Source of the DNA: Candidatus Iainarchaeum sp.
Lineage (GTDB): Archaea > Iainarchaeota > Iainarchaeia > Iainarchaeales > GW2011-AR10
Direction of reading: 5' to 3'
DNA length: 37,603 bases
Assembly: GCA_016198165.1 (NCBI GenBank)
Contig: JACQJF010000057.1
Coordinates: forward strand, 1 to 37,603
Shown: piece after piece, positions 1 through 37,603 of the stretch
How positions within the stretch are numbered: the first letter of the stretch is position 1
Layout of the letters: each line of letters begins with the position of its first letter
Translations under genes and position numbers: made by a program
Notes under the pieces: model-generated
Database searches by the model: none
The model's input: the letters and a program-made list of their open reading frames with translations, nothing else
Told to the model about the DNA's origin: nothing

Positions 1-379
1 GTAGCTCAGCAGGTAGAGCGTCCGTTGATTTAAGTGGTATGGAAAGATAAGAAAAAAGTGGCAGCTTATATCTCTGAAAGAAGACGGAGATATAAAAGAA
101 AATTGATTGAATTAAAAGGTGGAAAATGCGAGTTTTGCGGCTACAATACGTGTGTTGCAGCTCTCGAATTTCACCATATTGATGAAAAAGAGGACAAAAT
201 TTCGAAAATTTACAACCGTGGCTGGAAAAGAATTTTAGCCGAGGTTGAAAAAACAAGACTTGTCTGCGCGAATTGCCATCGCGAAATCCATGCCAATTTA
301 ATTCAGGCGTAGCTGTTACCTGTTGAGAATTCAACAGGCGGAGACCGGCAGGTCGGAGGTTCAAGTCCTCCCTCGGGCG
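1..379 (+). tRNA. tRNA-like gene, 5' end truncated by window start, interrupted by an ~0.3 kb insertion carrying an HNH ORF; isotype not resolved
   Basis: 5' part: TA + D-arm GCTC-AGCAGGTA-GAGC (4-19) then TCCGTTGA. 3' part: possible variable-arm hairpin GACC-GGCA-GGTC (343-354), T-arm GGAGG-TTCAAGT-CCTCC (355-371), acceptor CTCGGGC (372-378) and G379. The long variable arm and G discriminator suggest Ser-like type II; TTTAAG at 29-34 flanked by GTTGA/TCAAC alternatively suggests a UAA anticodon. Confidence 0.7.
34..312 (+). CDS. small HNH endonuclease inside the tRNA-like gene (GTG start)
   Basis: CEFCG...LEFHHID...LVCANCHREIH: zinc-binding CxxC pairs with an HNH core. Confidence 0.8.
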   Translation: MVWKDKKKVAAYISERRRRYKRKLIELKGGKCEFCGYNTCVAALEFHHIDEKEDKISKIYNRGWKRILAEVEKTRLVCANCHREIHANLIQA

Positions 380-493
380 TTACACTTTCTAATTCTACTA
401 TGCTAACCCAGACATTGGAAACCAAGTAAAAAATGAATACAATGTTTTGTATGAATGGCTTGGGAGGGGGCAGAAGCAGAACACACGTAGGCT

Positions 494-748
494 TTGGTTG
501 AACAATTGTTTTCGAAACGCTACCGAAAGGCAAGAAAGGTGCTGTTAAATATTTTTGAAGAATTCGAGAAAACCCAGCGATTCAGGGATAATTCTTTAAT
601 CAGAAATGAAGATTACCCCCCACAGGTGCTAAGGCAGCTCAAAGCCTTTGGACTAATTGGTGGAGACGTTCACTACACTGGGTATTTCAGCCTTTCAAGC
701 AGGGGCGCAAAAATTGCAAACTTGCTGAAATACTGGAAAGATGCTTAA
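494..748 (+). CDS. small winged-helix-like hypothetical protein
   Basis: 84 aa ORF, TTG start; wHTH-like pattern YPPQVLRQLKAFGLIGGDVHYTGYFSLSSRGAKIANLL. Confidence 0.45.
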   Translation: MVEQLFSKRYRKARKVLLNIFEEFEKTQRFRDNSLIRNEDYPPQVLRQLKAFGLIGGDVHYTGYFSLSSRGAKIANLLKYWKDA

Positions 749-789
749 ATTGGCTTTAATGAATGGCAGAGGAAGATTTAAATATAATT

Positions 790-812
790 GTCATATAATA
801 TAGTTATATGAC
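790..812. promoter_or_regulatory. 9-bp inverted repeat GTCATATAA-TATAG-TTATATGAC, candidate operator/promoter
   Basis: Perfect inverted repeat with 5-nt spacer, overlapping the ATG at 808 and just before the ATG at 817. Confidence 0.6.
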
Positions 813-1533
813 AACGATGCCTATAGCGTATAAGCTTGATTCAAAGAGCATTGAGATAGCCAAGGCAATTTCAAAGGAAATGCCTCATTTGGTTTTTTCT
901 ATTTGGGATTTGAATGATTTTTTGCCGGCATTTCACAATGTCAGGAAAAACATGTTTTTTATTGAGTGTGAAAACTTGGCCCGCCCTAAAATAATGACTA
1001 TTTTGGCAAGTAAACTCAGGCATAATTTTGTCATTTATAGCGGTGAAAGAAAACCCAAAGCAGTCAGTGAAGAATTGCTTGGTTATGGTCATGGTTCTGG
1101 ATCAGGGCGTGGTTTTGAAGATAGAGCTGGATATGGTTCTATTTTAGGGGATGCCAACGTAATTGTTGTACTTTCAAGAAATTCAAAAGATTTAACCAGA
1201 GAATCTGTTTTATTTAAAGGTTCTTTGGAAAATGTGCGTATTCCGTTTTTGGAAAGGCGGCTTGTGGACTTGATTTCCTACTCTCTTAAAGGGTGGCTTC
1301 CAATTCCATTGGAAGAAGCGATAGCGGCTTTTAAGTGGCATTTTAAAAAAAATCATCTCCGGTTGGAATTGTTGCACAGGTATGCGACCCGAAAATATTT
1401 GGGGTGGTTTTTGGAAATCTTGCTTTACAAGCTTGAAAAATCTGGGGAGTTGGATAAAACCAATTTAGACCCGCGCTATTTGCGTGCTGGCGGGCTGTAT
1501 TTGGGTGCAATTGAGGCAGTGAACAAAAAATGA
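808..1533 (+). CDS. AbiEi-like / DUF6577-like protein, putative partner of the downstream nucleotidyltransferase (alternative start 817)
   Basis: SIWDLNDFLPAFHNVRKNMFFIECE resembles AbiEi/DUF6577-type C-terminal domains; ATGA overlap with the nucleotidyltransferase gene. Confidence 0.55.
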   Translation: MTTMPIAYKLDSKSIEIAKAISKEMPHLVFSIWDLNDFLPAFHNVRKNMFFIECENLARPKIMTILASKLRHNFVIYSGERKPKAVSEELLGYGHGSGSGRGFEDRAGYGSILGDANVIVVLSRNSKDLTRESVLFKGSLENVRIPFLERRLVDLISYSLKGWLPIPLEEAIAAFKWHFKKNHLRLELLHRYATRKYLGWFLEILLYKLEKSGELDKTNLDPRYLRAGGLYLGAIEAVNKK

Positions 1534-2519
1534 ACCAGGAATTTGCAAAACGGCAGGCGCAGGTTTTGGACATTCTTGAAATATTGGCCAAGCAGTCCCG
1601 TTTGCAAAAGCATTTGCTTGTTTTTATTGGTGGAAGCGCAGTGCAATCCAGTATTCCAAAACCACAGCGGTTGTCAATTGATTTGGATCTTTATTATGAT
1701 GGGGAGCCGGAAACACTTTTGTCTGCCCTCAAGCCAGAGTATATTATTGAAAAGAGGCCAGTTAAAAATCAGGACTTGTTTTATTTTTTTGAAGCAACCA
1801 AAGGCAACACTTTGTCAAAAATTGACATTGCCCGTTTTTCTCTTCTTGAAAAAGGAAAACCATTTCAAACAAAAACTATTCAATATCAATCAAAAGATTT
1901 TAGGGCAAACATTGCCACATTTGACTACTTGCTTGCATCAAAGTTTTCCTCGCTTGCCGTTGGCACGGTTGGCAGGAAAAAAGATAAAACTGATTTTCAA
2001 ATGAATTTGCTTAAAGACATGTTTGATGCCCATTGTCTTCTTGAACAAACCAAAACCACGCAAAAAACGTGGGCTTATTTTGAACAGATTGTGAAACTAC
2101 AAAACAGGATTAGGAAAACTGGGCATTCTGTGAAAGAATCCTTGGATAGTGCACTGCAAACTTTAAACGAGTCCATTCAGTCTGCAACTCTTAAGGGAAC
2201 ACTCCAAAACTTTAACCAATATTTACTGGTTGGAAGCGTTTCAAAGCCAGCCTATTGGCAAATGGCTTATCGATTAATGGCATATTTGAATGCTTACAAT
2301 CATAATTCCAAAACCGCTTTCAATTTGTTTTCCAATATTGAAAAAAGAGTCAATCAGGAATATGCAAATCGCGCCATTGTTTCAGAATATGAAAACCAAT
2401 TGCGGCAAAAAGGAATAAATGCAGAGCATTTGCACGAACTAAAGATTCTGTCACCCAAATCGCTCGTTTACCTGTATGCATTTGTTAATCCACAAGCATT
2501 TGACGTGATGGCTAAATGA
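1530..2519 (+). CDS. AbiEii/AbiGii-type nucleotidyltransferase
   Basis: FIGGSAVQ...RLSIDLDLYY nucleotidyltransferase motif (GGS...DxD), then ...FDYLLASKFSSLAVG...DMFDAHCLL typical of the AbiEii family. Confidence 0.8.
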   Translation: MNQEFAKRQAQVLDILEILAKQSRLQKHLLVFIGGSAVQSSIPKPQRLSIDLDLYYDGEPETLLSALKPEYIIEKRPVKNQDLFYFFEATKGNTLSKIDIARFSLLEKGKPFQTKTIQYQSKDFRANIATFDYLLASKFSSLAVGTVGRKKDKTDFQMNLLKDMFDAHCLLEQTKTTQKTWAYFEQIVKLQNRIRKTGHSVKESLDSALQTLNESIQSATLKGTLQNFNQYLLVGSVSKPAYWQMAYRLMAYLNAYNHNSKTAFNLFSNIEKRVNQEYANRAIVSEYENQLRQKGINAEHLHELKILSPKSLVYLYAFVNPQAFDVMAK

Positions 2520-3745
2520 AATGGATATTCAATTTGCTTAAACGCACATTTTCGCCACTGCCTGGCCCTAATTATTTAATCGAGTTCCGGTTTCATGGCT
2601 TTGCCAGAAAATATTTGAAAGAAACGATTTTTGGTTTGTCAAAAAAATTTGGCGTTAAAGGAGTAACCAAAAAAAGAGTTGTTCCTCATGTTACTCTTTT
2701 TGGGCCGTTTAAGACCAAAAATATCAAAGAGGTCGTCAGAAAAATAGAGCGAGTAAGTAGACGATACGATTTGGTTCCTTTTACGTTAAATGGTTTTGGG
2801 CATTTTGAAAATAAGGTGGTTTTTATTAACATTAAACCGTCTGATGAACTCAAAAGCTTGCGCAAAGAACTTGCAAACTTTATTGTTGATTTGACTCAGA
2901 CAAAAGGCCATGATTTTGGCGATAATTTTGATTTTCATGCAACTATTGCTTTTAAGGATATTCAGGCACGGTTTGATGAAATTTGGAAATACTTGCAGAG
3001 CATGGAACAAAAGAGCATTTCTCAGCACTTACTTAGAATCACTATTTTGGAAAATGGAAAAATATTATATGAATACGATTTAATGCAAAGAAAGCTATTG
3101 CCTCGTGCTGAAGCCAAAAATAAGCAAAACTGGAAAAAGACTATTTCAAGTCTCAAGAGTCTACTTCAAAGTGGCAAAAAATGGAACATTCCAGAAATCA
3201 GCGAAACCAGTGATAAAAAAATTTTCTTGATTAGCGACTTGCATTTGGATCATACGAATATTATAAAATATTGCAATAGGCCGTTTGTGTCAGTTGAAGA
3301 AATGAATCAAACAATTGTCAATAATTGGAACAAAACTGTTAATGACGAAGACACGGTTTATTTTCTGGGTGACATGGCTTTTGGAAGAGGAAGCAGAAAA
3401 GCCAGTTATTGGCTAACACAATTAAAAGGTAAAATTGTTTTTATCGAAGGAAATCATGAAGAAATCGGAAAAGTTCCAGCGCGCGAACGCTTAATACTCA
3501 AATACAAAGACAAGGTATTTTTGTTAATTCACGATCCTGCCTTAAAGCCAAAAAACTGGAGTGGCTGGACTATTCATGGCCACAAGCATAATAACGACCT
3601 AAAGGGTCATCCGCTTATCAATCCAAAAAAGAAAACTGTTAACGTGAGTGCTGAGCTTGTCAATTACACGCCAATAGAACTTGATGTACTCCTAACCAAA
3701 GTAGAGTATGCAACTGCAAACAAGCAGGCTATGCAAAAATTATAG
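2516..3745 (+). CDS. fusion of 2H phosphoesterase (LigT/CPD-like) and calcineurin-like metallophosphoesterase
   Basis: N-terminal HVTLFGPF and HATIAF (two HxTx motifs of the 2H superfamily). C-terminal ISDLHLDHTNIIKYCNRPF, YFLGDMAFG, FIEGNHEE, LIHDP, IHGHKHNN (metallophosphoesterase motifs). Confidence 0.85.
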   Translation: MKWIFNLLKRTFSPLPGPNYLIEFRFHGFARKYLKETIFGLSKKFGVKGVTKKRVVPHVTLFGPFKTKNIKEVVRKIERVSRRYDLVPFTLNGFGHFENKVVFINIKPSDELKSLRKELANFIVDLTQTKGHDFGDNFDFHATIAFKDIQARFDEIWKYLQSMEQKSISQHLLRITILENGKILYEYDLMQRKLLPRAEAKNKQNWKKTISSLKSLLQSGKKWNIPEISETSDKKIFLISDLHLDHTNIIKYCNRPFVSVEEMNQTIVNNWNKTVNDEDTVYFLGDMAFGRGSRKASYWLTQLKGKIVFIEGNHEEIGKVPARERLILKYKDKVFLLIHDPALKPKNWSGWTIHGHKHNNDLKGHPLINPKKKTVNVSAELVNYTPIELDVLLTKVEYATANKQAMQKL

Positions 3746-3969
3746 GTCACTTTAATGAAAAAACTATTGCAGAATTAAAAGCCATGCTTGACGAAATCAC
3801 ACTAGATGAAGAAATCATTGAAACAGAAAAAGGAGTAATCCCAGTAGTCCCAATGCTGGTAGCAGAAGTCACTTACCTGGAAATTACAAAGGCAGGCATG
3901 CTTCGCGCACCCGTTTTTGTTCGCTTGCGTAAAGATAAAGAGTCCGTTGAATGTGTGTTTCCAGATTAG
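3727..3969 (+). pseudogene. C-terminal remnant of LigD-type ATP-dependent DNA ligase
   Basis: Reading frame continues upstream of the ATG at 3784: AGYAKIIGHFNEKTIAELKAML...VPMLVAEVTYLEITKAGMLRAPVFVRLRKDKESVECVFPD, matching the end of the ligase OB domain; no ligase catalytic core in the window. Confidence 0.65.
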
Positions 3970-4050
3970 GCTGGAGGTGAATACAAACTTTCCTTTTTCC
4001 AAAAGATACGCTTATTCGTGTTTTAAAAGATTCGTGTTGAACTTTTTTGT

Positions 4051-5631
4051 ATGGCGCTTATAATCAAGAATTTGTCTGTTTCGATTGGGAAGAGGGAGAT
4101 TTTGCTTGATGAGAGCGTGGGGATTGCCGATGGGTCCAAGGTTGGGCTGATTGGGCGAAACGGGGTCGGGAAAACGACGTTTCTAAGGGCGATTCTTGGC
4201 GAAGTGGATTACACAGGCGAGATTGAATTCACGGGCAGGGCAGCACACTTTTCACAGCACATTGACCTTGGCCAGCACAAAACCGTCCGCGAAATCCTCG
4301 GAGAAACCGCCACAATCCACCACCAGGAATCATTTGAAAAAGAACTGCGTGAAATCGAACAGCAGCTCTTGTCTCCGGAAAGCCACCAAAACAACAGCCA
4401 CCACATGAGCAAGCTAACCGAAAAATACGTGGAACTACAGGCAAAAATGAACGAACACCACACACCCCGTCCCCCAAGCAAAATCAAGCAAGTCCTGCGC
4501 ACCCTCGAAATCCAGGAATCATGGCTTGGGCAAACCATTGGCTCGCTCTCCACAGGACAGCGCGCAATCATCGCACTTGCCCAAATCCTTTCATCAGACG
4601 CAGACTTTCTCCTATTAGACGAGCCTACAAACCACCTCGACTTCAAACGCCTCGACATTTTGGAAAAATATTTACGAGAATTCAAGGGAACCGTCCTCAT
4701 GGTCTCCCACGACAGGTACTTTCTGGACAATGTCTGTGACACCATCCTGAAAATGGAAAAAGGAAAATTGCTCAAATACAATTCCAATTACTCCGGTTAT
4801 GTGAAAACGCGCGAAGCCTTATTCGAAGCCCAAAAAACAGCCTATGAACACGAGAACAAGTACATTGCACTCCAAAAAGACAAGATTGCACGCCTAGGCA
4901 AAAGCCCCCAGAAAGTCAAGCAGGGAAAATACAGGCAAAAAATGCTCGAAAAACGAGAAGTAATCGAAAAACCCGACATGGACAAATCGAGTTTCAGGAC
5001 CCACTTTGAAGCCTCCCCCCTTGCCTCCACCGTGGTCCTCGAGCTTTCAGACCTAACAGTGGGTTACACGAAACCACTAATCTCAAACATCGACCTCTAC
5101 GTCGGGGCAGAACAAAGAATCGTCCTAATCGGGGAAAACGGGGTCGGCAAGAGCACGCTTTTCAAAACCATTGAAGGGCGCCTTGAACCCCTTTTTGGAA
5201 AAGTGATTTTGGACAGCCAGGCAAAAATCGGTTACGCCGACCAGGAACTCAAAGACCTGTCAACCCACGCAACCCTCTACGATGAAATATACTCCATGCT
5301 AAAGGACCTGGCAAAGACACGCCAACACTTGTCAATGGTGGGTTTTATCGATGACGACGAGGTATACAAACCGATTTCAAAACTATCCTTTGGCGAAAAA
5401 TCACGCCTCAACCTGTTAAAAATCCTGATAGAAAAGCCAAACCTGTTGCTCCTTGACGAGCCGACAAACCACCTTGACATCGACGCGCGCGAAATAATCG
5501 AAAAAGCATTCCTAAACTACGACGGCGCGATTTTAGCCGTGTCACATGACCGCTATTTCATAAAAAAAATCGCACAACGAATCCTAAAAGTCGACAATGG
5601 AAAAATCAAGGAACTCGCACTGAAAAAATAG
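4051..5631 (+). CDS. ABC-F family ATPase (two ABC domains)
   Basis: Two Walker A motifs (GRNGVGKTT, GENGVGKST), signatures LSTGQR and LSFGEKSR, and twice LLLDEPTNHLD; no transmembrane domain. Confidence 0.93.
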   Translation: MALIIKNLSVSIGKREILLDESVGIADGSKVGLIGRNGVGKTTFLRAILGEVDYTGEIEFTGRAAHFSQHIDLGQHKTVREILGETATIHHQESFEKELREIEQQLLSPESHQNNSHHMSKLTEKYVELQAKMNEHHTPRPPSKIKQVLRTLEIQESWLGQTIGSLSTGQRAIIALAQILSSDADFLLLDEPTNHLDFKRLDILEKYLREFKGTVLMVSHDRYFLDNVCDTILKMEKGKLLKYNSNYSGYVKTREALFEAQKTAYEHENKYIALQKDKIARLGKSPQKVKQGKYRQKMLEKREVIEKPDMDKSSFRTHFEASPLASTVVLELSDLTVGYTKPLISNIDLYVGAEQRIVLIGENGVGKSTLFKTIEGRLEPLFGKVILDSQAKIGYADQELKDLSTHATLYDEIYSMLKDLAKTRQHLSMVGFIDDDEVYKPISKLSFGEKSRLNLLKILIEKPNLLLLDEPTNHLDIDAREIIEKAFLNYDGAILAVSHDRYFIKKIAQRILKVDNGKIKELALKK

Positions 5632-5635
5632 CCCC

Positions 5636-5661
5636 GGGCTTTGATAATCTGTGAAAAGCCC
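5636..5661. terminator. possible hairpin terminator after ABC-F gene
   Basis: GGGCTTT (5636-5642) ... AAAGCCC (5655-5661). Confidence 0.35.
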
Positions 5662-5712
5662 TCCTTGGCGTATTGTGAATGTTTTTGGGCGCCCACGCGC
5701 GTTTTACGCTTT

Positions 5713-6246
5713 TCACTTAAAGAAATTTTTCAGCACAAATCCGAGGTTCGTTGTATAAGTTTCTTCATGGCCCACGTATTCAATCTGCTTTCCTCTCGTT
5801 TCAACCTGTTTTTTGTTTATCCTGAATTTTTTGATGCACGCCTTTATATCTTCTATGTCCCTGTCGTTTAGCCTGCCGATTTTTGTCACAATGATGTCAA
5901 CCGGGCTTAGTGAAAACAGTTCAATGTTTTTGAGCATTGTTTTTATCGGAACACAATGTGCTTCATAATCATTTGGCAATTTCTGTGAAAAAATAAACCC
6001 GTCCGTAAAAAAATCTATTCTAAGGCCATGTGGCGGAAGCCTGTTTAACGCTTTTTTGAATTCTTTTTCATCTTCGTGGCTGAAATCAAAGTCAATGTCT
6101 TTTGTCACGTTTTTTGCGTTCAGCAACGTCAAACCTGTTCCACCTACGCAATTGGCCCTTATTTTTCTGGGCAATACTTTGTCCACTTGTACGAGAAAAT
6201 CCAGGAGTTTTTCCTTGCCGATTGTTTCAGTCTGCATTGTATTCAC
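5713..6246 (-). CDS. DUF6036-like nucleotidyltransferase
   Basis: CVGGTGLTLLNAKNVTKDIDFDF; overlaps the upstream wHTH gene by 20 bp. Confidence 0.65.
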   Translation of the reverse strand: MNTMQTETIGKEKLLDFLVQVDKVLPRKIRANCVGGTGLTLLNAKNVTKDIDFDFSHEDEKEFKKALNRLPPHGLRIDFFTDGFIFSQKLPNDYEAHCVPIKTMLKNIELFSLSPVDIIVTKIGRLNDRDIEDIKACIKKFRINKKQVETRGKQIEYVGHEETYTTNLGFVLKNFFK

Positions 6247-7444
6247 TCATGCGCCGCTTAAAGTCTTCAAAAGAGTAATTTGTTTTAATATTCCACTTTT
6301 GGGATATTCTGTCCTGTTTTTTGTGGGTTTTCATTCCTTCAATTAAAGGCCCCTCGCTTTCTGACTTGAAAAACCCAAGCCATTTCAATGCTTTTTCGAT
6401 TTCACTGGTTTTTCCAATGTTTTTTTCGGGGTTCTGCAGGAGGATTTCTTTGGCGGTCTCAAGCAGATACCCCAACTGGTTTACCTTGTTTTTTCTCCTG
6501 GCTAAAAACAACAATTCCTTGAAATTTATTTTTTTCTCGGTTTCCAGGTTTTTTGATATAATTATTGGAATGGCTTCAAACCACCTGGGCTCTTTTCCCG
6601 AAAGGATTTCCGAAATCAGGTATTCAATTCCAATATTTTTGTTTGAAGGCATTATTTTTTCCCTTGTAATTGTCTTAAACTCAAACTTGTCCAAGAAATA
6701 AATTATTTCTTTTTCAGTTAATTCTAAAGGCGTAATCTCTGGAATTTCATTATGGGTTAAAAACCCAAGCCCAATACTTTCCCAAAATTTTTCACGGCCG
6801 CTAAACGAAAAATGCTCCAAAAATCCTTCCCGAATGGCATTTGCTTGGTTTGAAAAAAGTTTTGAAATAAATTCACTTTCAAGCAAAATCAAAGGGTTTA
6901 TTTTTGCTCCAATTTTTTTTTCTATGTCTTTGTTAGCTTTAAGCATTTCGTATATTAGTTGTTCTAATTCCTGTTTTTTTTCTTCAGCACCCCTTTTCAT
7001 TGCAGTTTTAATTTTTTCGTTTTCACGAATGGCGCCATCTGGGGTGTCATTGAGTATAATTAATAATTCGAAATAGTTTAAGCCCTTGAATTTTTTATAG
7101 TTAATAAATGCAATTGATTGAATGTTTCTTCCTTGGTAATGCGTTTTAATTTTAGCCAATGTTTCTCTTTCTTCGGAATTCAAGTAATTTATTTTTTCAA
7201 GTTCCAGTTGTTCAAGCTTATTCCTTGTTTCCCAAGAAAAATTTAGTCTTGGAACCTTGCTTTTGCCTATGTCGAAAAAACTTATTGTTTTTTCGTTTTT
7301 TAAGTTTTCAAGCTCTTTGTAAACAAGGGCATAATGGGCTTTGACTCCCTGCTTCTTTAACTTTTCACTAATGTGTCTAATAGAATAATTGCTTCCAGGG
7401 TTGCTTGAAATTAAGTTTAAAATTTCAAATAGAAGTCTATTCAT
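6227..7444 (-). CDS. winged-helix protein, putative partner/regulator of the nucleotidyltransferase
   Basis: N-terminal wHTH: LFEILNLISSNPGSNYSIRHISEKLKKQGVKAHYALVYKELENLKNEKTI. Confidence 0.6.
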   Translation of the reverse strand: MNRLLFEILNLISSNPGSNYSIRHISEKLKKQGVKAHYALVYKELENLKNEKTISFFDIGKSKVPRLNFSWETRNKLEQLELEKINYLNSEERETLAKIKTHYQGRNIQSIAFINYKKFKGLNYFELLIILNDTPDGAIRENEKIKTAMKRGAEEKKQELEQLIYEMLKANKDIEKKIGAKINPLILLESEFISKLFSNQANAIREGFLEHFSFSGREKFWESIGLGFLTHNEIPEITPLELTEKEIIYFLDKFEFKTITREKIMPSNKNIGIEYLISEILSGKEPRWFEAIPIIISKNLETEKKINFKELLFLARRKNKVNQLGYLLETAKEILLQNPEKNIGKTSEIEKALKWLGFFKSESEGPLIEGMKTHKKQDRISQKWNIKTNYSFEDFKRRMSEYNAD

Positions 7445-7583
7445 GCAAACACCATTATTATCATCTTTTGTTATAATATTATCACCTTAAGTTATATATA
7501 AGCTTTGTCTACTGGTGGTTGGTGAACTACATATCTGCAAAAATGGATATATTGTAAAATAATGCAAATTTTGAATTTGAATG

Positions 7584-8087
7584 CTATTTCATGAATTTGC
7601 CTGCTATTTTGTTTACCGCTAAATGCACATTTTCTGCGTCTGGAATTTCTGGCAAGCCTTGGCTTTTTCTTACCTGGTTGTATTTTTCGTGGATTTTTTC
7701 TTCAAATTCCTTTGTGTGGAATTTTTTCCTTTTTCTTCTTGCATAGCTTTTGGCAGAAACAATGTGGTCTTGATAATCAATATGCATCAGCTCATGCAGT
7801 AAAACATGCTGGACAACCTGTTTACGCAATTCAGGTGGCTCTATTTTTTGCAGGTTTTGGTTGACTTCAATCTGGAACTTGTTTTCAGATTTTATGGAGC
7901 GCTTTTTGTCTGCTATCCCTTCAAGCAAGAGTTTTGCAGCATCAATATCAGTAAAAGATATTGCCGCGCCTTTCATTCTTCCAAGCAATTTATAAGAAAG
8001 CGGAGCATATGCCCCTTCAATTGCAAGCTTGTCAAGTTTTGGAAAAACTTTCCGGCATTCAAAAAGCCATTCAATAATTTCGCCCAC
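7584..8087 (-). CDS. putative phage-type/SprT-like metallopeptidase
   Basis: HVLLHELMHIDYQDH (HExxH) followed by KKFHTKEFEEKI. Confidence 0.65.
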   Translation of the reverse strand: MGEIIEWLFECRKVFPKLDKLAIEGAYAPLSYKLLGRMKGAAISFTDIDAAKLLLEGIADKKRSIKSENKFQIEVNQNLQKIEPPELRKQVVQHVLLHELMHIDYQDHIVSAKSYARRKRKKFHTKEFEEKIHEKYNQVRKSQGLPEIPDAENVHLAVNKIAGKFMK

Positions 8088-8091
8088 GATT

Positions 8092-8376
8092 TCACCACTT
8101 TATTCCCATTGCCTTGCAAATCGGGCAGTCATTTGGCTCTGGTTTTCTGTAATGGTAAAATTTTTGGTGAATGCCTTTTTCTTTCACCAAGTCAAGAAAC
8201 TGCCTGTGTGTAATTTTTTGGCCGGCAAACTCTTTTTTCAAATTTTCAATCGAAGCAAAGGCTTCTTCAAGTAGTTTTTCGTCTTCACGGAGTGCATTGT
8301 TAGGATTTTCCAAATAGTTTCCAGCGTACCAGTTAGCTGCATGTTCAACAGAAATTATTGGCTTAATTTTGCCCAT
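8092..8376 (-). CDS. hypothetical protein, partner of the metallopeptidase
   Basis: 94 aa ORF 4 nt upstream of the peptidase ORF; C-terminal CPIC. Confidence 0.6.
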   Translation of the reverse strand: MGKIKPIISVEHAANWYAGNYLENPNNALREDEKLLEEAFASIENLKKEFAGQKITHRQFLDLVKEKGIHQKFYHYRKPEPNDCPICKAMGIKW

Positions 8377-8584
8377 ATCAGTAAATTTACTTGATGACAG
8401 TGTTAATAAATATTTTCCAACACGCTATTTTCAGGTTTCAGTATTGTTTGGGTTACCCGCTTGTTTAGTTGACAAATAGCTTACACACGTTCCTCGTTCA
8501 TTTTAACCCGCGCTTTGACCAGTTTTTTTTATGAGTGTAACGGGAAGCGGTTTGTCAAGGTGGAAGCGGACGGGTCCTTTGTCT

Positions 8585-9019
8585 TCACTTCTCTTTTGGG
8601 GGGCTGTAGTTCACCATCCATTGCACTCCAAACTTATCCTTAAAACTGCCGTAGTAATCGCCCCAGGGCTGGTTGGCGATTTGCATCTCTATCTTGCCGC
8701 CAGCGGACAATGCATTGAATATCCTGTCCGCTTCTTCTTTGCTTTCCGGGTGGATTGAAATGTGGACATTGTTGCCCTGCACCAGTTTTTGCCCAAGTGA
8801 CTCCAAAGTATCGGTTGCCATTAACACGTTATCTTTGCCGATTGGCAGGCCAATGTGCATGATTTTGTTTTCATCCTGTTTAGGGATATTCACGCCTTCC
8901 ATCGGCATGTCTTTGAAGCGAACAACAGAGCTAAGCTCCCCGCCAAAAACGGATTTATAAAAATTGAATGCCTTTTCGGTGTTGCCCGCAAAGTTGAGAT
9001 ATATGTTCAATTTTGCCAT
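8585..9019 (-). CDS. PhnB-like VOC superfamily protein
   Basis: LNFAGNTEKAFNFYKSVFGGE...PWGDYYGSFKDKFGVQWMVNY. Confidence 0.88.
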   Translation of the reverse strand: MAKLNIYLNFAGNTEKAFNFYKSVFGGELSSVVRFKDMPMEGVNIPKQDENKIMHIGLPIGKDNVLMATDTLESLGQKLVQGNNVHISIHPESKEEADRIFNALSAGGKIEMQIANQPWGDYYGSFKDKFGVQWMVNYSPPKEK

Positions 9020-9055
9020 GATTTCCCTCCTATCTTTAATGATTTTGATTTTTTT

Positions 9056-9976
9056 TTATTTCTTTCCCTCGTATGCGCGTTTGAGGGCTTCAATGTCGAA
9101 TTTTTTCATTTTGAGGAACGCTTCAGTTACCCGCGCCATCCTCTGCGGGTCTTTGGTTTTCATCATTTCATCCATTGCGGTTGGGACAATCTGCCAAGAT
9201 ACTCCATACTTGTCCTTGAGCCACCCGCACTGTTCCGACTCGGGGAATGCTGAGAGCTTTCCCCAGTAATAGTCTATTTCTTTTTGGGTATCACAATGCA
9301 CTATGAATGAAATGGCTTCGTTGAAGGCAAACTTGTGCTCATGAGCGCTATCCATGGCTCCAAACTCCATGCCTTCAAGGGCAAAAGAGGCGTACTTGAC
9401 CGTGCCTTCCCTTTCTGGTGCCTCTCCTTTTCCGTAATGAAGGATGTTATAAATTTTTGAATTCCGAAAGACGGTTGAATAAAACTTGACCGCTTCTTCC
9501 GCGTGGCCACAAACATTGCCGACAAACATGAGTGCAGGCGTGATTTTTTGCTTTGGTATCCTGTCGCCGGCATAAATTATCTGCCATGAAACGCCAAACC
9601 TGTCCTGCAGCCACCCGTATTTTTCACTGAACGGGTACTCTCCCAACTCCATGAGGATTGTGCCGCCTTCTGAAAGTTTTTTCCACAATGCATCGACTTC
9701 GCCCTTGGTTTTGCAGGCTACGTGGAAAGAAATTGATGGATTGAACTTGAACAGCGGGCCTGCACTGATAGCCATGAATGATTGTCCTGCAAGCGTGAAC
9801 GATACAATGTCACAATCCCCAGACGGAGTGTTGCGTATTATGCTCGTGTCCGTGATTTTTGAATCGTTGAAAATAGAGGTGTATAACTTGGCTGCTTCTA
9901 CCGCCTCTTTATCAAACCATAAATGTATCGTGATTTTTTGCTTGCCGGATTCTGCTGTAATTTTTGTTTTATCCAT
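9056..9976 (-). CDS. tandem PhnB-like (3-dmu-9_3-mt) VOC protein, two domains
   Basis: ITIHLWFDKEAVEAAKLYTSIF...WLQDRFGVSWQI and ITPALMFVGNVCGHAEEAVKFYSTVF...WLKDKYGVSWQIVP. Start trimmed to MDKTK. Confidence 0.85.
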   Translation of the reverse strand: MDKTKITAESGKQKITIHLWFDKEAVEAAKLYTSIFNDSKITDTSIIRNTPSGDCDIVSFTLAGQSFMAISAGPLFKFNPSISFHVACKTKGEVDALWKKLSEGGTILMELGEYPFSEKYGWLQDRFGVSWQIIYAGDRIPKQKITPALMFVGNVCGHAEEAVKFYSTVFRNSKIYNILHYGKGEAPEREGTVKYASFALEGMEFGAMDSAHEHKFAFNEAISFIVHCDTQKEIDYYWGKLSAFPESEQCGWLKDKYGVSWQIVPTAMDEMMKTKDPQRMARVTEAFLKMKKFDIEALKRAYEGKK

Positions 9977-9990
9977 CTTTTTTTCAACTC

Positions 9991-10329
9991 TTACATTGGC
10001 AGTGGTAGTGCTTCGTGGACTTCGATTTCGCAACCACTTGCCCACTCCAAGTGTGGGTGCCCTTTCAGCATTTCCTTGGCTTTTTCCATGCTTTTTGCTT
10101 GCAAAATCGAGTAACCAACAACATTTCTCTTGCTCGGAGTGCTATTGCCTGTTTTGGTTAATTTTTGCCCGTTTCCTAAAGGAGTTCCCAGATCCACCAA
10201 TCCATTACCACACTTATTTGCCCAATCCATCCACGGTTTCATGCCTTTCTTCATTTCCTCCGGGCTCGCGTTTTCCATTTGCTTGTTTGTCGACTCTGGC
10301 GCATGGTATATTACTATAAATTTCTTCAT
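9991..10329 (-). CDS. YCII-related domain protein
   Basis: MKKFIVIYHAPES...GYSILQAKSMEKAKEMLKGHPHLEWASGCEIEVHEALPLPM. Confidence 0.85.
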   Translation of the reverse strand: MKKFIVIYHAPESTNKQMENASPEEMKKGMKPWMDWANKCGNGLVDLGTPLGNGQKLTKTGNSTPSKRNVVGYSILQAKSMEKAKEMLKGHPHLEWASGCEIEVHEALPLPM

Positions 10330-10384
10330 TTACAATCCCTCCAAACTTTGTTTTACTTGAAATTTTCTTTCTCTTGTCTTGTCT

Positions 10385-10681
10385 TTAGTATTTTTTGGCT
10401 ACCTTAAAGTGCATCATTTTTGCAGTTGATGCATCAATGGCGTTTTCAAATTCTTTGGCGTTTGGGTCTTTTGCAAAGTTTTCAGCCGCGTTTTCGGCGT
10501 CTTTTGCTGTTTCAAAGTGCACGATGTCAAGCCATGTTCCATCACCACTTTTCAGAAGTTCACGGCTCACAAAACCTTTGCACCTGGAAAGATACCCGTC
10601 TTGCGCTTTCTTTGAAGCAGTGAGGAGCCCTGCGTCGCTTACGCCTGGTTTAGTCTTGAATTGCGCGATTTCCACAATCAT
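10385..10681 (-). CDS. small dimeric alpha/beta-barrel (ABM/EthD-like) protein
   Basis: MIVEIAQFKTKPGVSDAGLLTASKKAQDGYLSRCKGFVSRELLKSGDGTWLDIVHFETAKDAENAAENF. Confidence 0.65.
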   Translation of the reverse strand: MIVEIAQFKTKPGVSDAGLLTASKKAQDGYLSRCKGFVSRELLKSGDGTWLDIVHFETAKDAENAAENFAKDPNAKEFENAIDASTAKMMHFKVAKKY

Positions 10682-10689
10682 GTTAATCC

Positions 10690-11118
10690 TCATTCGCTTT
10701 TGGGGCGGTTCGTCATATCTGTTGACGGTTGCAGTATGCTTGCATGGTTGCCTTCGGTGTCTATAAACGTGGCATAAAGGCCGACACCAGGGATATCGTC
10801 TGGCTCTCCTGGTTTCTGCATGCCGCCAAGCACTTTTCCGCCTGTAGCTTTAATGCTCTTTATTGCCTCTTTGATGTCATCCACGGCAATCGTTATCCTT
10901 GGATACTGGTCTGGTTTGGTTTTCTGGAAAAAACCACCGTTAATCGTGCCGGGGGTCTTAACCATTTGATTCTCGTCAGTTTCAGTCGTAGTGGCTAAAA
11001 CATAGTTTCCCATGTCCTCTCCTAATTGCCTGATTTTCCAGCCAAAGACTTTTGTGTAAAAATTCGCCATGCGCTTCCTGTCCTGGGCCGGCATTTCAAA
11101 GTGTATTACTGGATTCAT
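10690..11118 (-). CDS. VOC/glyoxalase-like protein
   Basis: VIHFEMPAQDRKRMANFYTKVFGWK...VDDIKEAIKSIKATGGKVLGG...GLYATFIDTEGNHASILQP. Confidence 0.85.
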   Translation of the reverse strand: MNPVIHFEMPAQDRKRMANFYTKVFGWKIRQLGEDMGNYVLATTTETDENQMVKTPGTINGGFFQKTKPDQYPRITIAVDDIKEAIKSIKATGGKVLGGMQKPGEPDDIPGVGLYATFIDTEGNHASILQPSTDMTNRPKSE

Positions 11119-11207
11119 TTTCATGTTATAACCCTCCAAGTTCTTTTTCATAACTGTATTCAAAAACTTTTAAAAAACAAAATACACCACCATGCAAACG
11201 CCGACAA

Positions 11208-12602
11208 TCACGCCCCCTTTTGTGCACCTGCTTCAATGTGATGGACAGGGCTGCTTTCCAGGCTGAGCTTGTTCATTGTCCTGGTTATCCAAATGTACCC
11301 AAATGCTGCGGATATGATGTTTCCTGCAATGATTGCCATCCAGATTCCAATTAACGGAAAACCCATTATGTGCGTCAATAAATATGCAAGCGGAAGCGTG
11401 ATTACAATAAATTTGAGGAAGAATATCCAAAAACCTGGCCAGGACTTTCCAATAGCCTGGAATGCACTGGCTTCAACCATTGCAATTGCAAGAAAACCAT
11501 AACTTAATGCAACAGTCCATATGTATGAAAGCGCGTGTTCTGTCACTATCGGGTCAGTCGTAAAAATGCTTACAATGGTCTGCCCAAAAATAAGCGCAAG
11601 GCCTCCGATAGCTGTTGCCCCGATAAAACTGTATTTGAGTGCCTTGCTGAAAGACTCTTTTGCCCGCTCTATCTGCCCCGCGCCAATGTTTTGTCCGATC
11701 ATTGCAAGTGCGGCAAAACCAAAACCCACTGCGGGCAGGAATGCAAAAAAATCAATCCGAAAACCAATGCTAAACGCAATGACCCCTAACTCGAGAAAAG
11801 CCAGGGAAGTGATGAACATGAGGCCCGCCATTCCAATTGGGTTGATTACCTGTGTGAGTGAAGCTGGTATGCCGATGTCAAGTATTTTTTTCACGGATTC
11901 GAGTTTTAAAGAAAGATTGCTGAAATGAAACCTTATTTTCCTTTGGCTGCTTGAGAGCTTCCTGATTGCAAGGGCGATGAACACCGCCTGGGAAATTAGC
12001 GTCGCTATCGCCGCGCCGGAAATCCCAAGCGGTGGGAACCCGAACCCGCCAAAAATCATGACCGGGTCAAGGACAACGTTGACAAAAGTTGAAACCGCGA
12101 AAAGCTTTGTCAGCGTGAACGTATCGCCTTCAGAATTGAATGCAAACATTATTGCAATCAGGATGAAAAACAGAATCGAGCCGCCTGCAGTGACGATGAA
12201 GTATTCCATTGCGGGTGCAAAAATCAAACCCGTGGCGCCTGAAAGAACTAATAGTTCGTTTCTGAAAATTAGGGCAATTATTGTAAAAATAACCCCCACG
12301 ATTCCTGCAAGCACAAAGGATTGCCCCAATACACGCTCAGCTTCTTCCTTGTTTTTGGCGCCAATGTGCATTGCCATGATGACCCCCGAGCCGACTGCAA
12401 GGCCAAAGCTGAGTGAAACCATGATGAACAAGGCTATTTGTGCGACACTGACTGCGGCAATGGCTTCCGGTGACAGCTTGCTCACCCAGAAGGCGTCAAC
12501 GATGTTGTATAATGTGTAAAAGAAGACTGAGAGCATCAATGGCCACGCAAGCGACCATAGCTGCTTTGAGATGTCTCCTTTTGTCAAATCCTGTCCTTCC
12601 AT
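11208..12602 (-). CDS. MATE family efflux transporter
   Basis: ~12 hydrophobic helices; LAWPLMLSVFFYTLYNIVDAFWVSKL...; MIGQNIGAGQIERAKES. Confidence 0.92.
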   Translation of the reverse strand: MEGQDLTKGDISKQLWSLAWPLMLSVFFYTLYNIVDAFWVSKLSPEAIAAVSVAQIALFIMVSLSFGLAVGSGVIMAMHIGAKNKEEAERVLGQSFVLAGIVGVIFTIIALIFRNELLVLSGATGLIFAPAMEYFIVTAGGSILFFILIAIMFAFNSEGDTFTLTKLFAVSTFVNVVLDPVMIFGGFGFPPLGISGAAIATLISQAVFIALAIRKLSSSQRKIRFHFSNLSLKLESVKKILDIGIPASLTQVINPIGMAGLMFITSLAFLELGVIAFSIGFRIDFFAFLPAVGFGFAALAMIGQNIGAGQIERAKESFSKALKYSFIGATAIGGLALIFGQTIVSIFTTDPIVTEHALSYIWTVALSYGFLAIAMVEASAFQAIGKSWPGFWIFFLKFIVITLPLAYLLTHIMGFPLIGIWMAIIAGNIISAAFGYIWITRTMNKLSLESSPVHHIEAGAQKGA

Positions 12603-12609
12603 CGCAAAA

Positions 12610-12996
12610 TCACAGCTCGACTATTGCCTTGAACCCGCCGTAGACGACTCTTTTCATGTCAAACGGCATTTCCATGTTCCTGTATTTTGGGTCATTTTTG
12701 TATTTTTCGTTCATTTCTTTCATTACTTTTTTGTTCACGGCATCCCTGTGGGCGCGGGACTTGTACACGATGAATGAGAACACCACGGTTTCGCCTTTCC
12801 TGGTTTTAGCCATTTGTGGAAATGTCTTGCCCTTCATTTCCGCGGGCACCTTTGGGTTCAGGTCCTCTCCCACGCATTCAAAGTATTCGAGTGCCCCGTG
12901 TTTTTTCCAGGCTTTTCCACCTTCCTGCGCCATTTTCTTGTAGGCGTTTATTTTATTCTTTGGCACTGCCAAGACGAATCCATCAACGTATGACAT
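12610..12996 (-). CDS. DUF1428 family protein
   Basis: YVDGFVLAVPKNKINAYKKMA...WKKHGALEYFECVGEDL...FSFIVYKSRAHRDAVNKKVM. Confidence 0.88.
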   Translation of the reverse strand: MSYVDGFVLAVPKNKINAYKKMAQEGGKAWKKHGALEYFECVGEDLNPKVPAEMKGKTFPQMAKTRKGETVVFSFIVYKSRAHRDAVNKKVMKEMNEKYKNDPKYRNMEMPFDMKRVVYGGFKAIVEL

Positions 12997-13122
12997 GCAA
13001 CATATCCCTCCTCTTTTGTTAGTTGCCAGTTTCCATTAAAAACCCGCTGGCGGGGAGCACCTCGTTTCCCCTGCCACGGCCCATTTTTTTTATAGTAATC
13101 CAAAATTATATGTCATATTACC

Positions 13123-13141
13123 GCCCCATTGAAAATGGGGC
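13123..13141. repeat. short hairpin GCCCCATT-GAA-AATGGGGC in intergenic spacer
   Basis: Perfect 8-bp stem with 3-nt loop between the SRPBCC and DUF1428 genes. Confidence 0.5.
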
Positions 13142-13192
13142 ATATATGCGGCGCGTGTGCCCCGCAGGGTATAAACTCCCGCAAGGGTTTTT

Positions 13193-14164
13193 TTACATTT
13201 CCTTGAGTGCGTTTTCCAGTTTGTCAAACGATGTGCTCCACCCTGCATTTGCGTCCTTGCTCATGAAGCCGGGCATTCCTTTGTGCATTAAAACCATTTT
13301 TGTTTTGCCCCCCATGTCCTCGAAAGTTATTGCCACTTCCATCTCTTTTGGGATTCCGGGCATTCCATAATGGTCAGACGTCACGACGTTCCCTTTTTCA
13401 TCTGCAAAAGAGTCTGTTGCCACTATTTTTTTCAGGGGGATTATTTCCTTGTACGTTCCCGTGCTATAAATGTCAACTTCTTTTCCGTCGGGCATGGGGC
13501 CGCGCATGCAGAACAGGTATTTTCCGCCTACACGGAAATCCATTTTTATTGCGGGTGCGCTAAATTCTTTTGGCCCCCACCACTTTTTCGCCATTTCGGG
13601 TTCACTCCATGCCCTCCACACCAGTTCAACGGGCGCGTTGAAAACGCGCGTAATGACTAACTCGTCTTTCATTTGTTTCCCTCCATCCATTTTTTCTAAA
13701 TACTCGCCAAGGCGCCCAAGCGTTTGCTTTCCGCCCTCAATTGCGCCATATTCTTTCTCGACTCTGTCAAGTTCTTCCGCAGAGCCAAAAACCATTTTCA
13801 TTGTAAGCCGTGTCCTGCCTTCGACTTCGTCAAAGGTCACAGTGACTTCAAAATGCACATCTTCGGTGTCTTCGTCACCTGAATGTTTATATGTCAGTAA
13901 TTTTGGTTTTTCAACTTTTGTAAAAACAATCTTGTTAGGATAATCTTTGCCATCAGGGCCATGCATTGTGAATAACCATTCCCCGCCTGACCGTACGTCC
14001 ATTTTTCTGATAGTGTTGGTGAAACCATTCGGCCCCCACCAATTGGCAACGTGTTTTGGGTCAGTCCAGGCGGCCCAGACAAGTTCACGCGGCGCGTCAA
14101 GGACACGTGTAAAGGTAACTTCACGGTCCGCTCTGGTTACTTCAATGCTGTTTTTTCCATGCAT
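13193..14164 (-). CDS. tandem AHSA1/SRPBCC domain protein
   Basis: Two copies: TRVLDAPRELVWAAWTDPKHVANWWGP and TRVFNAPVELVWRAWSEPEMAKKWWGP. Confidence 0.9.
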   Translation of the reverse strand: MHGKNSIEVTRADREVTFTRVLDAPRELVWAAWTDPKHVANWWGPNGFTNTIRKMDVRSGGEWLFTMHGPDGKDYPNKIVFTKVEKPKLLTYKHSGDEDTEDVHFEVTVTFDEVEGRTRLTMKMVFGSAEELDRVEKEYGAIEGGKQTLGRLGEYLEKMDGGKQMKDELVITRVFNAPVELVWRAWSEPEMAKKWWGPKEFSAPAIKMDFRVGGKYLFCMRGPMPDGKEVDIYSTGTYKEIIPLKKIVATDSFADEKGNVVTSDHYGMPGIPKEMEVAITFEDMGGKTKMVLMHKGMPGFMSKDANAGWSTSFDKLENALKEM

Positions 14165-14501
14165 GCTTTGCCTCCTCCTTTTTCAGCTCCGCAAGGTAGT
14201 CGTCAAGGCGGTCAAATTTTTCATCCCACAAAACGCGGTATGAGCCAAGCCACGAGTCAAGGTCCTTAAACGGTTTTGCCTCCAGTGCATAAATCCGTTT
14301 TTGTGCAGTCGGGCGCATTTTCACAAGCCCAACCCTGCTGAGCACTGCCAAGTGCTTTGAAACCTGGGGCTGTGAAAGCCTAAGGCGTTTGACAATCTCT
14401 CCCACCGAGCGCGGGCCTTCAAGCAGGAATTCGACAATGTGCAGGCGATTGGGTTCCGCTAACGCACCGAGCATCTCATACATTGCTTGCATATTCCACA
14501 A
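14142..14501 (-). CDS. ArsR family HTH transcriptional regulator
   Basis: LAEPNRLHIVEFLLEGPRSVGEIVKRLRLSQPQVSKHLAVLSRVGLVKMR; overlaps the SRPBCC start. Confidence 0.9.
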   Translation of the reverse strand: MWNMQAMYEMLGALAEPNRLHIVEFLLEGPRSVGEIVKRLRLSQPQVSKHLAVLSRVGLVKMRPTAQKRIYALEAKPFKDLDSWLGSYRVLWDEKFDRLDDYLAELKKEEAKHAWKKQH

Positions 14502-14576
14502 ACAGAATATTCCTATAGAGGAATATATAAACTGGCTTGTCTGGATTTTTCATTTTTTACAAAAAAATCGGGGAAA

Positions 14577-14930
14577 TTATTCGGCTTTCCTCTTGCTTTT
14601 TCCAGTGGTGTTATACCTGTGGATTTTTTTCCTTCTGTCAAGCATTTCAGTGCCCAGGTATCTGCCCGTTTCAGGGTCGTTGAATTCCCCAATGTGCTCA
14701 AGAAATTTGCCTTTTGGGAGGCTTCCCCTATCAAGGGCCAGCTTAAGCCTTTTTGTGGTCAATCCAAAAATCCTTCGTTTTGGTGTAATGCGTGGTTGGT
14801 CAAAATCATATTCTGTTCTCAACGTAGTGGGCGCTCTCCTCCTTCGGTTAACATTGGTTCTTGGGTCAAAAATCCCGTGTTCGCTGGCAGGAACTTTCCT
14901 TATCCTGCGCCTCATTGCACCTTTTCCCAT
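14577..14930 (-). CDS. basic hypothetical protein
   Basis: 117 aa Arg/Lys-rich ORF; family not recognised. Confidence 0.5.
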   Translation of the reverse strand: MGKGAMRRRIRKVPASEHGIFDPRTNVNRRRRAPTTLRTEYDFDQPRITPKRRIFGLTTKRLKLALDRGSLPKGKFLEHIGEFNDPETGRYLGTEMLDRRKKIHRYNTTGKSKRKAE

Positions 14931-15105
14931 GGAAATAAATGCAAAACCAGACTATTTAAAGGTGCGTTTAGGGGGGCTCTTGTGTGGCTCCAGATTATAG
15001 CAAGAATCCTCAAAAAGTATAAGTACGCTTTGGAAAACGCCCCGGCATTGCCAATCATGACTGTGTTACAGGCAAACTTTTATTATGCCATGGAGTATTT
15101 TGTTC

Positions 15106-15441
15106 ATGGCAAATTACAGGATATTCAAGACAAATGAATTTGACAGTGATTTCCAAAAACTTGAAAAGCCTGAGAAAGAACGCGTCCTGAAGTTCCTTGC
15201 GCAACTCTCAGAGAAAGGCGGTTCTGTGGGCAAACCACTTTCCGGTCTGCCATTTTTCAGGGAAAAGAAGTTCGAAGGCAACAGGCTTTACTATCTGGTT
15301 TACGAAAATTTCTGCGTTGTTCTTGCGGTTGCAATAAGTGACAAGAAAGCTCAGCAGGCAACAATAAACGCGATACTGGCGAAACTCGCGCACTACCAGC
15401 TCTTTGTCATGGAAGCGTTGAAAGAAAAAGGTGTAATTTGA
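15106..15441 (+). CDS. RelE/ParE-like toxin
   Basis: MANYRIFKTNEFDSDFQKLEKPEKERVLKFLAQLSEKGGSVGKPLSGLPFFREKKFEGNRLYYLVYENFCVVLAVAISDKKAQQ. Confidence 0.75.
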   Translation: MANYRIFKTNEFDSDFQKLEKPEKERVLKFLAQLSEKGGSVGKPLSGLPFFREKKFEGNRLYYLVYENFCVVLAVAISDKKAQQATINAILAKLAHYQLFVMEALKEKGVI

Positions 15442-15442
15442 A

Positions 15443-15580
15443 TTATGGTTTCCACTCGGTAATCCTGCCGTGCTTTATGTCCTCAAGGCCCCGCGTAATC
15501 TTAGCCACGAGGGCACGGTCAACAACAGCGCTCTTCTTCAGGTGGACATATTCTTTCTTGGATATTGTAACAGTTTCCAT
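15443..15580 (-). CDS. small RelB-like antitoxin, not in supplied ORF track
   Basis: Minus-strand translation METVTISKKEYVHLKKSAVVDRALVAKITRGLEDIKHGRITEWKP* (45 aa); typical small archaeal antitoxin pattern. Confidence 0.75.
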   Translation of the reverse strand: METVTISKKEYVHLKKSAVVDRALVAKITRGLEDIKHGRITEWKP

Positions 15581-15764
15581 TTTATACCACAATATAATTC
15601 AACCCCAGAAGTATAAAAACATGCCTTGTAACAGGAAAGAAAGCCCTCCATAGAAAAGGCCGTTGAACTTTTTGAAGAAGAAATAATGCATAAATGATTT
15701 ATTTTTGGATTAAAACCAAAAAATTAAATAACCTGTTTTCATTCAATTTATTGGTGGAAAAAAA

Positions 15765-16016
15765 ATGGGAAAACCGGGAAAAAGGCCTAAACCAACAATG
15801 GTTCAAGTCATGGCAGAAAAAGAAAGAAGAGTAGCTGAAAATATGCAGAAAAGAATGGCAAAACTCAAAGGTCTTGTAGACGGGCTGGAGCCCCCTCAGG
15901 CCCTGTTTTTACTGCAAAACCCAAAACACCTGTCTCCGTTTGTGGGTGCTAACAATGTCAAACCAGAACACCTGCAGGTGCTAAAATCAATGCTTCAGAA
16001 AAGATCAATGCAGTAA
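15765..16016 (+). CDS. hypothetical protein
   Basis: 83 aa, basic N-terminus, AT-rich upstream region. Confidence 0.5.
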   Translation: MGKPGKRPKPTMVQVMAEKERRVAENMQKRMAKLKGLVDGLEPPQALFLLQNPKHLSPFVGANNVKPEHLQVLKSMLQKRSMQ

Positions 16017-16103
16017 ACAGTTTGGATGCTTTTTCACGGCGAGTTTTTTTTGCGTGCATCCAGGGTTTTCCCCCTTTTAAAGGGAATGCAGCACTATATT
16101 AGT

Positions 16104-16379
16104 ATGGCTACCACGAGTATCGACAACAAGATTTATTTTACGAGATTCAACAAGGGAAAAGCGGCAAGCGAGGAAGAAATCCAGCTTTTCGAGAAGTCCG
16201 CGCTTTCCGATTTCACGAGGGGAAAAGAAGTCTACATCATTGAAAAATTTCCCAAAAAATTTTTCAGCCACGCAACCAAAATAAGGCTTGAAAAAGTTGA
16301 TGAACCAGTTTCCTCACTCTCTGCGCTTTCGAATTCGCGCCTGTTCAAGGTCGTATCGCACTACCGCGAGTACTACTGA
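16104..16379 (+). CDS. hypothetical protein
   Basis: Start trimmed to MATTSIDNKIYFTRFNKGKAASEEE... Confidence 0.5.
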   Translation: MATTSIDNKIYFTRFNKGKAASEEEIQLFEKSALSDFTRGKEVYIIEKFPKKFFSHATKIRLEKVDEPVSSLSALSNSRLFKVVSHYREYY

Positions 16380-16459
16380 AAACCCTGTGGGGTGAAATCC
16401 CCATTTTTGATTGCCTGGGTGCAAACGCCTTTTTGCCCACCCCAAGGCTGTTTTTTTCT

Positions 16460-17110
16460 TTATTTTTTCAGGAGCTTGAACGCGTGGCTCCACTGGTTTT
16501 TCGTCAAGCCCGGAATGCACCAGAGTATGCACAGTGGCTCGATTGCGCGCGCGGACTCTGCCTTTCCCATGTCCATTGCCTCCCAACCGAAAAGTGAAAG
16601 TATCTCCGAAACCTCTTTTTTTGCATCCTCGCTGTTGCCGCAGATGAACATGGTCGGCGTATCCCCGAATTCAGGGTTGACCATGAACGCGTTTCCCACG
16701 CTGTTAAACGCCTTTACAAAATTCGCCCTTGGCGCGGTTCTCTGGAGGCGTTCCATGAGCGACTCTTCAAGCGAGGTAAAATAATGCAGGACGCCGTTTG
16801 TAGGTGGCTTCTGGTCATCAATGGGGTTGGTGACATCGATAACGGTTTTTCCTGACAGGTTTTCCTGCCCGCAAAGCCTTATCGCGTTTTCCGCCATGAG
16901 GCCTTTAGTGGCCATGACGATTACATCTCCGAATTTCGCGGTTTCCTCAAAGTTCCCGGCTTTGCCGCCGCTTTTCTGCTTCCATTCAACCATTTTTTCG
17001 GGTGCCCGTGTCCCAATCATCACGTCAAAGCCGTGCCTGGTAAAACCATTTGCAAGAACCTGTCCAACCGTGCCCGACCCGATTACCCCGATTTTTTTCT
17101 TTTCCGCCAT
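16460..17110 (-). CDS. NADPH-dependent F420 reductase-like oxidoreductase (Rossmann fold)
   Basis: KIGVIGSGTVGQVLANGFTRHGFDVMIGTR...VKAFNSVGNAFMVNPEF...DMGKAESARAIEPLC. Confidence 0.82.
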   Translation of the reverse strand: MAEKKKIGVIGSGTVGQVLANGFTRHGFDVMIGTRAPEKMVEWKQKSGGKAGNFEETAKFGDVIVMATKGLMAENAIRLCGQENLSGKTVIDVTNPIDDQKPPTNGVLHYFTSLEESLMERLQRTAPRANFVKAFNSVGNAFMVNPEFGDTPTMFICGNSEDAKKEVSEILSLFGWEAMDMGKAESARAIEPLCILWCIPGLTKNQWSHAFKLLKK

Positions 17111-17208
17111 GAAAAACACACTCCTGCATGAATAAAGAACACAGGCTTTTTTAAAAACAATTTTTTCCCCCCGCCTACTTGGGCAGGGGCGGGTTTTTTT
17201 TTCTTTTT

Positions 17209-18435
17209 TCACTCGTATCTTAGTGCTTCGATTGGCCTGAGTTTTGAGGCCGCGCGTGCGGGCATGATGCCTGAAACCAGGCCGATTGCCGTGGAGAGGA
17301 CAATTGCTATTGCCATGAGTTGCGGCGTGACCAGGGTGTTCAGGCCCGCAAGTGCAGACAATATGAGTGAAACCGCTATTCCAAAACCCACGCCGATTGT
17401 CCCGCCAGAGAGGCCAAACAATGCGGACTCTATTACAAACAATTCGAGTATTTCCCTGTCTGTTGAACCCAGGGCCTTCATTATCCCGATTTCGCGGGTT
17501 TTTTCAAGCACGGACGTGAACATGCTGTTTGCAATCCCCACTGCCCCGACTACGAGGGAAACCGCGGCAATAGCACCCAGAAAAAGTGTTAGTGTTCCAA
17601 GCGTATTGCTTATTTGCTCCTGGAATGCAAGCGGTGAGGAAACCGAGAAATCCTGGTCCCTTTCACTGACTTTCCTTGAAACCCTCAGGGAGTTCGTCAG
17701 TTCATCCATTGTCTGCTGCATAATTTCTGGGTTTTTGACTTTTGTCTTGACCGCAGAAAAAGTGCCCCTGTTCATGTCCACAACGTCATAGGCGCTTTCA
17801 AAATTCATGTAAACCGCCGAGTCATTCACTCCCTCAGCCAGTATGCCTGCTATTGTGAATGGCTGTCCCTCGATTGTCACCCGCCTTCCAAGAGTGATTG
17901 GCTGCCTGAAGGTTTCGTTTGCAAGCCTGTGGCCGATGATTATAGCGCCTGAATCGCTTGCACCAAGGAGCCTTCCTGCTTGAAGTTCCACGTTGTCCGT
18001 GTAAACGAAAGTCGAGGGATTGACTCCCTGGATGTTGACGCTTGATTTTTCAGAGAGGAAAACGAATTCTCCCCTTCCACTGACTGTTTCATTCACGTAC
18101 TCTACGTTCGGATGCCCCCGGATTATTATCAGGTCGAGTTTTCCAAGCTCCGGTTCTTCAGTGGAAGATGCAGGCTGTTGGTTGAACGCGGGCGCACCGC
18201 CTCGAAACCCGCCAACAAAAATCCCCGCCCGAAAGCCGCCTGGGTTGACTGTTATCACGTCCGAGCCAAAGCTGCTGAGGTTTTCCTGTAAACTCGCGTT
18301 AGCTCCCTCTGTAATGGATATTATTGAAACAAGTGCTCCCACGCCGATTATTATCCCAAGCAAAGTGAGCCACGCGCGCAGCCTCCTGTGCAGGATGTTG
18401 TTCATGGAAAGCCTGAAAGAATCCTTCAGCTTCAA
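17209..18435 (-). CDS. MacB-like ABC transporter permease
   Basis: MacB periplasmic core and FtsX-like TM: RLRAWLTLLGIIIGVGALVSIISITEGA...EKTREIGIMKALGSTDREIL...IMPARAASKLRPIEALRYE. Confidence 0.92.
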   Translation of the reverse strand: MKLKDSFRLSMNNILHRRLRAWLTLLGIIIGVGALVSIISITEGANASLQENLSSFGSDVITVNPGGFRAGIFVGGFRGGAPAFNQQPASSTEEPELGKLDLIIIRGHPNVEYVNETVSGRGEFVFLSEKSSVNIQGVNPSTFVYTDNVELQAGRLLGASDSGAIIIGHRLANETFRQPITLGRRVTIEGQPFTIAGILAEGVNDSAVYMNFESAYDVVDMNRGTFSAVKTKVKNPEIMQQTMDELTNSLRVSRKVSERDQDFSVSSPLAFQEQISNTLGTLTLFLGAIAAVSLVVGAVGIANSMFTSVLEKTREIGIMKALGSTDREILELFVIESALFGLSGGTIGVGFGIAVSLILSALAGLNTLVTPQLMAIAIVLSTAIGLVSGIMPARAASKLRPIEALRYE

Positions 18436-18441
18436 ATGCCA

Positions 18442-19920
18442 TCACTTTGCCCTGAGGAAAAACCATGCAAGGAGCGCGATTGAAAGGATTCCGGCCGCGG
18501 CAATTGCAGGGATGCCTGACTGGAACGCAAAAATTGCTGCAAGGAAAAAAAACGCGCTTGCGCCAATGATTTTTGCAAGGCTTGCCCATTTTTTCCCAGC
18601 CCAAAACCTGTTGTATGCAATCGCGGCTCCTGCAATCACTGCAAACACGAAAGCCAAGAGGGCCATGTTGCCGCCCTCAGGCTGCGTTGTAGCGTTTGTA
18701 CCTAAAAAACCTGTTGCCTGTGAAATAACCTCCACGTTTTTCGAAACGCTCTGCCTCTGTCCAGTGGTGTCAGTGTACTCTATCAGGACGGTTATTTCGC
18801 TTGCGCCGATTGCCTGGCTGGCATTCACGTTTGCGTTCTGCTCAGTGTTTTGTGGCGAACGCTGGAAAACCCGCTGCCCGCCAAAACCCTGCCCCGCAAC
18901 CGGAGCCGCTGTTGACTGTGAAACGCTTTGTGCAGGCCTTGTCTCGATTGCCGCAATCGTGAAGTCCCCCTTGTTCAGGTTTCCGAGTATTTCAGTATAA
19001 CTGGAAAAAATGCCCGCGTCAGGTGCACGCGGCACTTTCACTACAACCGATTCGGCGTTGTTTGACCCGATGTTTGCAATGCTCAGGGAAATCTGGCCCG
19101 TTGAAAGCCTTTCAGCGCTTACCTCAAAGTCCGTCCCACCGCCGATTATGAGGCCGACCGTGGATTCCTGTATCCTTGTCCCATTCGCGTCATTGAAACT
19201 CAGGCTCACGTCAAGCGGGTAAATCCCCGGTGAAATGTTAGGGTCCGCCGCGATGGTATATGAAACCGTTTCAGATTCGCCCGGCCAAACCACGTCAACA
19301 TATCTGCGGTTGTCTGTCCCAAGCGGGAGAATGAAATCGTCTTCCTCGCTCCACGAAAAAGAAACGTTTGACACCGCGCTTTTGCCCACGTTTTCAAGGA
19401 CAAACCGTATCTCGGTTTCCTTCCCGGGGTTCACAATCCTTGGCGAAACCGTGACGTCAATATTGTTGGCCGCCTGGGCAACGGTTATTGTAATGGCCTC
19501 CTTTTGGCTCACCATTTCACCCTGCCTCAGATACTCGAGGTTGATTATTGCCGCGTAATACCCCGGCTCTGTGTCCTCTTTGGCCCTTATTTTGAAGGAA
19601 AGAGTTTTCGTGTCCCCCTGGCTGATTAAATCAACGTTCGCCTGTGCATTCAGTGGTTCAAACTGCGGGCTTGTCTCAATGTAAGCGTTGAGGTCCCGGA
19701 TTGCAATGACGCTTCCCCTGTTGTGGACATCAACTGCAATGCTTATCACGTCCCCTGCATGGATAACCGAAGGCAGGATGCTCGTGGAAGTAATTTCCGC
19801 AAGGAAACCCAGGTCCTGTGCAGCCACTCCAAGTGGAAAAACCGCAGCCAGGAATACAACTGCAAAAATGATTCCGGTGATTCCATAGGTTTTTCTGCCG
19901 CTTTGAATGCTTTTCTTCAT
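18442..19920 (-). CDS. COG1361/CARDB-type surface protein with signal peptide and C-terminal TM segments
   Basis: Repeated Ig-like domains (DVHNRGS..., [15 protein letters not shown]..., [17 protein letters not shown]); hydrophobic N- and C-termini. Confidence 0.75.
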
Positions 19921-19929
19921 TTTTTTTCG

Positions 19930-20649
19930 TCAACTCCTTAACTTGTTTTTTTTTAAATCAGTTTTTTTACTGTCGGAAACTATTTTCCCGTCCTTTAGCG
20001 TAATGAATCTGTCCGCGTGCATTGCAATGTCATGCTCGTGCGTCACGATTACAATGGTTTTTCCCTCTTTTTCATGCAGTTCCACAAGCAGTTTCATTAT
20101 TTCCTGGCTCGTTTTCGTGTCAAGGTTTCCAGTCGGCTCGTCTGCAAGAATCATTGAAGGAGAAGCCGACAATGCCCTTGCCACTGCCACTCTTTGCCTC
20201 TCCCCACCGGACAACTGGGACGGGAAATGAGCCATCCTGTGCCCAAGCCCCACAAGCTTCAAAAGGCGTGGCACAATGCTTTCGATTTTGTCTCGCTCGA
20301 TTTCGTGTATCCTCATTGGAAGGGCCACGTTCTCAAAAGCGTTTAAAGTGGGGTAGAGGTTGAATGCCTGGAAAACGAATCCGATTTTGCTTCCGCGGAT
20401 TCTTGCAACTTTCTCTTCAGGCAGCTTTGTAACGTCGATTCCATCCAAAAGGACCTGTCCGCTGGTCGGGCTATCAAGGATTCCCATCATGTTCAGGGCC
20501 GTGGATTTTCCTGAACCCGATGCACCCATTACCGCGACAAACTCCCCCTCCATTATTCTCATGCTTATCCCATTAAGCGCGGGGACTTCAACGGAATCCA
20601 TTTTGTAGACTTTCAAAACGTCTTTCAGCTCCAAGACCGGTTGTTTCAA
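19930..20649 (-). CDS. ABC transporter ATP-binding protein (MacB/LolD-like)
   Basis: [35 protein letters not shown]. Confidence 0.95.
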
Positions 20650-20697
20650 TCAAAACCACTGTTTAAATAGCGTTTGCAACCATTAATAGGATTACTT

Positions 20698-20735
20698 GTA
20701 ACGACCTGAAACCAATTTTCATGGTTTGTGTAACG
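20698..20735. promoter_or_regulatory. candidate operator: inverted repeat AAACCA-7nt-TGGTTT and repeated GTAACG
   Basis: AAACCA (20709-20714)/TGGTTT (20722-20727); GTAACG at 20698-20703 and 20730-20735; lies between divergent genes. Confidence 0.4.
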
Positions 20736-20744
20736 TGATGAAAC

Positions 20745-21380
20745 TTGAAACCGCCTGAAACTCTTTTTAAGCCAAAGAAAAAATATGTCCTTGTAATGGT
20801 CTTGTGTTTTCTTTACGGTGGATTCGCGATTTTGACGACCATTTTTTTTGTTTACAGTTTTATCATAAGGCCTGAGTTTGTCCCTGAAGCCATATTTGTT
20901 TCAAGAATGCAGCCACCGCCGGATTTTTTTGGCGCAAGGCCCCCCGATTTTTCCAGTGGCACTGTTTTGGATGCCAACCAATTGGCGAATGATTCAAACC
21001 GTTTTTTTGTCAGGACTGGAAGCAGGTCATTAAACCCCGTTGCCCTGCTTTCCTCACCGCTTCTGCTTTTGTTCCTTACAAGCGGGTTGATTTCGCTTGC
21101 AGGCGGGTTTTCCATCTGGAGCCTTGTGCGTGAAAAGGAGATAAAAAGCATCAGGCAGGAAACGGCAAACAACCTCCTGCTTCCTGACGAAAAGGCGATA
21201 ATCGAGGCACTGAAGAAATCGGGTTTCGAGTCGACACAGGCAGGCCTTTCAAAGGAAACCGGCCTGAACAAGGTCCAAGTCCACCGGGCCATAAAGCGCC
21301 TTGAATCAAAGGGCGTGCTTGAAAAGCACGGGTATGGCCTTACAAACAAGATAATCCTGAAGAAAGAATTCTTCGAATGA
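20745..21380 (+). CDS. membrane protein with C-terminal winged-helix domain (putative regulator; TTG start)
   Basis: Two hydrophobic segments, then ALKKSGFESTQAGLSKETGLNKVQVHRAIKRLESKGVLEKHGYG. Confidence 0.75.
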   Translation: MKPPETLFKPKKKYVLVMVLCFLYGGFAILTTIFFVYSFIIRPEFVPEAIFVSRMQPPPDFFGARPPDFSSGTVLDANQLANDSNRFFVRTGSRSLNPVALLSSPLLLLFLTSGLISLAGGFSIWSLVREKEIKSIRQETANNLLLPDEKAIIEALKKSGFESTQAGLSKETGLNKVQVHRAIKRLESKGVLEKHGYGLTNKIILKKEFFE

Positions 21381-21433
21381 AACCAGCCCTTTTACCTCCC
21401 CGATACAAAATAGTTCCTTTAACCCGTGAAAAA

Positions 21434-22531
21434 TCATTTTGCCACAACCCTGTAAATTCTATCATCTTCTGGTCTTGGGGTGCCGCGCCCGTCGGTGTTG
21501 TTGGTGGCAATGTAGAGAAAACCATCAGGGCCCAGGGCGACGTCGCGGATTCTCCCAATGCCGTCAAGGACTTTTTCATCGGAAACAATCTTCCCGTTCT
21601 CGAATTTCAGTGCGCGTAGCTGTTCTCCGCGAAGCCCGGCATACACAAACGCGTTATCAAGTGGCAATGTGTCGCCGGAATAAAACGCGGCTCCGCTTGG
21701 AGCCATTGTCCACCCGTCGAAACAGACAACCGCCTCGACAAAGCCCGTTGACGGCGTGCCTGTTTTGCATAGCTTGTCCGGCCAGCCATAATTCCCCCCT
21801 TTCTCTATGGCGTTCACCTCGTCATGCTTTGACGGGCCGTGCTCTGTGGCAAGCAATTCCCCCGTGACGGGGCGCCAGTCAAAGCCCTGTACGTTCCGGT
21901 GCCCCATGGAAAAAACCGCGCTGCCGAAAGGATTGTCAGGCGGAATGCTTCCATCTGCGTTGATGCGAAGCATTTTCCCAGCCAGGGAATTCTTGTCCTG
22001 TGAAAGCTCCTCGGTTCCCGCGTCCCCGGTTGCAATGTAAAGTTTTTTATCAGGCCCAAATTTTATCCTGCCGCCGTCGTGAAAAACATTTCCCGGTATC
22101 CCCTCAATTAGGATGGTTTCACCGTGCATTGAATTGTCCTTCAATTCAAAGCGCGAAACACGGTTAAACAACCCGATTCCCTCGGAATACGTGTAATAAA
22201 CGTAGACAAAACCATTGCCCGAGAAACCCGGGTCGATTGCAAGCCCCTGCAGTCCCGATTCCCCAAGATGCGCAACGCCTTCCACTTCGTGGATTGTTCC
22301 CTGTTCGACGATTTTTATTTTTCCGCCGCGCTCGGTGAAAATGAGTTTTCCGTCAGGCAAAAAACCAAGGCTCCACGGGATTTCCAGGTTTTGTGCAACG
22401 GTTTCAAGTTCCAGTGCAAGTTCCCCTGAAGGGTTGTTTGGGTTTTCCTGTTCGTCCGGTTCAAAAACCGGCTGGAAAACGCAGCCTGAAAAAACGAGGA
22501 ATGCAAAAAACAGGCTGTGTGCGCTTTTCAT
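21434..22531 (-). CDS. PQQ-dependent sugar dehydrogenase-like (glucose/sorbosone dehydrogenase) lipoprotein
   Basis: IPWSLGFLPDGKLIFTERGGKI...HDGGRIKFGPDKKLYIATGDAG...SMGHRNVQGFDW...EHGPSKHDEVN; lipobox FSGCVF. Confidence 0.9.
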   Translation of the reverse strand: MKSAHSLFFAFLVFSGCVFQPVFEPDEQENPNNPSGELALELETVAQNLEIPWSLGFLPDGKLIFTERGGKIKIVEQGTIHEVEGVAHLGESGLQGLAIDPGFSGNGFVYVYYTYSEGIGLFNRVSRFELKDNSMHGETILIEGIPGNVFHDGGRIKFGPDKKLYIATGDAGTEELSQDKNSLAGKMLRINADGSIPPDNPFGSAVFSMGHRNVQGFDWRPVTGELLATEHGPSKHDEVNAIEKGGNYGWPDKLCKTGTPSTGFVEAVVCFDGWTMAPSGAAFYSGDTLPLDNAFVYAGLRGEQLRALKFENGKIVSDEKVLDGIGRIRDVALGPDGFLYIATNNTDGRGTPRPEDDRIYRVVAK

Positions 22532-22692
22532 GTATGAAGACTTGTTTAATCGGTAATAAAAAACTTTGAGTCAACTGCCCGCTCCTTGTCTGTTCTGACA
22601 AAAATTAAGTGCTTTTTTTCGTTTTTCTCGCAAAAATCCCTTCGACGCTTTTTTATTCGGCTTTTGAGAAAAGTTCTACGGGGGTAAAAAAA

Positions 22693-23037
22693 ATGGAAGA
22701 GGGAAAGGAAATGTCGCAGGAAATGAAAGACTGCATTGACAAGTGCATGAAGTGTGCGCGCACTTGTGATGAAACAATTGTCCATTGCCTTGAAATGGGC
22801 GGGGCACACGCGGAAAAAAAACACGTTCTTCTGCTTGTAGATTGCGCCAGGGTATGCAAGACCGCGGCCAAGCTGTTGATGCATGACTCCGAATTTCACC
22901 CTTTGCAATGTGGTGTATGCGAGCGGATTTGCAGGGCCTGTGCGGACGAATGCATGCGTTTTGAGGAAAGCTTCATGCGCGACTGTGCCAGAATATGCGG
23001 TGAGTGCGCGGATTCATGCAAAAAAATGAGCGGTTAA
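22693..23037 (+). CDS. four-helix bundle Cys-rich copper-binding protein (DUF326-like)
   Basis: CIDKCMKCARTCDETIVHCL...CARVCKTAA...CGVCERICRACADECMRF...CARICGECADSCKK. Confidence 0.85.
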   Translation: MEEGKEMSQEMKDCIDKCMKCARTCDETIVHCLEMGGAHAEKKHVLLLVDCARVCKTAAKLLMHDSEFHPLQCGVCERICRACADECMRFEESFMRDCARICGECADSCKKMSG

Positions 23038-23076
23038 AAAAAAAACAGTTATTTTTTTTCGGGTGGTGAAAAAAAA

Positions 23077-23568
23077 ATGGTTGACGCTAGGACAGTTGCC
23101 CTGAAAAAAGCGCGCAGGGCGTGGCAGAGCATGACGCACGAGGAGCGTGCGAGGGCACAGCCAGAGGGAAGATACCGGAAAAAGCCGGGCACAACCTGGA
23201 AAGGAAAATATTTCCGTGTCAGGGTGAGGCCGACGGGGGACTTCAGTTCTTTCCGCGCGCATGACGTTGGACGAAAAGGGCACATTCTGCGCATTGCCGG
23301 AAGGCGCCCAAGCGGCAGCTGGGATACCCAAAGCTGGCTCATAAGCAAAAACGACGCCCACAGGGCGGGAGACACTCTTGTTGGCGATTCGCCATCAGCC
23401 AGAAAAGTTTTGGAGTCACTGCCCGGAAAAGAAACCCGCCTCAAAGGCGATGTTTTCGAGGGAAAACCGCGCAGGGACATTCCTGAAAGGGAAAAACCGA
23501 CTCCTGCCCAGCAAAGGGCGCAGAGAAGGAACATAAAAAAGGCGCAAAAAGCCCGCCACAAATCTTAG
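23077..23568 (+). CDS. basic hypothetical protein
   Basis: 163 aa Arg/Lys-rich ORF; family not recognised. Confidence 0.55.
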   Translation: MVDARTVALKKARRAWQSMTHEERARAQPEGRYRKKPGTTWKGKYFRVRVRPTGDFSSFRAHDVGRKGHILRIAGRRPSGSWDTQSWLISKNDAHRAGDTLVGDSPSARKVLESLPGKETRLKGDVFEGKPRRDIPEREKPTPAQQRAQRRNIKKAQKARHKS

Positions 23569-23613
23569 TGTTGCATTTACAGAGTTAGATAAAAAACGCG
23601 TTGAGGTGAATGT

Positions 23614-23949
23614 ATGTTTGGTAAAAAAATTTTTTTAGGTGCGGCATTGATAGTTTTTTTCCTTGTTTTTGGCTGCGCACAGCCAAATGGCGGTTCGTCA
23701 AGGGAAGTCACAATGGCAAATGACCAGTTTTTTCCACAGACAATCCAGGTAAATTCAGGGGATAGCGTCATCTGGAGAAACAATGATTCCGACACCCACA
23801 CCGTAACAGGTTTTGGGGTTGACGAGCGTGTTTCCCCGGGGCAGACTTTCCGGTACACGTTCAGTCAAGGCGGGACTTTTGAGTATAAGTGCACGATTCA
23901 TCAGGGAATGAGCGGCACGGTAATAGTCAGTGGTGCAGCAACGCCCTAA
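23614..23949 (+). CDS. cupredoxin (plastocyanin-like) lipoprotein
   Basis: Lipobox FGCAQP; DSVIWRNNDSDTHTVTG...FRYTFSQGGTFEYKCTIHQGMSGTVIV with copper-ligand pattern H...C..H..M. Confidence 0.92.
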   Translation: MFGKKIFLGAALIVFFLVFGCAQPNGGSSREVTMANDQFFPQTIQVNSGDSVIWRNNDSDTHTVTGFGVDERVSPGQTFRYTFSQGGTFEYKCTIHQGMSGTVIVSGAATP

Positions 23950-24076
23950 ATGTAGCTATAGTTGCTCCAAATCCTGCGCTTGCAAGCTTGCATAACCCAA
24001 CCCCCGTGCATGCTTAAAGGCTTTGGGTGCCTGCCTTTGCAGCTAAAAAAAAGCCTTGCTTTGGGGGGGGGGGCTT

Positions 24077-25027
24077 TCACTTTATTTTCAGCACGACTTT
24101 TCCCCGCGGGTGCCCGTGTTCCTGGTATTCAAGGGCCTTGTCCGCCTGTTCGAGCGGAAAAGTCCTGTCAACGTGGACTTTTATCACGCCCCGGTCAACG
24201 AGTTCGGCTAATTTGGAGAGGTTCTCAGTGTTCACCTGTTTGTTCGTGGATTCCATCAACGCGTGGACCCCGAATTTTTCCATGAGTTCCTCGTCGGGTT
24301 TTTCCAGCATGGAGACAATCATGCCGCCTTTTTTCAGGACTCCGAAAGACTTTTTATAAGTGTCTGCGCCCACTGTGTCCAGCACGGCATCATAGTCTTT
24401 TACGATTTCCTCAAACGGCTGTGTCTTGTAATTGATTATTTCATCCGCGCCAAGGCTTTTCGCGAATTCAAAGTCATGCTCGCTTACGGTCGTAGCCACG
24501 TGTGCGCCGCGGTGCTTTGCAAGTTGAATTGCAAGTGAGCCGATTCCTCCTGCCCCGCCGTGGATGAGGATTTTTTGCCCGCTTGAAATGTTTATCTTGT
24601 TCAATATGACGTCAAGGGCACTTATCCCCGCCAGGGGTAACGCTGCCGCCTCGGCATATCCTGCTTTTTTCGGTTTTTTTGCAATCCGTTTTGTTTCGGC
24701 TGAAACGAATTCCGCAAAGGCGCCAGTGCCGCCGCCCATGGCGCTTCCCTGGCCAAAAACCTCATCCCCCTTTTTGAATTCTGCCCCGTCCGCTGTTTCA
24801 ATTATGACGCCTGCAACGTCACCGCCAAGCGTCGCGGGCAACCGCAGGGGGGCCATTTCCTTGAAGTATCCTTCCCTGGTTTTCCAGTCGGCAGGGTTAA
24901 CCCCCGCAGCGCGCGCCTCGATGAGGACATGCTCTGCGGGCAGGACCGGTGCAGGGGCATTTTCATTTATCTCCACGGCATCATTCCCGCCGTATTTTTT
25001 TATCTGAACCGCTTTCATTCCACTCAC
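24077..25027 (-). CDS. zinc-type alcohol dehydrogenase/quinone oxidoreductase family
   Basis: MKAVQIKKYGGNDAVEI...GVNPADWKTREG...LIHGGAGGIGSLAIQLAKHRGAHVATTVS. Confidence 0.92.
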   Translation of the reverse strand: MSGMKAVQIKKYGGNDAVEINENAPAPVLPAEHVLIEARAAGVNPADWKTREGYFKEMAPLRLPATLGGDVAGVIIETADGAEFKKGDEVFGQGSAMGGGTGAFAEFVSAETKRIAKKPKKAGYAEAAALPLAGISALDVILNKINISSGQKILIHGGAGGIGSLAIQLAKHRGAHVATTVSEHDFEFAKSLGADEIINYKTQPFEEIVKDYDAVLDTVGADTYKKSFGVLKKGGMIVSMLEKPDEELMEKFGVHALMESTNKQVNTENLSKLAELVDRGVIKVHVDRTFPLEQADKALEYQEHGHPRGKVVLKIK

Positions 25028-25290
25028 CCCTCAAATTTTTTTTTCCAGTTATATTTTTTTCCAAATTGCATTTTTTCTCCAGGTTGCGTATTTTCCGGTT
25101 TGTATATTTTCCCAAATTTTCATTAAGTTTTCATGATTCTGCTTCCACTTGGCCTTGAGCGCACAGGCCCCGTGCCGCCAGGCATCCGGGCTGCACGCCT
25201 TTTTGCCTGTGTCATCCTGCCTCCGCGTGTTTTTTTCGCCATTTTACAGTTCCTCCTTTTTTGTTTACCAATTTTTTTTCCAACTAATCG

Positions 25291-25524
25291 TCAGTATGAT
25301 TGTTCTTTGCATTGCTCCAGGCGCTCTGCGTGCTCGCCGGTGCACGCGGTCTTGCAGAGTTCTGCGCCTATTCCCTCGCCGCAATCGGTGTTGCAGCGCT
25401 CCAATTGCTGGCGCGACCTGTCTTCGCACGTGAATCCCGGGACACTGCACCCGCTCAGGACCACTGTCGCGGCAATCAATAGTGCCAGGAATGCAATGAG
25501 TTTTCCCGAGTTTTTTTCCGTCAT
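25291..25524 (-). CDS. small Cys-rich lipoprotein
   Basis: Signal peptide with lipobox VLSGCS and six further Cys. Confidence 0.6.
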   Translation of the reverse strand: MTEKNSGKLIAFLALLIAATVVLSGCSVPGFTCEDRSRQQLERCNTDCGEGIGAELCKTACTGEHAERLEQCKEQSY

Positions 25525-25865
25525 GACACGCCTCCATTTTTCTTGTGACTCTGATTTTTTGCATACACAACTCCAATCAGCATCAACGCTGCCCCAGCAA
25601 GCATTGTCCCGCTTCCACGCAAGGGCAGGATGCTTTCAAGGAACTGTGCGGCTCCAACCGTGAAAATTATTACCCCAGCGCCGACAAACAATGCCTCAAG
25701 CACCACCGGCAGCAAGTACGCTCTCATTGAAGCGGCTGTTCTTTTGGCAAGCCAGTTAACGCGGGCTTCGAGTTCCACTGTCAATTCATCTAGCTTTCCA
25801 TGCACATGCTCTTTCAGGGCGCCTGAACACGACTCGAGAAAGGACCTGATTTCGTCGTACATCAA
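25521..25865 (-). CDS. small membrane protein
   Basis: Amphipathic N-terminus plus two hydrophobic helices. Confidence 0.6.
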   Translation of the reverse strand: MMYDEIRSFLESCSGALKEHVHGKLDELTVELEARVNWLAKRTAASMRAYLLPVVLEALFVGAGVIIFTVGAAQFLESILPLRGSGTMLAGAALMLIGVVYAKNQSHKKNGGVS

Positions 25866-26092
25866 GCCCTCCTTCTTGTCAGGAGCCCAAGCATGAGACC
25901 AGCACCGAACGCAATTGCGACATAGGTGAGCGGCCTGTGCTTTATTTCCGTTCTGACCTGCTCCCTCATTATCCTGAGGCGCTCAAGTTTAGCGTCAATG
26001 GTGTCCTGTATGCCTTCCATGCGTTCGCCAAGCTCTTCCTTCGTTTGTTCCGCCTTTCTTTTAATCGATTCGGCGATATTTTCGTTCCTCAT
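25862..26092 (-). CDS. DUF883/YtxH-like small stress membrane protein
   Basis: MRNENIAESIKRKAEQTKEELGERMEGIQDTIDAKL...HRPLTYVAIAFGAGLMLGLLTRRRA. Confidence 0.65.
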   Translation of the reverse strand: MRNENIAESIKRKAEQTKEELGERMEGIQDTIDAKLERLRIMREQVRTEIKHRPLTYVAIAFGAGLMLGLLTRRRA

Positions 26093-26129
26093 TTTTTTTC
26101 CCTCCTTTTTGATTTTTTTTTTAACAATT

Positions 26130-26618
26130 TCAGATAAGTTTTTTGATATCGGCCTCCCTGGCAAACTGCCGCATTTTTTCGAGTGCCCTCTGCTCTTCTT
26201 TGAGGTTTTTTTCCAAAAGCACCGAGGAATCCATCAGGTTCATCTCTTTTGCCATTTTTGACAGGCTTTCATATGCACTGATTTCGTACCTCTCAGCCTT
26301 AATCGCCGCGTTGATGTTGAACAGGTCATTGATTTCCTTTGACGGGTTCTTTTTGGAAAATGCTTTTTTTTCCATGCTCAGGCCAATGACCCCGTCACAA
26401 GGCTCCCCTGCTGCCTTGACGGTTATCTCGTCAAAGACCCTTTCAAGCCGCTTGACATGCTCTTGCTTTTCCGCCTTGTGCGCGTCAAAAGCTTTTTTCA
26501 ATTCAGGCCGATGCGATTCGGTAGCTAGCGTCTGGAGAGCTTTTTCCAAGTGCTTTTCCGCATAATAAATGTCCTTCAGTTCATGGACAAACAGGTCCTC
26601 GACTTTTTCCATGGGCAT
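26130..26618 (-). CDS. DUF892/YciE-like ferritin-like protein
   Basis: VEDLFVHELKDIYYAEKHLEKALQTLA...HKAEKQEHVKRLERVFDEI...NINAAIKAERYEISAYESL. Confidence 0.85.
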   Translation of the reverse strand: MPMEKVEDLFVHELKDIYYAEKHLEKALQTLATESHRPELKKAFDAHKAEKQEHVKRLERVFDEITVKAAGEPCDGVIGLSMEKKAFSKKNPSKEINDLFNINAAIKAERYEISAYESLSKMAKEMNLMDSSVLLEKNLKEEQRALEKMRQFAREADIKKLI

Positions 26619-26676
26619 TTTTTTTTCCACCTTCCTGCAACTGCCATCATTTTTCTTAACTGCTAAAAAAAATAAA

Positions 26677-26919
26677 TTATACCACTCCCTCGGGTTTGCT
26701 TCCCCTGAATTTGCGCGACGTGGGGTCATTTGCGACTTTTGCGCAGTGCGCGCAGAGTTTTTCGTCACCGACTTTTTCAAAGCGCCCATTGAGCTTCATG
26801 CCGCACCGGTCACAGTAATCCTCTTCTATCGCGATGTCCATCCCGGTTCTTTTCATGGCTTCCTTTGCAATCGAAGGCTGTTTCCCGATTTCCATGGCGC
26901 TTTTCGTTTTCATGTTCAT
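26677..26919 (-). CDS. small zinc-ribbon protein
   Basis: DYCDRCGMKLNG...KLCAHCAKVANDPTSRKFRGSKPEGVV. Confidence 0.7.
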   Translation of the reverse strand: MNMKTKSAMEIGKQPSIAKEAMKRTGMDIAIEEDYCDRCGMKLNGRFEKVGDEKLCAHCAKVANDPTSRKFRGSKPEGVV

Positions 26920-26969
26920 ACTGCCTCCTTTCTCTCCAGTCCGGAAAAATTTTTTTTCTCCCGTAATTT

Positions 26970-27140
26970 TCAGTTTTTTGCCTCGCCTTTTTTTCGCCTC
27001 TCCTTGTTCACCGTTGCGGCAGCAATGCGCTTTGCCGTGCTTAAGGGTTTGCCGTATTTTTTTGCCGAGGCCTTGATGTGCTCATACTGCCTCTGCCTTT
27101 TTTGGCTCTCCACTCCCCTAAGATGCGCTTGTTTCGGCAT
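26970..27140 (-). CDS. small basic 'plasmid stabilization protein'-like ORF, not in supplied ORF track
   Basis: MPKQAHLRGVESQKRQRQYEHIKASAKKYGKPLSTAKRIAAATVNKERRKKGEAKN* (56 aa), resembling short bacterial proteins with RxYEHIK...A..TVNKER. Confidence 0.65.
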   Translation of the reverse strand: MPKQAHLRGVESQKRQRQYEHIKASAKKYGKPLSTAKRIAAATVNKERRKKGEAKN

Positions 27141-27244
27141 TTTCCTTTCCCTGCGTTTTCGTTATGACAATGAATATTTGCCGTTTTTGCTGCATTTTTT
27201 CATACATACTCTCCATTCCTCCTTTTGCCCATTTGCAAATGCCC

Positions 27245-27730
27245 TTATATTTTTACGCCTCCCACTTTCACAAGGTTCTCCTCTATTGGCACATTCAGGA
27301 TTATGCTTTCACCCACGCTTTTGACGTCAGACTTTGAAAGCACAACATCATTTTTGAGTATCCCCCTGTCAACCACGATTGCGGAGATGTTGTTGGTGTT
27401 TCCTTCGCGCCGGATTTCCCTGACCTTTCCAACCGGTTTTCCATCGGAGTCGAACACTTTGAGGCCCTCATAATCGGTCACGGGGGTTATGTTAAGGATT
27501 GCCCCATCAGCACTCACGGAATCAATGTATTCTTTTCCGATGAACGCGTCAAGTTCAAGCAATCCCCTGTTCACCTTGATTCCCGTAAAGGAAAAAGTCC
27601 CGGGGTCAAGCCTTATCTCGCTTATTTTGCCTATTTCTTTCCCGTTTTTTGCAAGAACCCTCTTGCCTTTCAGGTCATCCGCCCTGATGGTCAACTCATA
27701 ATCCAGTTTGCTCTCCTTTATCTCTCTCAT
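27245..27730 (-). CDS. PRC-barrel domain protein (two repeats)
   Basis: DLKGKRVLAKNGKEIGKISEIRLD... and DYEGLKVFDSDGKPVGKVREIRRE... Confidence 0.88.
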   Translation of the reverse strand: MREIKESKLDYELTIRADDLKGKRVLAKNGKEIGKISEIRLDPGTFSFTGIKVNRGLLELDAFIGKEYIDSVSADGAILNITPVTDYEGLKVFDSDGKPVGKVREIRREGNTNNISAIVVDRGILKNDVVLSKSDVKSVGESIILNVPIEENLVKVGGVKI

Positions 27731-27765
27731 AAATATTTTTCCCTCCTATGGTTTTACTCATAATT

Positions 27766-28047
27766 TCAGACTTTTACTCCTGCCAGGTCAAGTATGACCA
27801 GGATAATGACTCCCGGTATCCCGCCGAGGGCCACAATCAAAATGCTCCAGACATTTATGTTCACTTCTATGAAAGGCAGAAAATTCAGTATGATGAGCAA
27901 TGCCACTCCTATCACGCTGTTTATGAGCATTGAAAATAAAAACCTGCCAAAAGTCATTACCGAAAACACTAAAAGCACGAGCAGCAAAAGCGTGATTAGC
28001 GGCCCTGCATACTTGTTTGCCGTGTTCCCTTTTCCGTTCAAAACCAA
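27766..28047 (-). CDS. BofA-like (pro-sigmaK processing inhibitor family) membrane protein
   Basis: SMLINSVIGVALLIILNFLPFIEVNINVWSILIVALGGIPGVIILVILDLAGV. Confidence 0.75.
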   Translation of the reverse strand: MVLNGKGNTANKYAGPLITLLLLVLLVFSVMTFGRFLFSMLINSVIGVALLIILNFLPFIEVNINVWSILIVALGGIPGVIILVILDLAGVKV

Positions 28048-28330
28048 CCACTCCTGAAAACCTTTTTGCCGTTTCCATAAACGGCATTTTTTTGCAATAG
28101 AACTGGGTTTTTTTGTGTTAATTAACTCATTTTTGTTTTTTTCCGATAAAAAACAAAAAAGCGGCCTTAGAACTTGCGTTATGTCAAACCAAAGGTTTTT
28201 TTGGCTATTTTAGTGGTTTGGCTGGATACCACGCCCCGGATTTTTACAGGAGTGGTTTTTTTTTGGGGGATTTGCTGTATTCAAAAAAACAGAGGGGGGG
28301 AAGATGGAATGCTAAAGCGGGAAAAAAATG

Positions 28331-29323
28331 CTATAATCTCTTTTTTTCAGGCTTCAGTTCCATGTCCTTTAAAGTCACCGGGAGCCAGGCAAGGTTATAC
28401 TCGTCATATATATGCGCAATGTCGTACGAAATGTAGTAGTCGCTGAAACGCCTGCGGAAATCAAGCAGCGTCTGCTTCAATGCAGCATCATTTTCCACAT
28501 ATAACTCCACTGACAGGTCATAGTCCCCAAGCAGCTCGTACGCGAAAAGCCCGCTGTTCGTCTTGTCAAAATACTCAATCATGCTTGGCACTTTGGTAGT
28601 GTTATTCAACCGGAAATTCAGCACAACAAGCTGGTTTGGCAGGATTGACAGGTCCAGGGACGAGGAATACCCCACGATTATGTTGTTTTCCTGGAGTTTT
28701 TTGATGATGTACTGCACTTTGCGGACATCAACGTTAAGCATGCGCGCAAGTTCCACGATTTTTATGCGCGCGTCAAGTGCAAGCGTGGCCAAAATTTTTT
28801 TTTCATTCTCGTCAAGCACGAAATTCGCACGCTCGCCCTTGTAAAACAACTTGTACTGGGCTTCGTCCTCCTTGAAGGTGAGCTTATACCCGCTTGTCAC
28901 GATATGCACGTTTTTCCTGAGGAGGTTATGCCCGAATTTGGTGCAGAATTCCTGCAAAAAATTTTTCAGTTCCACCCTGCTGCTGTACACGGCAAGGAAT
29001 GATATGTTATAGCGGCCTTCAGTTGCCCTCACGTTGATGCAGTTGTCGGAGAGCTTGAGGTAATTGACAATCTGCTGCTCCTCCTCAAGGCCAAGCTTTT
29101 GAAAAGTCAGCATTACCTTATAATACTGGTATCCAAAGAGCGCCGCGTTGATGATTGTGTAAAAATTCTTGACATAACCGTTTTCGAGAAGGCGGTTTAT
29201 CCTGTAGATTACGCCTTCTTTTGAAAGATTGACTTTTTTGGCTATCTGTGAGGCAGAGTCCCGCGCGTTCATGTCCAGGGCATATAGTATCTTGCGGTCA
29301 TACGAATCAATGTTCTTGCTCAT
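28331..29323 (-). CDS. Lrp/AsnC family transcriptional regulator, duplicated wHTH
   Basis: DRKILYALDMNARDSASQIAKKVNLSKEGVIYRINRLLENGYV and EKKILATLALDARIKIVELARMLNVDVRKVQYIIKKLQENNII. Confidence 0.85.
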   Translation of the reverse strand: MSKNIDSYDRKILYALDMNARDSASQIAKKVNLSKEGVIYRINRLLENGYVKNFYTIINAALFGYQYYKVMLTFQKLGLEEEQQIVNYLKLSDNCINVRATEGRYNISFLAVYSSRVELKNFLQEFCTKFGHNLLRKNVHIVTSGYKLTFKEDEAQYKLFYKGERANFVLDENEKKILATLALDARIKIVELARMLNVDVRKVQYIIKKLQENNIIVGYSSSLDLSILPNQLVVLNFRLNNTTKVPSMIEYFDKTNSGLFAYELLGDYDLSVELYVENDAALKQTLLDFRRRFSDYYISYDIAHIYDEYNLAWLPVTLKDMELKPEKKRL

Positions 29324-29647
29324 GCGTCCAGCCTTTTATACAAAACTACAAAATCAGGCTTAAAAATTGTTGTATCGCGAAAAAAACCCCCGAAGGTAAT
29401 TAGTATTAAAAAACGCGTACTACTACTAAAGCTAAAAAAAACTTTTTTCAATCCATAAAAAACGTGAATGGGAGGGGGTAACTATGAAGGCTGGAACGGC
29501 AGAACACGGGAATTGCCGATTAGTTCTTAGTCCAGGTAAAAAAAACGCAGAAAAGTGAAAATGCACATGCACAGGGCATGAAATGTTTTGTGTTTGCATG
29601 CTGAAAAGCACTTTGAGAAACATCAAACCCCAGTGTTTTGAAGCTGG

Positions 29648-29697
29648 AAGCCAGCAAAAGGAGGCCTCACCCCTCCGCCCGGCATTCAGGCTGGCTT
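29648..29697. other. nested intergenic stem-loop, candidate structured RNA/regulatory element
   Basis: AAGCCAGC (29648-29655)/GCTGGCTT (29690-29697), with internal GGAGG (29660-29664)/CCTCC (29672-29676). Confidence 0.4.
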
Positions 29698-29797
29698 TCA
29701 GTCTTCACCACACGCACTGGAAAAGCATTTTTTTTCGAATGCCTTGAATTTCCCTTGCCCCTGATTTTTTTGGGCCACTGTTTATTTTTCCATGCAC

Positions 29798-30352
29798 CTA
29801 AAAATCGGTTTCCCATGTTTTTATGGTTTCATCCGTGAACAATGCCAGGTCCCCGATTGCGCTTTCATTTTCCTTCAGTATCAGGTAAATTCCCTTTGTC
29901 CCGGTTTTGCGCAGCCTTGAGGCAAAGCTATGCAGAAACCGCAAAACCATGAGTTCCTTGTTGTAATTAATCAGGCTTGAAACATTATCCAGGATTATAA
30001 CATCTATTTTTTCAGTGTCCATTATTGTTTCAAGGGCAATCCAGAGGTCAGTAAGGGAAGACGGCGAAGAAATGTGGATGTGCCTGTTTGGCTGTGCATC
30101 CAGTGTTTTCCCTGCAGTGCAGTCAATGCCGGAATATTTAGAATAATCAACCCCCTCTTCACCGAGTTTTTGCAGGTACTCCGGGAAAGACCTGTCCGAG
30201 GTTATCACACAGATGTTTTTGAATTTTTTGGAAAGGGCTTTGTGCAAAAGGCTTGTAGTTTTTTCCTGGCTTTCCCGCTGGCTTGCCATGACCACGTTTT
30301 GGCACTTGGAGAGGCTGCTTAGCACTCTGTTGTGTATCTCGTCTTCATCCAT
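29798..30352 (-). CDS. KaiC/RecA-like ATPase-fold protein with degenerate Walker A
   Basis: NVVMASQRESQEKTTSLLHKAL (no GxxxxGKT) and Walker B-like IDVIILDNVSSLI. Confidence 0.6.
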   Translation of the reverse strand: MDEDEIHNRVLSSLSKCQNVVMASQRESQEKTTSLLHKALSKKFKNICVITSDRSFPEYLQKLGEEGVDYSKYSGIDCTAGKTLDAQPNRHIHISSPSSLTDLWIALETIMDTEKIDVIILDNVSSLINYNKELMVLRFLHSFASRLRKTGTKGIYLILKENESAIGDLALFTDETIKTWETDF

Positions 30353-30383
30353 TTTTTTTCATCCTGCACAAATGGCGGGTTTT

Positions 30384-30785
30384 TTATTCCAGTATCCTGT
30401 TCAGCCTTGTTTTGAAATCCTTTATTTCTATGGGTTTTTGGAAGTATTCAACAGGCCTGAGTTTTTTCAGTATGTTTTTTCCTGATTTGCTCAGGTAAAC
30501 GACAGTCAAGAATGCGATTTTCTGGTCCTTGAGCACAGGGTCAGCCAAAATTTTTTCCATGAGCTCACGCCCCGACATTTCAGGCATGAAAATATCCAAT
30601 AGCACCAAGTCAAATTTTTTTTCCCCAAGGATTTTCAGTGCCTCAAAACCGTTTGCCGCGGTTTCTGCCTCGTGGCCCATGCTTTCAACGAGCGTTTTGA
30701 TTGAAAACAAAATATCCTCTTCATCATCCACTACGAGGATTTTTTTGCCCACGGCTTTTTTCACCACAGTATCCTTGCCTTGCAC
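30384..30785 (-). CDS. response regulator receiver (REC) protein
   Basis: KKILVVDDEEDILFSIKTLVES...FDLVLLDIFMPEMSGRELM...; no output domain. Confidence 0.95.
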   Translation of the reverse strand: MQGKDTVVKKAVGKKILVVDDEEDILFSIKTLVESMGHEAETAANGFEALKILGEKKFDLVLLDIFMPEMSGRELMEKILADPVLKDQKIAFLTVVYLSKSGKNILKKLRPVEYFQKPIEIKDFKTRLNRILE

Positions 30786-30786
30786 C

Positions 30787-32922
30787 CTATTTTAAGTCTA
30801 TACCCTGGGTTTTTTCGGTATTTGGCTTTTCCTTGCCCCCCGGCACTGGCAGGGAAAAATAGAATGTCGAGCCTTTTCCCTCTTTGCTTTCAACCCAGAT
30901 TTTTCCACCGTGCATTTCGACAATGCTCCGGCAGATTGCAAGCCCAAGGCCGGTTCCCGCGTTTTTCGTCAAGGGGGATGAGCGCGCCTGGTAAAAATGG
31001 TAAAAAATCATTTCCCTGTCTTTTTCGCCTATTCCAATGCCAGTGTCCGCCACTTTTACCACAATGCTGCCGTTTTCCTTGCGGGCTTCCACCAGTATTT
31101 TTCCTTTTTCAGGCGTGAATTTAACCGCGTTGTCAAGCAGGTTGGCCATGACCTGGGCAATCCTGTTCGGAGCAGCGATGACTCTGGGCAATGCCCAGAT
31201 TTTTGCCGTAATTGCAATGTTTTTTTTCCTTGCCAGCAATTTCATGTTTTCAACGTTTTCCCGAATGACTTTTGAAATGTCTGTTTCCTCCATTTCCTTT
31301 TTAATGCCGGCCGAGTGAATCATGGTGATGTCAAAAATATCGTTTATCAAATCGTTGAAGCGCTTTACGTTCCTCACTATTATTTCAACGATTTTTTTCT
31401 GGGGCTTTGAAAGCCTGCCAAAAGAGCCATCCAGGAGGAGCTCCCCCTGTATAAGGACGGGCGTCAAAGGTGTCTTGAGCTCATGCGATGTCATTGTCAA
31501 AAACTCCATTTTTTGCGCCTCGTGCTGTTTTTCTATTTCGAATTTTTTCTCCACCAGCTCCTGTGCCTTTTTCCTCTCGGTTATGTCACGGTTTATGCTG
31601 AATGCACTTGAAACTTCTCCCTTTTCAAGAATTGGCCGCCTGATGTGCTCGACCCACACAAAGCCGCCTGATTTGCGCAAAAGCCTTATCTCTGTCGGCG
31701 GAAGCATGTTTCCTTTTAAAACCCCTGCAAAATAGTTTTCCACGACCAGCACGTCATCCGGCTGGACAATTTCCGTAAAGTTTTTTCCTTCCATTTCTTC
31801 GGGAGTCCAACCGGCGATTTTTTCGATTGCAGGGTTTATTGAATTGATTCTGCCGTCACTGGAACACATGGTTATTATGTCAGGCGCGTTTTCAAAAAGA
31901 GCCTGGAAGCGCTCCCTTGTTTTTTTGACTTTTGAAACCTCCTCAAGCACTTTTAACTGCAGGTTTTCCTCGCTTTTTAGGAGCATTTTTGTTGTCTTGT
32001 GGTTTTCAGAAACAACACAGGAAACAGTCAGGCCGATTACGCTGATTAGCGCGATGAAAATCTGGGCAATTAAAAATGTATGATTCTGCGGGGCGCTGAC
32101 AGCATAAGCCCCTAGGGAACTGATGGTTACAAACAAAATAATCCATGAAAGCAGGAGGACAAAAAGCGCGGTTCCTCTTTGGCCAAATCGAAACGCACTC
32201 CAGATTACAAACGGGATAGTCAAAAACTTCAAGGCCTGGGTATCTGAAGAAACTATGAAAACGGTTATAATTAACGCGGAAAGAAACATCACTACTTCAA
32301 AAATTTTTTTAAAGTCAAGCCTGATATGCAGGTTGTTGCACCAAATAACAATGAATGGGGCAACGACAAGGGCCCCGGTTGCATTTCCAACCCACCATGT
32401 AAACCAGATTGCAGCAAAGTTCGACATGGGGGCAAGTCCCGCCAGGACAAGGCTTGTAACCCCGATTGTGGCACTGAATATCGGCGCGAGGATACCTGCA
32501 AGGACGACAAACTTGAAAATATCGTACGGGTGGTTAAACGCAAATCTGCCGTTTGCATACCTGTTGACCCAAAAAGCCGCGATTAATCCTTCCAATGTAT
32601 TTCCAACCCCTATAGCAACCGAAGTCGGGATGTCACCTGTGGTGGTGAAATTGAACAAAAACGCGCCAGCGAAAAACACCGGCCAGACGCGATAGCCAAA
32701 AACCATTAACGCAGCTATCGCGATTCCAGTTGGCATCCAGATAGGGGAAGCGCTCGGGTGGATTGTTGCAAACGACAAGCCGAATTTTCCGGCAAAAAAA
32801 TAAACACTGAAAAGAATCGCAACCAGGGCAATTCTTGCAGCCATTGTCCCTGGGAAACCCAGTTGCAGTGTTTTTTCCTCACCCAAGCCGTTTATTGCCT
32901 TCTGGCTTTTTTCAAGGCCCAT
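30787..32922 (-). CDS. MASE1-PAS-HisKA-HATPase sensor histidine kinase
   Basis: Multi-TM MASE1-like N-terminus (FATIHPSASPIWMPTGIAIAAL), PAS domain, MTSHELKTPLTP H-box, GTGLGLAICRSIVEMHGGKIWVES. Confidence 0.93.
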   Translation of the reverse strand: MGLEKSQKAINGLGEEKTLQLGFPGTMAARIALVAILFSVYFFAGKFGLSFATIHPSASPIWMPTGIAIAALMVFGYRVWPVFFAGAFLFNFTTTGDIPTSVAIGVGNTLEGLIAAFWVNRYANGRFAFNHPYDIFKFVVLAGILAPIFSATIGVTSLVLAGLAPMSNFAAIWFTWWVGNATGALVVAPFIVIWCNNLHIRLDFKKIFEVVMFLSALIITVFIVSSDTQALKFLTIPFVIWSAFRFGQRGTALFVLLLSWIILFVTISSLGAYAVSAPQNHTFLIAQIFIALISVIGLTVSCVVSENHKTTKMLLKSEENLQLKVLEEVSKVKKTRERFQALFENAPDIITMCSSDGRINSINPAIEKIAGWTPEEMEGKNFTEIVQPDDVLVVENYFAGVLKGNMLPPTEIRLLRKSGGFVWVEHIRRPILEKGEVSSAFSINRDITERKKAQELVEKKFEIEKQHEAQKMEFLTMTSHELKTPLTPVLIQGELLLDGSFGRLSKPQKKIVEIIVRNVKRFNDLINDIFDITMIHSAGIKKEMEETDISKVIRENVENMKLLARKKNIAITAKIWALPRVIAAPNRIAQVMANLLDNAVKFTPEKGKILVEARKENGSIVVKVADTGIGIGEKDREMIFYHFYQARSSPLTKNAGTGLGLAICRSIVEMHGGKIWVESKEGKGSTFYFSLPVPGGKEKPNTEKTQGIDLK

Positions 32923-33094
32923 ACCATTCTTCCTGAACTTTCCGATTTTTTTCAGAGAACTGCACTGACCATATTAAACCCTCAAAGCCAAAAAACCTTA
33001 AATCCATAGGGGTTTTCCCCGGTATTTAAGCATTGCGGACGGTTCTTCTGGAAAAAAAGCTTTGCTTGAACCTGGAAAACTCTTTTGGAAAAAA

Positions 33095-33661
33095 TCAGGC
33101 AGTTTTGAGGTGCTTTTCCAGAAACACGAGGGTTTTTCCCCAGGCATCAATCGTCTGTTCAGGCGCGTAGTTCTGGCCCGATGGGTTTGCAAACGCATGC
33201 TCCACGCCCTCGTAAATGTATACTTCGTTTTCTATTCCAAGTTCGTCGAGTGCGGTTTTAAACCCGTTCACGCTTTCAACCGGAATCGACGTGTCCTGGT
33301 CGCCGAAAATCCCGAGCACGGGCCAGTTGATGCGTGAAAGCCGTTCTTCATCGGTTACAAGGTTCCCGTAATAAATCAGCGTGGCATCCACTGTGCCTTC
33401 ATCTCGTGGCACTGCAAGAAAACCATTCGTGGACCCAAAATAAGCCACTGTCCGCGTGGTGACTTCAAGGCCGTTGTTCCCGTCAAGCATTTCGGAATTC
33501 GTGATGTTGATTTCTCCCTGGTTTGTGTCTGTCGACCGCGTATCCGGGTCCGGCGGGTTTTCAACATTCACGTCCCCGCCATTCACCGGTGGCGCAGAGG
33601 ACGAAGCACAGCCAAGCAAGAGGACAATTGCCAAAACCAATGCAAAAACCATTGCCTGCAT
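33095..33661 (-). CDS. dienelactone hydrolase-like lipoprotein with internal deletion
   Basis: FGSTNGFLAVPRDEG joins directly to TVDATLIYYGNLVTDEERL...VLGIFGDQDTSIP...VEHAFANPSG; central nucleophile segment missing. Confidence 0.7.
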   Translation of the reverse strand: MQAMVFALVLAIVLLLGCASSSAPPVNGGDVNVENPPDPDTRSTDTNQGEINITNSEMLDGNNGLEVTTRTVAYFGSTNGFLAVPRDEGTVDATLIYYGNLVTDEERLSRINWPVLGIFGDQDTSIPVESVNGFKTALDELGIENEVYIYEGVEHAFANPSGQNYAPEQTIDAWGKTLVFLEKHLKTA

Positions 33662-33769
33662 GCAAAAAAATGGTTCCTTTGAATCTTTTAAAATCAACTG
33701 TCAATTTTTTTTGTTTTCACCAAATTTTTCATTCAAAAAACAAGCGCTTTTTCATGGCCTGGCTTCAGG

Positions 33770-34264
33770 CTATTTCTTCATGAGCGCAACCTGCCTTCCC
33801 ACAAGGCCGCCTGTGATTCCAAGCCCGAAATTCAACAGCGCAACGAAGACGGCGCCAAACAGCGTGGATGTCAAAAGAAAGCCCCGGAACTCGTCAACGG
33901 TCATGTCAGAGAAAAAACCCAGGCCAAGTTCACTTGCTTTAACCAGCTCCAATCCGAGCTGTTCATCGGAATAAAGAACGACCTGCAGCAATCCAAGCCC
34001 CACGATGACAAGCCCTGCAAGGAAGGCCGCGGTTGCAGGCACGAGGAGCGCAGGCTTCATTTCGCGTGTTTTTTTGGCTATGAAAAAACCCCCCGCAATA
34101 GAGGCGAAAAATGGGAAAAAAAGCACCAAGAGCCCCGCGACAAAAACAAGCGGCGAAAAAACCAGTTCGGGTGAAATGTCCTTTGGCTCGAGGACTTCCG
34201 CAATGAAAGTAAAAACAAAAATCAACACAAAAACCAGTACGCCCTGCTTCAAAAACTCCTTCAT
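33770..34264 (-). CDS. membrane protein of unknown function
   Basis: Four hydrophobic segments; start trimmed to MKEFLKQGVL. Confidence 0.6.
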   Translation of the reverse strand: MKEFLKQGVLVFVLIFVFTFIAEVLEPKDISPELVFSPLVFVAGLLVLFFPFFASIAGGFFIAKKTREMKPALLVPATAAFLAGLVIVGLGLLQVVLYSDEQLGLELVKASELGLGFFSDMTVDEFRGFLLTSTLFGAVFVALLNFGLGITGGLVGRQVALMKK

Positions 34265-34336
34265 TTTCCACTCACCGCCTGTATACCAGTGAGTGTTAAA
34301 CATTTATTAAATAATTTTCCCGTACGTGTTCATTGT

Positions 34337-35326
34337 ATGCTGTTCAAAAAATCCCCCCAAACATTTGTGGTAAAGGAAGGCCTTTTGCCCCGTTTTGATG
34401 GTGGAAAATACTTTTATTACGTGCTTGAAAAAAAAGGTGTTTCCACGCCAACAGCTGTAAAACTCGTTGAAGAGGCCTCCAATGCACGGGTTTTCTTCTC
34501 AGGCTTCAAGGACGCCGACTCGCACTCTTTCCAATGGGTGTGCAGTGAAAAGGAACTATCCGCGCCAAAGGACGAAAGAATCCAGCTCCGCTTGGCCGGA
34601 AATTCAGGACGACGCATTTTTGTGGGGATGCATGACGCAAACTTTTTTGAAGCCCACCTCGAACAGGCCACTGAAAAGGAAAAATTCTTCCTCAAAAAAG
34701 CGGGAAAAATCGTTTTCCCGAACTATTTCGACGACCAGCGCTTTGACGAAAACTCGCTTGCAGTGGGGAATGCTCTTTTGCTGAATGAATTTGAAGTTGC
34801 CTTGAAAAAAATCATGACTGAAAAAAGCCCTTACGATTCCCCACTCTCGAAAAAAATCAAGTCATTCATCCACTCAAACTGGGGTGATTGGGAAAAAATT
34901 GCAGACTCACGACTCGTGCCTGAAAACAAGAAAAAAGTTTTCGTTTTTCTCCTGGCAGACCCGGGCAACTTCAGGGAAGCGCTCTTGTGGTGCAACAGGC
35001 GCCAGCTTTCAATCGCGTGCAGGGCAATCCAGGCGCAGCGATTCAACGAGCTGCTTGCAGCCCAGATTTCGAAAACAAAGAAACAGGAATTCATTGAAAT
35101 AAACGGCCAAAATTACCCAATCATGTTCAACAAGGCATCAGTGAAAAGAAAAATAATTGTGCCAGCGGTTTTCCCGAAGAAAAAGCCCCTTGAAAGAAAG
35201 GCTTTTTTCAGGCCACGCGACTATGAAATGCACACAGAAGGCGAAAATGTTTTGCTCTCTTTCGAACTTCGAAAAGGTTGTTATGCAACCATTCTAATCA
35301 AGTGCTTGGGAAGATTATCCGGGTAA
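34337..35326 (+). CDS. truD: tRNA pseudouridine synthase D-like protein
   Basis: FFSGFKDADSHSFQWV (catalytic GxKD-type motif), FPNYFDDQRFDENSLAVGNALLL. Confidence 0.8.
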   Translation: MLFKKSPQTFVVKEGLLPRFDGGKYFYYVLEKKGVSTPTAVKLVEEASNARVFFSGFKDADSHSFQWVCSEKELSAPKDERIQLRLAGNSGRRIFVGMHDANFFEAHLEQATEKEKFFLKKAGKIVFPNYFDDQRFDENSLAVGNALLLNEFEVALKKIMTEKSPYDSPLSKKIKSFIHSNWGDWEKIADSRLVPENKKKVFVFLLADPGNFREALLWCNRRQLSIACRAIQAQRFNELLAAQISKTKKQEFIEINGQNYPIMFNKASVKRKIIVPAVFPKKKPLERKAFFRPRDYEMHTEGENVLLSFELRKGCYATILIKCLGRLSG

Positions 35327-35331
35327 AGTCT

Positions 35332-35751
35332 TCACTTTTTGCCTTTTTTAAAATCAAGTGAACAGGAATTAATGCAGTATCTTTTCCCGGTCGGTCCTGG
35401 CCCGTCGTCAAACACGTGCCCCAGGTGGCCGCTACATTTGGCACAAATGACTTCTGTCCTCTTCATTCCAAGTGAAGAGTCCGTGTGTGTTTTCACGTTC
35501 CTGTTGTTCATTATGTCGGAAAAGCTTGGCCAGCCTGTGCCGGAGTCAAACTTTGTCGCGGATGAAAATAGTTCCGCGCCGCAGCCCCCGCAAGTGTAGA
35601 CTCCGCTTTGCTTGTTGTGCAAAAGCTCTCCTGTAAATGGAATTTCGGTTCCTTTCCGGCGAAGCACGCGGTACTTTTGCGCCGAAAGCTTTTTCCTCCA
35701 CTCTTCATCCGTTTCCGGCATTTTGCCTTTCAAAGAACCCACAAAATCCAC
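35332..35751 (-). CDS. msrB: peptide-methionine (R)-S-oxide reductase
   Basis: GVYTCGGCGAELFSSATKFDSGTGWPSF...CAKCSGHLGHVFDDGPGPTGKRYCINSCSLDF. Confidence 0.95.
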   Translation of the reverse strand: MDFVGSLKGKMPETDEEWRKKLSAQKYRVLRRKGTEIPFTGELLHNKQSGVYTCGGCGAELFSSATKFDSGTGWPSFSDIMNNRNVKTHTDSSLGMKRTEVICAKCSGHLGHVFDDGPGPTGKRYCINSCSLDFKKGKK

Positions 35752-35765
35752 GTCCCCGTCTCGTT

Positions 35766-36434
35766 TTACTTTTTTTTCACCGTATTTTCAACGTCCATGT
35801 CCTCAAGCATCTTTGTGGACCGGAACACGCGCCGCATTATCGCCCTGTAAGTTGACATGTCCCAGTCATCGTGCAGGCGAAGCAGATTGTTTTCTTCAAG
35901 TCTCTTGATTTTTCCTGAGGTCTCATTAACCCATGCCTGGAAGTTTGCCGGTCGTCTTTTTCTTGCACTAGGTTGGCCTGCAAATTTTGCAGGTTTATCA
36001 GGGGTGACTTTTACCCTGGATTCCACGTCGTTAAGTGTTATCCTCTCTGCAATCGATTTTGCCGGCAGCCACGCGCCTGGCATGCCGCTTTGCCTGCCCG
36101 TGCTTCTGTAGAATAAAACAATTTTTCGACGTGACAGAGGGGTATTTTTCACAAGCACAAAAACAACAGGCCTTATCCTGTTTTGGTCCTTGATTTGGAA
36201 AGGGTTTGCAAACCCGGCCTTGAGAATCGTTACCTGCTTGCCATATACACTGAACGGTAGGCCTGCTGACAAAAACAGGGTTTTTTCCAGTTCACGCGCA
36301 CGGGCAGTCTCCTCAATCCACGCCCTGGCTTTTTGACTCGCAAGCCTGTACCGGCTGACTGCATAGCTCACAGCCCTTTTTGCAGGGCCACGTTTTTTCC
36401 CCGGCTTCATTCCAAGTAGAAATATGGGGAGCAC
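35766..36434 (-). CDS. basic hypothetical protein
   Basis: 222 aa, Arg/Lys-rich; family not recognised. Confidence 0.55.
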   Translation of the reverse strand: MLPIFLLGMKPGKKRGPAKRAVSYAVSRYRLASQKARAWIEETARARELEKTLFLSAGLPFSVYGKQVTILKAGFANPFQIKDQNRIRPVVFVLVKNTPLSRRKIVLFYRSTGRQSGMPGAWLPAKSIAERITLNDVESRVKVTPDKPAKFAGQPSARKRRPANFQAWVNETSGKIKRLEENNLLRLHDDWDMSTYRAIMRRVFRSTKMLEDMDVENTVKKK

Positions 36435-36478
36435 GGGTTATTATCTTTTTCCCGTGCAGCCTTTGCCTGTTGCTATTT

Positions 36479-37582
36479 TTATGCCAATTTTTTGAGTTGC
36501 GCGCCGTTTCTCTGCACGATTCTCTGCAGCAATTCGAACTCCGCGACGTTTGCGCAGAAGGTTATTGCCTTGCCGCTTTTGCCCTGGCGTGCAGTCCTTC
36601 CGACCCTGTGGATGTATGTCTCGGTTTCCTCGGGAAAGTCGAAGTTTATCACAAGGTCAATGTTATCGACGTGGATTCCGCGCGCAACAACGTCCGTTGC
36701 AATGAGGACGTGCGATTTTGCGCGCTTGTATTCCTCGATGACCCTGGTCCTCATGTTCTGCTTTTTGTCCCCGTGGATTGCAATTACGCGTATGCGGCGC
36801 CTGAACAACTGCCTTTCAAGCCAGTCGACAGTCCTCTTGGTTCTGCAGAAAACAAGGGTTTTTGAGTTGATTTCCCTGTGCAGGACCGCGTGCAGAGCCT
36901 CGATTTTTTCGCGGCTGTGTACTGGAAGATAAAATTGTTCAACCTCTTCAATAGGCGCGTTGTCAGAGCTAAGGTCGACTATTTCTTTGTCCTTTTTAAG
37001 GTACTTGTCCGCAAGGTCAAGTATCTGCTGGGGCATTGTCGCTGAAAAAAGCATTGTCTGCCTCTCGCGCGGCAAAAAGGAGGCGATTTTTTCAATGTCC
37101 TCCCTAAAACCCATGTCAAACATTTTGTCCGCTTCGTCAAGCACCAGAAACCTTGTCGCGGAAAAATCCAGGACTCTTCTTTCAACCAGGTCAATGAGCC
37201 TTCCGGGCGTGCCGACAATTATCTCGGGTTTTTGCCTGAGCGCCCTTAGCTGGGTTTCAATGCTCTGCCCGCCAAAAACAGCCAGTGCCCTTATGCCGCT
37301 TTCACCCATGAGGGATTCGATTTCAGTTTTCACCTGCAATGCAAGCTCCCTTGTAGGCGTAACCACAAGCGCCGCGTTTTGCGTGCCGGGCAAAATTTTT
37401 TCAATCATTGGAATCGCGAATGCCGCGGTTTTTCCCGTGCCTGTTTTTGATTTTCCGACAATGTCTTTTCCAGCCAGTGCAAGCGGCACGACCTTTTCCT
37501 GCACTTCTGTGGGTTTCTCAAAACCCTTTTTCTGGATGGCCTCTTGAAGGCTATCCTTGATGTTCATTTCACTAAAATACAA
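36479..37582 (-). CDS. DEAD-box RNA helicase
   Basis: Q motif, GKSKTGTGKTAAF, PTRELALQ, VLDEADKM, SATMP, HRVGRTARQGKSG. Confidence 0.96.
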   Translation of the reverse strand: MYFSEMNIKDSLQEAIQKKGFEKPTEVQEKVVPLALAGKDIVGKSKTGTGKTAAFAIPMIEKILPGTQNAALVVTPTRELALQVKTEIESLMGESGIRALAVFGGQSIETQLRALRQKPEIIVGTPGRLIDLVERRVLDFSATRFLVLDEADKMFDMGFREDIEKIASFLPRERQTMLFSATMPQQILDLADKYLKKDKEIVDLSSDNAPIEEVEQFYLPVHSREKIEALHAVLHREINSKTLVFCRTKRTVDWLERQLFRRRIRVIAIHGDKKQNMRTRVIEEYKRAKSHVLIATDVVARGIHVDNIDLVINFDFPEETETYIHRVGRTARQGKSGKAITFCANVAEFELLQRIVQRNGAQLKKLA

Positions 37583-37603
37583 TTTTCATCACTCCGTTTC
37601 AAA

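Follow-up and report, generated by a model that had tools for sequence, protein, structure and literature searches.

A probable AbiE-type toxin-antitoxin pair directly upstream of a probably independent 2H-metallophosphoesterase fusion gene on a shared island in Candidatus Iainarchaeum sp.

Gene content of the locus

The window analysed here, a stretch of 37,603 nucleotides from Candidatus Iainarchaeum sp. (contig JACQJF010000057.1), carries on its forward strand three intact ORFs at positions 808-1533 (241 aa), 1530-2519 (329 aa) and 2516-3745 (409 aa). These encode, respectively, an AbiEi-like antitoxin (DUF6577/AbiEi C-terminal domain), an AbiEii-like nucleotidyltransferase and putative toxin, and a fusion protein (2H-MPE) in which a LigT/CPDase-like 2H half (2516-3130) is joined to an aq_1665/COG4186-like metallophosphoesterase half (MPE; 3200-3745). 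An earlier note, made from the DNA letters alone, had described the ORFs as coupled by ATGA, and both 4-nt overlaps are present, at 1530-1533 between abiEi and abiEii and at 2516-2519 between abiEii and 2H-MPE. The former overlap recurs in two further AbiE loci (L023 and L024) and in genome G003, and the latter occurs only in the source genome (G000) and G003. As both junctions are tight, with their ATGA overlaps kept, co-transcription of the three genes is probable. Comparison with the G003 copy shows each of them to be under purifying selection (NG86 dN 0.04-0.06; dS 0.41-0.49). An 84-aa ORF at 494-748 was considered as a further part of the system and rejected, as it has no Pfam match and is missing from the other AbiE loci.

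Profile searches with the three proteins agree with the families proposed in that note, with DUF6577 (35 bits), AbiEii (PF08843; 35.5 bits) and, for the 2H half, 2_5_RNA_ligase2 (75.9 bits) and LigT matching above the Pfam cut-offs, and Metallophos_2 matching the MPE half below the cut-off (20.8 bits). PADLOC likewise calls both AbiEi (33 bits) and AbiEii. Together with the AbiEii sequence motifs and the same gene order in L023 and L024, these matches confirm the presence of an AbiEi-like and AbiEii pair.

The AbiE-like gene pair and its putative operator

In bacterial AbiEi proteins the N-terminal winged helix is used for autorepression, and the C-terminal domain alone suffices for neutralisation. 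The C-terminal antitoxin domain is present in the AbiEi-like protein according to both DUF6577 and PADLOC, the matches to which start at profile positions 34 of 204 and 69 of 234, respectively, and no N-terminal winged helix was found from these match starts or in a structure model of moderate confidence. On the strength of the profiles and the model, the protein is read as a reduced, AbiE-like form consisting of the C-terminal domain only. The AbiEi-like proteins of L023 and L024 are equally short (224 aa). A structure search with the model gave no significant match (best E 0.23), and no solved relative was found by profile search.

The published AbiEii motifs I and II take the form hG[G/S]x15DhD, with an arginine four residues before the first aspartate (PMC3985639). 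The AbiEii-like protein incorporates G34 G35-x15-D51-L-D53 with R47, all five residues being invariant in alignment A4, followed by K138/R149 and KDxxD163-166. The candidate residues for motifs III (K...R) and IV (D), namely K138, R149 and D163/D166, are conserved in three sequences, with a spacing unlike the published K173/R180/D192. No solved relative of the protein was found by profile search. It represents a divergent AbiEii subfamily: the best other AbiEii proteins of the phylum Candidatus Diapherotrites score about 90-140 bits, whereas it reaches 35 bits. The subfamily occurs in 4/87 genomes of this phylum, as opposed to 44/87 for the wider PF08843 family.

About 25 nt before the abiEi ATG lies a TATA-like box (TTTAAATATAA; 776-786, forward strand), which is read as such on the basis of the established archaeal promoter geometry, and its position suggests a leaderless transcript that would start at or near position 808. 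On the 3' side of this box, the palindrome TTGTCATATAATATAGTTATATGACAA (788-814) forms a perfect inverted repeat that overlaps the abiEi start codon and takes the form TTGTCATATAA-N3-5-TTATATGACAA. When that stretch is shuffled, about 2 % of the shuffles are expected to contain an inverted-repeat arm of at least 9. Across the 87 Candidatus Diapherotrites genomes, the palindrome core has exactly three occurrences, all of which coincide with an abiEi start, whereas a reversed version of the pattern, used as a control, has none. Comparison with the other abiEi genes of the subfamily for which the 5' ends are present (L023 of G009 and L024 of G005) places the palindrome at the same position in both, although the proteins share only 44-50 % identity. 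The promoter hence incorporates an inverted-repeat operator of the kind found in AbiE systems, and the candidate operator of the earlier note is upheld. Its conservation is the strongest positive result of the analysis. Five IMG/VR viral contigs also match the core, none of them beside an AbiE homologue, and these were taken as chance matches.

The 2H-metallophosphoesterase fusion

Two HxT motifs (H58-V-T60 and H141-A-T143), as are characteristic of the 2H superfamily, are found in the 2H half of the fusion. The MPE half contains D241-x-H243, G285-D286, G312-N-H314, H339 and G355-H-x-H358, which together make up the calcineurin-like set of motifs (DxH, GD, GNH, H and GHxH). Despite the sub-cut-off Metallophos_2 match, the assignment of the MPE half is secure, as it has a solved relative (1xm7; E 9e-17) and a fold match in a Foldseek search with a good model of the fusion (mean pLDDT 88). 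In the same search, matches of the 2H half include YjcG, CPDase, Usb1 and LigT. The proposal that the third gene joins two phosphoesterase domains is therefore well founded in the Pfam matches, the solved relative, the fold match and the intact motifs.

Distribution of the triplet and mobility of the island

The search for the 2H-MPE protein covered 93 relatives, a public genome set and the phylum to which locus L028 belongs (279 genomes), and neighbouring genes were assessed with profiles built from the 2H, MPE and AbiE sets, including a broad AbiEii profile. The AbiEi-AbiEii-2H-MPE triplet was found in G000 and G003 alone. In L023 and L024, which are divergent members of the same subfamily, the AbiE pair and its operator are present and the third gene is absent. 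The flanks (about 1-2 kb) of about 50 other AbiEii loci contained neither a 2H nor an MPE gene. Conversely, AbiE genes were not found in the flanks of the 17 fusions from genomes other than G000 and G003, which were read for up to about 5 kb and for less where a contig ended. Similarly, the AbiEii-subfamily profile had no match in twelve whole genomes from other groups that contain 2H/MPE genes, a set in which there was no positive control.

From the abiEi end to 2H-MPE, and then in a SprT-like gene, the island of G003 shares 88-90 % DNA identity with that of the source. The rpoB region was used as the yardstick of divergence, with TruD unusable as it was not found in G001-G003, and its identity between the two genomes is 71 % at the DNA level and 75 % at the protein level. 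As the identity of the island is far above that of the rpoB region, the triplet represents a single linkage event on an island that has been passed between lineages. This is in agreement with the tree, in which the 2H-MPE copy of the same-genus genome G001 is more distant than the copies of G003 or G015. The neighbourhood check for a recurrent triplet thus returned one horizontally shared island, and with AbiE pairs lacking the fusion and 17 fusions lacking AbiE, the earlier proposal of 2H-MPE as a third AbiE component is not supported.

The blastn breakpoints delimit a stretch (3756-7602) that is missing between 2H-MPE and the SprT-like gene in G003. It contains the remnant of a DNA ligase gene as well as an ABC-F gene and a DUF6036 nucleotidyltransferase pair. 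The remnant (3756-3969) is the C-terminal part of an ATP-dependent DNA ligase (PF04679) and lies directly 3' of both the 2H-MPE stop and the G003 breakpoint. On the reverse strand (5713-7444), the DUF6036 nucleotidyltransferase gene (177 aa) overlaps that of a 405-aa protein without a clear family assignment, and the islet may thus hold another nucleotidyltransferase pair besides AbiE. Elsewhere, the AbiE pair of L024 adjoins VirB4-like and other T4SS genes and that of L023 adjoins a protein resembling the C-terminal part of the L024 VirB4-like ATPase, which is in line with mobile DNA. The island contig of G003 also carries a tyrosine-recombinase-like gene (L017:3-674), similar to ones near 2H genes in L012, L049 and L132.

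Endonuclease genes inside archaeal tRNA introns are unusual. The window begins with a tRNA-Asn(GTT) gene (1-380) with two introns, the first of which (about 25-311) holds an ORF (34-312) for a 92-aa HNH protein, and the second (319-343) is 25 nt long and in the usual place. ARAGORN, for which the first six bases (beyond the contig end) were inferred from the acceptor stem, called the tRNA once both introns were removed and found nothing in the unspliced gene.

Genes associated with 2H and MPE genes

Fused 2H-MPE is represented by 19 proteins in alignment A6. Domain arrangements elsewhere include two separate, overlapping 2H and MPE genes in L038, and a Nudix-MPE fusion followed by 2H in L042. 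A single Nudix family (alignment A3, in which identity to the first member is 42-48 %) is encoded beside 2H in L033, L036, L037, L047 and L139, so that 2H and MPE are linked to one another and also to this Nudix family. A limited literature search found no description of a 2H-MPE fusion, or of 2H with both a metallophosphoesterase and Nudix. Relatives of the MPE half occur in 1,199 phage records, which match this half only, and no full-length fusion was found in phage or plasmid records.

The gene upstream of 2H-MPE or 2H is often tightly packed against it, with a 4-nt overlap with an unrelated upstream gene in L012 and small gaps in L011, L028, L126 and L130. As this neighbour differs from locus to locus, tight packing is weak evidence for a partnership. 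LemA, CAP-like and recombinase genes recur near 2H/MPE loci. LemA genes form recurrent arrays with genes for 2H, Nudix or MPE in L042 (3734-6323), L047 (282-2996), L066 (1-1714), L135 (4240-5724) and L049 (3123-5702), with a small ORF of 56-66 aa ahead of LemA in four of the five and a uridine-kinase-like gene also in L047 and L049. CAP/SCP-like genes, recognised by eye and grouped by BLAST, occur near 2H genes in unrelated archaea (L014, L028, L035 and L136).

Pairs of HTH-nucleotidyltransferase (MNT) and HEPN genes, assigned by Pfam, lie beside 2H-MPE in L029 (6210-7199) and L126 (6269-7308) and beside MPE in L137 (5578-6643). The gene orders are MNT-HEPN-2H-MPE in L126, where the gap to 2H-MPE is 2 nt and the HEPN match is below the Pfam cut-off, 2H-MPE followed by MNT-HEPN in L029, and MNT-HEPN-MPE in L137. 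Fic/Doc genes lie near L014 and L040. With between zero and four HEPN matches per genome in 19 of the 20 genomes checked (ten in G112), the three HEPN/MNT adjacencies in about 45 loci, which were noticed post hoc, compare with a rough expectation of about 0.3, a roughly tenfold excess.

Interpretation and alternative explanations

Set beside the observed gene content, motifs, operator conservation, mobility and independent distribution, the locus is probably a mobile two-gene AbiE type IV toxin-antitoxin/abortive-infection pair directly upstream of an independent 2H-MPE gene, both carried on a shared island. The 2H-MPE gene is most likely a separate travelling gene rather than a new third part of AbiE. 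AbiEii would act as a GTP-type nucleotidyltransferase toxin that the AbiEi-like protein holds in check, and the conserved palindrome over the start codon may repress the operon. The 2H half is predicted to act on nucleotides or cleaved RNA and to open their 2',3'-cyclic phosphates, after which the MPE half would take off the remaining phosphate. This two-step clean-up is favoured because of the associations among 2H, MPE and Nudix, and because 2H enzymes have been described as cleaning up RNA with 2',3'-cyclic ends and 2H/Nudix neighbourhoods have been reported from phages (PMC9503650, PMC7824862). 2H-MPE would thus be an accessory gene of wide distribution that comes to lie downstream of a variety of genes, and its ATGA junction with abiEii would have arisen once.

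Against the independence of 2H-MPE stand the two conserved ATGA overlaps and the purifying selection on all three genes, as well as the HEPN/MNT pairs at L029, L126 and L137, in excess of the rough HEPN-density estimate, and the Fic/Doc genes at L014 and L040. These would fit a 2H-MPE that was recruited as a third component to nucleotidyltransferase toxin systems, AbiE here and HEPN/MNT elsewhere, and that resets the system by removing a nucleotide or phosphate put on RNA or protein, or by healing RNA ends left by the toxin. The coupling to abiEii at this locus and the roughly tenfold excess of MNT/HEPN neighbours speak for such recruitment. However, neighbours change among closely related fusions, with no HEPN/MNT seen beside L127 and L130, which are near L126 in the tree. 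Furthermore, linkage to AbiE arose only once, there is no toxin system adjacent to most fusions, islands carry toxin pairs and 2H genes alike, and the statistic is post hoc. We consider this recruitment unlikely, and slightly less likely still the general form in which archaea and some bacteria place 2H-MPE fusions beside AbiE and HEPN/MNT as reset enzymes for nucleotide removal or RNA-end healing. The suggested tie between the fusion and nucleotidyltransferase toxins thus draws slight encouragement from three HEPN/MNT neighbours and is not supported with respect to AbiE.

It is improbable that 2H-MPE is a counter-defence enzyme that degrades nucleotide signals (anti-CBASS-like or 2',5'-oligoadenylate phosphodiesterase-like) on mobile elements which AbiE stabilises. 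Poxvirus cGAMP PDE and RNase L antagonists are among the fold matches of the 2H half, but general cyclic-phosphate and RNA-ligase-like enzymes rank higher in the same search. Recombinase genes near L012, L017, L049 and L132 and the phage relatives of the MPE half would suit such a role, yet the phage and plasmid records hold no full-length fusion and no signal-producing cyclase is tied to 2H-MPE. Finally, 2H, MPE and Nudix could catalyse three successive steps in the clearance of ADP-ribose 1'',2''-cyclic phosphate (Appr>p), a by-product of RNA 2'-phosphotransferase, given that the three activities fit the known pathway order and that 2H/Nudix neighbours recur. The phosphotransferase (PF01885) is, however, absent from 87/87 genomes of the phylum, in which control profiles were positive, and no Nudix of the A3 family was found in G000, G003 or G015, of which G000 and G003 are incomplete. 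This pathway is thereby weakened in the phylum and was rejected, and the explanation is highly improbable here.

With 2H-MPE as an independent gene, the claimed new three-gene defence system is removed. An archaeal AbiE subfamily is defined in which the antitoxin has lost the winged helix and a highly specific putative operator over the start codon has been kept. The widespread 2H-MPE fusion, with its Nudix partner in several lineages, is a good candidate for removing 2',3'-cyclic phosphate ends completely. Should the proximity to HEPN/MNT genes prove meaningful, it would imply a reset enzyme for nucleotidyltransferase toxins.

Comparison with known systems

AbiE has already been reported as enriched in DPANN archaea (PMC12988326). 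With the AbiE type IV toxin-antitoxin systems (AbiEi/COG5340 and AbiEii/DUF1814, with MenAT relatives) the pair shares the antitoxin-toxin order, the bicistronic overlap, the polymerase-beta nucleotidyltransferase motifs with the AbiEii arginine, the palindromic promoter operator and the location on mobile DNA. It differs from these in an antitoxin without a winged helix, a divergent AbiEii subfamily, an operator over the start codon of an apparently leaderless transcript, and the 2H-MPE gene appended in one island. The fusion shares the fold and the two HxT/S motifs of the 2H phosphoesterases (LigT/ThpR, CPDase, YjcG and Usb1), and the sequence, all metal-binding motifs and the fold of the aq_1665/COG4186-like metallophosphoesterases, which are common in phages, and differs from both in that the two domains are fused to one another. 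The 2H/Nudix RNA-end clean-up neighbourhoods of phages similarly combine 2H with Nudix and occasionally with a calcineurin-like phosphoesterase (PMC9503650), whereas the loci described here are cellular and mostly archaeal, encode a 2H-MPE fusion, and have no adjacent RNA ligase or sirtuin gene in view.
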